Below are positions 1 through 64,000 of a DNA stretch of 64,000 bases, piece by piece. The DNA is from Lactobacillus johnsonii (GTDB taxonomy: Bacteria; Bacillota; Bacilli; Lactobacillales; Lactobacillaceae). The notes under the pieces are model-generated. The model saw only the letters and a program-made list of their open reading frames with translations, searched no databases and was not told the DNA's origin. Location of the stretch: contig NZ_CP047409.1 of assembly GCF_013487865.1 (NCBI RefSeq), forward strand, positions 1,674,001 to 1,738,000, written 5' to 3'. Each line of letters begins with the position of its first letter. The first letter of the stretch is position 1. The position numbers were made by a program, and so were the translations under genes.

Positions 1-227
<227 letters not shown>

Positions 228-600
228 CTTTTGAAAATGAGCTTTTTATCGTTTAGCTCTAAAACTTTCTTTGAGTTATCTCAAATTTATTGCTTACGAA
301 TTGACTTCGCTTTTGTTTGGGATTTTTATATCCCGCACACTTTCAGCGAAACTTTGTTCAGTTTTCAAGGTACTACCGTTGTCATGTGACAACTTTTATA
401 TTATATCATGTCTTTTAAGCTTTGACAAGAACTTTTTTTAATTTTCTCATCTCTCTCAAATGACAGCTTTATAATATTATCATCTTTTGCTCGCTTTGGC
501 AAACTTTTTTTGAACTTTTTTATTCGCTCTTTTCGCTTGCCTCAAACAGCATGTATTACTTTACAGGCTTTTTCACTTTTCGTCAACCCTTTTTTGCAAA
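228..600 (-). promoter_or_regulatory. rRNA operon leader and tandem promoter region
   Basis: This gene-free stretch lies upstream of the 16S gene on the minus strand. The clearest promoter is -35 TTGTCA (428-423) and -10 TATAAT (405-400) with a 17-bp spacer. Weaker candidates further upstream are TTGCCA (502-497) with TAATAT or GATAAT near 481-474, and TTGACG (586-581) with TAAAGT (563-558), 17-bp spacer. Tandem promoters are normal for rRNA operons. The transcribed leader at about 228-395 carries a CCTTGAAAACTGAACA-type segment often found in lactobacillar rRNA leaders and spacers. Confidence 0.7.
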
Positions 601-660
601 AAATTAGCAATATTTTTTTAGAGTGCTAATTTCAAGCCTTTTCTCTCGTATTTTAGATAT

Positions 661-704
661 AAAAAAATGGTATTCTTTTGCTACTTTAGCAATTAAATAC
701 CATT
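661..704 (-). terminator. Intrinsic terminator of serS
   Basis: Arms AATGGTATT at 666-674 and AATACCATT at 696-704 form a 9-bp stem, followed on the minus strand by a run of seven U (667-661). It sits directly after the serS stop and insulates it from the rRNA promoters. Confidence 0.85.
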
Positions 705-720
705 CTTACTTTATTAAATT

Positions 721-2031
721 TTATTCACCAAATTTTGGTTCTTTAGTGATGACTTTCATCCCATGCATATATGGTTGTAAAGCTTCTGGAACATTTACAG
801 TTCCATCTTCATTTTGGTAATTTTCCAAAATAGCAGCTACTGTTCTACCTACAGCTAGACCAGAACCATTTAAAGTATGTGCTAAATGAAGTTTACCGTT
901 TTCGTCTCGGTAACGAATTAAACTACGACGTGCTTGGAAGTCAGTACAGTTTGAACAACTTGAAATTTCACGATACTTATCTTGTGCTGGCATCCAAACT
1001 TCTAGATCATAAGTTTTTGCACTAGTAAAACTTGCATCCCCAGTTGAAAGAGCAACTACATGATATGGTAAACCGAGTTTTTGAAGTAAGTGTTCAGCAT
1101 TATGGGTTAATTTTTCCAATTCATCCCATGAACTTTCTTCGTCAACAATTTTTACCATTTCAACTTTTCTAAATTCGTGCATTCTAATTAATCCACGAGT
1201 ATCACGTCCAGCTGATCCTGCTTCACTTCTAAATGCTGGAGAGAATGCAGTTACATTAATTGGTAATTGCTCTCCATCTAAAATCTTGCCACGGAAGTAA
1301 TTAACTAATGGTACTTCAGCAGTTGGAATTAAAGTTAAATCACGTGGCTTATCAGGATCATCATTATCTACAATTGTATAAACATCTTCAGTAAACTTAG
1401 GGAATTGACCAGTTCCTTGCATAGAAGCATCGTTAACTAAGTATGGTGGAATTACTTCAGTATATCCATCTTTAGTATTTTCATCTAAGAAGAAGTTTGA
1501 AACTGCACGTTCAAGCAATGCTCCTGCGCCTTTGTAATAAACAAAGCGAGCACCTGAAACTTTAGCGGCAGTATCCCAGTCTAAAATATTCAATTCTGTT
1601 CCAATTTCCCAGTGAGGTTTTGGTTCAAAATCAAGTTTAGTAGGCTCATGCCACTTACGAACTTCTTCATTGTAACTTTCATCAGGTCCAATAGGATCTG
1701 AGTCTGCTGGGAAGTTAGGTAAACGAAGTAAGATATAGTTTTGTTTTTGAGTTAAATCTTCTACTTCTTTATCTAAATCCTTAATTTCTTTACCTACTTC
1801 ACGCATTGCTTTAATAGCATCACTTGCATCTTCTTTATTGCGTTTAGCTTGAGCAATTTGATCAGATACTTCATTACGCTTTTGTTTTAATTGTTCACTC
1901 TTAGTTAAAGCTTCACGTCTTTCTTTATCAATAGCTACTAATTTATCTAATTCCTCTGGTTTAATTCCTCGTGTAGCTAATTTTTTCTTTGACCAGTCTA
2001 AATTCTCTCGAATTACTTTAATGTCTAACAT
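721..2031 (-). CDS. serS: Seryl-tRNA synthetase
   Basis: 436 aa, the usual SerRS length. It charges tRNA-Ser (and tRNA-Sec) with serine in the cytoplasm. The N-terminal ~100 residues form the charged coiled-coil tRNA-binding arm ([20 protein letters not shown] and following). The class II core follows, with motif 2 around [14 protein letters not shown] (about residue 270) and motif 3 around [16 protein letters not shown] (about residue 395). The ATG at 2031 has an AAGGAGGAAAT ribosome-binding site. It is expressed alone, controlled by the serine-type T-box just upstream and ended by its own terminator. Confidence 0.98.
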
Positions 2032-2039
2032 ATTTCCTC

Positions 2040-2262
2040 CTTAAAAATAAAACAAAAAGCCGACTCATCCCTACACTGGGACGAATCGACTTACACGGTT
2101 CGCGGTACCACCCACATTTGGTTAAAAAATACCACACTCAAAAAGCGATAACGGTGCTAACCGTGTAGAATTACCTACCCACATTCGAAATCTGGAAACG
2201 ACTTTTTTACTCATTCACACCACCCATGAGCTCTCTGAAATTAGTCTTAGGATTTCATGTTT
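2040..2262 (-). promoter_or_regulatory. T-box riboswitch leader of serS
   Basis: The minus strand carries the invariant T-box sequence GGGTGGTACCGCG (RC of 2101-2113), then a terminator GUCGAUUCGUCCC...GGGAUGAGUCGGC with U-run (about 2092-2054) that competes with the antiterminator. Stem I bases (AGAGAGCTCATGGG, near 2239) lie upstream. A UCU triplet in a likely specifier loop near 2167 would fit serine but was not proven by folding. Uncharged tRNA-Ser should stabilise the antiterminator and allow serS transcription. Confidence 0.93.
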
Positions 2263-2801
2263 ATTTGCATTATATCATGCCAATCCTGTGGTGTTAACAA
2301 ATAATATTTTTCTTGATAATTAAAAAGTGACGAAACCATTGAATAATCAGTGGTATAAACATACCTAAATCCTAATTTTTTCAACAATTTTTGTGAATTT
2401 GTATTAGACACAAATGTACCTGCCCAAATTTGATTTTGTCCTAATTCGTTAAAAGCAAAACCAATAATTAGTTGTAATGCCTCAGTCATTAAACCTCTGT
2501 GCCAATATTCTTTATCCAATAAAAAACCTAGATCTTTTGTTAGTAAAAGACCATTATATTCGTCTAATCCACGTTCATATAGTTCAACTAAACCGATTAG
2601 ACGATTATTTTCTTTTAGTACTATGCCGTAACTATATGGGCGTGCCTGATATTGCAGGACACTTTTCTTAGCCGCATCTAAATCTTGTAAATATTGATAA
2701 CCCGCACTTTTGTGATAAATATTATCTTGTCCCCACTTAAAAAGAGTAGGAGCATCTTTAGGTTCAATTTTTCTTAAAATAATTCTCTCGGTTTCTAGCA
2801 T
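2247..2801 (-). CDS. GNAT-family N-acetyltransferase (RimJ/RimL type)
   Basis: 184 aa beginning METERIILRK-like (MLETERIILRKIEPKDA), the classic start of the RimJ/RimL-type branch (Acetyltransf_3) that acetylates ribosomal protein or small-molecule amines with acetyl-CoA. The acetyl-CoA loop region is LGFLLDKEYWHRGLMTEAL, and the C-terminal beta strand is NTNSQKLLKKLGFRY. I chose the ATG at 2801 because its A overlaps the TAA of the upstream VTT gene (TAATG), a coupling arrangement; a longer reading to 2897 would overlap the neighbour without family homology. Substrate unknown. Confidence 0.88.
   Translation of the reverse strand: MLETERIILRKIEPKDAPTLFKWGQDNIYHKSAGYQYLQDLDAAKKSVLQYQARPYSYGIVLKENNRLIGLVELYERGLDEYNGLLLTKDLGFLLDKEYWHRGLMTEALQLIIGFAFNELGQNQIWAGTFVSNTNSQKLLKKLGFRYVYTTDYSMVSSLFNYQEKYYLLTPQDWHDIMQINMKS
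2269..2297 (-). promoter_or_regulatory. Promoter of the serS T-box transcript, inside the upstream gene
   Basis: -35 TTAACA (2297-2292) and a perfect -10 TATAAT (2274-2269) are separated by exactly 17 bp. Both lie within the last codons of the upstream GNAT gene. Transcription would start near 2262, right at the beginning of the T-box. Confidence 0.7.
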
Positions 2802-3400
2802 TACTTGCCTACTAACTTCACTAACCATTTTGCACCATAAACTAATCCTAAACTGTAAGCTGCAATGGTCCAAGGTTTTCCTAATAAAATTATCCATAAA
2901 TATGTTGAGAACTTCATTTCAGTTAAGCCGGCGATCATACATAAAATGTCATCTGGCGCCATTGGCGCAATAATACATAGGCCAAAAAACCAATTAAACT
3001 TCTTCTGATTTGCTGTCCACTTCATGTATTTTTCATAGGTTTTTTCAGAAACTAAATGCAAGATAAAGGGTCTACCATAATGTCTGGCTAAAAAGAACAA
3101 AATAATAGATCCTATACATATCCCAACATAATTGTAAATAAAACCCCATATTGGGCCAAAAAATATTACTCCTCCAAGCAGTGAAACTCCACCTGGGATA
3201 ATGGGGATTACAACTTGAATTATCTGAATTAGTGTAAAAATCAAAGGACCGATAATTTGCTTGTCTGCTAGATAGGCCTTCATTTTTTCTTGGCTGGTAA
3301 AAATTCCTAATCTATACCAATAAATACTTAGCAAAATTAAAATAATTGTAGTAACAATAGTCAAAATGTTAATTAATTTACGACTCGTTTTAGTAGACAT
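2801..3400 (-). CDS. VTT/DedA-type membrane protein (TVP38/TMEM64 family)
   Basis: 199 aa integral membrane protein with an N-terminal transmembrane helix (IINILTIVTTIILILLSIYW) and the VTT (SNARE-associated) core: the re-entrant motif PGGVSLLGGVIFFGP, a GxxxG-rich helix, and the loop FFGLCIIAPMAPDD. Family members are proposed lipid scramblases or transporters (DedA: undecaprenyl phosphate recycling), so a role in membrane lipid handling is inferred only. Translationally coupled to the GNAT gene downstream. A distant paralogue lies at 7826-8521. Confidence 0.85.
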   Translation of the reverse strand: MSTKTSRKLINILTIVTTIILILLSIYWYRLGIFTSQEKMKAYLADKQIIGPLIFTLIQIIQVVIPIIPGGVSLLGGVIFFGPIWGFIYNYVGICIGSIILFFLARHYGRPFILHLVSEKTYEKYMKWTANQKKFNWFFGLCIIAPMAPDDILCMIAGLTEMKFSTYLWIILLGKPWTIAAYSLGLVYGAKWLVKLVGK

Positions 3401-3565
3401 TTTTCTGCCCTCCTTGGTATGTTAAATTAATGATAACAAAAATAAGGTAAAATAGGCGCACTAACCTAGGAATTAAACTTAATTATAATGAAAATAAGAT
3501 ATGACTCATCATTAAAATTTATTCTATAATATTAGTGTGTTATAAAATAACTAAGAGGCATGACT

Positions 3566-4366
3566 ATGGTTGTTATAAAAAAAGATATAATTTACGATGA
3601 AAATAACAATTTGAAGACTGATATCTATTTTCCAAATGATACTACTTCACAAACAAAACTCTTAATCTTTTGGCATGGTGGAGGATGGTTTGCAGGTTCT
3701 AAAAACGATGTTAAAGATCTAGGAATAAAATTCGCAAATGCTGGTTTTATGACCTTAATTCCTGATTATCGCTTAGCACCTGAATTTACTTATCCAGCTG
3801 CACACCAAGATAGTAAGAAATTTGTTGAATGGCTTTTAGATTCTAATTATACCGATGCTGACGATCAACAAAATATCGTGCAAATTGGTGCCAGTGTCGG
3901 CGGCACACTAGCCTTATATATTGCTGGAATTTATGGTTTTCCTACAGTCACGTGGTCAGCATCCGTAGACTTCTCAAATTGGATGAAAAATCATCAAGAC
4001 GTTATTCCGTCAAGATACGGAGCGAATGAATTAAAACTAACAAATTTATATGATATTTTTGAATCATTCTATAAATTTTTTGTAAAAACCTATGCTGGGA
4101 AAAATGATCAAGCTATTTTGAAAAAAATGGATGTCGAAAATTATGATCTTAGCCATTTGGGCCGGCTAAAAATGATCAATTCTGCTCACGAATTAGTCCC
4201 ACTATCTGGCATCTTAAAATTTGTCGACTTTTTAGCTAACAATGACCATGAAGTTGAATTATTAGTCATTAAAGGACATCGCCATGCAATGGATTATGCC
4301 AAGGATTACATTGACAAATCTTTAGATTTTCTATATCAGACAATCAAGGAGAAAAAGAATGATTAA
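3566..4366 (+). CDS. Alpha/beta hydrolase, HSL-like esterase
   Basis: 266 aa cytoplasmic hydrolase. The oxyanion-hole motif HGGGWFAGS lies at about residues 39-47. DYRLAPEFTYPA is typical of the HSL/carboxylesterase branch. The nucleophile elbow is GASVGG (family GDSAGG), and the late catalytic His is in GHRHAMD. The acid is probably in the HELVPLSG stretch. I chose ATG 3566 rather than 3560 because the AAGAGG ribosome-binding site at 3553-3558 is then 7 nt away. The 3' end overlaps the start of the next gene by 8 nt, so the esterase and the broken XRE regulator form one unit. Confidence 0.85.
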   Translation: MVVIKKDIIYDENNNLKTDIYFPNDTTSQTKLLIFWHGGGWFAGSKNDVKDLGIKFANAGFMTLIPDYRLAPEFTYPAAHQDSKKFVEWLLDSNYTDADDQQNIVQIGASVGGTLALYIAGIYGFPTVTWSASVDFSNWMKNHQDVIPSRYGANELKLTNLYDIFESFYKFFVKTYAGKNDQAILKKMDVENYDLSHLGRLKMINSAHELVPLSGILKFVDFLANNDHEVELLVIKGHRHAMDYAKDYIDKSLDFLYQTIKEKKND

Positions 4367-5201
4367 TATTAACAAATTTATTTCCATTCGCAAAAAATTA
4401 GGTTTATCTCAGACTGAATTATGCAATGGTATTTGTACACAATCTACATTAAGTAAATTTGAAAATAATGGTCGTATTCCTTCTCTAAAAATTTTGAATA
4501 GTCTTTGCGACCGAATGAATATTAATGTAGCAGATATTATGGATGTGGATTCCAATAAAAAAACATACCACAAATTATTTGAGGCAGATTTTGCAGTTAT
4601 TCAACTCGACTTTCCGAAAGTTGCTTAGATTTTAAGTAGCGTTAATAAAGATGAATTAATACGGCAGGAAGATATTCTTCACTATTATTACTTGCGTGGA
4701 TTATTAGCCTTAAATTTAGACCATGCTGAAACTGATGCTTTGTACTACTTCAATTCTATTCTAGATACAAAGTTATCAAAACAAAATAATATTTATCATC
4801 TGCTTGCACTTAAAGGATGCAGTCAAGTTTATAATTTACAACATGACGTACATAAGGCTCGCCACTATTATGACATCATTATCTCTTCAATCTCCACTGT
4901 TCAACTCGAAGACGAAGACTCTCTGTTACAATTTCTTTCTATTCTTTGTAATGGTAGTGAATTTTACGGTCGCAACAATGACTATGAACAATCCGATAAG
5001 CTCTTGAAGATGGGATATGATTTGTGTAAAAAGAGACACGTCAATTATTTTGCTGCCCGTATTCTTTATCAATTAGCTCAAAATAATATTGCAGAAAACG
5101 GAACAGAGCAAGACACTACTCAATATTTAAATGACTCTGCTGCTTTTGCTCGACTTAATAATAATCATGTCCTACTAGAAAAAATTAGCAAACTAGCATA
5201 A
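4359..5201 (+). pseudogene. XRE-family regulator with TPR-like C-terminus, interrupted by an in-frame amber codon
   Basis: Reading from ATG 4359 gives an N-terminal HTH_3 domain (IRKKLGLSQTELCNG...STLSKFENNGRIPSLKILN, residues ~8-50). The frame then hits TAG at 4626-4628. Translating through it in the same frame continues ILSSVNKDELIRQEDILHYYYLRG into an alpha-helical TPR-like C-terminal domain ending at 5201. The layout (N-terminal HTH plus ~200 residue helical repeat) resembles Rgg/PlcR-type regulators, which usually sense peptides. The single nonsense codon (replacing AAG, CAG or similar) splits DNA binding from sensing. The upstream part could still make a 89-aa DNA-binding peptide. Confidence 0.85.
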
Positions 5202-5204
5202 ATT

Positions 5205-5247
5205 AAAACCACTTTTTCTAGCATCTTACAAAAAAGAAGTGGTTTTT
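5205..5247 (+). terminator. Intrinsic terminator after the XRE pseudogene
   Basis: Arms AAACCACTT (5206-5214) and AAGTGGTTT (5237-5245) with a terminal U-run. It ends the esterase/regulator unit just before the aldehyde dehydrogenase gene. Confidence 0.85.
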
Positions 5248-5304
5248 ATATACAATAAAAAGAGAGCGCTTTATATTATAAATATGTTGAAAAGAGGAAA
5301 TTTT

Positions 5305-6678
5305 ATGTCCAAATACGAATCAATTAATCCATATACAAATCAACTAATTAAAAGTTACCCTAATGCTACTCAAGAAGAAATTGAGCAAGCACTTGCTGCT
5401 GGTGAAAAACTATACCTAACATGTCATTCGCAATTACCTGCAACGAGAAGTGAACGGCTCCATAAGATAGCTGACAATTTTAAAAAGCATCGTGAAGAAA
5501 TGGCAAAAACTATGACTTTAGAAATGGGAAAATTATATCGAGAATCGCTCGAAGAAGTAGATTTATGCATAAATATTTGTAACTACTATGCCGAAAAAGC
5601 TCCTAAAATGCTCGAACCTACACCTTTAGAAACCAATTTAGGCACGGCTTATTATTTAAAGCAATCCACAGGAATTATTATGGCTTGCGAGCCTTGGAAC
5701 TTTCCACTCTATCAAGTAATCAGAGTCTTCGCACCTAACTTCATGGTTGGAAATCCAATTATTCTTAAACATGCCCATAATGTACCTGCTTCAGCACAAT
5801 TAACTGAAAAAATTATCACAGAAGCTGGAGCTCCAAAAGCAAGTTTGCAAAACTTATTTTTATCTTATGACCAAATTGGGGATGTAATTGTTGATAAACG
5901 TGTTCAAGGGGTTGCCGTTACTGGTTCAGAACGTGGTGGAAGCAGCGTTGCCGAAGCAGCCGGTAAAAATATTAAAAAATCAACAATGGAATTAGGCGGA
6001 AATGATCCCTTTATTGTTTTAGCAGATGCTGATTCTACGGTATTAAAGAATGTATTAAGTGACGCCAGAACTTACAACTGTGGTCAAGTCTGCACTTCTT
6101 CTAAACGAATTATTGTTGTCGAATCACGCTATGATGAAGTAATGAAGTTTCTACACCATACTTTTTCTAACCTTAAACCAGGTAATCCATTAGATGAAAA
6201 TAAAAATCTGGCACCAATGAATTCTCAACAAGCAGCTGATAAATTAGCTGCACAAGTCAAAAAAGGAATTGAACATGGAGCAGAAGTTGCTTACCAATAT
6301 CCAGAAATTCACAGTACTGGTGCCTTCTTCCGCCCAATGATCTTAACCAATATTGATCAACACAATCCATTATTTGATGAAGAACTATTTGGGCCAGTGG
6401 CTGAAGTATTTAAAGTCAAAGATGAAAAAGAGGCGATTGCCTTAGCAAATAATTCAAGTTTTGGTCTAGGTTCCAGTATTATTTCTGAAAATAAGATTCA
6501 TGCAAAAGAAGTTGCTAGTGAAATTGAAACTGGTATGACAGTTATTAACGGTCGCTGGATCACAGCTCCAGAATTACCATTTGGTGGTGTTAAGAAATCC
6601 GGCTATGGCCGTGAATTAAGCGAACTTGGCTTGATGTCATTTGTAAATGAACATTTAGTTATTGACGTTTCAAAATAA
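5305..6678 (+). CDS. NAD(P)-dependent aldehyde dehydrogenase, succinate-semialdehyde dehydrogenase-like
   Basis: 457 aa ALDH-superfamily enzyme oxidising an aldehyde to the acid. The proton-relay segment is [18 protein letters not shown], the general-base Glu motif is [11 protein letters not shown], and the catalytic Cys is in [13 protein letters not shown]. The C-terminal signature is [19 protein letters not shown]. The length and [16 protein letters not shown] motifs are closest to the GabD/Sad group, but the substrate is not determined here. I chose ATG 5305 ([11 protein letters not shown]) because GAGGAAA lies 6-7 nt upstream; the longer reading from 5239 runs into the preceding terminator. 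Confidence 0.92.
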
Positions 6679-6698
6679 ACTTAGACTCTAAATATACA

Positions 6699-6737
6699 AA
6701 AAAAAAGAATTGGGCTATATGACCCAATTCTTTTTTA
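6699..6737. terminator. Bidirectional terminator between convergent genes
   Basis: Arms AAGAATTGGG (6705-6714) and CCCAATTCTT (6723-6732) are flanked by A-run and T-run, so it can stop transcription of the aldehyde dehydrogenase (+) and the zinc-ribbon gene (-). Confidence 0.9.
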
Positions 6738-7754
6738 ATTTTGTCTCATACTGCGGAAAGCAACTACAGTTAAAAGAATGCTTGACACAAACAATAAGTA
6801 TGTAGAAACGCCAAAGGAAATTGCATTTGCAACAATTCTCTGAATTTCAACACTATTTGCGGCTGCATTATTTGTAATACCTAAGGAAGATCCAGCATTC
6901 ATAAAGATTAGTTCCACAGCACAAACTACTAAAACAATCGATTCAATTAAAGATAGGAAAAAGACAATCCTCTTATTATTTCTGCCGTTCTTTATCGTTA
7001 AAATGATAACTGCAATAGGCACTCCAACTAAAAGAAGCCACATCCCATATCCAATAAAGATATATTTACCGTTAAATCTGCCAATTGAAAGCAACGCCTT
7101 AGAAATAGATAAGGCTTGATAGCCCTGCATCATTCCAGATGAAAATGGACCACTAAAAACTAGCAATAGGTTTAAAACAGCAATTAAAACTACTCCTAAT
7201 TGAGTTGCAGTTCTCTTTTGTTTAACAACCTTTTTTATAGCATCAGGATCACGACCCAATTTACTATCTATCTTTTGGCGACGTGCTTTTACTTTACTTT
7301 CCCCTTCTTCAAAAGAATTAACTACATCTGAACCAACCTTATTAACATGTTCAGTTAGTCGCTGGTCAACTGTATATTGTTCTGTAGTCTTTCCCTTATT
7401 TTTATCGCAGACAATGAAAAGCCAGATCAATAAAGCAAAGAAGCAGGACCATCCTAAAGGTGGAGAAAAACTTGTCAAAATCAAAAGAATAATTCCAACA
7501 ACAAAAATAATCATTGAATTTACTTGAATCCAATTAATCATTGTCGCAATGGTAGAATTTTGTTTTTTTGGCTCAATTTTTTTAGTTGATCTACTTCCCC
7601 TATTTAATTGATTACCATCATTTTCTTCATTACGTGTTACTTTCTGTTCTTGTCCCGTAAAAAATTCTTTTCTAAATTTTTCTAAATCAAAGTTACAATT
7701 AGGGCACTTTTTATCTGTAGATTTTACATCTTCTCCACAATTTGGACACTTCAT
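6735..7754 (-). CDS. Zinc-ribbon membrane protein of unknown function
   Basis: 339 aa. The N-terminus is a double-CxxC zinc ribbon (MKCPNCGEDVKSTDKKCPNC). Then come a charged linker, two close hydrophobic helices (IIFVVGIILLILTSFSPPLGW and FFALLIWLFIVC), a basic cytoplasmic stretch (SKVKARRQKIDSKLGRDPDA) and four more hydrophobic segments up to the C-terminus. This zinc-ribbon plus multi-TM layout is common in lactobacilli without a known role. It is monocistronic and shares a bidirectional terminator with its convergent neighbour. Confidence 0.8.
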   Translation of the reverse strand: MKCPNCGEDVKSTDKKCPNCNFDLEKFRKEFFTGQEQKVTRNEENDGNQLNRGSRSTKKIEPKKQNSTIATMINWIQVNSMIIFVVGIILLILTSFSPPLGWSCFFALLIWLFIVCDKNKGKTTEQYTVDQRLTEHVNKVGSDVVNSFEEGESKVKARRQKIDSKLGRDPDAIKKVVKQKRTATQLGVVLIAVLNLLLVFSGPFSSGMMQGYQALSISKALLSIGRFNGKYIFIGYGMWLLLVGVPIAVIILTIKNGRNNKRIVFFLSLIESIVLVVCAVELIFMNAGSSLGITNNAAANSVEIQRIVANAISFGVSTYLLFVSSILLTVVAFRSMRQN

Positions 7755-7811
7755 AATTATTCCCTCATCAACTTTTTTAGCCTATTATATCATTTAAATT
7801 AATTAAACAAA

Positions 7812-7847
7812 AAAGAGAGAAAGAGCTATTCCGCCCTTTCTCTCTTT
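7812..7847 (-). terminator. Terminator overlapping the end of the second VTT gene
   Basis: Arms AAAGAGAGAAAG (7812-7823) and CTTTCTCTCTTT (7836-7847) form a 12-bp stem, with A-rich bases on the 7805 side giving a U-run on the minus strand. The distal arm is within the last codons of the gene. Confidence 0.8.
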
Positions 7848-8521
7848 TTAGATGCCATACTGACTAACCACCAAGCCATAATAAATAAAATCGCTACTCC
7901 AATTAAGGCACCTGCTAATTTCTTAAAATCGCCATTAAAAATTGCATCCCCACCAAATGCATAAATAAATGAAGTAGGAAACATCCCTACGATTACCATT
8001 AACAAAAATTTATTAACAGGTATACCTAATCTGACCGCGGTATAATCTACTAACACACTTGGAATAACAGGAACCATAAATCCTAAAGTCATCCCTAAAC
8101 TTGGATGCTCCTGATTCATCAACCAATTAAGAAGTTTATTTTTCTTAAAATTATGCGAAAAACTGACTCTCTTAATTAAACTTGCCACAATACAATTTCC
8201 AATAATATTACCACACCAATTAATAGCTAAGCCAATCCAAGGTCCGTAACAAAGTCCCGCTAAAATACAGAAAACAGAATTTGACATGCCAGGAATGGCG
8301 TTTAGAACAGTTATTAGTCCTAATAAAAATAAACTATCCCTCACCTCATGTTGCCGAATTAGATAAAGTAGTTTTGTCTTTGTATGACTGTCTGAATGCA
8401 TAAGAACATCAATCTCGGGGCGATAGTCACGGTAAAGTAAGTAGAGTAAAATCCCTGCTACTAAAATTCCGCAAAAAATCAATATTACTTTTCTCAATTT
8501 TTTTGTCATAATTTCACTCAT
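7826..8521 (-). CDS. TVP38/TMEM64 (VTT/DedA-type) membrane protein
   Basis: 231 aa with an N-terminal helix (ILIFCGILVAGILLYLLY), then the VTT core: LITVLNAIPGMSNSVFCILAGLCYGP, a glycine-rich helix GLAINWCGNIIGN, GFMVPVIPSVLVDYTAVRLG and two C-terminal helices. The P-x-x-P re-entrant region fits proposed lipid scramblase or undecaprenyl-phosphate transport functions, but the role is inferred from family. It starts at ATG 8521 (MSEIMTKK) or ATG 8509; I kept the longer. It is divergent from the HAD phosphatase gene. Confidence 0.83.
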   Translation of the reverse strand: MSEIMTKKLRKVILIFCGILVAGILLYLLYRDYRPEIDVLMHSDSHTKTKLLYLIRQHEVRDSLFLLGLITVLNAIPGMSNSVFCILAGLCYGPWIGLAINWCGNIIGNCIVASLIKRVSFSHNFKKNKLLNWLMNQEHPSLGMTLGFMVPVIPSVLVDYTAVRLGIPVNKFLLMVIVGMFPTSFIYAFGGDAIFNGDFKKLAGALIGVAILFIMAWWLVSMASKKRERAE

Positions 8522-8659
8522 CTATTTCAATTATTAGTAGTCGTCATTTATATTTTTTCACTATTTAATTCAATAAGCAAAAGCGATTAGTACTCATCAA
8601 ATCCTATCTTTATCGTATTATAATAAGATAAATAAAGCTATTTAAAGGAGAAAATTTTT

Positions 8660-9463
8660 ATGACAGCCAAACTTATTTTTAGCGATATCGATGGAACACT
8701 AATTACGTCTGACGGCGATGTTTCACCTGCTACTATCGACGCAATTCGAAAACAAATTATAGCTGGCAACCTCTTCATTCCTGTCTCTGTTCGCATGCCG
8801 AAGGGAATTATGAATGTTGTAGATAAAATTACTAATTTTTGTCCGATTATTGCTTATAATGGGGCTTTAGTCTTAGATGAAATGGGGCGCCCTCTTAATT
8901 CGCAATTTTTTGATGCTGCAAAAGCAGTTAAGTTAATCAACGAAGTAAAATCTATTAAAAATTCAGATCTCGCTTGGAATGTCTATAGTGGCTATAATTG
9001 GTTTTCATCACTTGAGAAAAGCTCTTTGGTAGAAAAAGAAGAAAAAATAGTTGGCGTTAAATCTCTTCCTGTTTCGATAGATCAAATAAAAGATTTAAAA
9101 GGCGTTCACAAAATGTTAATTATTGGAGATCCCGACACTCTCAATGAACTTCTACCTACTCTCCAACAAAAGTTTTCAGATTTATCTTTTGTCAAAGCCG
9201 CTCCTCAGCTTTTAGAAATTATTCCTAAAGGAGTCAATAAAGGAAAGGCAGTTGAAATTGTTCTTGATAGTTTTGCTGTCGATAAAAGTAATGCCTGGGC
9301 TTTTGGTGATAATTATAATGACGAGGCAATGCTAAGAGCAGTAGGTCATCCTTTTTTAATGGAGAATGCACCTGAGGATTTTAAAAATAAAGTTAATTTT
9401 CCCATTACCTTAGATAATGACCATGATGGAATTGCAGCTGTTTTAAATAAAATATCTAATTAA
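8660..9463 (+). CDS. Cof-type HAD-superfamily phosphatase
   Basis: 267 aa cytosolic phosphatase of the HAD-IIB (Cof/YidA) group, acting on sugar phosphates or similar. Motif I is DIDGTLI at residues ~9-15, the C2B cap domain occupies about 85-190, motif III Lys is in KGVNKGKAVEIVL, and motif IV is FGDNYNDEAML. AAAGGAG lies 8-9 nt before the ATG. Motif II has Ser in VSVRMPKGI, where many members have TGR. It stands alone with its own terminator. Confidence 0.92.
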   Translation: MTAKLIFSDIDGTLITSDGDVSPATIDAIRKQIIAGNLFIPVSVRMPKGIMNVVDKITNFCPIIAYNGALVLDEMGRPLNSQFFDAAKAVKLINEVKSIKNSDLAWNVYSGYNWFSSLEKSSLVEKEEKIVGVKSLPVSIDQIKDLKGVHKMLIIGDPDTLNELLPTLQQKFSDLSFVKAAPQLLEIIPKGVNKGKAVEIVLDSFAVDKSNAWAFGDNYNDEAMLRAVGHPFLMENAPEDFKNKVNFPITLDNDHDGIAAVLNKISN

Positions 9464-9478
9464 CTTAATTATAAAGAA

Positions 9479-9533
9479 AAAAGATTGAAGTTTAATCCTT
9501 AATCATAAAGGAGTAACTTCAATCTTTTATTTT
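9479..9533. terminator. Bidirectional terminator
   Basis: Arms AAAAGATTGAAGTT (9479-9492) and AACTTCAATCTTTT (9515-9528) form a 14-bp stem between convergent HAD (+) and MMPL (-) genes, with A/T runs on both sides. Confidence 0.88.
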
Positions 9534-9547
9534 TTGAATGCTAAATT

Positions 9548-12500
9548 TTATTCAGCATCTTTTTTATTCTTTTTTCTACCTAAGCCTTCGTATGTAATCT
9601 TCATTGCCGCAGACATATTGATTGGAAGTAAGAATACCAAGAGTAATAATCCAATATCCACACATAATGCAACTTCAATTAAAGTTGGTACCCCAGATGG
9701 GATTAAGGCTGCGAAAGTACCACCAAGGATAATAGCTGCTGAAATTACTACTGTTCCGATTATGTCACAAGCTTGAAGCATCTTCTGACTTGTAGTCCAG
9801 CCTGGATTTACTTCTCCCAATTCACGATAACGCATCATCAAGAAGATTGAGTAGTCAACACCCAAGGCAACGATCATGATAAAGCTGAAGAATGGAGTGT
9901 TCCAAGCTAATAGTGATCTACCTAGGACAGCCTTAACAATCCATTGATTAATTGATAAGGAAGTTAGGTATGCAATTACTAAAGTACCTAAGATAAACAT
10001 TGGTTGTAATACTGATCTAGTAACAAAGATCAAAGCAATACCAATACCCACTAACATAATAATTGCGGTTCTTAAGAAGTCGCTGCTTGCAGTTTCTTGA
10101 GTATCGTAAATCTTTTCAGATTGTCCACCCATAGCAATAGTTGAACCAGCTAGACTAGTTCCTTTAACTGACTTCTTAACCATATTACTAATTTCATGAG
10201 CCTTCTTTGCACCTTCAGTTGATGCAGGGTCTAACTTCAAGATAATAATAATCTTAGTAGACTTCAAATTAGAACTCATGTAATTATCAAGAGCTGGCTT
10301 AAAGGTTGATGAATGAATCATCTTAGCTGGAATGTAGAAAGTCTTACCAGCTGCTGAATCTGCTAAGCCAGTTAAGTATTCTTGACCAGCACCTAATCCG
10401 CTATTTACTTTATCAATTCCAGCAGTAATCTTCGGATTATTCGATGCAATTTGACCAGCACCATTTGCTAATCGGCTTGCACCGCCATTGAGTTGGCCAA
10501 TACCACTTGCTAATTGACCGGCACCACCGTTAAGTTGACCAGCGCCGCTTGCTAATTGACCGGCACCGCTGTTAAGTTGACCAATACCATTAACTAATTG
10601 ATTAGTTCCGCTTAATCCAGCTTGTAAACCATTGTTTAATTGACCAGCACCACTTGCTAATTGGCCTGCGCCATTTGCAAGTTGACTAGAACCAGCTACA
10701 CCTGCTTGCAGACCACTTGCAAGTTGGCCTGCTCCACTTTTTAAGCGAGCTGCGCCTGAATTAATTTGGCTTGCGCCATTTGCGCTTGCTGAAACAGCAG
10801 TTTGAATAGCGGTTAATTGAGATGTTAATCCATCAATTTGAGAATTAGTTGCACTAGCAAGTCTATTTGATCCATTGCTTAGTTCAGCAACACCAGCCTT
10901 TAGTTTTTCAAGTTCTTGTTTCATAGCAGTAGCTTCATTCATAGCTTGTTGCATAGAACTAGTTGCACCTTTAATTTGATCTCCTGCTTGTTTAGCCTGA
11001 ACTAAGTCATTTTTAACTTTTTGTGTTTGGGCTTGCGTTTGTTGCTTCATAATTGGGACAATGGCTGATAAAGCTTTAGCTGCATATTCATCACTAAATC
11101 CTTTAGCTTTTAGTGCTGACATATAAGCTTGTTCTGCTGCTGTAGGATCAGCAGATTGACTTAATGTTGAAGACAGATCCGATAAACTACTTTCTAATTT
11201 ATCACCTGCTCCTATGGCCGCAGTTAATTGCCCACTTTCAGGAATATTTATAGTTATTCCTTTTACATTATCGTTCAAGGTCTTAAGTCCGGCTTGCAAA
11301 GCATTTATACTATCTTTCATAGTAGCTATCTTTTTGCCAGAATCAGGAATATTACTATTTAATTGTGTGCTTAACTGATTCAAACCAGTTGCTAATTGAT
11401 CAGTATAATTTTGTAAATCTTTAGTACCAGTCTGTAATTGATTTGCACCGTTTGCTAACTTAATCGTACCATTTTCAAGTTGTACTGCACCTTGTTGCAA
11501 GTTTAAAGTACCGCTCTCTAAACGACCAGCACCAGTTGCAAGTTGCATAGTACCAGTTCTAAGTGCATTAGCACCAGTTTGCAAACGGTTAGTTCCACTT
11601 GCTAATTGATTTGCACCAGTTTGTAGACGTGTAGTACCACTTAACAATTGATTTGCACCAGTTTGCAGACGACCAGTACCATTAGAAAGTTGATTTGCAC
11701 CGTTCTGTAATTGAACAGCACCATTGGTTATTTGCTTGCTACCGTCGCTCAAAGTACCTAAACCATTTCTGGCTGCATTAACACCTGAATTAACAGTTCC
11801 CAATTGATTATCAACATAAAGTCGTTTAATTGATTTACCATTTGGTTCAGTTACTGATGAAGCAAATTCTACATCTGGATCAGCTTGAATTTTTTTAACA
11901 ATCTGATCAATTTCTTTCAAGCTCTTTTCGTTATCAAGCTTATGACCACTTTGAATATATAAGGTTGAATATTCTGGCGTGCCTTCAGAGAAGTGATCTT
12001 GCAATAAAAGTAGACCAGCCTTGGAAGGAGTAGAATCAGAAATTTCATCTGCATCGTTATAGTTCAAATTATTTGAATAGAACAAGCAGAATGGTAATAC
12101 TGCAACAGCCATTACAACTAAGTAAACAATTGGATGAGTTAGACTTCCCTTAGAAAGAGCATGCCATAATTTAGAGTTGCTTTCACCTTCAAACTTCTTA
12201 ACTGGCCAGAATAATTTCTTACCTAAGACAGCCATAAAGAATGGGTTTAAAGTTAAAAGTACTACTAATAATACAGCGACCCCAACAGCAACACCAACAG
12301 CTGAACGGTAAATTGAGAAGTTAGCTAAACCTAACGCACTAAATCCAATTAAGATCGAAGATCCAGAATAAAGAATGGTCTTACCAGCCTTGCGCAAAGC
12401 GTAATTTGTCGCTTCTTGGTTAGACATCCCCTTACTCAAGTTTTCTTTAAATTTATCATATAGCAAAATATTGTAGTCAGTACCAACACCAAACAACACA

Positions 12501-13219
12501 ATAACCATGAAGACTTGAGTAAAGTTTGAAAATGGAAAGTTAACTTTCTCTACTAAGTTAGTAACAATTGAAAATGAAGTGATAAATGAAACTCCAACTG
12601 TCAATAATGAGATTATTGGTACAATTGGCGACTTAAATACAATTACTAAAACAATAAAAATAAAAAAGATAGTAATTAATTCAGTCTTTTTAATACCTTT
12701 TTGAACTGAAGCAGAAAAATCATCTTCAAGAATTCTTACCCCAGTGACATACGTTCTAACTCCTGGAGTTTTAACAGCCTTTGTTAAAGTCTTATTAACG
12801 TTAGAAACAGTCGAATGATCATTAGCAATATTTAATTGCACAATTTCTGTCGTTTTATCTTTAGAAATCAATTGTGCTTTTGTTGCGTAATTATCATTCG
12901 GAGTCATCATTGACTTGATACCCAGCTTTTTCTTATTGTCCTTTAAAAAGCGGATTGTATCATCAATTTTCTCCTTATCACTCGAGGTTAGTTTTCCATG
13001 TTTTTTATTAAAAACTACCCCTACAACATAGGTATTATCTTGTCCATGCCCCCACTTACTTTCGATGTTCGTTGCAATAGAGCTTTGAACATCTTTAGGA
13101 AGTGAAATTTCTGAATGCTGACGTGTCAATGCATCCACATTTGGCAACGAGAAGACAGCAATTAGCAAAATTGCTATCCATGCTATCAAAGCACCAAGAT
13201 GATTTTTCAGCAATTTCAT
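9548..13219 (-). CDS. MMPL/RND-family exporter with a large heptad-repeat extracellular domain
   Basis: 1223 aa membrane protein, probably moving lipids or other hydrophobic compounds. It has two MMPL modules, each with a helix followed by a 5-helix bundle: N-terminal FGVGTDYNILLYDKF and C-terminal ALGVDYSIFLMMRYRE carry the family's conserved Asp-Tyr motifs. Between them a ~600-residue extracytoplasmic region holds two blocks of 7-residue repeats (about residues 490-605 and 815-940), of the form G-A-x-x-L-x-x/G, like YhgE/Pip proteins. AAGGGGAAAGGA precedes ATG 13219. Its TetR-type repressor gene lies 20 nt upstream, so they are cotranscribed from the TetR promoter. Confidence 0.9.
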   Translation of the reverse strand: MKLLKNHLGALIAWIAILLIAVFSLPNVDALTRQHSEISLPKDVQSSIATNIESKWGHGQDNTYVVGVVFNKKHGKLTSSDKEKIDDTIRFLKDNKKKLGIKSMMTPNDNYATKAQLISKDKTTEIVQLNIANDHSTVSNVNKTLTKAVKTPGVRTYVTGVRILEDDFSASVQKGIKKTELITIFFIFIVLVIVFKSPIVPIISLLTVGVSFITSFSIVTNLVEKVNFPFSNFTQVFMVIVLFGVGTDYNILLYDKFKENLSKGMSNQEATNYALRKAGKTILYSGSSILIGFSALGLANFSIYRSAVGVAVGVAVLLVVLLTLNPFFMAVLGKKLFWPVKKFEGESNSKLWHALSKGSLTHPIVYLVVMAVAVLPFCLFYSNNLNYNDADEISDSTPSKAGLLLLQDHFSEGTPEYSTLYIQSGHKLDNEKSLKEIDQIVKKIQADPDVEFASSVTEPNGKSIKRLYVDNQLGTVNSGVNAARNGLGTLSDGSKQITNGAVQLQNGANQLSNGTGRLQTGANQLLSGTTRLQTGANQLASGTNRLQTGANALRTGTMQLATGAGRLESGTLNLQQGAVQLENGTIKLANGANQLQTGTKDLQNYTDQLATGLNQLSTQLNSNIPDSGKKIATMKDSINALQAGLKTLNDNVKGITINIPESGQLTAAIGAGDKLESSLSDLSSTLSQSADPTAAEQAYMSALKAKGFSDEYAAKALSAIVPIMKQQTQAQTQKVKNDLVQAKQAGDQIKGATSSMQQAMNEATAMKQELEKLKAGVAELSNGSNRLASATNSQIDGLTSQLTAIQTAVSASANGASQINSGAARLKSGAGQLASGLQAGVAGSSQLANGAGQLASGAGQLNNGLQAGLSGTNQLVNGIGQLNSGAGQLASGAGQLNGGAGQLASGIGQLNGGASRLANGAGQIASNNPKITAGIDKVNSGLGAGQEYLTGLADSAAGKTFYIPAKMIHSSTFKPALDNYMSSNLKSTKIIIILKLDPASTEGAKKAHEISNMVKKSVKGTSLAGSTIAMGGQSEKIYDTQETASSDFLRTAIIMLVGIGIALIFVTRSVLQPMFILGTLVIAYLTSLSINQWIVKAVLGRSLLAWNTPFFSFIMIVALGVDYSIFLMMRYRELGEVNPGWTTSQKMLQACDIIGTVVISAAIILGGTFAALIPSGVPTLIEVALCVDIGLLLLVFLLPINMSAAMKITYEGLGRKKNKKDAE
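10400..11752 (-). repeat. Heptad-encoding repeat blocks inside the MMPL gene
   Basis: DNA repeats with a 21-bp period encode N/S-G-A/T-x-x-L-x heptads. One block is about 11405-11752 and the other about 10400-10777; the region between them codes for a non-repetitive coiled-coil-like part (about 10780-11400). Predicted protein structure: long alpha-helical rods outside the membrane. Confidence 0.8.
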
Positions 13220-13238
13220 GTGCTACTTTCCTTTCCCC

Positions 13239-13799
13239 TTATTTTGTACCTTCAACTTGAAGTTTTGGTGCTACAAGTCGTAAAAGCATCTCATGGTAAT
13301 TATCATCAGCATCTTTTTTTGTTTCATCAATCACATACCGATCTAAGAAAACATATCCTAAGACTGCTCCAAGTAAACTATGGAGAGAAACGATATTTTT
13401 ATTATCTACATCAAGCTTTTCTCCTAAATCTACTATTTTCATAACTTCTTCACGAATTTGTTTATTTTGAACATATTCATTTAGCCCATAGTAGATACTA
13501 GAAATTGCCTTATCATGTAATAAAAAATCACGTATTTCATCTGCAAATCTAAACAAAGCGTCCAACCCAGAATGACCTATTATCTTCTTAGTTAAATGCT
13601 GTCTTAGGACTTGCAGCCTATTTACGCAAACTAAAACTAATAAATCATTTCGATTAGCAACATAGTGATATAAGGATTGAGACCTAATTCCCAATGCTTT
13701 AGCTAAGGCTGGCATTGTTAGTTCACTTAATCCTTTTTCACTGATAATTGCTATTGCTTGATCGATTACTTTGGAACGATCTAGAGCTCTCTTTTTAGC
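13239..13799 (-). CDS. TetR/AcrR-family repressor
   Basis: About 186 aa. The N-terminal HTH reads IISEKGLSELTMPALAKALGIRSQSLYHYVANRNDLL, with the canonical TetR Y-x-Y/H-F-like end SLYHYVANRNDLL. The rest is an all-helical ligand-binding domain (TetR_C_33-like). I chose TTG 13799 (LAKKRALDR) because AGAAGG lies 8 nt upstream; a GTG at 13811 would sit on the RBS. It is in one unit with the MMPL exporter it most likely represses. Its own promoter region holds two identical-spaced palindromes, so autorepression is likely. Confidence 0.88.
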   Translation of the reverse strand, partial: AKKRALDRSKVIDQAIAIISEKGLSELTMPALAKALGIRSQSLYHYVANRNDLLVLVCVNRLQVLRQHLTKKIIGHSGLDALFRFADEIRDFLLHDKAISSIYYGLNEYVQNKQIREEVMKIVDLGEKLDVDNKNIVSLHSLLGAVLGYVFLDRYVIDETKKDADDNYHEMLLRLVAPKLQVEGTK

Positions 13800-13850
13800 C
13801 AAGATAATCACCTTCTTTTTGTGTACTCATATACTTTAACACGACAATGT

Positions 13851-13887
13851 GTAGAAAACAATCTACAACGTGTAGAAAATTATCTAC
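13851..13887. promoter_or_regulatory. Double palindromic operator of the TetR/MMPL unit
   Basis: Two copies of GTAGA-N6-TCTAC occur at 13851-13866 and 13872-13887. They are centred 21 bp apart, two helical turns, directly upstream of the tetR start. This is the expected form for two TetR dimers binding the same DNA face. Confidence 0.75.
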
Positions 13888-13902
13888 TTTTTTAAGCAAA
13901 AG

Positions 13903-13928
13903 AAAAAGGAGTATCAAAACTCCTTTTT
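13903..13928 (-). terminator. Terminator of the beta-lactamase-like gene
   Basis: Arms AAAAAGGAGT (13903-13912) and ACTCCTTTTT (13919-13928), loop ATCAAA, with U-rich sequence following on the minus strand. Confidence 0.85.
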
Positions 13929-13931
13929 AAA

Positions 13932-14876
13932 CTATTTCTGTTTAACCATCCAGTCATTAATTGCATCCCCGACTTTGGCTAAATCAGCATCTTCTTCACT
14001 AACTAATGCCATAGCATAAGTTTTACCATTTTCTTGAACTAAAGCAACTCCTTGTTTTTTATCGGCTATTCTATAAACTGTCCCATTAATATTCTTAGCA
14101 AGTCCTTTTTCCGGAAAATTAGCTAGTTGTCCTAAAATTTGATTATCAATATCCGTACCTAATACTTTTCCTTGATACAGTTTTTTCATAATTATAACTA
14201 AATCAGTAGCACTCGTTTTACCGGAAAAATCTTTACCAAAATTCTCAGCAATTTCAGTCTTACCTGCACCAAAAGCTTTTGCCGTCTGATTTACTTTATC
14301 TTTACCAATTTTATTCAAAATAATATTAGCAGCATTATCATTTTGCTGACGCATCATTAGGTCAAGTAAATAAGTATAAGAATATGACATATCGGCCTTT
14401 AATACCTTATCTCCATTATTTAAGTCACTAGATTTTACCTTATAAGGTGTGGCCGAATTTAATGTTTTATCTTGAACTGCCTTGTAATAAGCAAGCAAAA
14501 CAAAGAGTTTTAATACTTTTCCTGCATATACGTTATCTTTACTAGTATTAGTTAGATCTACAAATACCTTAGGATTATTTAAATCTCTTACGCTTACTTG
14601 ATAATTCCCCTGAATATTTGAAGTGGACTTAACTATAGCCTTAGCTAAATTTTTATTACTATTTTTTGAAATTGCCGCTTCTCCGATTTCACTTTCTCCA
14701 CTGTTTATGCGGGTTTGCTCGCCGCCCTCTTTCATTTTGCTTTTTTGAGCTACTTTAGCTGTTGAATTACCATAAATTTCTAACGTTTGGGTTTTCATAT
14801 GATTAACACTAGTCATATAAACTGCCAGAGCACAAAAAGATGACAAGATTGCCCCTAAAAAGATTTTATTTTTCAT
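13932..14876 (-). CDS. Class A beta-lactamase-like (serine hydrolase fold) protein, active site degenerate
   Basis: 314 aa exported or membrane-anchored protein: a signal anchor (IFLGAILSSFCALAVYM), a polar linker rich in Ser/Asn/Lys, then a class A beta-lactamase-like domain from about residue 90. Alignment by eye puts the usual S-x-x-K at VYAGKVLKLFVLLAYY, where the Ser position is Lys (K-V-L-K). The SDN element reads NDN (RQQNDNAANI). The K-T/S-G element is not recognisable (RIADKKQG). Family members are mostly putative penicillin-binding or hydrolase proteins, but this copy probably has no acyl-serine chemistry and may bind peptidoglycan or another protein. Confidence 0.8.
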   Translation of the reverse strand: MKNKIFLGAILSSFCALAVYMTSVNHMKTQTLEIYGNSTAKVAQKSKMKEGGEQTRINSGESEIGEAAISKNSNKNLAKAIVKSTSNIQGNYQVSVRDLNNPKVFVDLTNTSKDNVYAGKVLKLFVLLAYYKAVQDKTLNSATPYKVKSSDLNNGDKVLKADMSYSYTYLLDLMMRQQNDNAANIILNKIGKDKVNQTAKAFGAGKTEIAENFGKDFSGKTSATDLVIIMKKLYQGKVLGTDIDNQILGQLANFPEKGLAKNINGTVYRIADKKQGVALVQENGKTYAMALVSEEDADLAKVGDAINDWMVKQK

Positions 14877-14988
14877 TAAAATTCTCCTTAATTACATATT
14901 TTTATTCTATCATGCCATCACGCAAAAAAGCTTTAAAGATAACGATTATTGTGATTTTTCAATATCTTTTTAATTACTTAGTATTAGC

Positions 14989-15002
14989 TGAATGCGTTCA
15001 CA
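14989..15002. promoter_or_regulatory. Candidate cre (CcpA) site at the sugar-kinase promoter
   Basis: TGAATGCGTTCACA matches TGWNANCGNTNWCA at 13 of 14 positions. It overlaps the -35 (TTCACA, 14997-15002) of a promoter whose -10 is TACAAT (15020-15025), spacer 17 bp. CcpA binding there should repress. Confidence 0.65.
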
Positions 15003-15064
15003 AATGCTGCTTTTTTTAGTACAATAATTCCAGTATTAATATTTACAGTGAGGGATTATTAGTT

Positions 15065-15988
15065 ATGTTGAAATATATGATTGGTATTGACGCAGGTGGT
15101 ACTCACTCTACGGCAATCGCTTATGACGAAAATGGTAAAGAATTAGGTCGTGCAGAATCTGGTCCAGGTCAAATCAACAACGACTACGAACTTGGTATTA
15201 AAAATATCGCTCAAGCAGTTAATGAATTGCGTGATAAAATTGATGGCGACTGTATTAAAGTTTTAGCCGGAATCGCTGGTTTGTCTGTTGTTGGTAATGC
15301 ACCTGAAGTTGCAGCAACGATTTCTTCAATGGTTGGTAACATTCCAACTCGTGCTATTACTGATTCACTTCTTGCTCTTTATAATGGACTTGAAGGAGCA
15401 GATGGTGCTTTAGTTATCGCCGGTACTGGTTCTGTTGTTAATGGTCGTCAAAATGGCTCTTTAATCGCTGTTGGTGGCTACGGCTCTTTACTTGGAGATG
15501 AAGGTAGTGGTTACGCTATTACTAAGGCAGCTCTTCAATCAGCTCTCCTCAGCTGGGACAAGCGTGAAAAGAACTCATTAATTGATTTATTCGTTAAAGA
15601 ATTTGATGTTGACAACATGGGCGAAGTTCCTGCTAAGTTCTACAATTTAACTAGTCCAGAAGTTGCTTCAAAGGCTGTTAAAGTAGCTAAGTTAGCAGAT
15701 AGCGGTGATGAGGATGCACGTAAGATCATTGAAGATCAAGCTCATCTTTTGGCACGCGATATTATTATGTGCTTAGACCGTTACGAAGATCCTAAGCCAA
15801 TGCGCGTTGCCTTGACTGGTTCCGTTCTTTCAAACAACGCTATGATGCGGTCATACATGGAAGCAGAAGTTAAAGAAAAATACCCAGATGCAGTATTCAG
15901 TGTTTCAAATGGTGAAAATGCACGTGGTGTAATCTTCGACAAGAGCAAGGACTACCGTTACTTCACTAACCATAACGATGATGAATAA
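15065..15988 (+). CDS. BadF/BadG-type ATPase domain sugar kinase, N-acetylglucosamine kinase-like
   Basis: 307 aa cytosolic ASKHA kinase. The phosphate-1 motif is GIDAGGTHSTAIAYDENG at residues ~6-22. The second Gly-rich element is VIAGTGSVVNG, and the adenosine region is VALTGSVLSNNAMM. The length and GIDAGGTHS motif fit the N-acetylglucosamine/N-acetylmuramate-type kinases used in salvage of cell-wall amino sugars. The cre at the promoter supports a carbon-source role. No transporter is adjacent. It ends at an efficient bidirectional terminator. Confidence 0.85.
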   Translation: MLKYMIGIDAGGTHSTAIAYDENGKELGRAESGPGQINNDYELGIKNIAQAVNELRDKIDGDCIKVLAGIAGLSVVGNAPEVAATISSMVGNIPTRAITDSLLALYNGLEGADGALVIAGTGSVVNGRQNGSLIAVGGYGSLLGDEGSGYAITKAALQSALLSWDKREKNSLIDLFVKEFDVDNMGEVPAKFYNLTSPEVASKAVKVAKLADSGDEDARKIIEDQAHLLARDIIMCLDRYEDPKPMRVALTGSVLSNNAMMRSYMEAEVKEKYPDAVFSVSNGENARGVIFDKSKDYRYFTNHNDDE

Positions 15989-16005
15989 ATAAATTAAGAC
16001 ACGTA

Positions 16006-16039
16006 AAAACACCTTGGAATATTTCCGAGGTGTTTTTTT
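16006..16039. terminator. Bidirectional terminator
   Basis: Arms AAAACACCTTGGAA (16006-16019) and TTCCGAGGTGTTTT (16023-16036, one G-U) between the kinase (+) and the GNAT operon (-). Confidence 0.88.
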
Positions 16040-16041
16040 AT

Positions 16042-16482
16042 CTATAGATCTTTATACATTAATACGTGTTCTACACCGCCTTCATCAAATATGTCACCTT
16101 TAACTTGATAGCCAAGACGATCATAGAAAGGTTTTGCGGTCATTTGAGCATGACAGTATATTCGATTAACATTCTTTTCTTTTAAGTACTCATGAACCGC
16201 ATTTATCATCTTGCTTCCCAGATGCACTCCTCTTGCATCTTTTGAAACTACAACTCGGCCCAAATACCAATCTCCATTTTCATCTTTAAAAATTCGACAA
16301 GTAGCTAATGCATTATTTTTTCCGTCATTTAAACTAAAAACATGAATTGCATGAAAGTCTTCATCATCTATTTCAGGTAAAGTGATTTTTTGTTCACTAA
16401 CAAAAACCTCACTTCTTAGTCTTTCGACACAAAAAGCCTCGTATCCAGTCATTTCCTCAATTGTCTTAAAACAAAATTTCAT
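16042..16482 (-). CDS. GNAT-family N-acetyltransferase, ElaA-like
   Basis: 146 aa single-domain acetyltransferase. It begins MKFCFKTIEEMTGYEAFCVERLRSEVF, the ElaA/YjcF style start (R-x-x-V-F-V-x-E-Q). The acetyl-CoA site is RVVVSKDARGVHLGSKMI, and the C-terminal part is IYCHAQMTAKPFYDRLGYQ. Third gene of a MarR-GNAT-GNAT operon: its ATG at 16482 coincides with the end of the preceding gene (stop/start overlap), so translation is coupled. Substrate unknown. Confidence 0.88.
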   Translation of the reverse strand: MKFCFKTIEEMTGYEAFCVERLRSEVFVSEQKITLPEIDDEDFHAIHVFSLNDGKNNALATCRIFKDENGDWYLGRVVVSKDARGVHLGSKMINAVHEYLKEKNVNRIYCHAQMTAKPFYDRLGYQVKGDIFDEGGVEHVLMYKDL

Positions 16483-17006
16483 TACTTCAACCTCTTAACT
16501 AAAATCAAATCTGTCTGTGGATCTTCTCCAACCACAAAAGTGTGCTGACTAACTCTTTTAAAACCATCTTTTTCGTAGAAAGTTTGGGCTTGATAATTTT
16601 TCTCCCAAACCCCAAGCCACATATTGTCCTTCTCTCTTTCTCTAGCTATTTTCTCAGCTAATTTGATTAGAACTAATCCTAATCCTTGATGTTGAAAAGA
16701 TTGCTTCAAGTATATTCTTTCAACCTCTAAAGCATTAGCAATCACCTGTTCTGTTTGAGCATGGCCTTCATTCACCTTTAGATAGCCAGCCACTTTATTA
16801 TCTACAGTTAAAAAGTAAAAACGACTATTTGTGTTTTCAACTTCATCTTTTAATTTTTCTTCGGCATATGCTGTATCCAGAAATTCTTTCATATCTTCGG
16901 CACTATTTTGTGAACCAAACGTTTCTAAAAATGTTTGTCTTGAAATTTGTTGTAATTCTCTAATATTATCTGCTAGTACTTCTTTAATCTCATATTTTAC
17001 TGTCAT
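16482..17006 (-). CDS. GNAT-family N-acetyltransferase
   Basis: 174 aa. Acetyl-CoA binding motif VERIYLKQSFQHQGLGLVLIKLAEK and late motif WLGVWEKNYQAQTFYEKDGFKR are typical of PaiA/spermidine-type or general GNATs. I chose ATG 17006 (MTVKYEIKEV) because the gene then begins 1 nt after the MarR stop and has a GGAAG site 9 nt upstream; a reading from 17030 would start inside marR. Second gene of the MarR operon. Confidence 0.88.
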   Translation of the reverse strand: MTVKYEIKEVLADNIRELQQISRQTFLETFGSQNSAEDMKEFLDTAYAEEKLKDEVENTNSRFYFLTVDNKVAGYLKVNEGHAQTEQVIANALEVERIYLKQSFQHQGLGLVLIKLAEKIAREREKDNMWLGVWEKNYQAQTFYEKDGFKRVSQHTFVVGEDPQTDLILVKRLK

Positions 17007-17007
17007 A

Positions 17008-17466
17008 TTAATACTTCCGCTTTCCACCATTCTTTACAAAATTCCAACTTTCACGTGCATTTTTCTCGAGAACACTTAGATATTTTTGTAACCGAGCCTG
17101 TTCATCTTTAGTTAAGCCTTTTGTTACTAACGTATTTGAATAGACATTTTCTCTTTCTATTTCTTTAGCTAATTTTTTACCTGTGTCGGTTACAAATAAA
17201 TGTTTGATTTTCTTATTAGTTTCATCATCTTCTTTAAAAATAAGTCCCGCTCGTTCAAGTTTTCTAATTCCACGGGCAGTCGTTGTACGATCAATATTTA
17301 ATAAGGTAGCTAGGTGATCAGAAATAATCCCTGGGTGTTCAAAAACTCGAGTTAAATATAAGTATTGACCACGATTTAATTCCAAATCTTTAAACTCAAT
17401 GTTAGCAATCGAATCTAAGGCTCGTGAAATTGAACCAATTTCTCTTAAAGTATCTTCTTCTGCCAT
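17008..17466 (-). CDS. MarR-family transcriptional regulator
   Basis: 152 aa winged-helix regulator. The HTH reads HPGIISDHLATLLNIDRTTTARGIRKLERAGLIFKE, and the wing is DDETNKKIKHLFVTDTGKKLA. MarR proteins bind short palindromes as dimers and respond to small phenolic or other ligands. First gene of the MarR-GNAT-GNAT unit, with a 12-bp-arm palindrome in its promoter region that it shares with the divergent DUF1304 gene. Confidence 0.92.
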   Translation of the reverse strand: MAEEDTLREIGSISRALDSIANIEFKDLELNRGQYLYLTRVFEHPGIISDHLATLLNIDRTTTARGIRKLERAGLIFKEDDETNKKIKHLFVTDTGKKLAKEIERENVYSNTLVTKGLTKDEQARLQKYLSVLEKNARESWNFVKNGGKRKY

Positions 17467-17506
17467 CTTTATGTCTATCCCTCCTATTTGTTTGTTCTAG
17501 TATATG

Positions 17507-17536
17507 TTATTATTGTTGCAAATACAACAATAATAA
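17507..17536. promoter_or_regulatory. Palindromic operator between divergent marR and DUF1304 genes
   Basis: Perfect 12-bp arms TTATTATTGTTG (17507-17518) and CAACAATAATAA (17525-17536) are separated by 6 bp. It lies about 40 bp upstream of marR and about 83 bp upstream of the DUF1304 gene. MarR is the obvious candidate binder. Confidence 0.75.
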
Positions 17537-17618
17537 AAAATGATTATTACTCTATTTGATTTCTATGTTAACAATAAGTAAAATCTATCTGAATAGTTAA
17601 ATAAGGGGGGATTATAAA

Positions 17619-17987
17619 ATGATTTTAAGAAATATCGGAATTCTTCTAACAATTATTGTTGGAATTGAGCATATTGGAATTATGTGGTTAGAAATTTTTG
17701 GGAAACCTGACTTACAAGCTAAGTCGTTTGACATGGATGTAGATTTTGTTAAACAGCCTGCCGCAAAAACAGCTTTAGCTAATCAAGGTATCTATAATGG
17801 AATGCTAGGTCTTTTAATCTTAATTGTATTTTTCTTCTTCAGAATGCCAACTTTAATTACTGTATGGCAACTTTTACTTGCCTTTGTTGTAGTTGTCGCT
17901 ATCTTTGGTGGTTTTACAGCAAGTAAAAAGATTTTTGTTGTTCAAATGCTACCTGCATTAATTGCCTTCATTCTACTTTTCTTCTAA
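17619..17987 (+). CDS. DUF1304 family small membrane protein
   Basis: 122 aa with four hydrophobic segments (ILRNIGILLTIIVGIEHIGI, GMLGLLILIVFFFF, VWQLLLAFVVVVAIFGGFTA, VVQMLPALIAFILLFF). The first helix with GIEHIGIMWLEIFG plus the ANQGIYNGMLG motif is diagnostic for DUF1304. Function unknown. GGGGGG-like RBS (AAGGGGGGAT) lies before ATG. It is divergent from marR and shares its operator region, so it may be a MarR target. Confidence 0.88.
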   Translation: MILRNIGILLTIIVGIEHIGIMWLEIFGKPDLQAKSFDMDVDFVKQPAAKTALANQGIYNGMLGLLILIVFFFFRMPTLITVWQLLLAFVVVVAIFGGFTASKKIFVVQMLPALIAFILLFF

Positions 17988-17996
17988 AAAATCTAT

Positions 17997-18038
17997 AAAA
18001 AAATGAGGATTGTCATAATGACAGTCCTCATTTTTTTA
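17997..18038. terminator. Bidirectional terminator
   Basis: Arms AAATGAGGATTGTCAT (18001-18016) and ATGACAGTCCTCATTT (18018-18033), stem of 15-16 bp with A/T tracts on both sides, between DUF1304 (+) and the ABC binding protein (-). Confidence 0.9.
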
Positions 18039-18053
18039 CTTAATATTCTGTTT

Positions 18054-19358
18054 TTATTGATTCCAAGCACTTTGGAACTTAGTCTTACCGGCATCAATTT
18101 GTGAATTCCAGTTTTGACCCTTCTTTGCTTGTGCAAAGATGTTTTGCATAATTGAATTCAATTGAGTGTATGCAGCGTTGCTGTTCTTAACTACAGGAAC
18201 ACTGTATAAGTTCTTCATTGCCTTGTCTAATTGAGCAGGAACTTTAGACTTAGTTGAGTTCTTGTAAGCACTAGAGTTAATTACATTGTTAGTTACAGGG
18301 ATGTATCCAGTTTGATCAGCCCAAGTCAATTGTTGGTTCTTACCTAACAAGTACTTAATGTACATGAAGGCAGCTGCCTTTTGTTCTGCAGTACCCTTGT
18401 TGAACATGTAGATATCAGTACCTTGTTGCATGTTGTACTTAGAAGGACGAGGTGCAACACCGTATTGGAACTTATTACCAACACCCATCTTAACAAATCC
18501 TTCACCAGCACTAGTACCTACAAACATTGCAACCTTTTGGTTAGAGAAGTCACCAGAAAGGTAACCAGCTGAACCAGCAGTCTTGAAGTAACCAGCTTTA
18601 ATACCATCAGCATAGTAGTTGATTACTTTCTTAGACTTAGAACCAGTAAAGTTGATGTTCTTAGAGAAGTTTACGCCTTCATCCTTCATACCTAAAACGT
18701 AGTAGTTTGAAAGTGAGTCGAATCCAGCACCAACAACCTTGTGGTTACTCTTTTCGTAAATCTTCTTAGATGCTGCCTTTAATTCAGCCATTGTCTTTGG
18801 TACTTTAACACCATATTTATCTAATAAATCTTTGTTATAAGTTAACATTTCAACAGATTTATTAAATGGAATACCATATTGAGTACCCTTAATTTGTGCA
18901 CCCTTTAATAATTCTTCACGGATGTCACTCTTCTTAGCTGAGCCCCAACCAATCTTACTATTGTTAATGTAAGGGGTCATATCAACCAAGCGTTTGCTAT
19001 TAGCGGCATTTAAAAGCCAGCCAGGATAAGCTTGAGTAATTGTAGGCAAGTTATTTGGTGATTGCAAAGTTGAGTTAATCTTTGCTTGTAAATCAGTATA
19101 CTTACCTTGGTTTTCAAGCTTAACAGTAATGTTAGGATTCTTCTTTTCAAAATCCTTAGTCAAGCTTTGTAAAGTCTTTTCTTGAGTTCCAGTCATACCA
19201 TGCCAGAAAACTACAGTAGTTTTCTTGGTAATCTTAGTTGGAATATCAGCTGACTTACTACTTGAGCTATCATTACTCTTAGAATTTGAGCAAGCAGTAG
19301 TGCCTACAAGGGCTAAAGCAGCAACTGCAACTGCTGCAAATTTTTTAGTGAACTTCAT
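18054..19358 (-). CDS. Sugar-type ABC transporter substrate-binding lipoprotein
   Basis: 434 aa. A lipoprotein signal (AAVAVAALALVGTTACSN) with lipobox TTAC gives a lipidated Cys at about residue 23. The mature protein is a family 1 (MalE/UgpB) solute-binding protein: VVFWHGMTGTQEKTLQSLTKDFEKKNPNI, then GIPFNKSVEMLTYNKDLLDKYG. The FWHGMTG start and NKSVEM region are seen in UgpB-like glycerol-3-phosphate binders; the ligand is not certain. It is the last gene of the five-gene operon, 45 nt after the MBL gene, and ends at a bidirectional terminator. Confidence 0.9.
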   Translation of the reverse strand: MKFTKKFAAVAVAALALVGTTACSNSKSNDSSSSKSADIPTKITKKTTVVFWHGMTGTQEKTLQSLTKDFEKKNPNITVKLENQGKYTDLQAKINSTLQSPNNLPTITQAYPGWLLNAANSKRLVDMTPYINNSKIGWGSAKKSDIREELLKGAQIKGTQYGIPFNKSVEMLTYNKDLLDKYGVKVPKTMAELKAASKKIYEKSNHKVVGAGFDSLSNYYVLGMKDEGVNFSKNINFTGSKSKKVINYYADGIKAGYFKTAGSAGYLSGDFSNQKVAMFVGTSAGEGFVKMGVGNKFQYGVAPRPSKYNMQQGTDIYMFNKGTAEQKAAAFMYIKYLLGKNQQLTWADQTGYIPVTNNVINSSAYKNSTKSKVPAQLDKAMKNLYSVPVVKNSNAAYTQLNSIMQNIFAQAKKGQNWNSQIDAGKTKFQSAWNQ

Positions 19359-19402
19359 ATGTTCCTCCCAATAAAAACAAACAACAAAATAAAATTTTAA
19401 TT

Positions 19403-20704
19403 TTAACTAAGCGTAAATACCTCTCCGCGCTTAGGTAAAATCCTTTCTCCAAATGGGTTTTCTTCTAATTCTGGATGCAATGTGTGCACAGGAGCCAAAA
19501 TTTTTGGCTCAAAACCCGCAATAATTTCTTTTAATTCAGCTACATCCGCATGTCCTGAACAACGTAGAGTTATCAATTCAATTCCACGTTTTTCAATATT
19601 TTTAATAAACGGAGCATAAGCTGGATCAAAGTCTCCCAGAGGCTCAGCATTACTATGAATGTATAAGCCTCCCTTTTGTAGTTGATCATAATGACCCACT
19701 ACTTGCCAGAAATATTGATGATCGTCCTTTAGAAGATCTTGATAACTAACTTCAAGATTTGGATCGAGCGTATCAATCTTTTCATCTTCTGGCAAGTAGT
19801 AGTAAGGAACATCCTGCTGTAATGCCAATTTTAATAATTCAGCACGTTTAGCATGAAGGACTACTTTTCGAGGAGAATCTGAAATAATTCTCAAAATTCG
19901 CTCTACATTTGTAGGATAAGTATTAAAAGTCAACTGGCGCTTTGGATTATCTTTTTGGTATTTAACTACTCTTTCAGTAAGCTCAACCTCATTCTTAACC
20001 CCTTTGAACTCTTCACTATCTTCTTCACTACGTTCTGGCCATGAAACACCAGTACCTTCGATAATTAGCATATCACATTCCTTACCGGCCGCCATAAATT
20101 GACGCACCCAATCGGGATGATAACCATGCAAGCGAATATCTCCAGTATGAACGATTGTTTTATCAGGTGTTTCGATGATTAACCCAGTTGCTCCGTAAGC
20201 ATCATGATCACTAGGAACAACTGTTAAAGTTATATCTCCAACTTTAATGGGCTGGTTTAATTTAGCAGCAATTATAGGACGAGTATAATTCTTTGGTTTA
20301 TCAGCTGCTGGTAATAAAAATTCTCCATCCCGATTCAACACCGGTAGCAAAGCCGCAGTTAATGGACCAGCATATAGTGGAATCTCTGGCGCTAAAAGAT
20401 TCATAGCTTTACTATGATCTAGATGAAGGTGAGAAATATAAGCCGCGCTGTGTTGCCAACGTTCGTGATCTATTTCTTTTCCCGTAATCTTTGGATCATA
20501 GAAATTTGGTACATCCCCAATTAATTGATATTTAAGAAGAGTTGAAAAATCTTCATCTTCCATTTTCAGTCCCAATTCTGGACGGTACACTTCTCCTAAA
20601 TCAAATAATACATGTGACTTATCATAAGCTACTTCAATCATTGGGCCGCCAATAGTCGTTAACCCATTATAAAAAGTAACTGTAGTTTTAGGCTTTGAGG
20701 TCAT
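19403..20704 (-). CDS. MBL-fold metallo-hydrolase, beta-CASP/RNase J-like, embedded in an ABC operon
   Basis: 433 aa. The metal-binding motif HLHLDHSKAM (H-x-H-x-D-H) and the following Asp/His region (VVPSDHDAYG, VHTGDIRLHG) show a metallo-beta-lactamase fold. The C-terminal CSGHADVAELKEIIAGFEP...PVHT is the beta-CASP/RNase J hallmark. It lacks the C-terminal domain of RNase J (usually ~550 aa). Natural substrate unknown: nucleic acid, or a phosphodiester processed after uptake. ATG 20704 lies within the end of the upstream permease gene (17-nt overlap) behind GAGGAG, so it is translationally coupled to the transporter. Confidence 0.85.
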   Translation of the reverse strand: MTSKPKTTVTFYNGLTTIGGPMIEVAYDKSHVLFDLGEVYRPELGLKMEDEDFSTLLKYQLIGDVPNFYDPKITGKEIDHERWQHSAAYISHLHLDHSKAMNLLAPEIPLYAGPLTAALLPVLNRDGEFLLPAADKPKNYTRPIIAAKLNQPIKVGDITLTVVPSDHDAYGATGLIIETPDKTIVHTGDIRLHGYHPDWVRQFMAAGKECDMLIIEGTGVSWPERSEEDSEEFKGVKNEVELTERVVKYQKDNPKRQLTFNTYPTNVERILRIISDSPRKVVLHAKRAELLKLALQQDVPYYYLPEDEKIDTLDPNLEVSYQDLLKDDHQYFWQVVGHYDQLQKGGLYIHSNAEPLGDFDPAYAPFIKNIEKRGIELITLRCSGHADVAELKEIIAGFEPKILAPVHTLHPELEENPFGERILPKRGEVFTLS

Positions 20705-21518
20705 TACGTACTACTCCTCGAATAATTTGCTTTCTAAAAATGAAGTAAACAATTAAAACAGGTACTACTGTTAAAGTTGCTGCTGCTAGTTGAAGTTGCG
20801 TTTGAGCACCCGCATCAGAGGCAAAGGCAGCTAAACCATTGTTCAATAAGCGCATCTTATCTTCATTTGTTACCAATAATGGCCATAAGAAGGAGTTCCA
20901 TCCTGAAATAAAACTAAGCAAGGCAACAGTAATTAATCCACCTTTAGACATTGGAACTAGAATTTTCCAAATATATTCCCAGTCAGAAGCTCCATCAATC
21001 ATGGCTGCTTTATAAATTGTTGGTGAAATTGCTGTGAAGTAGCTTTGTAAATAGTACATATAAAAGATAGATGTTAAGAACGGTAAAACCAATCCTAAAT
21101 ATGTATTCAATAAGCCTAAATGAGCAATTGTATTGTAGTTGGTAAAAATTATTGCTTCTCCCGGAACCATTAAGAGTGAAAGGAAAATTAGCTGAATAAA
21201 TCCTTTTCCCTTAAACTTCAAGTTGGTCATTGCAAATGCACCGAGAATTGAAGTAAACAATGTAACAATTGTTGTAGTTGCCGCTGTAATAAAGGTGTTT
21301 AAGAAATATCTTGCAAACGGTGCTTGCTCAAATACCTTTTGATAGTTACTCCACCTCAAAGTCTTTGGAATTAAAGTTGGTGGAATAGTGGTGGTTTCTT
21401 GATAGGACATCAATCCACCTAAGATCATATAAATAAATGGGAAAACAGTTATAATGCCAAAAATTCCAATGAATAGATAGACAAAAATCATTCCCCAACG
21501 TAGTTTTTTCTTCTTCAT
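20688..21518 (-). CDS. Carbohydrate-type ABC transporter permease (MalG/UgpE class)
   Basis: 276 aa with six predicted helices. The EAA loop (AAMIDGASDWEYIWKILVPMSKGGLITV) that docks to the ATPase is at about residues 190-217. MalG-type permeases pair with a MalF-type partner, here the gene immediately upstream (1 nt gap). The N-terminus is KKKKLRWGMIFVYLFIGIFGI. Confidence 0.92.
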   Translation of the reverse strand: MKKKKLRWGMIFVYLFIGIFGIITVFPFIYMILGGLMSYQETTTIPPTLIPKTLRWSNYQKVFEQAPFARYFLNTFITAATTTIVTLFTSILGAFAMTNLKFKGKGFIQLIFLSLLMVPGEAIIFTNYNTIAHLGLLNTYLGLVLPFLTSIFYMYYLQSYFTAISPTIYKAAMIDGASDWEYIWKILVPMSKGGLITVALLSFISGWNSFLWPLLVTNEDKMRLLNNGLAAFASDAGAQTQLQLAAATLTVVPVLIVYFIFRKQIIRGVVRNDLKA

Positions 21519-21519
21519 T

Positions 21520-22383
21520 CTAACTGTTCACCTTTTTCATCAATTTTCTTTGTAAGAAAGTTACGAACAATATAAATAGGAACAAGACTACTGTTGCAGC
21601 CATTGCTACACCAGGCGTACCAACAATTTGGAATTTATTATAAATATAGTAAACTGCCGTCATTGCCGAATTACCCACACCAGCTTGTCCATTAAATAAT
21701 GCATAAACTTGGGTATAGATCTTAAATGCCCCAATTAAGTTAACAGTTAAAAGAAAGGCTAAAGTTGGGACTAACTGTGGCACTGTTATGCGCCAGAACT
21801 TTTCCCTACTTGTTGCACCATACATATCAGCTAAAACATAGTAATTTGGTTCAATATTTCTTAACGCACCCATCAAGATAACGATGTTAAATGCCAAAGA
21901 TGACCAAACACCAAAGATAATCAATGAAACAAGACTTAGACTCGGATTATCTAACCAATCAGGTTGTGGTAAATGAACAAGTTTTAATAAGAAGTTCAAT
22001 AAACCGTATTCACCATTAAAGATATAGCGAAATACAATTCCGATTGCGATCGTACTTGTAACATATGGCATAAAAAACATAGTTTCAAAGAAGGCGGTAT
22101 GTTTAATCTTTGAAAAGATAAACCATGCTAATGCAACAGAAATTATTAAGGCAATTGGTACAGCTAAAAATGAATAAATAGCTGTATTCATAATTGCACG
22201 CCAAAATTCTGGATCGCTAAAAATATATTGATAGTTAGAAAGGCCATTAAATTGTAGGTCAATTAATGGTCCACCCTGAAAACTCATCGTAAAAGCACGT
22301 AGAATTGGCCAAATACTAAATACCGTAACACAAATAATGGCCGGTGCTAAAAATAACCAAGCTTTTTTCTGATTATCTTTCAT
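21520..22383 (-). CDS. Carbohydrate-type ABC transporter permease (MalF/UgpA class)
   Basis: 287 aa with six predicted helices. EAA loop: VLADMYGATSREKFWRITVPQLVPTL, around residues 180-205. N-terminal helix AWLFLAPAIICVTVFSIWPILRAF is typical of UgpA/MalF. Its ATG (22383) shares a base with the stop of the ATPase gene. Confidence 0.92.
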   Translation of the reverse strand: MKDNQKKAWLFLAPAIICVTVFSIWPILRAFTMSFQGGPLIDLQFNGLSNYQYIFSDPEFWRAIMNTAIYSFLAVPIALIISVALAWFIFSKIKHTAFFETMFFMPYVTSTIAIGIVFRYIFNGEYGLLNFLLKLVHLPQPDWLDNPSLSLVSLIIFGVWSSLAFNIVILMGALRNIEPNYYVLADMYGATSREKFWRITVPQLVPTLAFLLTVNLIGAFKIYTQVYALFNGQAGVGNSAMTAVYYIYNKFQIVGTPGVAMAATVVLFLFILFVTFLQRKLMKKVNS

Positions 22384-23468
22384 TAATAGATTCGCTCCCC
22401 ATCTGGCTTAAATAAGTAAACGCGATCTAAGTTCATCTTAAATTTCACGCTATCTCCAGGTTTTATCTCTTGCTCTAAATCAATCAATGCACGCTGATTT
22501 GTTCCAGCATGAGTAAATTTCAATACTCGTTCGCGTCCAATCAATTCGACATCATCAATCACTTCGGAAAGTTCGCCTTCATCACTTAACTTTAGGTTTT
22601 CAGGACGAATACTCAATGTATAGTCTCCGGCTACTAAGTCGCCTCTAAATCTTGCACTATCTAATTTTCCAACTGGAATCTCAAAGTCTGTCCCAATAAT
22701 CTTATTGTCTGCTACATTTACATCAAAATTATCAATTACTGGATTACCAATAAAGTTAGCAACAAATTGATTATTAGGTTCAAGATAAAGGTCTTGACCC
22801 TTATCATCTTGTTGAATTACTCCATTATGGAAAAGAATAATCTTATCACCAATTGAGAGTGCTTCTTCTTGATCGTGGGTAACGAATAAAGTAGTAATTC
22901 CTACTTCCTTAACCAAATTACGAATTTCTTCACGAATCTTTAAACGTAAGCGGGCATCTAAGTTACTCAATGGTTCATCCATTAATAAAATTTGTGGTTC
23001 TTGCACTAATGCACGTGCAATCGAAACACGCTGTTGTTGTCCACCAGAAAGATTGCCCGGTTTTTGATCAGCTAATTCTTCAATATGAGTTAATTTCATA
23101 AATTTTTGGGCGATTTTTTCAGCTTCATCTTTTGACTTCTTATTCTTTCCCACTGTCATTGGAAACATTACATTCTGTAAAACAGTCATATGTGGGTATA
23201 AGGCATAGTTTTGGAATACATAGCCAATATTACGATCTTTTGGCGCAACATTAAGAAGAGACTTACCATTTACAATAATGTCTCCACCAGTCGGATTCAA
23301 TAGTCCGGCAATCATATTTAAAGTTGTAGTTTTTCCACAACCACTAGGACCCAACAAGCACACTAAGTCGCCCTTCTTTACAGAAAAGCTAACAGACTTA
23401 ATTGCTTGGTAACCATTCTCATAAGTTTTTTCTAGGTTATTTACCTGAATGAATTTATCTTCGTTCAT
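22383..23468 (-). CDS. Sugar-type ABC transporter ATPase (UgpC/MsmK class)
   Basis: 361 aa. Walker A GPSGCGKTT (about residues 39-47), Q-loop YVFQNYALYPHMTV, signature LSGGQQQRVSIARAL, Walker B ILLMDEPLSNLD and H-loop FVTHDQEEAL are all intact. The C-terminal ~120 residues form the TOBE/OB regulatory domain of MalK-like ATPases. First gene of the operon ATPase-permease-permease-MBL-binding protein. The 306 nt upstream hold two DnaA-like boxes. Confidence 0.94.
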   Translation of the reverse strand: MNEDKFIQVNNLEKTYENGYQAIKSVSFSVKKGDLVCLLGPSGCGKTTTLNMIAGLLNPTGGDIIVNGKSLLNVAPKDRNIGYVFQNYALYPHMTVLQNVMFPMTVGKNKKSKDEAEKIAQKFMKLTHIEELADQKPGNLSGGQQQRVSIARALVQEPQILLMDEPLSNLDARLRLKIREEIRNLVKEVGITTLFVTHDQEEALSIGDKIILFHNGVIQQDDKGQDLYLEPNNQFVANFIGNPVIDNFDVNVADNKIIGTDFEIPVGKLDSARFRGDLVAGDYTLSIRPENLKLSDEGELSEVIDDVELIGRERVLKFTHAGTNQRALIDLEQEIKPGDSVKFKMNLDRVYLFKPDGERIY

Positions 23469-23737
23469 ATATCTCTCACTACTACATTTAGATTTAAATC
23501 ATATTACATCACAAATTTTATGATAAAAGCAACAAAATCACAAATATTTTTTCAATAAATAATTCGTACTTTGTGAATTTTTTCTGTTTTTTTGTGGATA
23601 AGATGTGGATAATGATATCATTTAAGGAACGATATTTCCATAAAAATAAAAATAAATCGTATTTTACCTCTTGCATTTTTTAGATGTCCCCTTGGAATCT
23701 GTTTTACCAACATACAAGATAGAGAAAGGCGAACAAT
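23469..23737. promoter_or_regulatory. Intergenic region upstream of the ABC operon, with two tandem DnaA-box-like sites
   Basis: The 306-nt gap holds two perfect TGTGGATAA nonamers (RC of TTATCCACA) at 23593-23601 and 23604-23612, 11 bp apart in the same orientation and embedded in A/T-rich sequence. No clear cre was found. Promoter elements for the ABC operon are presumably in the A/T-rich part near 23500-23560, but I cannot pick a convincing pair. Confidence 0.5.
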
Positions 23738-23768
23738 AAAAAACACTACATCTTGTGCAGTGTTTTTT
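23738..23768 (-). terminator. Terminator of the C69 dipeptidase gene
   Basis: Arms AAAAAACACT (23738-23747) and AGTGTTTTTT (23759-23768), followed by T/A-rich bases. Confidence 0.85.
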
Positions 23769-23774
23769 AAAAAA

Positions 23775-25208
23775 TTACAAATTGTCGCCACGTTCAAATT
23801 GAAATTTAGAAGAATTTAGTGCTTGTCTCGTCAAATCACTTATTAATTTCTTAGTTTCATTAGTAATATATGCAGCCGTTTCAGCATTAGCAGCAGTTAA
23901 ATATTTAGTTTGCTCTTTTCCAGATAATTCTCCAGCTTTCTCATCGGTTGCTGAAATGCGACTAACAGCGTAACTTTGGCATTCATCTCTAAAGTTCTCA
24001 ACTTGGTAAATAAACTGATGATATCTTGGCTCTACTAAAACTTGCAAACTCTTATACAACCAATATGCACTAGACTCTGGAGTAACCATATGACTAGCCG
24101 TTTGATAATTTAATGGTGTGTCATCAATATTGGTATAGAAAGGTACATAAGGACTATAAGCATAAAAACCAAAGTTAACCCACTGAATACCTGCTATTTT
24201 TTTAGGAACATCATTTCTAATTTGAAGAATACAACTAGATTGATTTCTGTCCAAAGCAATCGATCTAAACATTTTTTGCTTCTTATCATCTCCTGAAGCA
24301 AAAGACCCCATTGGGTCATATTCAGTACCGTTATAGTGACTAGACAAGAAAAATTCTACATCCTCAACGCCAATTTTCTTTTCCGGTTTTCTAATAAATG
24401 GCATTTCTTGACTTAACGGATCCTGCTCAATACTTGGATTAAACAGCTTTTGTCCATACCAAGTTCTTGGGGTGTTATAGTAACTGTCTGCTTCTGCTTT
24501 GGTACCAAAAATATCTCTAAAACTCCACTTACCATCAGTACTTGGATTTAAGTGATTTCTTTCTACAAAATCACGAATAGTTGGTGCATACATAAAATTA
24601 TCATGATCATCAAAATCAATATCTTGAATCACCATTATATTAGGACAAATTGCATAGGAATCTTCGGGAATTCTTTGTGCTACCCATTGATGACCAGCGC
24701 CAGTTTCAAAATACCAAACTTCATCGTGGTCAGAAAAAGCGATACCGTTACTTTCGCCAGTACCATATTTTTCAATTAATTTACCTAAACGCTCTACCCC
24801 TTCACGAGCACTTTTAACAAACGGTAAGACCAGGTAAACCATCGAATCTTCATCTATTCCATTTTCTACTAATGGATCATGACCTAAGCAACGTGCATTT
24901 GTGGCCTCTGTTTCAGTAGCCGACATAGCAACGTTATATTCATTAATTCCTTGTTCATCCCAGCGACCTTCTGATTCATCAGCTGTTGGAGTGGCAGTCC
25001 ACTTACAACCATGTCCCTTTAAATGAAGCTTTAAACCATTATATTTTGAAACATATTCTTCATCATAATCTTTTGCTTCATGGACAACAAAAGTCTTTTC
25101 ATTAATGCCGCCATAACCGTCTTCATCACGAGCAATAATGGTTGAACCATCAATTGTAGCCTTTTTTCCGACAATCATTGCCGTACAGTTATCCTTGCTT
25201 TTGTTCAT
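23775..25208 (-). CDS. pepD: Peptidase family C69 dipeptidase
   Basis: 477 aa cytosolic N-terminal nucleophile hydrolase that cleaves dipeptides with broad specificity. MNKSKDN is a short propeptide; Cys8 in the NCTAMIVGKKAT motif is the nucleophile exposed after processing. Further family motifs: GSTIIARDEDGYGG, YNVAMSATETEATNARCLGHDP, and GESNGIAFSDHDEVWYFETGAGHQWVAQR. Length is normal. An inverted repeat (25235-25265) sits 27 nt upstream of the start. Confidence 0.92.
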   Translation of the reverse strand: MNKSKDNCTAMIVGKKATIDGSTIIARDEDGYGGINEKTFVVHEAKDYDEEYVSKYNGLKLHLKGHGCKWTATPTADESEGRWDEQGINEYNVAMSATETEATNARCLGHDPLVENGIDEDSMVYLVLPFVKSAREGVERLGKLIEKYGTGESNGIAFSDHDEVWYFETGAGHQWVAQRIPEDSYAICPNIMVIQDIDFDDHDNFMYAPTIRDFVERNHLNPSTDGKWSFRDIFGTKAEADSYYNTPRTWYGQKLFNPSIEQDPLSQEMPFIRKPEKKIGVEDVEFFLSSHYNGTEYDPMGSFASGDDKKQKMFRSIALDRNQSSCILQIRNDVPKKIAGIQWVNFGFYAYSPYVPFYTNIDDTPLNYQTASHMVTPESSAYWLYKSLQVLVEPRYHQFIYQVENFRDECQSYAVSRISATDEKAGELSGKEQTKYLTAANAETAAYITNETKKLISDLTRQALNSSKFQFERGDNL

Positions 25209-25234
25209 TATTTTCTGCTATATAAAACATGGAA

Positions 25235-25265
25235 ATATGTAGAAGAATACGAATTTTCTACATAT
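25235..25265. promoter_or_regulatory. Inverted repeat upstream of pepD
   Basis: Perfect 10-bp arms ATATGTAGAA (25235-25244) and TTCTACATAT (25256-25265) with an 11-bp centre. It could be an operator or a 5'-UTR hairpin; no poly-U follows in the pepD direction. Confidence 0.45.
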
Positions 25266-25336
25266 CAGAAAGATATATTTTTCCTTTCTTTGTTTCATTT
25301 ACTGTCGTCTTTACTAGTGTTCTAATATTCCACACA

Positions 25337-25400
25337 TTGACCAGCTCTTACAGCTTAAGGGCCTAGCCAGCCCCATTTATTTTCTTTATTTCGCTAAAGC
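25337..25400 (-). ncRNA. Candidate omega-RNA scaffold / right end of the TnpB element
   Basis: Just past the tnpB stop the minus strand carries two short hairpins (GGGC...GCCC near 25375-25361, AGCT-GTAAG-AGCT near 25356-25344) and then GGTCAA ending at 25337, resembling IS200/605 right ends, which often end TCAA. If correct, the guide would start at 25336 going down. I could not identify the left end or confirm by folding. Confidence 0.35.
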
Positions 25401-26543
25401 TAAAAGGTTTAAAACCGCATTTTCATCTCGATCATTACTGTAGCCACATTCATAACAAATATACTCATTATGTTTGGTACCATGCTTTTTGTTACCTTGC
25501 AAAGTGATTTTTTCGTCGCCAGTCTTGACATAACCACACTGAGCGCATCTTTGTGTTGATGGGTATGTTTTATTAGCTAAGATTAATTCTTTGCCATACC
25601 AATCACACTTATAAGTTAGTATTTGTCTAAACTTGCTAAATAACGATCTCTGCATTCCTTTGGAGGCTACGTGCGTCATCATCATTTCTTTAACTGCTAA
25701 GTCTTCAATTACAATTTGGTCGTAATTATCTATAAGCTTAGTAGTGAACTTTTGTAAAAGATCATTTTGGATATTAGCCACTTTACGATAATCTCTTTGC
25801 AGTTTGGTTCTCACCGCAAAGTAATTATTTGATTTTGTAGCTAACTTGCCGTTAACTTCTCTTTTACGTGCTGAGACTCTTTGATAATGTTTGATACGCT
25901 TATAAAGCTTTTGCAATTTAGCTGGCAAAACATTAATTTGCCCCTCGGTATAGTTAAAATGACCAACATTAATATCAACTGCTGTCTTTTGATGAGTTTT
26001 AGCTTTACTTGAAATCTCTTCTTCATAAGGCAAAGCCGCATAATAGCTCCCTTTTTCTTTGAAGATACTTACTACTTTGACTTCATTCATCTTTAAAGAC
26101 TCATAACTTACTAGATCAAACCAAGACTCTTTTGAGATGCTTCTTGGTTTATCAAGGCAAAGGTTGCCATTAACAATCTTAGCTCTGTCAGTTTTAAAGC
26201 CTTGTCTAGGTGCTTTCTTAGATCTAAATTTAGGTTTACCCCAATCAGACTGAGCTTTATCAAAGAAATTTTTCCAAGCATTAGCTAAGTCTTTAACAGC
26301 TAGTTGTAAACATCTAGCAGACAAATCATATTGCCAGTCAGCTTTATTAGCAACTAGTTCATCACGGACTCTGCGTTCATTGGGACTTGGATTATCTTGC
26401 TTGTTCAAGCTATGGGCTTCATACATTAATTGCCAAGTTTCTAAGCCTTTATTCCAGCAGTATCGGCGATAGTCGCACAAGGCATCAATATGTTTTTGCA
26501 TTGGTTTATTAACTTTTAGCTTAACTACTTGAGTTTTAATCAT
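25386..26543 (-). CDS. TnpB-like RNA-guided nuclease of the IS200/IS605 (IS1341) group, solitary
   Basis: 385 aa. N-terminal OrfB_IS605 helix-turn-helix region (LCDYRRYCWNKGLETWQLMYE), RuvC I around KTAVDINVGHFNY, RuvC II IVIEDLAVKEMM, a four-Cys zinc finger (CAQCGYVKTG...YICYECGY), and RuvC III DRDENAVLNLL. All three acidic residues are present (D of AVDINVG, E of IEDL, D of NDRDEN), so it is probably an active nuclease. AGGAGGTGAAGC precedes ATG 26543. No TnpA (Y1 transposase) is adjacent. TnpB proteins act with an omega-RNA from the 3' end of their gene. Confidence 0.92.
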   Translation of the reverse strand: MIKTQVVKLKVNKPMQKHIDALCDYRRYCWNKGLETWQLMYEAHSLNKQDNPSPNERRVRDELVANKADWQYDLSARCLQLAVKDLANAWKNFFDKAQSDWGKPKFRSKKAPRQGFKTDRAKIVNGNLCLDKPRSISKESWFDLVSYESLKMNEVKVVSIFKEKGSYYAALPYEEEISSKAKTHQKTAVDINVGHFNYTEGQINVLPAKLQKLYKRIKHYQRVSARKREVNGKLATKSNNYFAVRTKLQRDYRKVANIQNDLLQKFTTKLIDNYDQIVIEDLAVKEMMMTHVASKGMQRSLFSKFRQILTYKCDWYGKELILANKTYPSTQRCAQCGYVKTGDEKITLQGNKKHGTKHNEYICYECGYSNDRDENAVLNLLALAK

Positions 26544-26727
26544 TGCTTCACCTCCTAAAATACAAACATAAGTTTATCTAAGGAAGGAAAGCAAAACAAG
26601 TAAGTATTGAATTAAAGCTTATTTTCCATGTTTAGCTTTCTAAATAAGCCTAATCTTCTACCTTCTTCTATAGATTTCTATATTTTGGTTAACAGTTAAT
26701 TAGCTCCCATATAAATATAAAAATTAA

Positions 26728-27576
26728 CTATTGATTAACTACCATATTACGATCTATTTTAGCCCTACCATTATTATAATCAAATACATAATCAGGCTGC
26801 ACGTTATAGATATAAACGTTGAAATCCAAATTATTATTTAAACTTATAGCCTGCAAATTAATACCACGTGCCATTAATTCATTTCCCCTAAAAATTGGCG
26901 TTGCCTGAAAAATAACCTTATTTCCCTGTTTTAAGGCATTACGTACTTTTCTTTCAAAAATAGTCTGAATTTTCTGGTTAGAAAAAGCTGTTTGCGTAAA
27001 TAGGTTTTTAGGATTATTTTGATCACCTGATTGATTATTAGGGTTATAATTTCCATCTTGATCGATTCCTGCAGAAACTGAATAAGCAATTAAGTGTCCA
27101 CGATTATAAATTTGAGTCCCATTTTCACGATTAGAATGCCATGCAGTTGGATTAATAAACTGTCTTACACGTAAAGAATCATTCGCCACATTTCTTGGCT
27201 CTAAGAAGGCAGTATTTGAATGAGAAGTTCGGTTCAAATTATCTAAATTAGAATAGATTACTTTATTAACCTTCCAGGCATTCTTGATCAAAGTTGACTT
27301 ATTATTATTTACATAGACATAGGCCTTGTCCCCGCTCTTAAAGTCTAAATTAGCTAATTTTTGATAGTCAGTACTGGACAATCCGCCATAGTTGGTATCC
27401 GCTGTTGTAGCATTCTTTACTACTTGCTGGGAATTATCTTGGTTTTGATTTTGATTCGCTACTTGATTAGAAGAATTAAGCTTAAACCAACCACCCCAAA
27501 TAATAATTACTAGCGCTATAATCCAGTTTGCTACTGTATTTGTCTGTTTTTTTCGATATTTTTTTCTCTTCGCCAT
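26728..27576 (-). CDS. Membrane-anchored DNA/RNA non-specific endonuclease (EndA-like)
   Basis: 282 aa. The N-terminal Lys/Arg-rich tail precedes a single transmembrane anchor (NTVANWIIALVIIIWGGWFKL), then a Gln/Asn-rich linker. The nuclease domain begins near residue 85 and has the bba-Me catalytic motif NRGHLIAYSVS (usually DRGH), and NNPKNLFTQTAFSNQKIQTIFERKVR with the metal-binding Asn and Glu. It is probably extracellular on the membrane face, degrading DNA for nutrients or uptake. The gene is divergent from the aldo/keto reductase; a LexA-like box lies 42 bp upstream of its ATG. Confidence 0.88.
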   Translation of the reverse strand: MAKRKKYRKKQTNTVANWIIALVIIIWGGWFKLNSSNQVANQNQNQDNSQQVVKNATTADTNYGGLSSTDYQKLANLDFKSGDKAYVYVNNNKSTLIKNAWKVNKVIYSNLDNLNRTSHSNTAFLEPRNVANDSLRVRQFINPTAWHSNRENGTQIYNRGHLIAYSVSAGIDQDGNYNPNNQSGDQNNPKNLFTQTAFSNQKIQTIFERKVRNALKQGNKVIFQATPIFRGNELMARGINLQAISLNNNLDFNVYIYNVQPDYVFDYNNGRAKIDRNMVVNQ

Positions 27577-27617
27577 TTATTCTTTCCCCTAACATTATTT
27601 CTTTCAGTATAGATATT

Positions 27618-27631
27618 TGAACGTACGTTTG
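27618..27631. promoter_or_regulatory. LexA-like (SOS box) palindrome between nuclease and reductase genes
   Basis: TGAACGTACGTTTG matches the Gram-positive LexA box CGAACRNRYGTTYG at 13 of 14 positions. Its core AACGTACGTT (27620-27629) is a perfect palindrome. Confidence 0.55.
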
Positions 27632-27713
27632 CAATGTAATTAATAAGTTTTTGTTTATTCAGACTGCTACAATAAACGTAATAAGTATACTGAAAATAGA
27701 AAGAAGATTAAGA

Positions 27714-28538
27714 ATGGAATACTTTAATTTAAATGATAGAAATCGAATTCCTAAGATTGGTTTCGGAACCTATAAATTAAATGGTTCTCGTGGAGTTTTT
27801 GCTATTCAAGCCGCACTAAAGAACGGTTATCGTTTACTTGATTCTGCTGTTAATTATGAAAACGAAGGAGCAGTAGGTCGTGCTATTAAAAATAGCGGTC
27901 TAAATCGTGATGATATTTTTATAACATCTAAATTACCAGGTCGTCATCACAAATATCAGGAAGCCATAGAACAAATTCAAGAGTCGCTTTATGCTGCTAA
28001 CCTTGATTACTATGATCTCTATCTTATCCATTGGCCAAACCCAAAGGAGAATCATTATCTTGAAGCCTGGCAAGCCATGCTAGATGCTCAAAGATTTGGC
28101 TTACTTCGCTCAGTAGGTGTTTCTAACTTTGAGCCATCACATATTGAACATTTGTACCGTGAAACAGGCGTTATGCCCGCTGTTAACCAAGTAGAACTTC
28201 ATCCCTACTGGTCCAGCAAGACAATTCGTGAGTATGATGATAACCATAACATCATTACCGAAGCATGGAGTCCGTTGCAGCGTGCAGGTGAAGCTTTTCA
28301 AGAAAAAGAAATTATTGACTTAGCTCAAAAATACCATAAGTCACCCGCTCAAATAATTTTACGATGGGAAACTCAACTTAATGTTGTTCCTATTCCCAAA
28401 GCTAGTTCCTATGAACATCAAATTAGCAATTTGGATATTTTTGATTTCAAATTAACGCCTGAAGAAGTCCAAAAACTTATCAATTTAGACAAAATTTCTG
28501 CAAGAAGATTTGATCCTAATGAACATGAGGAATTTTAG
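27714..28538 (+). CDS. Aldo/keto reductase
   Basis: 274 aa NADPH-dependent reductase of the AKR superfamily ((beta/alpha)8 barrel). Signature parts: GFGTYKLNG, LLDSAVNYENEGAVGRAIK (catalytic Asp/Tyr), IFITSKLPGRHH (Lys), LYLIHWPNP (His), GVSNFEPSHIEHL, and C-terminal IPKASSYEHQISNLDIFDF (NADP binding). It belongs to the 2,5-diketo-D-gluconate reductase-like group. I chose ATG 27714 with AAGAAG upstream; the longer reading from 27651 overlaps the promoter. Confidence 0.92.
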   Translation: MEYFNLNDRNRIPKIGFGTYKLNGSRGVFAIQAALKNGYRLLDSAVNYENEGAVGRAIKNSGLNRDDIFITSKLPGRHHKYQEAIEQIQESLYAANLDYYDLYLIHWPNPKENHYLEAWQAMLDAQRFGLLRSVGVSNFEPSHIEHLYRETGVMPAVNQVELHPYWSSKTIREYDDNHNIITEAWSPLQRAGEAFQEKEIIDLAQKYHKSPAQIILRWETQLNVVPIPKASSYEHQISNLDIFDFKLTPEEVQKLINLDKISARRFDPNEHEEF

Positions 28539-28554
28539 AAAGTAGGTAGGCTGG

Positions 28555-29678
28555 ATGCAAAATATATTAAATAAGCGAGTCTCAAAAATTGCCTTGTTTT
28601 ATGACCTCGTTTTTGTCTACATGATATCTAAAACAATCGAGATTCTCCATCATCTAGAGCATGGATTAGTTTCACCTGCCTCTTTTGCTCTTTTTGCATT
28701 GATTGTAATTATTTTTATTAATTCATGGATGATTCAGACTGTCTTTACTAATAGATATGGTATCGGTAGTTGGGCTGACATTGCTTTTTACTTTATTGAT
28801 ATGATGATCTTACTTTACATGTCTAATTCTTTTGATACTAATAATCTAACAGAGATGAAAGTTCTATTTATTTCGACTGGATTACTTTCGTTTACTCTAG
28901 CAAGCCACTATTTAATCAATTACTTTCAAGTTAAAAATTCTGTCGATCGAAATATTTCCCGGGCATTTTTTATGATTTTAATTTTTAGGGCAAGTACATT
29001 AGTTATCGGGGGATTTTAGATAACATTTTTGGCTTTATTTTAGCTGTTATCGGCATCATATTAAGCTGGTTAATGCCACTTCTCACTACAAAATATACTC
29101 TTAAACATCCAATTATTTTTCCTCATTTACTTGAACGACTGAATCTCCTAGTAATTATTATCTTTGGTGAAACAATTATTGGTATTGCGGATTACTTTCA
29201 ACCTAAAACTTTTTCCTTCTATTCTATTCTTATCTTTTTAACCGTTGCGTTGCTATTTTTCACTTATGCACTACAATTTGATAAATTAATTAATGAAGAC
29301 CAAGAAGATGTAACAGGTAATATACTAATTTATCTTCACTATTTAATAATCTTTGGAATTAGTTTAATTACTGTAAGTATAAAATTTATCCATGAATCGG
29401 ATGCTAACTCATGGTTTGCTGTTTTATGTTTATATTGTGGAATTGGTTTATTCTATTTAGGACTATTATTTTCAACTCATTACAATAAACTGCAATTTAA
29501 GTTAAAAAAATCAACTATTTTTCTTTTTATTAGTACAACTTTAATTGGAACTATTTCTTGTCTCATCTGGTCAAGCTTTGAAGTCATTACCATTCTCACT
29601 TTTATTATTGTTTCAATTAATATTGGTTGGCTCGTACATGTAAATCTTCCCCATATCAAAAAAGGAATCCTGCTTTAG
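28555..29678 (+). pseudogene. ltrA: LtrA-like (low temperature requirement A) membrane protein, frameshifted
   Basis: The first 154 codons (28555-29019) begin NKRVSKIALFYDLVFVYMISK, the LtrA N-terminal motif, with five hydrophobic helices, and stop at TAG after VIGGF. The remaining LtrA sequence (DNIFGFILAVIGIILSW..., LLERLNLLVIIIFGETIIGI) is in another frame to 29678. The break is at a GGGGG run (28998-29013 area): one additional G would give VIGGILDNIFGF and restore a single frame of ~374 aa. LtrA proteins are multi-TM proteins of unknown biochemical role. Confidence 0.88.
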
Positions 29679-29690
29679 GATTCCCTTTTT
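29658..29690. terminator. Bidirectional terminator
   Basis: Arms AAAAAAGGAATCCT (29658-29671) and AGGATTCCCTTTTT (29677-29690) span the end of ltrA and face the exonuclease gene. Confidence 0.88.
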
Positions 29691-29705
29691 AATGTAAAAA
29701 ATATT

Positions 29706-30668
29706 TTAACTACGTGCCCAATTATCAAGAACATTCAAGAAAAATTGCTCCGACCAAATTCTAATATTTTGACCTTGTTTCTTTAATGCTCTTGCCTTAT
29801 TTAATTCAACAATATCAGTTCTGAAGAAATCATGATCTCCAACTAAAAGGTAGTCTGTATCTTGACCAACTTCATCCCGAATAAAGCCACCCAAATTCTT
29901 TACAGCATTAGCTAGGTCATATTCATCTACATCTAAGTCACCAGCAATTACAACATTCTTATGAGCAAAAGGACTACGGAAAGCTTGGCTTTGTTTAACA
30001 ATCTCAGGCCATTCACTAGTTAAGTCTAGTGTTTTAACCATTTCTTGCGCTCTAAGCATATGTTCCTGTCTAAATAATCGATGAAATTCGTCAAAAACCT
30101 TTTTTGTATCTAGGCAGTCATCTAAACCGCGATGCTCTTGCGTTTCTGCGATATCTAATCGGTGCATGCAATCTAAAAGACGATTGTGTTGTTCTTGTGG
30201 GTAAAAACTACGAGCCAAACGATAAACATCAACATAATCATTATTTAAGACAGTTAAGTGATACTTTTCAGCTAGGTCATAGACAAAATTCAAATCAAAA
30301 TTCACATTATATCCAACAATCGGATCACTACCGATAAATTCCCGATACTTCTTTATTGCCTCTTGAACCGGTAGTCCCTTTTCTTCAATCGTCGTTTCAT
30401 CAATTCCATTTAATTTGGTAATAAAAGCAGGCACCTTATTGCTATCAGGAAACTTCACCAATTCTGAAAAAGTTGCAACTACTTCTCCATGGCGAACCTT
30501 TAAACCACCCATCTCTGTAATCCGATCACGGTATGGACTAAGCCCCGTAGTTTCCACATCAATTAAGGTATAGTTATCAGGAAAACCAGGCTTTTCAATG
30601 CCTTTTTGACGTATTTTTTCTTGAGCTGCTGGAATTCGTAAAACACCTTGAATAACTGAAATACTCAT
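29706..30668 (-). CDS. DEDDh 3'-5' exonuclease (DnaQ-like) fused to a BRCT domain
   Basis: 320 aa. Exo I YTLIDVETTGLSPYRDRI (Asp/Glu at ~35), Exo II DPIVGYNVNFDLNFVYD, and Exo IIIe EHRGLDDCLDTKKVF (His-x4-Asp) are intact. The C-terminal part (FAHKNVVIAGDLDVDEYDLANAVKNLGG, from ~ residue 225) is a BRCT domain like that of NAD-dependent ligases. DnaQ-BRCT fusions of this type are standalone proofreading or repair exonucleases of Firmicutes; this is not the replicative subunit of PolC. It is the second gene of the pair with the sirtuin-like gene, 14 nt downstream. Confidence 0.9.
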   Translation of the reverse strand: MSISVIQGVLRIPAAQEKIRQKGIEKPGFPDNYTLIDVETTGLSPYRDRITEMGGLKVRHGEVVATFSELVKFPDSNKVPAFITKLNGIDETTIEEKGLPVQEAIKKYREFIGSDPIVGYNVNFDLNFVYDLAEKYHLTVLNNDYVDVYRLARSFYPQEQHNRLLDCMHRLDIAETQEHRGLDDCLDTKKVFDEFHRLFRQEHMLRAQEMVKTLDLTSEWPEIVKQSQAFRSPFAHKNVVIAGDLDVDEYDLANAVKNLGGFIRDEVGQDTDYLLVGDHDFFRTDIVELNKARALKKQGQNIRIWSEQFFLNVLDNWARS

Positions 30669-30681
30669 TTTTTACCTTTCA

Positions 30682-31487
30682 TTATTTTGAAATCTTTTCA
30701 ATTGCTTCAGGAAGAGCCATTTCTAGGCCTACACTTCTTTTTTGGATATCGTCCGGCAATTCATCTTGACTTAAGTCTGCTGCTACATAATGCCAATCTT
30801 TGAACTGCTCAACCAGTTTTACCATTGGATCAAGAAGCTGAGGACTAGTTGGATCAACTCCTAGTTCAAGCACTACAACCTTATTAGTCTGATTTCTTGT
30901 TAAGAACCAACGAAATCTAGTATTTGCATCTTCATCTGGAAAGAAGTGAGCATTTAGCGGCATATGAAGTTCCATTGGTGAATTACAATCCTCACATCTT
31001 GGAACCTCACCCTGGCCATTAACGTATCTCTTCACTGTTGACAGATCAGAACGTGTACCGTGATTTAAACCACTAGAGCACTGCATCATTGTCCAGTCAC
31101 CAAAAACATTAAAGATTTTTTCTTGATCAAAGCCAGCTTTTTCAAAAAAATGGCCAAAAGTACTAGTAGCAATAAAATAATTCTTTCCATCTAACAGTTC
31201 TTTTAATTGCTTCATTGCTTTACTTGGCTCATATTCAACTGAATACTCATTAATTAGTTGACTCCAGAATTGCCATTTTTCATCCCAAGAATCAAAATCT
31301 TTATCTAGTGCATCCGCAATTGTTTTTACATGATATTTTTCACTTATATTTTTATATTCAATCGGAAAAGCCAAATTGTCAAACATATCAAGGCCTTCCA
31401 TTTGTGCAAAGCCATTACCTGCAGTCACAATAACCGCATCGGCATCCGTTAACCATTTTTTATTTCTTTAAAATCTTTCATGATCAT
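30682..31487 (-). pseudogene. Sir2/SirTM-like NAD-dependent protein, N-terminal frameshift
   Basis: An open frame from a GTG at 31428 encodes 248 aa (TAGNGFAQMEGLDMF..., FGDWTMMQCSSGLNHGT, zinc-binding VPRCEDCNSPME). The expected N-terminus (MKDFKEIKKWLTDADAVIV) is present upstream from ATG 31481 or 31487 but runs into a stop: the A run at 31461-31456 (six on the minus strand) needs one more base to join the frame. The GDW...QCS pattern recalls SirTM (class M) sirtuins involved in ADP-ribosylation, which usually sit with a macrodomain partner; none is adjacent here. An internal GTG start might give a shortened product lacking the Rossmann start. Confidence 0.75.
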
Positions 31488-31498
31488 TTCTTCCTTTT

Positions 31499-32125
31499 TT
31501 ATTTTTCAGAATATCCTACCAGACGTAATTGTCCATCAATATATTCTCCTAAAAAGACATCATCAGGACTATTATAACTTACTTCTTGTTCAAGCCAGGC
31601 ATTAGATTTATGGATTAAATCCAAAACGTCTTCATTTATCTGCCCATCACTAATAATCGGAAAGCGAATATTATCTTCATCATTTTCAATTATCGTTAAT
31701 TGGCCATTTTGTTCAAAAATACAATTTTTCACTTTTTCAACTGAATAAATTCCGCGACTTCTAAGTCTAAACATTAATTCATTGGCAGAAATACCAGCTT
31801 TCATACAATTTCCGACCAACACATGACCATTTTTTATTACTTGAACCGGTTTTCCATCAATCAAATTACGAATCCAATTGCTGCGCTCACGACCAAACTT
31901 CAAAATAAAAACTACTAAAGTCCAAACGATTAATACCAATAAAAATTGAAGAACGGTAATACTTTGATTATATATTAAACCACCGATAATTCCGCCCAGT
32001 ACATAATTTTGTAATTGATCCAAAGCTGTTGTGGGAGCTAAATTACTTTTTCCAAAAACATTAATTTGAATAATCAAGGTTAATATCCCTAGAGAAAACT
32101 TAATAAATAATTGTGTATAATCCAT
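31499..32125 (-). CDS. DUF421 (YetF-like) membrane protein
   Basis: 208 aa. Three hydrophobic N-terminal segments (FIKFSLGILTLIIQINVFG, LQNYVLGGIIGGLIY, LQFLLVLIVWTLVVFIL) precede two cytosolic/extracytosolic DUF421 repeats (residues 95-205: IDGKPVQVIKNGHVLVGNCM, KAGISANELMFRLRSRGI). The family is linked to spore or envelope physiology in Bacillus (YetF); the role here is not known. Paired with the DUF3290 gene 7 nt upstream. Confidence 0.87.
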   Translation of the reverse strand: MDYTQLFIKFSLGILTLIIQINVFGKSNLAPTTALDQLQNYVLGGIIGGLIYNQSITVLQFLLVLIVWTLVVFILKFGRERSNWIRNLIDGKPVQVIKNGHVLVGNCMKAGISANELMFRLRSRGIYSVEKVKNCIFEQNGQLTIIENDEDNIRFPIISDGQINEDVLDLIHKSNAWLEQEVSYNSPDDVFLGEYIDGQLRLVGYSEK

Positions 32126-32132
32126 CTTTTAC

Positions 32133-32582
32133 CTACTTTTGCACATATACATGATGATCAATCACGTGCGCTCGATTTAATGTATAGCTATTATTATTTT
32201 CGTTTAAATTCAATTGATAGTCTTCATTTTTCGAATCAATTCGCACAATCATCCCATCCTGCAAACTCAGTGAACTGACCATCACATCGCTTTCTTTAAC
32301 ATTTTCATCATCAGCAACTGATTTAATAAAGGGAACAATTTGGGCAGCTTTAGACTTCTGTTCATTATTTTGCACATATTTTTCATATTGCGTGCCGGTA
32401 AATAATAATAAAAATAAGAGGGCAATGATTCCTAAATCCCTATATCTGGTATTAAAACGATCACGTAAATATAGAATTGTAAAAATGATCATCGCACTGG
32501 CAGCAACAATCATTAGAATATATAAGGCTGTTCGATCTGTATTTTGATGGTTCTGAATATAATTTATTGTATAGAAATTCAT
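32133..32582 (-). CDS. DUF3290 membrane protein
   Basis: 149 aa with two close transmembrane helices (TALYILMIVAASAMIIFTILY and DLGIIALLFLLLFTGTQY) and a soluble C-terminal domain of ~85 residues. The pairing with a DUF421 gene in Lactobacillus is typical. Function unknown; probably acts with DUF421 in the envelope. Confidence 0.82.
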   Translation of the reverse strand: MNFYTINYIQNHQNTDRTALYILMIVAASAMIIFTILYLRDRFNTRYRDLGIIALLFLLLFTGTQYEKYVQNNEQKSKAAQIVPFIKSVADDENVKESDVMVSSLSLQDGMIVRIDSKNEDYQLNLNENNNSYTLNRAHVIDHHVYVQK

Positions 32583-32588
32583 TTAAGT

Positions 32589-33863
32589 CTAGTACTTTCT
32601 CCTTAATGTACTTTCGTCACGTTTATCATTTAATAAAACATGCTGCTTCGCAATTTCAATCAAGGTTTTAGCTAAAAGAGCCATACTTTCTGTTGTTACA
32701 TATTCATATGGTCCATGGAAATTTGCTCCCCCATTAAATAAGTTAGGTGTAGGAATACCCTTTTCTGAAATAAAATCGCCATCTGTTCCTCCTCGAAATG
32801 GAATAACTTTTGGCTCTAATCCAAGAGACTTATAGGCATGTAAAACTAGATTTACTACATAGGGATGCTCTTTAATCAAATCTCCTGGACTATGATATTG
32901 ATCATGCATTTCAAAAGTTACTCGATTTGTTCCATACTTTTTATTCAACTTATCCACTGTACTTGTGATTAACTTTTTCTTTTGCTCAAAACCATCAGTA
33001 TCAAAATCTCGAATAATCAGTTGAATTTGTGCATGATCGACATTGCCATTATTGGATAAAACCATAAAATAGCCATCAAAATCTTTACTATTTTCAGGCA
33101 CCTCACTTGCTGGTAAAGCTTGAATAAACTCACTAGCTATCAATGCTGCATTGACCATAAGCCCGTATGCCTCCCCAGGATGAACTACTGTTCCATGAAA
33201 ATCAATTGTAGCAGCGGCAGCATTGAAAGTTTCAAAGGCAATATCTCCTGGATCACCATTATCTAATGTATAAGCAAATTCCACAGGAAAACGTTCCACA
33301 TTAAAACGAGCAGCACCTTTACCAATTTCTTCATCTGGACCAAAAGCAACCCAAATATCTCCATGTTCAAGATCAGGATTTTCTTTTAAAGATTTGAGCA
33401 TTCCTAGTAATCCAGCAATTCCCGCCTTATCATCTGCACCAAGTAATGTAGTGCCATCAGCGGTAATCAAAGTTTCACCTAAATGTTTTTTTAAACTAGG
33501 AAATTCACTTGTGGATAAGACACGTCCCTCTTTTAAAAAAATATCCTTTCCATCATAGTTTTGATGTATTAATGGCTTAATATTTTCTGCATTAAAATCA
33601 GCCGTATCTACATGTGCTACAAAACCAATTGGAGTTACTTCTTTCTTAGTTGTCTTTTTTAGTTTTCCTACTAAATATGAATCTTCTTCTGAAAAAGAAA
33701 TCCCTTCTAAGCCTAATTTTTCTAATTCTTTCTCAATAATTTTCAACAAGTCAACTTGACCGGCAGTCGTCGGTACAGTTGTACTTTGTTCGTCTGATCG
33801 GGTATTTACTTTACAGTATTCTATAAATTTATCTTGAATATATTTTTGATCGATTTCAGGCAT
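32589..33863 (-). CDS. pepT: Peptidase T (tripeptide aminopeptidase)
   Basis: 424 aa M20B zinc peptidase releasing the N-terminal residue of tripeptides in the cytoplasm. Metal-binding motifs: GFVAHVDTADF (His/Asp), TLLGADDKAGIAGL, FGPDEEIGKGA (Glu-Glu) and a late His in GGANFHGPYEY. The C-terminal part contains FRGGTDGDFISEKGIPTPNLF. Normal length. Upstream of DUF3290/DUF421 with 6 nt gap, so they may be cotranscribed. Confidence 0.95.
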   Translation of the reverse strand: MPEIDQKYIQDKFIEYCKVNTRSDEQSTTVPTTAGQVDLLKIIEKELEKLGLEGISFSEEDSYLVGKLKKTTKKEVTPIGFVAHVDTADFNAENIKPLIHQNYDGKDIFLKEGRVLSTSEFPSLKKHLGETLITADGTTLLGADDKAGIAGLLGMLKSLKENPDLEHGDIWVAFGPDEEIGKGAARFNVERFPVEFAYTLDNGDPGDIAFETFNAAAATIDFHGTVVHPGEAYGLMVNAALIASEFIQALPASEVPENSKDFDGYFMVLSNNGNVDHAQIQLIIRDFDTDGFEQKKKLITSTVDKLNKKYGTNRVTFEMHDQYHSPGDLIKEHPYVVNLVLHAYKSLGLEPKVIPFRGGTDGDFISEKGIPTPNLFNGGANFHGPYEYVTTESMALLAKTLIEIAKQHVLLNDKRDESTLRRKY

Positions 33864-33926
33864 TTTTACTATCCCCCAAACTATTTTTAATTATATTTTA
33901 AGAAAAAATATTTTTCTGTCAATTAA

Positions 33927-34463
33927 CTATAGTTCCGAGGCTCCACTCTCTGCATCAATTTTCTGATTTTTACGATAAATGTCCCCTTTAGGATTATTGG
34001 GATCATCAACCAATTTTTGTCCGGTTTCTTTTAAGTAGTATTCCACAAGTGGATAAATATCTTGAACCGTTTCATTAATTCCAGCAAACTGATGGTCTTT
34101 ATCAAAAATAGCCCGATATGTGTCTACCATAAATCGTTTTTGGGTATTAGTTTGATCCACAAAGTGCAATTCTTTTTCTTCCCCTGTGCTTAACTTGTGG
34201 AATATTTCTGTTAATTGCTCCTTTTCGTTTTCGGTTTGACCAAGAGCCGTAATATTTTCTCCAAGTTCTGGTGGATTGTAATTCATCCCTGGTAATTGTT
34301 TATAATATGTAAATTCTCCAGTCTTATTAAAACTGAGCAAAGTACTAGGAAACGAAGAAAGATAATTATCGAGGTATTTTACTTTCATTAGTCCCGCATT
34401 TAACCTTACATAGTCATTACCTTGTGCAGCGTTTTTATAATTTTCAGTCCAATTTTCATTCAT
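33927..34463 (-). CDS. PAS-domain-like protein, paralogue of the 45672 gene
   Basis: 178 aa soluble protein. NDYVRLNAGLMKVKYLDNYLSSFPSTLLSFNKTGEF starts the PAS-like core, and the core ends with the diagnostic VQDIYPLVEYYLKETGQKLVDDP. It shares these blocks and the terminal GASE motif with the protein at 45672-46406, so the two are paralogues. No signal peptide or enzyme motif is visible. The PAS-like fold would suggest small-molecule or cofactor sensing, but this is inferred. It has its own promoter area after the pnuC terminator. Confidence 0.75.
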   Translation of the reverse strand: MNENWTENYKNAAQGNDYVRLNAGLMKVKYLDNYLSSFPSTLLSFNKTGEFTYYKQLPGMNYNPPELGENITALGQTENEKEQLTEIFHKLSTGEEKELHFVDQTNTQKRFMVDTYRAIFDKDHQFAGINETVQDIYPLVEYYLKETGQKLVDDPNNPKGDIYRKNQKIDAESGASEL

Positions 34464-34484
34464 TTCTGATACCTCACAAAAAAA

Positions 34485-34506
34485 AGCATGTCGAACTCGA
34501 CATGCT
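34485..34506 (-). terminator. Terminator of pnuC
   Basis: Arms AGCATGTCGA (34485-34494) and TCGACATGCT (34497-34506), followed on the minus strand by an uninterrupted run of U (34484-34478). Confidence 0.9.
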
Positions 34507-34530
34507 AATTTTAACTTATTTTGATTACCA

Positions 34531-35301
34531 TTAGTCTTTAATAGACTTTAATCCTTCACGTTTTCTTCCCATATTGAACCATGGTGAAACGGTAAAGGCT
34601 AAAACATCATTAACAACGTAAATTAAGGAGTTAACAGCCATTGCTAAAGTTGCATCTCCCTGTGCATAAGTAATGCCCCAAAGAATTAGTTGAAAAATTC
34701 CGCTGGCAGTCCACCAGAAATATTGGTTGTTGTATCGTAAGAAGCACATAATACCAGCAGTTAATGAAATTGCAAAACTGATAGCATCGATCCAAGGACG
34801 TGGATCATTAGTAAATTTACCGATTAAGTAACCAGATACAGCGTAAACAACTAATGTACCAACAATAGCAACAATCCATTCTTTAGTACCAAACTTACGT
34901 AAGTGGTTCTTAGTATCATCATTCCAAGATCTAACTGAAATAATAACTGGTAAGTCTAAAGTTAAAATATAGGCAATTTGTTCAAAAATTGAAAGATAAT
35001 TCTTAGCAGCTAGTCCTGCATAAATGAAACAAGCTGCTGAGATTAATCCTAACCATCCATTAATTGCTTTCGTTGCATTAATAGCTAAAACACATAAAGT
35101 CCCAAGCAATGTACCAATAAAAGTAATTGTTGTTAAAGTAGTAATCTTGTTTTGAATCAAAATAGCTAATTGGAAGCCAAAAGCAAAGAACCAAAGCATA
35201 TAATTTTGAACTGGCCAACCGTGTAATTGCTTAAAAAGCCAAACGAAGTAGTTATCCTTTCTTTCTTTACGATCTTCTTGTAATGATGTGGAATTGTCCA
35301 T
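34531..35301 (-). CDS. pnuC: Nicotinamide riboside/NMN transporter
   Basis: 256 aa with seven hydrophobic helices, a PnuC-family (SWEET-like) facilitator for NAD precursors. Typical aromatic-rich segments: FVWLFKQLHGWPVQNYMLWFF, GWLGLISAACFIYAGL, YFWWTASGIFQLILWG. It belongs to the PnuC group common in lactobacilli, which lack de novo NAD synthesis. A 14-bp palindrome (35333-35346) sits 32 nt before the ATG, and its own terminator follows. Confidence 0.9.
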   Translation of the reverse strand: MDNSTSLQEDRKERKDNYFVWLFKQLHGWPVQNYMLWFFAFGFQLAILIQNKITTLTTITFIGTLLGTLCVLAINATKAINGWLGLISAACFIYAGLAAKNYLSIFEQIAYILTLDLPVIISVRSWNDDTKNHLRKFGTKEWIVAIVGTLVVYAVSGYLIGKFTNDPRPWIDAISFAISLTAGIMCFLRYNNQYFWWTASGIFQLILWGITYAQGDATLAMAVNSLIYVVNDVLAFTVSPWFNMGRKREGLKSIKD

Positions 35302-35332
35302 TTATTAACTCCTCTTTCTTTATATTAGGTCA

Positions 35333-35346
35333 CACAATATATTGTG
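35333..35346. promoter_or_regulatory. Palindrome upstream of pnuC
   Basis: CACAATATATTGTG is a perfect 14-bp palindrome. It is a possible operator for an NAD-metabolism repressor; it does not match a NiaR motif I can recall with confidence. Confidence 0.45.
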
Positions 35347-35720
35347 CCTTATCCGTATTTTTCTCAAAAAAGCATCTGTATCTAGTATAGTAGTTAATAA
35401 ATTGAAAACAAGAGTTTACAATTTTCGTTAAATATGCGGGTAGGTGTCATTTAAAATTTGGATAGCGCTTTCTTCGTCTTGATGATCATCTTCACCTAAC
35501 TTTTTATATATTTTTTTGCCTTTATGATTCAACAAGCCACGTATTTTTTATGTTTACTTTTTTAACTCGTTTTTTTACCTTTAGCTTGTCATTTTCCCTA
35601 CTAGCACTAGACGATTTTACTTATTTAATAATCCATTATTTAAATATGGAGTATAATGTTATTTTAGAAAGCTAAAATGTTATTTTATTAAAAAACATTT
35701 ATAATCGAGGAAAGAATACA
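35347..35720. other. Gene-free region between pnuC and the adhesin gene
   Basis: About 370 nt. A -10-like TATAAT at 35652-35657 fits an adhesin promoter, with TAATCC as a weak -35 at 35629-35634. A cre-like GGATAGCGCTTTCT (near 35459) matches only 12 of 14 positions. No ORF or RNA structure is supported. Confidence 0.4.
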
Positions 35721-38700
35721 ATGGAACATAAAAATGATTTATTTTTTATTACTAAACTTAATGGGAAGGAAAAGTTTAGTTTTAGAAAACTTTCAGTTGG
35801 ATTAGTTACTGTTGCTTTAGGTACAACTTTCTTTTTAGCAAGTGGACAAATTGTACAAGCTGCGGATCAAGCTAATAACGATTCTCAACAAAATACAACT
35901 ATTAATCAAAACTCTGCCAATCCTGATAATTCTCGAACCTTAACTATTCAAAAATCAGAAACGGCAAATACTGCAAACAATACTACAGTCTCTCAAAACA
36001 ATGAGACTAATCCTTCATGTGAAAATAATTCTAAGCAAAATACGACCAATAATTTAAAAAACGATAAACCAACATTACAACAAGAAACTACGGCTCCAGT
36101 ACAGATTACAGGAAGCTCAACCAATACTTCTCTCATTGCTGACGTAACTCAAGGTAGCTTTAACGTTCATGTTGCTAACAATTCAAGTCATCCAATCATT
36201 ATCAATCATAATCAGCAAGTCAATGTTTCAGTAGCAGATTCTGATAACTTGCTAAAATTTGATGTTAATGCAACTAAAATTGGCAATTTTGATGTTGGCG
36301 TTAATAATAATTCCGGTACTAAAGACTTCACCTTTACCTATACGGGAAGTGACAATGGTGTTTTGTCTGGTTTCGATGCAACTTTTCCATTTGTGGCAGT
36401 TAATTCAGCTGCCCAAGCATACCATGAACAAAATGGAGCATATCCGGATTTCAATTTACCAATTACTGTTAACTTTACCTAATAGCCAATCTTATACACA
36501 AACTCTTCCAATTAAAATTAATCCTTATGAAGATAAAGTTGTAAAGGATGAAATTTTACACGGATTTATCATGGGGCCTAAAGTTATTTGGACACCAGGT
36601 CAAGATGGTAATCCTGGTACTAACGGCGTATATACTGAAAATGGTGCAAATTATACCGGTCCTGAGCCTAGCGCAGCAGCCGACATTCCAGCTGACCAAC
36701 AAAGAGATGCTCGCTTAATGCAGTATGGAATTGACTGGAACTATGGTTCAGTTACTAATGGTAATTCTCCATTAGATCCTTTATACAACGTTTTAGTCCA
36801 TATTAAATTTAGCAACCATCAAAAAATTCTTCCATCAACTATTAAGGTGTTTAAAATTCCCAATGATATAAAAATAATCGATGCAGATGGTCAAAGAACA
36901 AATATTAACGATTACTATAATGAGATTGTTAGTCATCAACCAAGTTTAGAAGATACTAATTTTGAAAATTTCCTAAAAAATTCAATTTATGATAATAATC
37001 ACCAAATTATTATTGATCAAACGGGGCCCTTTACTGTTAACGGCCAAGATTATTCTGAGAAAGGCCCATATTTCATTCAGCTAGATACACAACTTGATAC
37101 TAACTATATTCCAGACTGGATTAATAATCCTAACGATGGTCCATCTATCACTACCCCAATAAAAAACGAATGGAATTTAAATGGTTCTGGAACTACTAAC
37201 TCTTTTGTTCAAACTTATACTAATTTCAAGTTTGATCCAAAAGTAGACTTAATGGTTAATATTTACTTTATTGATGAAAATACTGATCAGGAAATTGCCC
37301 ACACTAGTCGAGAGATTATTACTCCTCCTAATAGTTCAATAACTAATCCGACTCCAAATATAATTAAGACCCTTGAAAGTCAGGGTTATAGAGTAGATGA
37401 AAGTGCGACTAAAGGTCAACATAGTGTTAAACCTTTACTCAACTTTGATCCAACTAAACAAAACTTTATTAACTACGATAATGACAATATAGATGTTTCA
37501 AATGATTCATTAAAATATTATGTTTACCTTTATCATGGTATCAGTGCTAAACCAGAAATACAGACATCTTCAGTAACTGAAAAGATTAATTATGTTTACG
37601 CTAACGGAACCAAAAACGGTCAACAAGCAGCTGCTCCCTATAGTCAAACTGTTACCTACACTCGTCAGGGAAGTAGAGATCTAGTGACTAATGAAATCGC
37701 TTGGAATCCCTGGAAAGCTAATTCTTCGTTTGATGAAGTAATTTCTCCAAAAACTGATGATTCAGCCTATACCTTAGTTGCACCTACAAGTATTCCAGCA
37801 ATTAACTTAAATATTACTTCTAAGGGAACAATTACTACTCAAGACAATGTTCCTTTAGATTACACCGTAAATTATTATGCTCCAGAAAAAGCTACTCTTC
37901 GTTTCTACGACGATACTGATAAAGAATATTTAGATAATTATTTAAGTCAAAATAATCAACCTACTTTATTAAGTGATAATTATACCAATCCAAGTGATGG
38001 ATCTTCTAAACAAACCATTTCATTTATAGGTGCTGATAAGATTGTTAACTTTTTAAACAGTAAGTATTACAAATTTGCTGGTGTTAGTGGTATTGGTTCA
38101 ATCAATAATACCGACTATTCCAAGATTTCTTATGGTGATTTTGATGACGATGAAACTAAAGATCAAGCTTTTGTTCTTCATTTCACTCATGAATTCAAAC
38201 CGATTACTGAGGATAAAACCATTTCAGAACAAGCTATTCTTTATGCAGAAAATGGTCCTAAACGAGGTCAAACTTTTGATACTTTGAATCTAGGTGATAT
38301 TAACTTCACTAGAACAGGACGAAAAGACTTAGTTACTAACCAAACTACTTGGAATAACTGGACTGTGGAAAATAATAGTAAAGTACTCTCACTTCCTGCT
38401 GTAATTTCGAATGTCTACAAAATTAATCCACAAAGTATTACACCAGTAGCTCCTAATTCTAAGAAATTTGAATTAGTAATAACCAAGTCTCTCCTTTGAA
38501 TTTTGATGCAACTAATGATCAAAGCTTAATTGCTAGTCTTGAAAACAATAGTACTTATTCAGTCAAAGTTCCTTATGCACTCAGTGAAAATATCACTGTA
38601 ACTTATATAGATGACACTACAGGTAAAGTCTTAGAAACTAAGAAATTATCCGGTGAACCAAATACTAGCGCTAACTATTCTACTAAAGACACAATTGATA

Positions 38701-39389
38701 AATATTTGTCTCAACATTATGCTCTAGTCTCTGATTCAACGAACCAACAAAATCTGATCTTTGACAATGACGAAGAGCCTAATGATCAAAATTACGAAGT
38801 TCATCTTACTCATAGATTTAAAGATTTACGTAATTCTCAGGTTGTTACTGAAACTATTATCTATATGTATGACAATGGCCAAGAAGCTGCTCCAAACTAC
38901 ACTTCTTCAACCAGCTTCTCACAAACTGGTAAACTTGACTTAGTAACTAATGTTAAAAGTCTGGAAAAATGGACACCCGATTCTAATGTTTTCAAATTAG
39001 TTGAATCTCCGATTATTGCTGGTTATACTGCTGATCACAAACAAATTGATCAACAAGTTGTTTCTCATGGTAGTTCTGACTTATTATTTAAAGTAATTTA
39101 TACTGCCGAACCTACTAAGCCTGTTCAGCCTACTAAGCCCGTTCAACCTACTAAACCAGTTGAGCCTACCAAACCTGTTCAACCTACTAAACCCATTCAA
39201 TCTGCTTCAAAAGGTAAAATACCTCATCAGAATAATGTAGTTGTCTCAATAAAAGAAGATAAGCAAACCATCTTACCTCAGACCGGAACTAAAAAGAATA
39301 GAGCTAGTCTCTTAGGATTGGCTTTCAGTGCCGCATCCCTATTGCTAAGCTTAATCGGTAATGATCTCAAACGGAAAAAGAAAAATTAA
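35721..39389 (+). pseudogene. LPXTG cell-wall mucus-binding-like adhesin, broken by two frameshifts
   Basis: The gene would encode a ~1220-aa surface protein. The N-terminus has a YSIRK-type signal (KFSFRKLSVGLVTVALGTTF). The C-terminus has a proline-rich PTKPVQ wall region, then LPQTG, a hydrophobic helix and KRKKK. Three Mub-type repeat units carry DLVTN (about 37680, 38325 and 38935), with MucBP-like segments between. The first frame stops at 36482: deleting one T near 36480 restores VNFTNSQSYTQ. A second shift at about 38473-38490 changes frame again (stop at 38499). So the exported N-terminus is separated from the sortase anchor. Confidence 0.85.
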
Positions 39390-39424
39390 GCTTTAAGAAA
39401 TTGTTCTGAGAAAGTTTAGAAACA

Positions 39425-39476
39425 AAATATCCTACTAAATCAAGATTTATCAATCCTGAAATTTAGTAGGATATTT
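39425..39476 (+). terminator. Terminator of the adhesin gene
   Basis: Arms AAATATCCTACTAAAT (39425-39440) and ATTTAGTAGGATATTT (39461-39476), perfect 16-bp stem with T-run. Confidence 0.9.
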
Positions 39477-39587
39477 TTTATCAGGTAGGCATATTCATAT
39501 ATTACTCTTTGAAAGCATTTTACTAGCAAAAACTGAATTTCTTTCGCTATACTTTTTAATTAATAGCTATTTTTGAAAGGATATCAT

Positions 39588-39962
39588 ATGGTTAAAGAAT
39601 TCAAATAATTTATTTCTCGCGGTAATATGATGGATTTAGCTGTTGGAGTTATTATAGGAGCAGCTTTTACAGCAATTGTAAATTCCTTAGTCAAAGATTT
39701 AATTAATCCTCTAATTGGATTATTTATTGGAAAAATTGACCTTTCCAACTTAAAATTCACTATTGGTGAAGCTACATTTAAATACGGTAGCTTCTTAAAT
39801 GCTGTTATTAACTTCTTAATTATTGCTCTAGTTGTCTTCTTCTTAATTAAGTTAGTTAATAAAATTACACCTAAAAAAGAAGTTGAAGATGATCCAGCTC
39901 CAACTAACGAAGAAATATACCTTCGTCAAATTCGTGACTTATTGCAAGAAAAGAATAAATAA
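39588..39962 (+). pseudogene. mscL: Large-conductance mechanosensitive channel with an early in-frame stop
   Basis: The MscL start is present: GAAAGGA RBS, then ATG 39588 encoding MVKEFK, then TAA at 39606-39608, then FISRGNMMDLAVGVIIGAAF in the same frame. MscL normally reads KEFKEFISRGN, so GAA (Glu) became TAA. The remaining channel (111 aa from ATG 39627: M1, pore helix VNSLVKDLINPLIG, M2 FLNAVINFLIIALVVFFLIKL and the C-terminal bundle) is intact. Reinitiation at 39627/39630 would give a channel lacking the amphipathic N-terminal helix that couples to membrane tension. Confidence 0.88.
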
Positions 39963-39993
39963 CTCAATATTTTTTATCATCTAAATATATAAG

Positions 39994-40045
39994 AAAAAGC
40001 ACCCATGGCTTCTTGTTTATCAATTGAAGTCACAGGTGCTTTTTA
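39994..40045. terminator. Bidirectional terminator
   Basis: Arms around AAAAGCACC (39995-40003) and GGTGCTTTT (40035-40043), long imperfect stem, between mscL (+) and the PTS IIA gene (-). Confidence 0.8.
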
Positions 40046-40058
40046 TATCAAGATAGAC

Positions 40059-40550
40059 CTAATTTTTCTTAAAATTAATTGTTTGTACTTTATCACCCGA
40101 CGTAATAGATCCTTTTTGAACGGGGGAGATCGAATCAATTAAGTCCATATTAGTATAAACAACAATTACTGAATCATCACGGCCACTATCAGTAATCTGT
40201 TTTAAATCCATAGTTCCAAGTATTTGACCGGCTGTCACATGATCACCTTTTTGAATTCTCATTTCAAAAGGTGATCCTTCTAATTCAACGGTATCAATAC
40301 CTAAGTGTACTAGAATCTCTAACCCTTCTTTGGTTTTAATCCCAATTGCATGTTTAGTAGGGAATAAAGTGGATATATCACCCTCCACAGGTGAATGAAC
40401 TTCTCCACTAGTAGGCTTAATAGCGTAACCATCACCTAACATTTTAGTAGAAAAAACATCATCTTTTACATCAGTAATAGGTATTAGTTCACCATCAACA
40501 GCAGCCTCTACTTCTAGTCCTTTATTTTTTTTCTTAAAAAAATCAAACAT
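40059..40550 (-). CDS. PTS glucose-family EIIA (Crr-like)
   Basis: 163 aa cytoplasmic phosphocarrier. The active-site His is in LEILVHLGIDTV (about residue 82), and the second His of the site is in FPTKHAIGIKT. The C-terminal part GDHVTAGQILGTMDL is typical of the glucose/glycoside family IIA. It should phosphorylate the EIICB encoded upstream in the same operon, which has no fused IIA domain. Last gene of the maltose-type operon. Confidence 0.92.
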   Translation of the reverse strand: MFDFFKKKNKGLEVEAAVDGELIPITDVKDDVFSTKMLGDGYAIKPTSGEVHSPVEGDISTLFPTKHAIGIKTKEGLEILVHLGIDTVELEGSPFEMRIQKGDHVTAGQILGTMDLKQITDSGRDDSVIVVYTNMDLIDSISPVQKGSITSGDKVQTINFKKN

Positions 40551-40554
40551 TTTC

Positions 40555-41064
40555 CTAACCTCTTAACCCTTTTAATCCAATCAACCCTAGCAAAAGGATG
40601 CAAAAAATATACAAAATAGTGCTGACAAGAATAGTAGCCTTAAAATATGACACAGTAACATTATTATTTTTTGAGCCTTGTAAAGCGCGTAGTCCGAAAA
40701 GACATAATAATGAACAGATAATATTACCCACAAATAATTGACAAAAGAACTGCCAAATATAAAAAGTCTTTAACGTTTTTATATTGTTAACTAATTTACT
40801 TTTATTTATCCAGCAATAATACCCTAAGAGAAAATCAGTAATATCAACAATTACAGAAATCGCTACTGCTGGCTGATTGTGCATCATATCTGCTAAACTT
40901 GCTTTTTCCATCACTATTCTAAACTCGAGAAGAGCCCAATAAAGTAGTGGAGCAACAAATAAAATAATTGAGTACCATTTTAAAATAGAACGAGTATTTA
41001 AGTGCAAACGTTCCATAATCTGATCACAAAAATCAGCTACTTTATTCTTCGTCGTAGTCCACAT
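40555..41064 (-). CDS. Membrane protein of unknown function in the maltose-type PTS operon
   Basis: 169 aa with four predicted helices (WYSIILFVAPLLYWALLEF, AVAISVIVDITDFLLGYYCWI, FYIWQFFCQLFVGNIICSLLCLFGL, ATILVSTILYIFCILLLGLI). No family recognised. ATG 41064 overlaps the end of the RpiR gene by 23 nt, so translation is coupled, and the PTS IIA starts 4 nt after its stop. The fixed location inside a sugar operon suggests a role linked to the transporter or its regulator. Confidence 0.75.
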   Translation of the reverse strand: MWTTTKNKVADFCDQIMERLHLNTRSILKWYSIILFVAPLLYWALLEFRIVMEKASLADMMHNQPAVAISVIVDITDFLLGYYCWINKSKLVNNIKTLKTFYIWQFFCQLFVGNIICSLLCLFGLRALQGSKNNNVTVSYFKATILVSTILYIFCILLLGLIGLKGLRG

Positions 41065-41860
41065 AGTCTATTCCTCTCTTTTGCATCTCCCACTGACAGT
41101 AGTTAGCAATTAAAAGATCAATGAAGGTATAGGCTGGACTAAAGGTGTCATTAGCAGACTCTTCTCCCCCAAAAACTTTTTGGAATTTCAAGGTACGAAA
41201 GAAGAAACTATAATCTGCTAGCGATACCAACTGTGTTGGTTTTAGAGTAGTAAATGATACCATCGTTATTTTGTTATTTAGGAGTTTTATCTTACTGATT
41301 TCATCGCGAATTTGAATGTTATCTCCGCTATAAGAAATTATAAACAACATATCTCCTGTTACAGCTCGCCGACTTACAATTCTTAATTCTTCAATCGCAG
41401 ATGGCAGGATTACAGCTCTTTTCCCAATCATAAATAATTCATGAGCTAAATATTTTGCTATTAGTTCTTGAGACCATCCAGTTGAATATAAATAAATTGT
41501 ATTCGCACCTTCAATATCAGAAAAAATCTTTTCTAAATCTAATGTGTTATAGTACTTTAGCACCTCTTGATTTGCATTCTCTACTTCAGTTGCAATATCA
41601 ATAATATTCATTTTCTTTTCATGACTTAAATCCGATAATTCAAATCGTAATTCACTATATCCAGATAAACCAATTTTTTTACATAATCTAAAAATTGATG
41701 ATTCTGATACATATAGTTTTTGAGCCAATTTTGATAAACTTAAATGACTGCATAAGGTGGGATTTGAAAACAAAAATCTAATAATTTCTTTTTCGGATTC
41801 ACTTAACTCGCCACTTTTTTCCCAGACACGTCGTTTCAAGTTAGCCATTATTATGTTCAT
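41042..41860 (-). CDS. MurR/RpiR-family transcriptional regulator
   Basis: 272 aa. An N-terminal RpiR HTH (LSLSKLAQKLYVSESSIFRLCKKIGLSGYSEL) precedes a SIS sugar-phosphate-binding domain (IYLYSTGWSQELIAKYLAHELFMIGK, MLFIISYSGDN) from about residue 100. In this operon it probably senses the phospho-sugar released from alpha-glucoside phosphate and controls the malH/PTS unit; three palindromes upstream of the GH4 gene are candidate sites. Confidence 0.9.
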   Translation of the reverse strand: MNIIMANLKRRVWEKSGELSESEKEIIRFLFSNPTLCSHLSLSKLAQKLYVSESSIFRLCKKIGLSGYSELRFELSDLSHEKKMNIIDIATEVENANQEVLKYYNTLDLEKIFSDIEGANTIYLYSTGWSQELIAKYLAHELFMIGKRAVILPSAIEELRIVSRRAVTGDMLFIISYSGDNIQIRDEISKIKLLNNKITMVSFTTLKPTQLVSLADYSFFFRTLKFQKVFGGEESANDTFSPAYTFIDLLIANYCQWEMQKRGIDYVDYDEE

Positions 41861-41936
41861 CCCCCTACTAATGTAAGCGTTATGTAATTACACTAGTAGC
41901 ATAACATAATAATAAGCTTATCAGCGCATGGAAATA

Positions 41937-43823
41937 CTACATATTTTCCTTCATCTTATCAATAATATTTTCTGCATTTAAGCCAATAACAATATCAATT
42001 TCGTTATCTTTATGAGTAATATCATGTGCTCCAAGATCTTTGAATTGTTTGCTATCAGCCACTTTAGAAGGATCGTATACTTCAACTCTAATTCTAGTTG
42101 AACAAGGTGTTAACTTCTTAATATTGTCACGTCCACCTAGTAAGTCAATGAAACCAATTGCTTGTTCGACCTCTGGATCTTGTTCTTGACTTACTTTGGC
42201 ATCATGACCAGCATTTTCCATCAAGCTCTGCATTCTTTCCAAAACTTGAGCAACATCAAGACCAACAATAACTTGAATAGCTTTTCCATGGTGAACCACA
42301 TTAACAGCTTTATTAGCCTTAAATTGTGCATCAGAACCTAATTTTTCTGGATCTTTAACCGTTACACGTAAACGTGTAGCACAAGATGATAGTTCTTCAA
42401 TGTTATTTGGACCACCTAATAGATCTAAGTAAGCCTGAGCTCTAGCAATATAAGGATCATTAGCATCAACACCTGTTGCTTGTTGAGCAGCTTTTTGTTG
42501 AGCCATCTTTTCTTTATATTCTTTCTTATTGATTAATTTAACATCTTCATCATCAGCTTCACGTCCTGGAGTTACATAGTTAAATTTTTCAATCATTATC
42601 TTAAAAATAAAGTAAGTAATAAAACCAAATACAATCCCAACAATGAATTGCATTACATAAATGTGCCAGTGATGTGCCCAAAGTGGAAGCCAATTCATTG
42701 AAGCAATACCAATTGCACCATCTGACATAAGTCCTCTTAAACCGAAACACCACATAACCGTATTCATAGTAGCAGCCATAACTGAATATACAATCCAAAG
42801 TACTGGAGCTGCGAATAAATAAGTAAAGTCAATTGGTTCAGTGATACCAGCAAAAACAGAAGTTAAGGCTGCTGGGATAAGTAATGCTGAAGTCTGTTTC
42901 TTTTTATTTTTCTTGGCAGTTGCATAGAATGCCCAACAAATAAATGGTACTAAGAAAACTTTTTCATTACCGTAAAGTTGGAATCCTTCTACAGAAGCAA
43001 TTTGTGATAAAGGTTTTGTACTTGCAGCATATTCAGTCAAGTGCTTTAACCAATATGGTTGAAGCCCTCCAGCAACAACAGCTGGTCCAAATTGGAACGG
43101 AATATATACCAAGTGATGAAGGCCAGTAGGAATTAAGACACGGTTCAAAAATGAGTAAATCCAAATACCAACAAATCCACTACTTACAATAAATTGTTGC
43201 ATACTGTTAATACCTAATTGTACTTTAGGCCAAATTAAACAAGTTAAAAATGCAACTGGAATCATTACAAAGAATCCTAAGAAGTAAACATACGTTGACC
43301 CCTGGAAAGTTCCAAGCCATTCTGGCAATTTTTTATCAAAGTAATGATTATGTAAATAAACAACAATACCAGCAATAATTAAAGAGAAAACAATGTTAGT
43401 ATCTAAAGTCTTGATACCAGCAATTTCAGTTAAACCACCATTAGTAGCATTAGCAGTAATTTGAATCTTATTAAAGTTTGGTACACCAAAGAACGCACCC
43501 CAGTGACTCAACATAGCTCCAACGAAATAGTTAAAAGTTAAGTAAGTAATGAGGGCTTCCATTGCGGCACGACTTCTTGATTTGTTAGCTAAACCAATAG
43601 GTAATCCAACCACAAAAAGCAAACATTCTTGATTAAAAACTGTCCAACCACCGGCAGAAATAGTGTCCCATACTTTATACCACCCAGTTGTAGGATTAGC
43701 TAAGGAGCCAAAAAGTGTTGCATTATTAAATAGACTTCCTAAAGCCACCACAATACCGGCAAATGAGAAAAGTAAGACAGGTACGAACATAGCGGCCCCA
43801 AATCTTTGTAGTTTCTGCATCAT
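41937..43823 (-). CDS. PTS alpha-glucoside/maltose-type EIICB with two tandem EIIB domains
   Basis: 628 aa. The EIIC domain (about residues 1-420, ~10 helices; GITEPIDFTYLFAAP) transports the sugar. It is followed by two EIIB domains, not one: NIEELSSCATRLRVTVKD (Cys ~481) and NIKKLTPCSTRIRVEVYD (Cys ~575), both with the phosphorylatable Cys and the TRLR/TRIR motif. The usual GlvC/MalP-type protein has one. Neighbours: phospho-alpha-glucosidase upstream, IIA two genes downstream. Probably imports maltose or related alpha-glucosides as 6-phosphates. Confidence 0.93.
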   Translation of the reverse strand: MMQKLQRFGAAMFVPVLLFSFAGIVVALGSLFNNATLFGSLANPTTGWYKVWDTISAGGWTVFNQECLLFVVGLPIGLANKSRSRAAMEALITYLTFNYFVGAMLSHWGAFFGVPNFNKIQITANATNGGLTEIAGIKTLDTNIVFSLIIAGIVVYLHNHYFDKKLPEWLGTFQGSTYVYFLGFFVMIPVAFLTCLIWPKVQLGINSMQQFIVSSGFVGIWIYSFLNRVLIPTGLHHLVYIPFQFGPAVVAGGLQPYWLKHLTEYAASTKPLSQIASVEGFQLYGNEKVFLVPFICWAFYATAKKNKKKQTSALLIPAALTSVFAGITEPIDFTYLFAAPVLWIVYSVMAATMNTVMWCFGLRGLMSDGAIGIASMNWLPLWAHHWHIYVMQFIVGIVFGFITYFIFKIMIEKFNYVTPGREADDEDVKLINKKEYKEKMAQQKAAQQATGVDANDPYIARAQAYLDLLGGPNNIEELSSCATRLRVTVKDPEKLGSDAQFKANKAVNVVHHGKAIQVIVGLDVAQVLERMQSLMENAGHDAKVSQEQDPEVEQAIGFIDLLGGRDNIKKLTPCSTRIRVEVYDPSKVADSKQFKDLGAHDITHKDNEIDIVIGLNAENIIDKMKENM

Positions 43824-43839
43824 AATTCATTCACCTCAC

Positions 43840-43879
43840 AAAAAGAAGGACTTATTAAACTACCAGATTAACAAGTCCT
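43840..43879 (-). terminator. Hairpin between malH and the EIICB gene
   Basis: AGGACTTATTAA (43848-43859) pairs with TTAACAAGTCCT (43868-43879, minor mismatch), followed on the minus strand by TTCTTTTT. It would partly terminate transcription after malH, lowering expression of the PTS genes. Confidence 0.65.
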
Positions 43880-43908
43880 CCTTTAATAAATTCCTATCTA
43901 TTAAGTTT

Positions 43909-45342
<1,434 letters not shown>

Positions 45343-45365
45343 TTATACCGCTATTTTTCAGCTTA

Positions 45366-45379
45366 GGAAAGCGGTTTCA
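45366..45379. promoter_or_regulatory. Candidate cre site upstream of malH
   Basis: GGAAAGCGGTTTCA matches TGWNANCGNTNWCA at 13 of 14 positions (first base). It is 114 bp upstream of the malH ATG, which fits glucose repression of maltose use. Confidence 0.65.
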
Positions 45380-45393
45380 AAAGTTAAGAATTC

Positions 45394-45440
45394 TATTTCA
45401 GATATTTTAAATATCTTGTCATAATCTGAAATATATTTCA
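45394..45440. promoter_or_regulatory. Overlapping palindromes upstream of malH, candidate RpiR operator
   Basis: TATTTCAGAT (45394-45403) and ATCTGAAATA (45424-45433) form perfect 10-bp arms. GATATTTTAAATATC lies between them. TGAAATATATTTCA (45427-45440) is itself a perfect 14-bp palindrome. Such TGAAA/TTTCA elements are typical for RpiR-family operators. Confidence 0.5.
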
Positions 45441-45626
45441 TTTTCTTAGTTTTAGCTTTTTACTAGAACTAATGGAGTAAGAAGCTTTTATTAATGATTT
45501 CTTCAAAATAATGGTCTGTACCATTGATAAGATATTTCACGTTATTAATATACTTGTATCTAACTTTAAAGAATAAATTATTATTTTTCGTGTTACCATT
45601 AGTACTTAGAAACTATTTAAACAAAA

Positions 45627-45654
45627 AAATGACAGATAATGATATCTGTCATTT
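45627..45654 (-). terminator. Terminator of the second PAS-like gene
   Basis: Arms AAATGACAGATA (45627-45638) and TATCTGTCATTT (45643-45654), 12-bp perfect stem with A/T flanks. Between it and the palindromes above (45441-45626) I see no gene, only A/T-rich sequence. Confidence 0.88.
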
Positions 45655-45671
45655 TTCATCTATAACTTCAA

Positions 45672-46406
45672 TTAATACTCTGAAGCACCAGAACTTGTAT
45701 CAGTTTCTTCTTGCTTCTTTTCCACATGTTCTTCATGCTTAGATGCACCAGTTGCAATATCAACTCCATCTCTCTTATAAGTTGCACCAGTTGTAGCATC
45801 AGGATCATCTACTAGCTTTTGACCAGTAGTTTCACAGAAATATTTTACAAACGGATATATATCTTGTACCCATTCATAAGTTCCCACGTAATTTCCTTCA
45901 TCGTCTTCAATTCGCTTATAATCATGCAAAATTAATTTATGACGATTGCCATTAGGAACGGGCATTTTTACCTCATCATGACCATCTACCTTGTTTCTTA
46001 AAGCATAAATAACTTTCTTAGCCTCAGGAATTACATTGCGAATATCTGGGTGAACGGCGCCCATTGTATCACCAACTTGATCTGGCGTACGTTTGGCGAG
46101 CATTTTCTTATTTGGATCAGTTGGTCTGTTATACCACAAAAATTGGTTATTATCATCTACATAAGTTAATTCACCAAACGCACGACGTAACATCCAATTA
46201 ATTTGGTTAACGGTAAGAAGACCAGCATCCAATTTTACATAGTCGTCGCCTTCTGCTGCATGTACCTTTCTAGCAGCTTTGTTCAACCAATCTGGATCAT
46301 TTTTATCGATACCTTCGACCGTGTATCGGGATTTGCCGGTTGCATCAAAGTCTTCTTTAATATAATCTTCTTCTTTTAAATCTTGTAGCCATTTAGGTTC
46401 TGCCAT
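45672..46406 (-). CDS. PAS-domain-like protein, paralogue of the 33927 gene
   Basis: 244 aa soluble protein. A charged N-terminal extension (KWLQDLKEEDYIKEDFDATG) is followed by the shared core: DDYVKLDAGLLTVNQINWML, FGELTYVDDNNQFLWYNRP (PAS-like), HPDIRNVIPEAKKVIYALRN and VQDIYPFVKYFCETTGQKLVDDP. The C-terminal tail is acidic with two GAS(K/E) elements (GATYKRDGVDIATGAS and GASEY). Function not known. The shared blocks with the smaller protein at 33927 indicate duplication. Confidence 0.75.
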   Translation of the reverse strand: MAEPKWLQDLKEEDYIKEDFDATGKSRYTVEGIDKNDPDWLNKAARKVHAAEGDDYVKLDAGLLTVNQINWMLRRAFGELTYVDDNNQFLWYNRPTDPNKKMLAKRTPDQVGDTMGAVHPDIRNVIPEAKKVIYALRNKVDGHDEVKMPVPNGNRHKLILHDYKRIEDDEGNYVGTYEWVQDIYPFVKYFCETTGQKLVDDPDATTGATYKRDGVDIATGASKHEEHVEKKQEETDTSSGASEY

Positions 46407-46550
46407 TTTATTTCACCTCATAAATCTACATCTCTTCAACCTGATTATACCCACTAACGAAAAGGCTTGCAATGCTTATATACAGTATTTTACATATAAA
46501 GTTGGCATAATATATATTTATGGAATATAGATTATTTTTTAAATTAAGTG

Positions 46551-46579
46551 TTGACTAAAAGTAAGTTGTACGATAATAT
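46551..46579 (+). promoter_or_regulatory. Promoter of the cystine transporter leader
   Basis: -35 TTGACT (46551-46556) and -10 TAATAT (46574-46579), spacer 17 bp. Predicted start near 46586 gives a short 5' UTR before the leader peptide's AAAGGAG. Confidence 0.65.
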
Positions 46580-46600
46580 AGCTTGTGAAAAGTAAGAAAG

Positions 46601-46696
46601 GAGCTAATGATTATGTTTAATGTACGTCAAGCAAATTCTTGTTGTTGTAATTGTCAAAAAAATTTGGCAATTATTTGGCGTACAGTCATTAGTTCA
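46601..46696 (+). promoter_or_regulatory. Nested leader hairpins around the Cys codons
   Basis: Three helices nest: GAGCTAATGA (46601-46610) with TCATTAGTTC (46687-46696), covering the leader RBS; TGTACGTCAA with TTGGCGTACA (near 46620 and 46674-46685); and AATTGTCAAA with TTTGGCAATT. The TGT codons lie in the asymmetric loop between the second and third. Confidence 0.5.
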
Positions 46697-46717
46697 TTCA
46701 AGAATTTCTCTAGTTAG
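46607..46717 (+). CDS. 36-aa cysteine-rich leader peptide of the cystine transporter
   Basis: AAAGGAG (46597-46603) then ATG 46607 (or 46613). The peptide MIMFNVRQANSCCCNCQK continues NLAIIWRTVISSFKNFSS and stops at TAG 46715. Four of five codons at 46640-46654 are TGT (Cys-Cys-Cys-Asn-Cys). The peptide is otherwise unlike a known toxin or bacteriocin. It ends about 40 nt before an intrinsic terminator that precedes the cystine transporter gene. The layout is a leader-peptide attenuator: ribosome stalling at Cys codons in low cysteine would change the RNA fold and allow read-through. Confidence 0.7.
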   Translation: MIMFNVRQANSCCCNCQKNLAIIWRTVISSFKNFSS

Positions 46718-46756
46718 AAACTAGCTTTTCAAAGTTATAACTATGGTTTTTCTCAC

Positions 46757-46789
46757 GAGCTGTTGGCATTAGGCCAATGGCTCTTTTTT
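46757..46789 (+). terminator. Attenuator terminator before the cystine transporter
   Basis: Arms GAGCTGTTGGC (46757-46767) and GCCAATGGCTC (46773-46783) pair over 11 bp (two G-U), loop ATTAG, followed by six T (46784-46789). It lies 28 nt before the transporter start codon and cannot end any other gene. Confidence 0.88.
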
Positions 46790-46816
46790 GTTTGCTTAGA
46801 ATTGGAGTTGAATAAA

Positions 46817-48205
46817 GTGCAAACTACTCTCGTTGTTTTAATGGCCATCGCGATTCTAGCTGGTATGGCTTACTTACATAAAAAGAATTGGGGATTTACT
46901 AAATTAGTATTCCTCTCCCTTATCGTCGGAATCGTCTTTGGTGTTTCCCTTCAATTAATGTTCGGTGCTAACAGTAACATTGTAAAAAATAGTATCGACT
47001 GGATTTCCATTGTTGGGGATGGCTATGTTTCCTTACTACAAATGCTAGTAATTCCTCTAATCTTTGTGTCTTTAGTTGGAGCCTTCACTCAACTAAAAAT
47101 GACTACTAAGATTAGAAAAATTGCTACCAGTGTTTTAGCTATTTTATTAGGAACTACAGCTGTTGCTTCCTTCTTAGGCTTCAGTAGTGTCGCTATTTTT
47201 AATTTAGGTGGTGCTGGCTTTGCTAAAGGAATATCTGCATCCTCCACTGCTCTTACCTCTATTAAAGATCATCAAGCTCAATTAAAAGGCTTGACCCTTC
47301 CTCAACAAATAACATCCTTCTTCCCGCAAAATATTTTTGCAGATTTTGCTGGAATGCGTTCAACTAGCACAATTGCAGTAGTAATTTTCTCTATTTTTGT
47401 CGGAATTGCATTCTTACAGATTAAGAAGGAAAAAGCAAACGTTGCTGCTACATTTGCACGTGGTATTCAAGCCCTACGTGCGGTTATCATGCGCATAGTT
47501 AAGATTGTACTTGAACTCACTCCTTACGGAATTTTTGCTTTGATTGCTAGAACTACTGCAACTAACAGTTTTGCCACAATGAGTAAACTACTAGTCTTTA
47601 TTGTTGCAGCTTACCTTGCGATTGCTGTTATGTTCATTGTTCATGCAGTTCTACTTTTAATTAACGGAATTAATCCAATTACCTACTTCAGGAAAGCATG
47701 GCCAGTTTTAGTCTTTGCTTTCACTTCGAGAACTAGTGGTGGTAGTTTACCACTTAATGTACGTACTCAACGTGAATCAATGGGAGTAAGTGATACCATT
47801 GCCGACTTTGCCGCTAGCTTTGGTTTAACCATTGGTCAAAATGGATGTGCAGGTATTTATCCATCAATGGTAGCAGCAATCACTGCCCCACTTGTTGGAG
47901 TTAACATTTTCTCATGGCAATTTGTTTTAAGTTTAGTTGTAATTGACGTTATTTCTAGTTTCGGTGTTGCCGGTGTTGGTGGCGGTGCTACCTTTACTAC
48001 TCTAATGGTCTTAGGTGCTCTTAACCTACCAGTAACAGTTTTAGGTGTTTTAATTGCCATTGACCCAGTTGTTGATATGGCCAGAACTGCCCTTAACGTT
48101 AACGATTCAATGGTTGCTGGTGTTATTACTGCTAAGCGTACCGGAGAACTAAACTGGAATACTTTTAATAATGAAAAATCTGATGTAGATGCTGAAGTTG
48201 AATAA
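46817..48205 (+). CDS. tcyP: L-cystine symporter, TcyP-like (dicarboxylate/amino acid:cation symporter family)
   Basis: 462 aa with about nine hydrophobic helices. The DAACS family hallmarks are the serine-rich re-entrant loop FTSRTSGGSLPLNVRTQRESMGVSDTIADFAASFGLTIGQNGCAG, and FGVAGVGGGATFTTLMVLG; the length and SGGSLPLNVR motif agree with TcyP cystine carriers. I chose GTG 46817 (VQTTLVVLMAIA) because GGAG (46804-46807) lies 9 nt upstream and the long ORF would extend into the terminator stem. Expression is probably set by the cysteine-leader attenuator directly upstream. Confidence 0.82.
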   Translation: MQTTLVVLMAIAILAGMAYLHKKNWGFTKLVFLSLIVGIVFGVSLQLMFGANSNIVKNSIDWISIVGDGYVSLLQMLVIPLIFVSLVGAFTQLKMTTKIRKIATSVLAILLGTTAVASFLGFSSVAIFNLGGAGFAKGISASSTALTSIKDHQAQLKGLTLPQQITSFFPQNIFADFAGMRSTSTIAVVIFSIFVGIAFLQIKKEKANVAATFARGIQALRAVIMRIVKIVLELTPYGIFALIARTTATNSFATMSKLLVFIVAAYLAIAVMFIVHAVLLLINGINPITYFRKAWPVLVFAFTSRTSGGSLPLNVRTQRESMGVSDTIADFAASFGLTIGQNGCAGIYPSMVAAITAPLVGVNIFSWQFVLSLVVIDVISSFGVAGVGGGATFTTLMVLGALNLPVTVLGVLIAIDPVVDMARTALNVNDSMVAGVITAKRTGELNWNTFNNEKSDVDAEVE

Positions 48206-48223
48206 CTTAGCTAAAAATTTTTA

Positions 48224-48252
48224 TTGACATTATTTTTTAAGCGTTGTAATAT
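48224..48252 (+). promoter_or_regulatory. Promoter of the methionine T-box operon
   Basis: -35 TTGACA (48224-48229) and -10 TAATAT (48247-48252), spacer 17 bp, 19 nt after the cystine transporter stop. Predicted start near 48259. Confidence 0.75.
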
Positions 48253-48258
48253 TATGAC

Positions 48259-48560
48259 AACAAAATTAATTAAAGCTTAGAAAAGATGAGTAATTACTTA
48301 AGGCATCCCCCAGAGAGTCGGATTAGGTGCAAGCCGATGTTGCTGACGTAATGAAGATGGTCTTGGAGCTAAATTAAAGTGCAAGCTAATTTAAGTAAGC
48401 AGTTTACGATTGACGTTCGTTATCATGTCCGAGTCTTCCAAATTTTGGAGTACTCAGTGAGGAATTAATTGTAAGATTAATTTGAATGCAGGGTGGTAAC
48501 ACGCTATTAAGCGTCCCTAGTGTAGTTTAAAAACTATACTTGGGGCGCTTTTTCTTTTGC
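48259..48560 (+). promoter_or_regulatory. T-box riboswitch upstream of the MetE-like/luxS operon
   Basis: Stem I elements AGAGAGTCGGATTAGGTGCAAGCCG-type bases start near 48313. The T-box core AGGGTGGTAACACG is at 48490-48503, and the terminator GCGTCCC...GGGGCGC with T-run is at 48511-48554. The segment GACGTAATGAAGATGG (near 48350) offers ATG as the specifier, which fits Met and the downstream MetE-like gene. Uncharged tRNA-Met should turn the operon on. Confidence 0.92.
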
Positions 48561-48595
48561 TTAATTAGTTTATTAAATTCAAAGGAGGGATTATT

Positions 48596-48691
48596 TTGAA
48601 TATCAAAAAAGAATATTTTAGTGAACAGGTATTTTATCGAATATGTGGTTTTTATTTCATGATCCCTCTTGTCAGCGGATCTTCAAATTAA
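48596..48691 (+). CDS. 31-aa small ORF between the T-box and the MetE-like gene
   Basis: An unusually strong RBS AAAGGAGGG (48581-48589) precedes TTG 48596 at normal spacing. The frame reads NIKKEYFSEQVFYRICGFYF then MIPLVSGSSN and stops at TAA 48689. One hydrophobic stretch (VFYRICGFYFMIPLV) could insert in a membrane. It lies before the MetE-like start (48729) inside the T-box transcript. Either a real small protein or a remnant; I did not recognise a family. Confidence 0.45.
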   Translation: MNIKKEYFSEQVFYRICGFYFMIPLVSGSSN

Positions 48692-48728
48692 TATTTAAAA
48701 TTTCTAGTTAGAAGATGAGGTAGATATA

Positions 48729-49838
48729 ATGACAACTTTAACCCATTACGATATTGTTGGTAGTTTTTTAAGACCAGAAGAATTAAAAGAAGCAAGAAAG
48801 AATTTCAGCCAGGAAAAGATCTCACAAGAAGAGTTAACTAAAATTGAAGATCAAGAAATTAAAAGATTAATTCAAAAAGAAGAAGAATTAGGATTAACAG
48901 CAGTCACAGATGGTGAATTTCGTCGTAGTTGGTGGCATCTGGATTTCTTATGGGGATTAAATGGCGTTGCCAAATATGATTACAAAGAGAGCTATAAGTT
49001 CCACGGAGCTAAAACTAGGACCGATAATGCAGAGCTATCTGGAAAAATTGCCTATAATCCTGACCATCCATTTTTTGATGCATTTAAATTTGTTAAGGCT
49101 AATGTAAAAAATGCAGTTGCTAAGCAAACGATTCCTTCCCCTACTCTCCTATTTAGGGACAATCGCTCTGACAATTGGCCTAACTTCTACGATAATAAAA
49201 AAGATTACTTAGACGACCTAGCTACAGCCTACAATAAAACAATCCAACATTTTTATGATTTAGGTTGTCGCTATATTCAAATTGATGATACTACTTGGGC
49301 TTTTTTGATCAGTAAATTAAATGAAACGCAAAATGATCCCAAAGAACATGAAAAATACGTTCAACTAGCAGAAGATTCGGTTTATATAATTAATAAATCA
49401 CTAGAAAAGCTCTCCGATGATCTAACAGTCGCAACACATATTTGTCGTGGTAATTTCAAGTCTACTTTTCTTTTTTCTGGTGGATATGAACCAATTGCAA
49501 AATATCTTAGTCAGTTAAACTATGACCGCTTTTTCTTAGAATATGACAGTGATCGTGCTGGTGATTTGAAACCAATTAAGCAAATTTGGAATAATCGTGA
49601 TAATGTTACCATCGTTCTCGGCTTGATTACTTCAAAAAATGGACAGCTAGAAAATCCTGATACAATCACAACTCGAATCAAGGAAGCAACCCAATTGGTC
49701 CCTTTAAATAATCTGGCTCTAAGTACCCAATGCGGTTTTGCTTCTACTGAAGAAGGAAATATTTTAAGTGAAGCTGATCAATGGAAAAAGATTAAATTTG
49801 TTGTTAAGATAGCAAATAATATTTGGAAAAGTTTTTAA
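48729..49838 (+). CDS. MetE C-terminal-like methyltransferase (YxjG/YxjH type)
   Basis: 369 aa, half the size of full MetE, like YxjG/YxjH. It probably methylates homocysteine to methionine, using a donor that may be 5-methyl-THF or another methyl source. Features of the MetE C-terminal barrel: [52 protein letters not shown] (zinc His-x-Cys) and [12 protein letters not shown] (second zinc Cys). Under the T-box, followed by luxS with 14 nt between (luxS ATG 49853). Confidence 0.9.
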
Positions 49839-49852
49839 CGGAGGGAAATATT

Positions 49853-50329
49853 ATGGGTAAAGTTGAAAGTTTTGAATTAGATCATACTAAAGTTAAGGCA
49901 CCTTACGTTCGCTTAATTACTGTTGAAGAAGGTCAAAAGGGCGATAAAATTAGTAATTTTGATCTTCGTTTAGTACAACCTAATGAAAATGCAATTCCTA
50001 CTGGAGGCTTGCATACCATTGAACACTTATTAGCTGGATTATTACGTGACCGCATTGATGGTTATATTGATTGTTCACCATTTGGTTGTCGCACCGGCTT
50101 TCACCTCTTAGTTTGGGGTACCCCATCCACTACAGAGGTAGCTAAGGCACTTAAAGAATCGCTTGAAGAAATTCGCAATAATATTACCTGGGAAGATGTT
50201 CCAGGAACTACGATTGAATCTTGTGGTAATTACCGGGACCACTCTCTTTTCTCAGCTAAACAATGGTCAAGAGACATTTTAGAAAAAGGTATTTCTGATG
50301 ATCCATTCGAGAGACATGTTGTTGAATAA
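49853..50329 (+). CDS. luxS: S-ribosylhomocysteine lyase (AI-2 synthase)
   Basis: 158 aa metalloenzyme converting S-ribosylhomocysteine to homocysteine and DPD (AI-2 precursor). The metal motif is [16 protein letters not shown] (His-x3-His). [13 protein letters not shown] holds the catalytic Cys, and the third ligand is in [15 protein letters not shown] chose ATG 49853 ([10 protein letters not shown]) because GGAGGG lies 7 nt upstream; a longer ORF overlaps the MetE-like gene. It regenerates homocysteine for the gene before it, so the two belong to one methionine-cycle operon. Confidence 0.96.
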
Positions 50330-50346
50330 TTTTTCTGAATAAATAT

Positions 50347-50390
50347 AAAAATGCATTATTACTAATTCAAACTAGTAATAATGCATTTTT
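50347..50390. terminator. Bidirectional terminator after luxS
   Basis: Arms AAAAATGCATTATTACTA (50347-50364) and TAGTAATAATGCATTTTT (50373-50390), an 18-bp perfect stem between luxS (+) and the next gene (-). Confidence 0.92.
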
Positions 50391-50785
50391 TAATTATTTT
50401 TCTTATATCTATTCCACAAAACTATGTTGCCAATTACTAGCATACATACCCAGATTAATGCTAGAACTATATTGTTTTGATAATTTTGTTTATTTTGAAT
50501 ATTAACCCAAATTATACTAAAGTATACTCCGCTCAGAATTGCACTTAAGGTAACACTAGTTAAGATAACTACTAAATTTGGTATTTTTTTCTTATAGTTT
50601 AGTAACTGAAGCCAATTGTAGACCATCTCACAAATTACGATTAACACTACCAGTAAGTCATACCACCATTCTTGCCGCTTAACAAACATATTTATCATAT
50701 CAATGAAATAATAGCCACAAATCATTGCAAATAAATCTAAAGTAAGCAATTGTCCTATAATGGTGTTCTTTTCTTTTTCTTTCAT
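50390..50785 (-). CDS. Small multi-spanning membrane protein, function unknown
   Basis: 131 aa with four predicted helices (LLTLDLFAMICGYYFIDMI, WYDLLVVLIVICEMVYNW, LVVILTSVTLSAILSGVYFSIIW and IVLALIWVCMLVIGNIVLW) and a basic C-terminus. No family motif seen. It is monocistronic with an A/T-rich upstream region. Possibly a membrane accessory or stress-related protein, but I cannot name one. Confidence 0.7.
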   Translation of the reverse strand: MKEKEKNTIIGQLLTLDLFAMICGYYFIDMINMFVKRQEWWYDLLVVLIVICEMVYNWLQLLNYKKKIPNLVVILTSVTLSAILSGVYFSIIWVNIQNKQNYQNNIVLALIWVCMLVIGNIVLWNRYKKNN

Positions 50786-50869
50786 AGAAGTCCCTTTATC
50801 AATCTTATTGTTTCTTTTAATTATAGAACAATAGCCTTCATTTCAGTATTAAAAATATTAAAGCTGGCT

Positions 50870-51673
50870 TTAGGCACTTAAGATATGGAAGTAACTTAAA
50901 ACAATTCCTAAAATCAAAACAAACCAGATCATCTTAGTGGACGTCACATGTTTCTTTCCTAGCAACCAGTAAACTAAAGCTACAAGTAAGACAGGTACTA
51001 AGGATGGCATAATTTGATTTAAAATTGTTTGCATCTTTAATGTTACTTTACCTGCTCGATATACAAATGGCACTTTAACATTCACTACCGTTGGTATTAA
51101 GGCACCAACGACGGTAACCCCAAGTAAAATAGCAGAGTCGGTAATTGCATTTAACTTACCTGAAGCAGAATCAATTAATTTTGCTCCCTGTGAATAACCG
51201 AGGTTTAAAAAGCCAAATCTTGTGAATAAAACAATTAAATTAACGATTATCCACAAAAAAGCTCCAAAAGGATTTCCTCGTAATCCCATATATGCACCAA
51301 TTGATCCACAAATTGTGGGAATAATTGCGCCAAAAATTGTATCTCCTACACCAGCTAAGGGACCCATTAATCCTGTCTTTAAGCCAGCAATTGTTTCTTT
51401 GGCTTTACTTCCCTGCTTTTCTTCAATTGCCAAATCCATTCCAATAATAAAGTTTCCATCAAATGCATTCACGTTGAAGAATTGTGACTGCATCTGCATC
51501 ATTTCAACTAATTCTTCATCTTTATACCAGCGTTTTAAAAATGGCAAAACAGTATAAAAGTAACCGGGAGCCATCATTTTTTCATAGTTCCAAGATAACT
51601 GACTAGCCCATAGCCAACGCCAATTTGCTCGAAAAAGATCTTTTTTTGTTAATTTATTTGAATTAGTTTTCAT
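50870..51673 (-). CDS. PTS mannose-family EIID
   Basis: 267 aa membrane component. The N-terminus TKKDLFRANWRWLWASQLSWNYEKMMAPG is typical of EIID, and MGPLAGVGDTIFGAIIPTICGSIG is the conserved IID region. I chose ATG 51673 (MKTNSNKLTK), which overlaps the IIC stop (ATGAAAACTAA); a longer ORF to 51703 is inside the IIC gene. The three genes form one operon (IIAB, IIC, IID). Confidence 0.92.
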   Translation of the reverse strand: MKTNSNKLTKKDLFRANWRWLWASQLSWNYEKMMAPGYFYTVLPFLKRWYKDEELVEMMQMQSQFFNVNAFDGNFIIGMDLAIEEKQGSKAKETIAGLKTGLMGPLAGVGDTIFGAIIPTICGSIGAYMGLRGNPFGAFLWIIVNLIVLFTRFGFLNLGYSQGAKLIDSASGKLNAITDSAILLGVTVVGALIPTVVNVKVPFVYRAGKVTLKMQTILNQIMPSLVPVLLVALVYWLLGKKHVTSTKMIWFVLILGIVLSYFHILSA

Positions 51674-52472
51674 ATTCTCCCTCTTCATTTGTATATTCTT
51701 CACTCTCAGTTACTTTTTCTGAACTATTTGGTTTTGTATTTAATTTTTCTACTTCACGAGTGTAGTGAAGATAAGCTAACGCGGCTCCCAGCAAAGCTAC
51801 CCCTAACATTGGCATTTTTAAGTAAGCCGCTGCAATGAAGCCTATTGCTAAATAAGAAATAAATCTTTTAGTTGGTAAGTATCTAAGTAAAATTGCAATA
51901 CCAACAATTGGCAAAATATGACCCGATACTTTTAACCCATCAGTCAACCAAGCTGGAATTATTCGTAGGATTGCTTTAACAACATCATTTCCTACTACAA
52001 GTAAGATAAAAACTGGGATTGCACGTGAAAGTCCCCAGGTAAAGGTTCCCCACAATGCATTTCTTGCTGCAGCATTTGGCTTATTTTCTTTAATAAAAGT
52101 ATCAATTCGATGTTGAAAAATAGTATTAGCAAATCTAGCTAAAACATCTAGTTGAACCATTAAGAGTCCTACTGGAACTGCCAAACCAATTGCAAACTGC
52201 ACACCTTTTCCTGAAATAACGGCGTAAACTGTACCAACAATTGCCCCAGTCATAAAGTCCGGCATTGAGGCTCCTCCATATGTTGAGACCCCTAAGACCA
52301 TTAATTGTAGCGTTGCTCCAACTGCTAGCCCAGTTGTAATATCACCCATAATAATTCCTGAAATCATCCCAATTGCTAAAGGATTATTCACAATTGACAC
52401 AGTCAATTGATCAATAATTGCCCAAAATGCTAGGCAAGTTAGTAATAGAATCTGCCACCATTGTATTGTCAT
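51663..52472 (-). CDS. PTS mannose-family EIIC
   Basis: 269 aa integral membrane channel. NPLAIGMISGIIMGDITTGLAVGATLQLMVLGVSTYGGASMPDF is the diagnostic IIC segment. The hydrophilic C-terminal tail is acidic (SEEYTNEEGEYEN). With IID it forms the translocation channel for mannose, glucose or another hexose. Second in the operon. Confidence 0.93.
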   Translation of the reverse strand: MTIQWWQILLLTCLAFWAIIDQLTVSIVNNPLAIGMISGIIMGDITTGLAVGATLQLMVLGVSTYGGASMPDFMTGAIVGTVYAVISGKGVQFAIGLAVPVGLLMVQLDVLARFANTIFQHRIDTFIKENKPNAAARNALWGTFTWGLSRAIPVFILLVVGNDVVKAILRIIPAWLTDGLKVSGHILPIVGIAILLRYLPTKRFISYLAIGFIAAAYLKMPMLGVALLGAALAYLHYTREVEKLNTKPNSSEKVTESEEYTNEEGEYEN

Positions 52473-52487
52473 TGTCTTATCTTTCCT

Positions 52488-53408
52488 TTACTTTTTTAAT
52501 AACTCCATAAATTCTTCTTTGTCTTCTGCCGGCACCATTTGATGATAAAGATGACAACCATGCTCATTTAAATAGTTAAAATTATCAACATCTTCTGCCG
52601 TAACAGCCACACTCTTAGCAACTTGACGTGAATCAGCCTTAGTAGACATATTTCCTACATTAATTTCAGGCAAGTTCACACCATTATCAATCATTTGGCG
52701 TAAAACTCTAGGATTTTTAACTAACACTAAAACGGTTTGACCTTTATATTTTCCTTCATTAATTCTTCTGGCTGCACCTTTAGCAGTCAAAATACTTAAG
52801 TGAACACCATGCGGGCAGGCAGTCTTTAAGGCTGTTTTTTGAATATCGTTCTTTACAATATCATCCCCAACTACCATAATTCGCGTTAATCGCAATGCAT
52901 TTGTCCACATGGTAGCAACTTGTCCGTGGATAAGTCTTTCATCAATTCGAACGTTATGCATAGTTTGTGGTTCTGCTTCCGCATTTTTATTTAATTCGTT
53001 ACTTTGATGAGACTCTTTCTTGGTTGGAGTGGGTTTATCTTTAGTTGAATTTCCAACAGGAGCTATATTTTCTTTAGCTTGTTTAATTGCTTCCTCCATC
53101 GGAGTTCCCATTACTCCTGCTAACAAAAGCGGCAAACACAATCCGCTGTATACTTTTACTTCAGGATGTTCTTGCTGATAGCGTAATGCAGCGTTAGCCG
53201 GAGTTCCTCCGGCAATATCTACAATAATAGTTGGCACTTGTTCAAAGCTTTCGGCAGTTTGAGCAATTTCATCAAGTAAATCATCCTGATTCATTGTTTG
53301 TTTAAAAGCAATTGCTTTTACATTTGATAATTTTCCTGCAATCATTTCACAGCTAGCTAGAGTTGCCTTAGCATATTCACCATGACTAACTATTAAAAAG
53401 TTATTCAC
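52488..53408 (-). CDS. PTS mannose-family EIIAB fusion
   Basis: 306 aa. The EIIA domain (1-125) has the phosphorylated His in FLIVSHGEYAKA (His ~9). A linker rich in Lys, Pro and Glu (PTPTKKESHQSNELNKNAEAE) joins the EIIB domain with NVRIDERLIHGQV (His ~165). The fused design matches ManX-type proteins of lactobacilli. First gene of the operon; expression probably under CcpA given a perfect cre 130 bp upstream. Confidence 0.94.
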   Translation of the reverse strand: MNNFLIVSHGEYAKATLASCEMIAGKLSNVKAIAFKQTMNQDDLLDEIAQTAESFEQVPTIIVDIAGGTPANAALRYQQEHPEVKVYSGLCLPLLLAGVMGTPMEEAIKQAKENIAPVGNSTKDKPTPTKKESHQSNELNKNAEAEPQTMHNVRIDERLIHGQVATMWTNALRLTRIMVVGDDIVKNDIQKTALKTACPHGVHLSILTAKGAARRINEGKYKGQTVLVLVKNPRVLRQMIDNGVNLPEINVGNMSTKADSRQVAKSVAVTAEDVDNFNYLNEHGCHLYHQMVPAEDKEEFMELLKK

Positions 53409-53499
53409 ATTTAATTCCTCCAGAATTCACAATGTTTATATTTTATCCTAATTGGTATATAAATTAAAGCTAAATATAGTACTGTTTGCAGCTAATTAT

Positions 53500-53509
53500 C
53501 CAATATTGG
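53500..53509. promoter_or_regulatory. Palindrome upstream of the mannose PTS
   Basis: CCAATATTGG is a perfect 10-bp palindrome, extended by TAT/ATA on each side (53497-53513). Candidate repressor site; partner unknown. Confidence 0.35.
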
Positions 53510-53536
53510 TATAGTTCAATTATGACAGTTTGTACT

Positions 53537-53550
53537 TGTAATCGTTATCA
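53537..53550. promoter_or_regulatory. cre site upstream of the mannose-family PTS operon
   Basis: TGTAATCGTTATCA matches the CcpA consensus TGWNANCGNTNWCA at all 14 positions. It is about 130 bp upstream of the EIIAB start. Confidence 0.75.
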
Positions 53551-53563
53551 TTGTTGATACAAA

Positions 53564-53597
53564 AAGAAGACCCTACTAGGCAATGTAGAGTCTTCTT
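53564..53597 (-). terminator. Terminator of the oppA-like gene
   Basis: Arms AAGAAGACCCTAC (53564-53576) and GTAGAGTCTTCTT (53585-53597), one G-U, then U-rich bases on the minus strand. Confidence 0.85.
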
Positions 53598-53686
53598 AAG
53601 GAATATAACTATGAAAATTTTATTTAAGGAAATATTATTTAAGAATTGTGTTGAATATGTGAGGATTATAGGAAAATTTATTTTAA

Positions 53687-55441
53687 TTACTTAGTAAAAC
53701 CAACATCATACCATGAATTTGCAGATGGCTTAAGTGACCAGCCAGTTACCTTGTTGTTAACTGCAGTTACTGACCAACTGTTTGTGGTAGGTACAACATA
53801 GGCATTGTCATACATCCATTGTTGCCACTTATCAAATGCTTGTACACGGCACTTGTGGTTGAAGGCCTTAGTTGAGTCAATGTTAGTAAGAAGCTTAGAT
53901 TGAGTTGGAGAAACAAAGCGAGCCATGTTATATGGAGCACCTTCACTGTAAAGGTCCATTGGTGATGGTTCAGATGATAAACTCCAACCACCTTCAAAGA
54001 CATCAATCTTAGGACTATCTGCTTGAACATCTTGTACCCAAGAGTTGAATTCCATTGGACGACCACCAACAAATTTAGCATCTAAGCCAATCTTTTGCCA
54101 TTGTTGGATGTAGTTAGTCCAGATCTTTTCAGCGTTTGGTTGTGTATTACGAACAGCAACGTTAATAGTTAACTTCTTACCATTTGGTTGACGACGGTAT
54201 TTTTCACCCTTACGCTTCTTGTATCCAGCCTTGTCTAACAATTCATTAGCTTTCTTCAAGTTATATGGGTATCCCTTGATGCTCTTATCAGAGAAGTCAC
54301 CAAATTGTGCTGGGATTAATGTGTTAATTCTAAATGACAAACCATTGCTGTAACGCTTGGTAACAGCGTCAATGTTCATTGCATAAGCCATCGCTTTACG
54401 TAATGAGACATTGTTCATCTTAGCGTTCTTATCCTCAACGTTCTTGCCAGTCTTCTTGTCAAACTTACCTACCTTAAATCCTAAGTAGTTGTAAGATAGA
54501 GGAATCTTACCAATGAAGTTAACTCCCTTAGTATCCTTAACATTATTCCATTGAGAGTTAAGCACACCAGTAATATCAAACTTGTGACTCTTAATAGCTT
54601 GAGAAACAGAGTTAGTTCCGATTACTTCCATAGTAATCTTATCTAAGTTTGGCTTACCACGCCAGTAATGTTCATTTGGTACATAAGTAACTGATTGACC
54701 ACGAACAACTTTTTGAACTTTGTATGGACCAAAGAAAAGTGGTTGTTTACGAACCTTATCATCTGATAAAAGTTTATCAAACGGAACGTCTTTCAAGTAG
54801 TGGTATGGTTCTGCAGTTTCAAGGAAGTAACCATTACCAGATTGAAGCATACCTGGTTTCATTTCCTTAAAATGAAGAACGACCTTTCGGCCATTTTCAC
54901 CATTTGGCATTTCGATACCAGAAATCTTGTCGCTCTTTCCCTTGTGGTATTCTTCTAACCCAACAAGGTTAGCTAAAGAATCTGTATATCTTGAAGTCTT
55001 AGTCTTAGGATTACCAACGATCTCGTAGGCATATTCAAGGTCCTTAGCAGTTACTTGCTTACCGTCTGACCACTTAACCCCATCTTTAACTTCGATAGTA
55101 ATTGTCTTAGCGTTCTTATCTAACTTAAAGGTAGCTGCACCCTTATTGTTGATCTTATAGCTGTCATTAACATCGAAGAGTCCTTCTAATCCCGGTGATT
55201 GAATTTCTGTGTCAGTAGCAGTATCAGATAATTCTGGTAAGAAAATACCTGTGAAAGGTGAGTCACTTTCAATGGCGTATTTTAATGTTCCACCCTTTTT
55301 GACTTGTTTCTTAGGAACTGCTTCCTTAAAACTAACTTTCTTATCGCTAGCATTATTATTGTTGTTATTTCCACAAGCAGTTAAAGTTAATGCCGCCCCT
55401 GACAAAACAGTAATTGCTCCTAACCACTTAACTTTTTTCAA
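53687..55441 (-). CDS. Peptide ABC transporter binding lipoprotein, OppA family (orphan)
   Basis: 584 aa. The lipoprotein signal GAITVLSGAALTLTACGNN has lipobox LTAC. SBP family 5 features: VKKGGTLKYAIESDSPFTGI, VKWSDGKQVTAKDLEYAYE and LRKAMAYAMNIDAVTKRYSNG. It binds oligopeptides outside and delivers them to a permease; no permease or ATPase lies next to it, so it must use a transporter encoded elsewhere. TTG start at 55441 with AAAGGAGGAG 8 nt before it. Confidence 0.92.
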   Translation of the reverse strand: MKKVKWLGAITVLSGAALTLTACGNNNNNNASDKKVSFKEAVPKKQVKKGGTLKYAIESDSPFTGIFLPELSDTATDTEIQSPGLEGLFDVNDSYKINNKGAATFKLDKNAKTITIEVKDGVKWSDGKQVTAKDLEYAYEIVGNPKTKTSRYTDSLANLVGLEEYHKGKSDKISGIEMPNGENGRKVVLHFKEMKPGMLQSGNGYFLETAEPYHYLKDVPFDKLLSDDKVRKQPLFFGPYKVQKVVRGQSVTYVPNEHYWRGKPNLDKITMEVIGTNSVSQAIKSHKFDITGVLNSQWNNVKDTKGVNFIGKIPLSYNYLGFKVGKFDKKTGKNVEDKNAKMNNVSLRKAMAYAMNIDAVTKRYSNGLSFRINTLIPAQFGDFSDKSIKGYPYNLKKANELLDKAGYKKRKGEKYRRQPNGKKLTINVAVRNTQPNAEKIWTNYIQQWQKIGLDAKFVGGRPMEFNSWVQDVQADSPKIDVFEGGWSLSSEPSPMDLYSEGAPYNMARFVSPTQSKLLTNIDSTKAFNHKCRVQAFDKWQQWMYDNAYVVPTTNSWSVTAVNNKVTGWSLKPSANSWYDVGFTK

Positions 55442-55628
55442 TTTGTTCTCCTCCTTTATGAGATGACTTAAATTTCTTATTTTTGATTATATGATATTAA
55501 AATGAAAAAAACAATACGAAATTTAAATATTTTTTGATAATTTTTATTTTAATTAAAATTACAATAAAATATATACTTTATGTAGTCTATCAAGGCTCAG
55601 CACTATTAAAATAAAGTCAAGCAAATAA

Positions 55629-55677
55629 AAAAACTGCTATATTTTCCTTTTTAAAGCAGAAAGTATAGCAGTTTTTT
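55629..55677 (-). terminator. Terminator of the EamA transporter gene
   Basis: Arms AAAAACTGCTATA (55629-55641) and TATAGCAGTTTTT (55664-55676) flanked by A/T runs. Confidence 0.85.
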
Positions 55678-55694
55678 CATATATTTTTTCTTAA

Positions 55695-56609
55695 TTAAGA
55701 TTTCTTTTTAATATTTCTTTTAGGAGTAAAATTTAAAGCCAATACTGAACCAATTACTAATAAGGTTCCCAGCCAATCCATCCCAGACATCACTAAACTG
55801 AAAATCAAAACTGAACCCACTGTAGCGGACAAAGGTTCAAAGGCATCTAATAAACTTACAGTCGATGGTTTCACATAGCGTAGAGCGTTAGCCATAATTT
55901 GAAATGGAATAATCGTTCCAATGATAATTATTGCACCTACGTCCAGCCATACTCTAGGTGTATTTGGAATTGATGTGAACTGCGGATATACAAGCATCAG
56001 TCCAATTCCCGCAAATAGCATACCCCAGCCTGTTACAACCAAACTTGATACTCTTTTAACAAGTTTAACTGGGATTAAAGTATAGCTTGCTTCTCCTAAT
56101 GCCGATAGCAATCCAAAAAATAGAGCCAGTGGAGTAATTGCTAGTTGATTAAAATTACCATGAGTTGATAATAAGAATACGCCAATAAAAGCTAGGATAG
56201 CAGCTAATACATCCAATTTTCTTAATACTTGTTGATGAGTGACAGCCAAATATGTTAGGACGAAAAATGGTCCAATAAACTGCAAAATCGTAGCAATTGA
56301 TGCATTTGCCATCTCAATTGCAATAAAGTAAAAGACTTGTACTGGTAACAAGCCAAAAACCCCATAAGCAATAATATGAAGAGTATTTTTCTTATCTTTT
56401 AAAACTGAAAATGGCTTTTGATGTAAGACTGTCGCAATAATTAATAAAACAATCCCAGAGATAATTAATCGGATTTGTGTTAACCAAATCGGTGTAATCT
56501 TACTACTCACTTTAAATAAAGATTCGGCAAATAATCCAGATATTCCCCACATTACTGCTGCTAAAGCAGCTAAAATTGTCCATAGCCTACTTTTTGACTG
56601 TTTATCCAT
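55695..56609 (-). CDS. EamA (DMT) family transporter
   Basis: 304 aa with ten hydrophobic helices in two EamA repeats (AALAAVMWGISGLFAES..., ALFFGLLSALGEASYTLIPV...). Members export amino acids, metabolites or nucleotide sugars; substrate unknown. C-terminal repeat end: YVKPSTVSLLDAFEPLSATVGS. I chose ATG 56609 (MDKQSKSRLW), with GAGGA 8 nt upstream, over a GTG at 56624. Monocistronic. Confidence 0.85.
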   Translation of the reverse strand: MDKQSKSRLWTILAALAAVMWGISGLFAESLFKVSSKITPIWLTQIRLIISGIVLLIIATVLHQKPFSVLKDKKNTLHIIAYGVFGLLPVQVFYFIAIEMANASIATILQFIGPFFVLTYLAVTHQQVLRKLDVLAAILAFIGVFLLSTHGNFNQLAITPLALFFGLLSALGEASYTLIPVKLVKRVSSLVVTGWGMLFAGIGLMLVYPQFTSIPNTPRVWLDVGAIIIIGTIIPFQIMANALRYVKPSTVSLLDAFEPLSATVGSVLIFSLVMSGMDWLGTLLVIGSVLALNFTPKRNIKKKS

Positions 56610-56686
56610 CCAACTTTTCCTCACAAATTAAAATTGATCTAAATCATCATAACATACTTCCTTTGTTACTTATTTCTCGCTTCATA

Positions 56687-56720
56687 AAAAATACTGTCCG
56701 AAAAATCGAGCAGTATTTTT
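56687..56720 (-). terminator. Terminator of the GH1 gene
   Basis: Arms AAAATACTG (56687-56695) and CAGTATTTT (56711-56719) with T/A runs; the native terminator remains behind the gene remnant. Confidence 0.8.
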
Positions 56721-56728
56721 ATATTCAA

Positions 56729-58112
<1,384 letters not shown>

Positions 58113-58127
58113 GGCTGTATAATTTTT

Positions 58128-58171
58128 CCTGTTGATGAATATCTATGATATTCTATCGACAGGATTTTTTT
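58128..58171 (+). terminator. Hairpin terminator in the IS left end
   Basis: CCTGTTGAT (58128-58136) and ATCGACAGG (58155-58163), one G-U, followed by a T-run. It shields the transposase from upstream transcription. Confidence 0.6.
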
Positions 58172-58237
58172 ACGTAAAAAAAGAGGCCATAGTCCTCTCT
58201 TACTTAAAATCCTTCTTCGACCAATTCAATTAAGTGT

Positions 58238-59539
58238 ATGGAGATTCAAACTATGTCCTCTTTAAATGATTATATTAAATTTACTCTTGATGTTGAAGAT
58301 AAAAACATTATTTTTTCTGATTATTCAAATGAAAATATTAACGGTAAGATTTACAAAATATATTTAGCTGAGCTGATCCAGCCTACTTGTCCTTATTGTA
58401 GTTCTACTCATCTTAAGCATAATGGTCATTACGTTTCTAACGTTCATTTCATTACTGCTGATGCTAGTAAGCTCGTTACTATCGGATTAAGAAAACAACG
58501 TGTTCTCTGCAATGACTGTTTAAAAAGATCTATGGCTCAATCTAACCTTATTAATAAAGGCTGCTATATCTCTAACACTTCTAAGCGAAAAATACTTTCT
58601 GCTCTTACTGAAGATCGTTCAATGACTAGTATTGCTAGAAAACATAATGTATCTGTCAACACGGTTCAAAGAGTATTAGAAGCCTGCTCTTCTAAGTTCT
58701 ATGATGACTTTGATCATCTCCCTGAACACTTAGCTTTTGATGAATTCAAAGGTGTAGGCAAAAAGCTTCACTTTATTTGTCTAGATGGTGATACTCACAA
58801 AGTTGTTCAAATTCTTAGAACTCGTTTCAAACCTGATATTCTACGCTATTTTTACAAGTTCACTCCTAAAGCTCGTGCAATGGTTAAAACAGTAACTATG
58901 GATCTTAATTGTTATTATCCTTTAGTTGCTAGAGAATTATTTCCAAATGCTCAGATAATTATTGACCGTTTTCATATGGTTCAAATGCTTACTAGATCGT
59001 TTAATATTTTCAGAGTTCAAATCATGAAGCAATTTAAAAAGCAAAGCCATGAATATAAGCTTTTAAAGTCTCCTTGGAAGCTTTATCTCATGAAATATGA
59101 CAAACTTAATAAGACTACTCCCTACTACGATTGGCACTTTAAAGACTCTCTCACTCAGGAACATGTTGTCTTAGATGGTTTATATTGTGACCAAACCTTA
59201 GAAAATACTTATTGGGTTATGCAGGACTTTATGACTGCTATTCAGGATAACGATGAAAAGAAAGTTATCCATCTACTTCATTCAAAACAAAGTGTTGGTA
59301 AACAAATGCATCAAACTCTATTAACTTTTAAATGTAATTATTCTGGTGTCCTAAACGGTATTACCTCAACTTATTCTAATGGTTGTCTTGAAGGAGTTAA
59401 CCGCAAGATTAAACAAATTGAACGTACTGCTTATGGCTATAGAAATTTCAAACATTTATTAATTAGAATTAGACTCGAAGAAAATATTATAAAAGAAAAG
59501 GAATCAAACAGCTTGAAGTGCTGCTTAATTCCTTCTTAA
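58238..59539 (+). CDS. ISL3-family transposase
   Basis: 433 aa DDE transposase. The N-terminal zinc finger is PTCPYCSSTHLKHNGHY followed by CNDC; an HTH (RSMTSIARKHNVSVNTVQRVL) is next. Catalytic acidic residues are in LAFDEFKGVG, VTMDLNCYYP and the distal SNGCLEGVNRKIKQIERTAYGYRNF (Glu). The frame is complete, so the element may be active. Start ATG 58238; alternative ATG at 58253. Confidence 0.95.
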   Translation: MEIQTMSSLNDYIKFTLDVEDKNIIFSDYSNENINGKIYKIYLAELIQPTCPYCSSTHLKHNGHYVSNVHFITADASKLVTIGLRKQRVLCNDCLKRSMAQSNLINKGCYISNTSKRKILSALTEDRSMTSIARKHNVSVNTVQRVLEACSSKFYDDFDHLPEHLAFDEFKGVGKKLHFICLDGDTHKVVQILRTRFKPDILRYFYKFTPKARAMVKTVTMDLNCYYPLVARELFPNAQIIIDRFHMVQMLTRSFNIFRVQIMKQFKKQSHEYKLLKSPWKLYLMKYDKLNKTTPYYDWHFKDSLTQEHVVLDGLYCDQTLENTYWVMQDFMTAIQDNDEKKVIHLLHSKQSVGKQMHQTLLTFKCNYSGVLNGITSTYSNGCLEGVNRKIKQIERTAYGYRNFKHLLIRIRLEENIIKEKESNSLKCCLIPS

Positions 59540-59602
59540 AATTATCCATCAACAGGATTTGCAAAAGAGCCAAAGGACTGCTTTTACACAGTTCCTTCTC
59601 TA

Positions 59603-60175
59603 CTATCTAGTAATACTATCTGCACGGCCTTTATAATCACCGTTTTCAGTTCCAATAATTAATTCTTCGCCTTCCTTAATAAAATCTGGTACAGTTACAA
59701 CTAAGCCAGTATCCATTGTTGCAGGCTTACCACCACCAGCAGCAGTAGCACCCTTGATTTCTGGTTGAGTCTCTTTAACTGTCATCTTTACAGTGGATGG
59801 TAAGTTAATTCCGATTAATTTACCTTCATCAGTAAACTTAAGGTCTACTTCAATATTTGGCATCAAGAATTTAGCTTCTGAAGCTAAATGTTCTTTAGGA
59901 ATTAAGTATTGTTCGTAAGTATCTGTATCCATAAAAATAAAGTTGCTATCGTCATCGTAAAGATATTGTGCCTTTTTCAAGGAAACATTAACTAAGTCTA
60001 CTTTTTCACTTGGACGCATTGTTTTATGCACAACTGCACCACTCATAACATCACGCAAATCCATTTGCATAACTGTATTACCTTTACCAGGTTTGTGGTG
60101 ATTACTCTTTAATACTTCAATCAACTTACCATCTTGATTAAAAATCATACCTTTTTTTAATTCAATTGCTTGCAT
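59603..60175 (-). CDS. efp: Elongation factor P
   Basis: 190 aa three-domain (KOW, OB, C-terminal OB) protein that relieves ribosome stalling at polyproline runs. The lysine-bearing loop is KSNHHKPGKGNTV (Lys ~ residue 31), followed by MDLRDVMSGAVVHKTMRPSEKV. I chose ATG 60175 (MQAIELKKGM) with AGAGG 9 nt upstream. It lies 12 nt downstream of coaA and is likely cotranscribed. A short hairpin (AAGGACTG/CAGTTCCTT, 59574-59599) follows, with the IS end right beyond it. Confidence 0.96.
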   Translation of the reverse strand: MQAIELKKGMIFNQDGKLIEVLKSNHHKPGKGNTVMQMDLRDVMSGAVVHKTMRPSEKVDLVNVSLKKAQYLYDDDSNFIFMDTDTYEQYLIPKEHLASEAKFLMPNIEVDLKFTDEGKLIGINLPSTVKMTVKETQPEIKGATAAGGGKPATMDTGLVVTVPDFIKEGEELIIGTENGDYKGRADSITR

Positions 60176-60187
60176 TAACAAATACCT

Positions 60188-61039
60188 CTAAAATTTCTTA
60201 ATATACATATCACTAATTTCATGATTACCGTACTTTTTAATAATCATGTCTGCTCGTTTTTTAGTTGGTTCAATATACTCGTGTAAGTTCTTTAAATTAA
60301 CATCTCGCCAAACTTTTTTAGCAAAAATATCTGCTTGTTCACGTGGTACATGAGCCCATTGATAAAAATAATTGTCTGGATTATTGCGATTAATTTCTAA
60401 CATTAAATGATAGCGATCAAGATACCATCTTTCTAAGTCTTCTTCACTAGCATCGAGATAAATCACATAATCTAAGAAATCACTTGGCGGTGCTTGGCCA
60501 TTAGGAGGAACTTCTAGTAAATTTATTCCTTCTACTACTAAGACATCGGGTTGTTCAACTGAACCAACTTCGTTAGGAACCAGATCAGAAATTTCCTGTG
60601 AGTATAGTCGATATGGTACTCTTTCTTTACCAGCTTTAACACTTGACAGAAAAGTAGAAAAGGCATCCCAATTAAATGATACTGGGAAGCCTTTTTGATC
60701 CATTAAGTTTTTAGCTTTAAGTTCTGCATTAGACATTAAAAAGCCGTCAGTAGAAACTTGAGCAATTTTTTTATCCGGTTCAAGGCGTTCAAATAACCGA
60801 GTTATTTTCTTGGCAAAGGTGGATTTACCAACAGCAACAGATCCTGTTACTCCAATTATAAAGGGAATCTTTTGCCACTGTTCTTTATAAAATGTTTGTT
60901 GAGTATGATAAACAGCATTTTTTTGACTCATGATGTATTGAAGATTCTTCATCATAAAAATTTCTGCACTAAATTCATCACTTGGAGGAATTAATGCCTG
61001 CCACTTATCAGGTGTCAAGTGTAAAAATTGCTCTTGCAT
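60188..61039 (-). CDS. coaA: Pantothenate kinase, type I
   Basis: 283 aa. It phosphorylates pantothenate with ATP, the first step of CoA synthesis, and is inhibited by CoA. P-loop GVTGSVAVGKSTFAKK (about residues 62-77), STDGFLMSNAEL, LVVEGINLLE and YLDRYHLML are all present and typical of CoaA. First gene of the coaA-efp unit; AAGGCGGGC region lies before ATG 61039. Confidence 0.95.
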   Translation of the reverse strand: MQEQFLHLTPDKWQALIPPSDEFSAEIFMMKNLQYIMSQKNAVYHTQQTFYKEQWQKIPFIIGVTGSVAVGKSTFAKKITRLFERLEPDKKIAQVSTDGFLMSNAELKAKNLMDQKGFPVSFNWDAFSTFLSSVKAGKERVPYRLYSQEISDLVPNEVGSVEQPDVLVVEGINLLEVPPNGQAPPSDFLDYVIYLDASEEDLERWYLDRYHLMLEINRNNPDNYFYQWAHVPREQADIFAKKVWRDVNLKNLHEYIEPTKKRADMIIKKYGNHEISDMYIKKF

Positions 61040-61128
61040 AAAAAGCCCGCCTTCCTTCTGCCTTGTTCCTAGTATTTTTACATTGTTCAGCCTATCATAT
61101 ATATTGAGAGAAAGAAAAGAAGATATCT

Positions 61129-61701
61129 ATGAAAAAATTAATTCTTTTTGGTGATTCCCTACTTGCAGGGTATATTGATGGACACGCAACTAATATTGTA
61201 ACTCAAGGACTGCAAGAAAAATTACCTAATTTTACAATTATTAATAATTCTGTACCTGGAAGTACAACTGAGGAGGTAATTGATTTTTATGATTTAAGGA
61301 TTAAACCTTTCAATTACGACTTAGTTATACTTGCCTTAGGTACCAATGACGCAAATATGCAATTTGGCTTAAGCGCTGGCCGTTACGCACATAACTTGCA
61401 AGTTCTAGTAGATTTAATTGGTGCTGATAAAATAATTTTAATGGGACCTTCCTATACTAATTGGAAAATCGCCAAAGATCAAGCATGGCCAAAAACATTA
61501 CAATTTGAACTAGTAGCCGAGCAATGTCACATTGAAAACAATATTCCATTCTTAAATTTGGCAAAAGTAATGTGTGAGACAGGTCATCCCAATGATTTAC
61601 TTCAGAAAGACGGCATCCATTTAAATCAAGAAGGCAATAAATTACTAACTGAAAAGCTTGCTGAATTAGTCAAAGAGAAAGAAACAGCTGCTATATCATA
61701 A
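61129..61701 (+). CDS. SGNH/GDSL hydrolase
   Basis: 190 aa single-domain esterase/lipase-like enzyme. Block I LILFGDSLLAGYIDG (Ser ~9), block III LALGTNDANMQFG, and block V DLLQKDGIHLNQEGNKLL (Asp-x-x-His) provide the full catalytic set. No signal peptide, so cytoplasmic. Substrate unknown (acyl or acetyl ester). AGAAAAGAAGA lies before the ATG; it has its own terminator. Confidence 0.9.
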   Translation: MKKLILFGDSLLAGYIDGHATNIVTQGLQEKLPNFTIINNSVPGSTTEEVIDFYDLRIKPFNYDLVILALGTNDANMQFGLSAGRYAHNLQVLVDLIGADKIILMGPSYTNWKIAKDQAWPKTLQFELVAEQCHIENNIPFLNLAKVMCETGHPNDLLQKDGIHLNQEGNKLLTEKLAELVKEKETAAIS

Positions 61702-61730
61702 AAAAGCATCCCAATAACGGGATGCTTTTT
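61701..61730. terminator. Bidirectional terminator
   Basis: Arms AAAAAGCATCCC (61701-61712) and GGGATGCTTTTT (61719-61730), 12-bp perfect stem between SGNH (+) and C39 (-) genes. Confidence 0.92.
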
Positions 61731-61737
61731 TACTGCT

Positions 61738-62460
61738 CTATTCAATATAAAGCGCTTGTTTACCTTGCTGATTATAACTTGCCTCTATCTTCTTTAAGCT
61801 TACCTTTTTATTTTTAACGCCATAAGGATCATTTACATACACAATCCCTTTTTTCCTGTTGTAACCTGTAATCACACAAGCATGAGATGACGGCGTTACA
61901 TGAACTTTTCCTTGCTTGGTAGACCAGGTCTGCATATCATTTACCCGATCAAACTTCAAAGTTGTAATGATTACTACAGGATGTCCTTTAGAAACCAACT
62001 TCAATACCTGAACAAAATCATTACCTGTATAATTGCGAATTCGCTTTGTGTATTTTCTAGCCACATTATATAGGGGTTCATTATACACACACCAGCCTGC
62101 ATTCTTGATACTCATGTAACCAACAAATCCAACGTGTGGATTTCCTCGATAATTATTGCCAACAAAAGACGATACATGCTTGATATTCGATGACAACTCT
62201 AATTTACTTACATTAATATCATAGTATTTCAACAACATCGCAAGTGAGGTAACCTCACAACCATTTGGTAAGTCTGGTAATTGGTTTACTAAGGGAACAT
62301 TTAACTTCTGTTCTGGTTTTAAAGTAAGCCAATCATATTCATTTTGAAATCTTTTAAAATTAAATCCTAAGGCGATTACTCCAGCAGTAATTAACAATAT
62401 AACTGTATACAGAATTCTTCTTCTACGCCGATATTTTCTAGCTCTATTTAATCTTTTCAT
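61738..62460 (-). CDS. C39-like (papain-fold) cysteine peptidase, membrane anchored
   Basis: 240 aa. The N-terminus is highly basic (MKRLNRARKYRRRRRILYTV), followed by a transmembrane anchor (ILYTVILLITAGVIALGF). The peptidase domain begins at about residue 50: LPDLPNGCEVTSLAMLL (catalytic Cys ~69), late His in VTPSSHACVITGYN, and Asn/Asp in YVNDPYG. Probably extracytoplasmic, processing surface or secreted peptides. It has a repeat-rich region upstream. Confidence 0.85.
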   Translation of the reverse strand: MKRLNRARKYRRRRRILYTVILLITAGVIALGFNFKRFQNEYDWLTLKPEQKLNVPLVNQLPDLPNGCEVTSLAMLLKYYDINVSKLELSSNIKHVSSFVGNNYRGNPHVGFVGYMSIKNAGWCVYNEPLYNVARKYTKRIRNYTGNDFVQVLKLVSKGHPVVIITTLKFDRVNDMQTWSTKQGKVHVTPSSHACVITGYNRKKGIVYVNDPYGVKNKKVSLKKIEASYNQQGKQALYIE

Positions 62461-62500
62461 GCTAAGTATTTTAACTATTATGCATTAAGTCTGTCAAAAT

Positions 62501-62596
62501 GCATAAGAATTAAATAGATTTAATTTATGTGTTAGTTTTTGCAAAAGAATGAAGTCTATTTAATTTATATGCTAAATGATACTGCAAATTAAATAG
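62501..62596. repeat. Cluster of AATTAAATAG repeats
   Basis: GCATAAGAATTAAATAG (62501-62517), its near-inverse CTATTTAATTTATATGC (62556-62572) and GCAAATTAAATAG (62584-62596) surround the C39 promoter region. They may be operator sites or form a long hairpin. Confidence 0.45.
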
Positions 62597-62634
62597 AATT
62601 AACTTTAAATCCTTATCTGCTTACTTGAATAATA

Positions 62635-62670
62635 AAAAATCCCTCTTACCAAGATCTAAGAGGGATTTTA
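62635..62670 (-). terminator. Terminator of the helicase gene
   Basis: Arms AAAAATCCCTCTTA (62635-62648) and TAAGAGGGATTTTA (62657-62670) with U-rich flank. Confidence 0.9.
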
Positions 62671-62673
62671 TTT

Positions 62674-64000
62674 TTACTTATTTACGTAAGTTTTTTCATC
62701 TAAATTATCAAACAAAGGACTCTTCTCACCTGTATAAATCAAATCTAATTTATACATTGCACGTGAAGCAATGGTGTAAAGCAATTGAGTTTCATCTAAT
62801 TGATGATAGTTCTCTTTTGAAACACCCCAAGCAACTACTGCATCAAATTCTAGTCCTTTAGCAAGATAGGATGGCATTACTAAAGTACCAGGCACTAAAC
62901 GCTGATTTGCCGACCCAATCAAAGTTGCCTTAATCTTTCTTTTTTTTAATACTTTAGCAACTTCTTGAGCTTCAGCCAATGTCTTAGTAATAATTGCCGT
63001 TGTTAGCTTTTGTTCATCGTTTTCTACCAATATATCTTGCAAGGCACTGTATTCTTTTTCAATACTATCGTGCTTGTAAAAGGCTGGCTTTGGGCCACGT
63101 CTATCAAAAGCTTCAATCTTTTCACCTTGACGCAAGATTTGCTTAGTGAAGTTAGTTATTTCCTTAGTTGAGCGGTACGACTTCGTTAATTGAACAACAT
63201 CAGTCTTCTCTGGATCAAATAATTTAGAAATCTGACTCAAAAGTGTTTTACTTTCATCTTTAGTAAAAATAGCTTGATTCAAGTCACCTAACATCGTGAA
63301 CTTAGCTCTAGGGAAATTGTACTTAAGATATGCTAATTGGAAGGGAGTGTAATCCTGGATTTCATCAATAAAGGCATAGCGCATTTCATAATCTGTTCTA
63401 CGTCCAGTTACTAGATCATAGAGGTAAAGGTAAGGTGAGATGTCGGCCATCTTGATCTTTCCAGCTTTAAACCGCTCTTTAACATTTTCAATATGAGCTT
63501 CCCACTCTTCTTGAGTAATATCCCATTTACTTAAGTCAATTATCTTAGGAACGGTACGCAAAAAACGTAAGTATTGTGCACGAATATTTAAAAAGCGATT
63601 CTGACGAATCTTGCGACTAACTTGCTTTAATTGATTAATTACAATCTTACGAGCTAAAAAGTGCTCTTCTTTTTCACTAGATTCAAATTCTTGATCAGGG
63701 CGATCATACAGCTTATTTAATTGTTCTTGATCCAAAGATTCAATAGTTTTATCAACCCATGCCTTCTTAGTTTCTGGTTCAATTCTGCGATTCAAGCTAT
63801 TAATCAAAGCTTCTTTTGTAGCTTCAATTCTATTTCTCAGATGGTAGTTTTCATTAAAGCCGTAGTAAATTTCCTTGATCTTTTCCTTATCAAAAAATGG
63901 CTTTTCCTTACTCTTAAAGTAAATGTTCTTAAAAATCAAACCATTCTTTTCAAGATGTTTAGCATAGCGAGTTACTGCATTAAAGAATTGCAATGAATTC
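62674..64000 (-). CDS. helD: HelD-like RNA polymerase recycling ATPase/helicase, 3' part (cut by window edge)
   Basis: About 440 C-terminal residues of an SF1 helicase are in the window; HelD proteins are ~750-770 aa, so the N-terminal clamp and Walker A lie beyond position 64000. Seen here: motif II-like FIDEIQDYTPFQLAYL, motif III FTMLGDLNQAIFT, motif IV/V VQLTKSYRSTKEITNFTKQIL and LVMPSYLAKGLEFDAVVAWG (motif V), and YTIASRAMYKLDLIYTGE (VI). In Bacillus HelD releases stalled RNA polymerase from DNA; in lactobacilli this family is usually annotated as HelD/UvrD-like. The neighbours give no further clue. Confidence 0.87.
   Translation of the reverse strand, partial: NSLQFFNAVTRYAKHLEKNGLIFKNIYFKSKEKPFFDKEKIKEIYYGFNENYHLRNRIEATKEALINSLNRRIEPETKKAWVDKTIESLDQEQLNKLYDRPDQEFESSEKEEHFLARKIVINQLKQVSRKIRQNRFLNIRAQYLRFLRTVPKIIDLSKWDITQEEWEAHIENVKERFKAGKIKMADISPYLYLYDLVTGRRTDYEMRYAFIDEIQDYTPFQLAYLKYNFPRAKFTMLGDLNQAIFTKDESKTLLSQISKLFDPEKTDVVQLTKSYRSTKEITNFTKQILRQGEKIEAFDRRGPKPAFYKHDSIEKEYSALQDILVENDEQKLTTAIITKTLAEAQEVAKVLKKRKIKATLIGSANQRLVPGTLVMPSYLAKGLEFDAVVAWGVSKENYHQLDETQLLYTIASRAMYKLDLIYTGEKSPLFDNLDEKTYVNK

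What the first reader, a model, noticed from the sequence alone, without database searches (positions are those of the whole stretch)
46551..46817. Cys-Cys-Cys-Asn-Cys leader peptide and terminator in front of a cystine transporter: a candidate cysteine-sensing attenuator
Seen: a -35/-10 pair with 17-bp spacing, a strong RBS, a 36-codon ORF with TGT TGT TGT AAT TGT, then an 11-bp terminator stem with six T, 28 nt before the transporter start. Three nested helices surround the Cys codons, the outermost overlapping the leader RBS. Known: leader peptides with runs of regulated amino acid codons control his, trp, leu operons; polycysteine leader ORFs have been described in mycobacteria. I know of no such system for cystine transport in lactobacilli. 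Inference: low Cys-tRNA stalls ribosomes on the TGT run and changes the fold so the terminator does not form. Ambiguous points: the start codon (46607 or 46613) and which segment acts as antiterminator.
Basis: partly seen in the sequence, partly recalled or inferred. Interest (0 to 1): 0.88.

Follow-up and report, generated by a model that had tools for sequence, protein, structure and literature searches.

The report
Cysteine-sensing leader peptides in lactic bacteria
A short gene rich in cysteine codons sits in front of a cystine importer in a Lactobacillus and very probably switches the importer on when cysteine runs short; the same kind of switch appears in front of cysteine-making genes in many lactic acid bacteria, where it could explain a known cysteine response that had no mechanism.

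Summary
Window 46551-46789 holds a promoter-like pair, an SD-led ORF (start most likely 46613, 34 codons, MFNVRQANSCCCNCQ...), three nested helices and an intrinsic terminator, before a TcyP-type transporter (43% identical to E. coli TcyP). Cys-cluster leader ORFs with different peptides precede 22 of 35 orthologues examined. The antiterminator can be named: 46685-46695 pairs either with the leader's SD arm or with the terminator 5' arm.

The same device precedes the transsulfuration operon (cysK2/cbs-ctl-cysE) across Lactobacillales: at least 3 Cys in 5 codons in 77 of 105 Lactobacillaceae regions and 48 of 60 from five other families; reverse strands 0 of 165, paralogous cysK 0 of 17. L. paracasei FAM18149 carries it; there the operon is about 8-fold higher in cysteine-deficient than in methionine-deficient medium, premature termination was suspected and the mechanism called "yet to be discovered" (PMC6004538, passages).

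Best reading: classical ribosome-mediated transcription attenuation sensing Cys-tRNA. Ten library searches showed no description in this order. No experiment was run. One fold test went against the model for Lactobacillaceae cysK2 leaders (15 of 74 agree).

The parts
46551..46579 (+). promoter-like pair, -35 TTGACT and -10 TAATAT, 17-nt spacer
   Evidence: aligned in relatives
46600..46603 (+). Shine-Dalgarno GGAG of the leader ORF, 9 nt before ATG 46613
46613..46717 (+). leader peptide ORF MFNVRQANSCCCNCQKNLAIIWRTVISSFKNFSS (alternative in-frame start 46607)
46640..46654 (+). regulatory codons Cys-Cys-Cys-Asn-Cys (TGT TGT TGT AAT TGT)
   Evidence: only synonymous changes in 10 relatives
46601..46611 (+). 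segment 1: SD-containing arm GAGCTAATGAT, pairs with segment 2
   Evidence: 91.7% of cells paired
46621..46629 (+). 5' arm of middle helix (partner 46676-46684)
   Evidence: 100% paired
46648..46658 (+). 5' arm of inner helix (partner 46663-46673), overlaps the fourth Cys codon
   Evidence: 93.1% paired
46685..46695 (+). segment 2: antiterminator strand GTCATTAGTTC, inside the ORF downstream of the Cys codons; pairs with segment 1 or segment 3
   Evidence: 2:3 helix 99% of cells paired
46757..46767 (+). segment 3: 5' arm of intrinsic terminator
46773..46789 (+). segment 4: 3' arm of terminator and T6 tract
   Evidence: 99.1% paired
46817..48205 (+). TcyP-type cystine symporter gene (SDF family), GTG start

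Best explanation
It is a classical ribosome-mediated transcription attenuator that senses charging of tRNA-Cys and controls a TcyP-type cystine importer. With cysteine plentiful, the ribosome runs through the Cys codons and over segment 2 (46685-46695), so segment 2 cannot pair with segment 3 and the terminator 3:4 forms: transporter off. With cysteine short, the ribosome stops on the Cys run, the nested 1:2 hairpin cannot form, segment 2 pairs with the terminator 5' arm (2:3), and polymerase reads into the transporter: on. Without any translation, 1:2 forms and termination is the default. Shown by computation: the parts, their conservation, the Cys-codon constraint, the alternative pairings. 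Inferred: stalling, timing, readthrough and the response to cysteine. The locus is one of a wider set of Cys leaders in Lactobacillales, most of those found here standing before the transsulfuration operon.
For: Leader found in 11 of 75 genomes of the genus by peptide search, before the same transporter in each (G085 and G086 by reading the DNA). In 35 transporter orthologue loci of Lactobacillaceae, 22 have an SD-led ORF with at least 3 Cys in 5 codons within 500 nt upstream; reverse strand 0 of 35. Between genera the peptides share little but the Cys cluster (CCCNC, CCACC, CCPCC, CQCMCC, MMCCC, MKMCCC, CCCTC, by eye). Limosilactobacillus panis (named record) has it with its own SD-sequestering helix and terminator. 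2:3 antiterminator P = 0.90 in the stalled nascent fold; 99% paired in 10 relatives against 20-57% when slid. Terminator-like hairpin after the leader in 155 of 187 regions, 3 of 187 when shuffled. Same device before cysK2/cbs in 77 of 105 plus 48 of 60 regions, paralogous cysK 0 of 17. FAM18149 has the leader; its operon is about 8-fold (log2 2.9-3.2) higher in cysteine-deficient than in methionine-deficient medium, with high 5'UTR coverage (PMC6004538, passages). The window's genome has only one weak, partial PF01053 match (30.2 bits) and no cysK2 match at E 1e-70, so import should matter.
Against: No expression data for this locus. At equilibrium the finished RNA still prefers the terminator even downstream of a stalled ribosome (P of 2:3 = 0.07), so the switch must be kinetic. 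The segment 2-segment 3 duplex is only moderately unusual (91 of 2000 shuffles as low), and covariation on the ten close relatives is weak (13-14 of 500 shuffles reach the scores). For Lactobacillaceae cysK2 leaders the stalled-versus-free fold test went the wrong way (stalled higher in 15 of 74; above a shuffled control in 9 of 74) and depends on the assumed footprint. 12 of 35 transporter orthologues lack the leader (two with truncated upstream DNA); some carry a T-box instead. More distant orthologues have none by the same criterion: 0 of 11 (L007-L017).
Confidence: 0.9

Rival explanations
1. The ORF makes a functional Cys-rich micro-protein (for example a metal or redox binder), and the hairpins are incidental.
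For: The Cys cluster is conserved and one such ORF is annotated as a hypothetical protein in Enterococcus faecalis.
Against: 163 distinct peptides among 184 leaders, with little shared between transporter leaders of different genera except the Cys cluster (by eye); indels change the C-terminal part; leaders are as short as 10 residues (MKMCCCIMSK); a terminator-like hairpin follows 155 of 187. That they stand before cysteine genes is partly how they were looked for.
Confidence: 0.03
2. Attenuation acts on translation of the transporter or through Rho, as considered for mycobacterial cys leaders, not through the intrinsic terminator.
For: Mycobacterial cys leader ORFs lack conserved terminators (PMC1262725, passages). 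The transporter's SD lies in a small local hairpin after the terminator.
Against: A strong terminator with six T and an alternative helix are present and kept in relatives; in the fold of 46586-46840 the transporter's SD pairs only with nearby downstream bases, not with the leader.
Confidence: 0.05
3. A ligand- or tRNA-binding leader RNA (riboswitch or T-box) with a fortuitous ORF.
For: T-boxes do precede some orthologues of the same transporter.
Against: In 46400-46900 the only Rfam match at E up to 5 is a human lncRNA family far below its threshold; the helices differ in sequence between genera while Cys codons are kept.
Confidence: 0.02

Closest known systems
Ribosome-mediated attenuators of amino acid operons (his, trp, leu; recalled)
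   Same: short ORF with a run of the regulated codon, 1:2 / 2:3 / 3:4 alternative helices, intrinsic terminator before the first gene
   Different: amino acid is cysteine, target here is a transporter, host is a lactic acid bacterium; segment 1 is the leader's own SD arm
Polycysteine leaderless short ORFs of mycobacteria (Canestrari 2020; seen only as cited in PMC9031893 and PMC13236596, passages; paper not held)
   Same: contiguous Cys codons, cysteine-responsive, upstream of operons
   Different: those are leaderless and are said to regulate translation of downstream genes; this one has an SD, a predicted 5'UTR and an intrinsic terminator
uORFC-8-2 motif before cysS in Rhodobacterales (PMC8632094, passage)
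   Same: two tandem Cys codons in a uORF, terminator, proposed stalling for want of charged tRNA-Cys
   Different: Alphaproteobacteria, cysS gene; sequence relation not tested
Candidate Cys leader peptides of Actinobacteria (PMC1262725, passages)
   Same: Cys codon runs before cys or cbs genes
   Different: no conserved terminators there; Actinobacteria
Met and Cys T-boxes of lactobacilli (PMC6004538, passages)
   Same: sense tRNA charging, control sulfur amino acid genes by termination
   Different: tRNA binds RNA directly; no ORF; not matched here

Membership tests
ribosome-mediated transcription attenuator | translatable short ORF with SD upstream of the operon | tested here: met
   frame kept through compensating indels; translation itself not measured
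ribosome-mediated transcription attenuator | cluster of codons for the regulated amino acid, conserved | tested here: met
ribosome-mediated transcription attenuator | intrinsic terminator between leader and first gene | tested here: met
   155 of 187 leader regions, 3 of 187 shuffled
ribosome-mediated transcription attenuator | mutually exclusive antiterminator freed by stalling at the codons | tested here: met
   by folding only. This locus. Stalled above free in 18 of 22 transporter leaders and 48 of 55 cysK leaders of other families, but in only 15 of 74 Lactobacillaceae cysK leaders
ribosome-mediated transcription attenuator | downstream gene serves that amino acid | tested here: met
   43% identity over 452 aa to E. 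coli TcyP, annotated cystine/sulfocysteine:cation symporter; transport not measured
ribosome-mediated transcription attenuator | readthrough rises on starvation for that amino acid and needs translation | not testable with these tools
   only indirect: the FAM18149 operon with the same kind of leader responds to cysteine (PMC6004538, passages)
T-box riboswitch | match to the T-box covariance model | tested here: not met
   no RF00230 match in 46400-46900
mycobacterial leaderless polycysteine ORF | leaderless start at the transcript 5' end | tested here: not met
   SD at 46600-46603 and about 27 nt between the inferred start site 46586 and ATG 46613; the start site is not mapped

The most novel reading that the evidence does not exclude
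Cysteine attenuation by leader peptides is an old, order-wide regulatory system of Lactobacillales: it governs the transsulfuration operon in most species that have it, was set up separately before the cystine transporter in several lineages (with Met T-boxes at that gene in others), and accounts for the cysteine response of the cysK2-ctl1-cysE2 operon of cheese lactobacilli.
Probability: 0.7. Interest if true: 0.8.

Novelty: new member of a known kind. Interest (0 to 1): 0.75.

Why it matters
Cysteine control in lactic acid bacteria bears on growth, redox balance and sulfur flavour in cheese. A published study of L. paracasei FAM18149 measured cysteine control of cysK2-ctl1-cysE2, suspected premature termination and stated that the mechanism was yet to be discovered (PMC6004538, passages). 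The leader ORF MMSQSMFNAINCCCRTTRFWRCSAC upstream of the terminator they noted gives a testable answer. In 2010 leader-peptide systems were described as not yet shown outside Proteobacteria and Actinobacteria, apart from ermC (PMC2965389, passages); here they appear widespread in one order of Firmicutes. The work also points to many short ORFs that are probably translated.

Tried and rejected
Chance: rejected. Known RNA family: none at gathering in 18 cysK2 loci nor in the window leader. A functional peptide: disfavoured. Cys T-box in place of the leader at the transporter: I expected Cys T-boxes in lineages without the leader, but the one matched T-box (L072) reads AUG at the specifier position as I recall T-box anatomy, so Met. 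No covariance model was built and no protein structure predicted. Equilibrium folding of the complete leader does not show the switch.

Mended on the way and rows dropped: an early alignment had L002 and L006 in the wrong orientation; corrected from then on. In one search the slice of L068 was taken inside the gene, because its contig ends about 117 nt upstream (judged from its length), and L071 has only 305 nt; both are counted as without leader. From, 105 of 125 places were used as cysK2, 17 low-identity paralogues served as control and 3 partial matches were left out. From the 60 places outside Lactobacillaceae were used; 13 in Lactobacillaceae were already counted. Four orthologues of the transporter came without loci and were not examined. 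Of 187 leaders I dropped three as spurious (L069, L280, L281), leaving 184; searches used 151 of these (those with a detected terminator and ordinary spacing). The 25 leaders were picked by a sequence pattern, not at random. One search scanned 60 loci (L090-L149): Cys-run leaders before the operon in 7, and two more Cys-rich ORFs in L105 that look like chance.

Literature: ten searches listed no paper on Cys leader peptides in Lactobacillales; searches matched 246, 163 and 223 papers of which only 20 each were listed. Liu 2012 and Canestrari 2020 were not held; most subscription journals and all preprints are outside the library.

Full report
WHAT IS THERE. The window lies in a 1.995-Mb genome; among the records that name a species, the closest transporter is that of Lactobacillus johnsonii ATCC 33200 (98%). 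At 46551-46579 is a promoter-like pair, at 46600-46603 an SD, at 46613 an ATG 9 nt later, and a 34-codon ORF reading MFNVRQANSCCCNCQKNLAIIWRTVISSFKNFSS to a TAG at 46715-46717. The upstream ATG at 46607 is only 3 nt from the SD and is absent in two diverged relatives. An 11-bp terminator with six T follows at 46757-46789. The transporter starts with GTG at 46817; it is an SDF-family protein, 43% identical over 452 residues to E. coli TcyP, annotated there as a cystine/sulfocysteine:cation symporter. The 215-nt leader folds far better than shuffles (z = -5.8). The simple promoter and terminator scans do not exceed shuffles in number.

IT IS UNDER SELECTION. In the genus, 11 of 75 genomes have the leader by peptide search. 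In ten aligned relatives the Cys codons change only between TGT and TGC (three of the four vary) while other residues change, and a pair of 1-nt indels in the window strain keeps the frame. In G013 (transporter 81% identical) and G085 much of the peptide is rewritten while CCCNCQ is kept. Across Lactobacillaceae, 35 orthologue loci were examined: 22 have an SD-led ORF with at least 3 Cys in 5 codons within 500 nt upstream; one more (L077) has five Cys in two groups; the other 12 have none, two of these with truncated upstream DNA; reverse strands 0 of 35. The peptides of different genera share little but the Cys cluster (by eye), for example MTNAIFAKAATCCACCANANMLFALPYDYSAGRRQS in Limosilactobacillus panis and MKMCCCIMSK in G042. 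Among 11 more distant orthologues from other families (L007-L017, 32-52% identity) none has such an ORF by the same criterion.

THE SWITCH. Segment 1 (46601-46611, the SD arm), segment 2 (46685-46695), segment 3 and segment 4 (the terminator arms, 46757-46767 and 46773-46783) form the usual set. Segment 2 lies inside the ORF, after the Cys codons. Segments 1 and 3 begin alike (GAGCU), so segment 2 can pair with either: 1:2 duplex -12.2, 2:3 -9.4, 3:4 -16.7 kcal/mol. When the RNA up to the front of a ribosome on the Cys run is left out and the rest is folded up to the end of segment 3, segment 3 pairs with segment 2 at P = 0.90. Once segment 4 is present the terminator wins at equilibrium (P of 2:3 = 0.07), so the switch must work by order of synthesis. 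Over ten relatives the 2:3 helix is 99% paired, against 20-57% when slid; helices 1:2, middle, inner and terminator are 91.7, 100, 93.1 and 99.1% paired. The relatives are close, two-sided changes are few, and 13-14 of 500 shuffles reach the covariation scores. In Limosilactobacillus three nested helices occur with other sequences, the SD again in the outermost. Over 22 transporter leaders segment 3 is more sequestered when stalled than when free in 18 (means 0.68 against 0.35; 0.52 with the middle shuffled), and above the shuffled control in 17 of 22.

BEYOND THE WINDOW. The paper on L. paracasei FAM18149 (PMC6004538, passages only) reports that cysK2-ctl1-cysE2 is log2 2.9-3.2 (about 8-fold) higher in cysteine-deficient than in methionine-deficient medium, that an earlier study found it repressed by cysteine, that its 5'UTR has high read coverage, that a terminator covers the motif AAGGGCGCGAAA-N16-TTTCGCGCCCTT, and that the mechanism is yet to be discovered. 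[quoted passage not shown] I therefore looked at transsulfuration genes. Loci of PF01053 in two genera showed Cys-run ORFs before the operon (7 of 60 loci scanned). The plasmid of strain FAM18149 itself has MMSQSMFNAINCCCRTTRFWRCSAC, SD-led, followed by exactly that terminator motif. Of 37 plasmid records matched I opened eight: the leader is in four more Lacticaseibacillus records and, with other peptides, in L. fermentum and in Enterococcus faecalis, where it is annotated as hypothetical protein WP_002355203.1; a Priestia megaterium copy, outside the order, has none.

COUNTS. Of 105 cysK2 upstream regions in Lactobacillaceae (DNA), 77 have at least 3 Cys in 5 codons, 25 have 2, 3 have fewer; of those three, two carry a CCC leader without a clear SD and one contig is cut at 136 nt. 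Reverse strands with 3 or more: 0 of 105; shuffles 19 of 2100. In 60 genomes of five other families of the order the figures are 48 with at least 3, 7 with 2 and 5 with fewer; reverse strands 0 of 60. Paralogous cysK genes: 0 of 17 with 3 or more, one with 2. A terminator-like hairpin follows 155 of 187 leaders and 3 of 187 shuffled regions. Rfam finds nothing at gathering in 18 such loci. All of these regions were taken from in front of cysteine genes; whether such leaders also precede other genes was not tested.

STRUCTURE OF THE OPERON LEADERS. With a ribosome at the first Cys codon of FAM18149, the RNA up to the terminator 5' arm folds into one long antiterminator of -41.4 kcal/mol in which CGCGUUUUU of the leader pairs with AAGGGCGCG of the terminator; free RNA instead forms the hairpin CGAACA/UGUUCG just after the Cys run. 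On 25 leaders of this type, chosen by pattern, the hairpin, the antiterminator and the terminator are 96.9, 88.9 and 91.1% paired, with 10, 9 and 7 cells changed on both sides; 0 of 500 shuffles reach any of the three covariation scores, but the number of pairs with two-sided changes (2 in each) is reached by 293, 248 and 72 shuffles, and versions slid by two or three columns keep up to 71-72% for the last two. Relatedness can inflate such scores. Against the model, the stalled-versus-free test over 74 Lactobacillaceae cysK leaders failed with an 18-nt footprint (15 of 74 agree; mean 0.30 stalled, 0.50 free, 0.49 shuffled) and depends on the footprint (0.57 at 10 nt, 0.19 at 21 nt); in FAM18149 the antiterminator begins 16 nt after the start of the first Cys codon, which may be why. 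The 55 leaders from other families agree in 48 (0.65 stalled, 0.45 free, 0.56 shuffled; above shuffled in 40 of 55).

CONCLUSION. The finding is a cysteine-codon transcription attenuator before a cystine importer, in an organism whose genome shows only a weak, partial match to transsulfuration enzymes of PF01053 and none to cysK2 at the cut-off used. It works like the classical attenuators and meets the features of that kind that can be read from sequence; the physiological feature is untested here. It is one of a large set in Lactobacillales. I saw no print description in the ten searches named under Tried and rejected; the library lacks most subscription journals, so prior mention cannot be excluded.

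Noticed in passing
window 48269-48521: T-box leader (RF00230, 101.7 bits) before a B12-independent methionine synthase-like gene and luxS, like the yxjH-luxS unit described for L. paracasei (PMC6004538, passages).
   Followed up: no
L072 1101-1333; L064, L069, L070 upstream of the transporter: Transporter orthologues in two genera have a T-box in place of the Cys leader; the specifier position reads AUG (Met) by recalled T-box anatomy. Only L072 passes the Rfam threshold; the others are by eye.
   Followed up: partly
L070 1042-1364: Group II intron matches (RF02001, RF01998) close to the transporter, apparently within the T-box region.
   Followed up: no
L007, L008, L010 upstream of the transporter: Orthologues from other families lack a Cys leader but share a CCUUUA-like segment that may pair with the sequence around the SD: perhaps an undescribed translational switch (by eye).
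   Followed up: no
window 46551-46600 and relatives: AAAAGTAA recurs just after the -35 box and again before the SD in several of these leaders, and after the -35 in L. panis and before L. fermentum cysK2; possibly an operator or RNA element (by eye).
   Followed up: no
L074, L075: In a small-genome genus the transporter has no leader and follows closely on an upstream gene, seemingly in an operon (by eye).
   Followed up: no
L183 2274-2411 (NZ_CP143580.1, Enterococcus faecalis): The annotated hypothetical protein WP_002355203.1 is the Cys leader peptide of a cysK-cgl operon.
   Followed up: yes
window 17423: The only other SD-led short ORF in the window with at least 3 Cys in 5 codons (MKLNQFLLKYLLLPSLCLSLLFVCSSICYYCCKYNNNKK).
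   Followed up: no
L036 about 1200-1440: In G079 the DNA just upstream of the leader promoter looks like the end of a transposase gene, so the leader-transporter unit is kept although its upstream neighbour changed (by eye).
   Followed up: no
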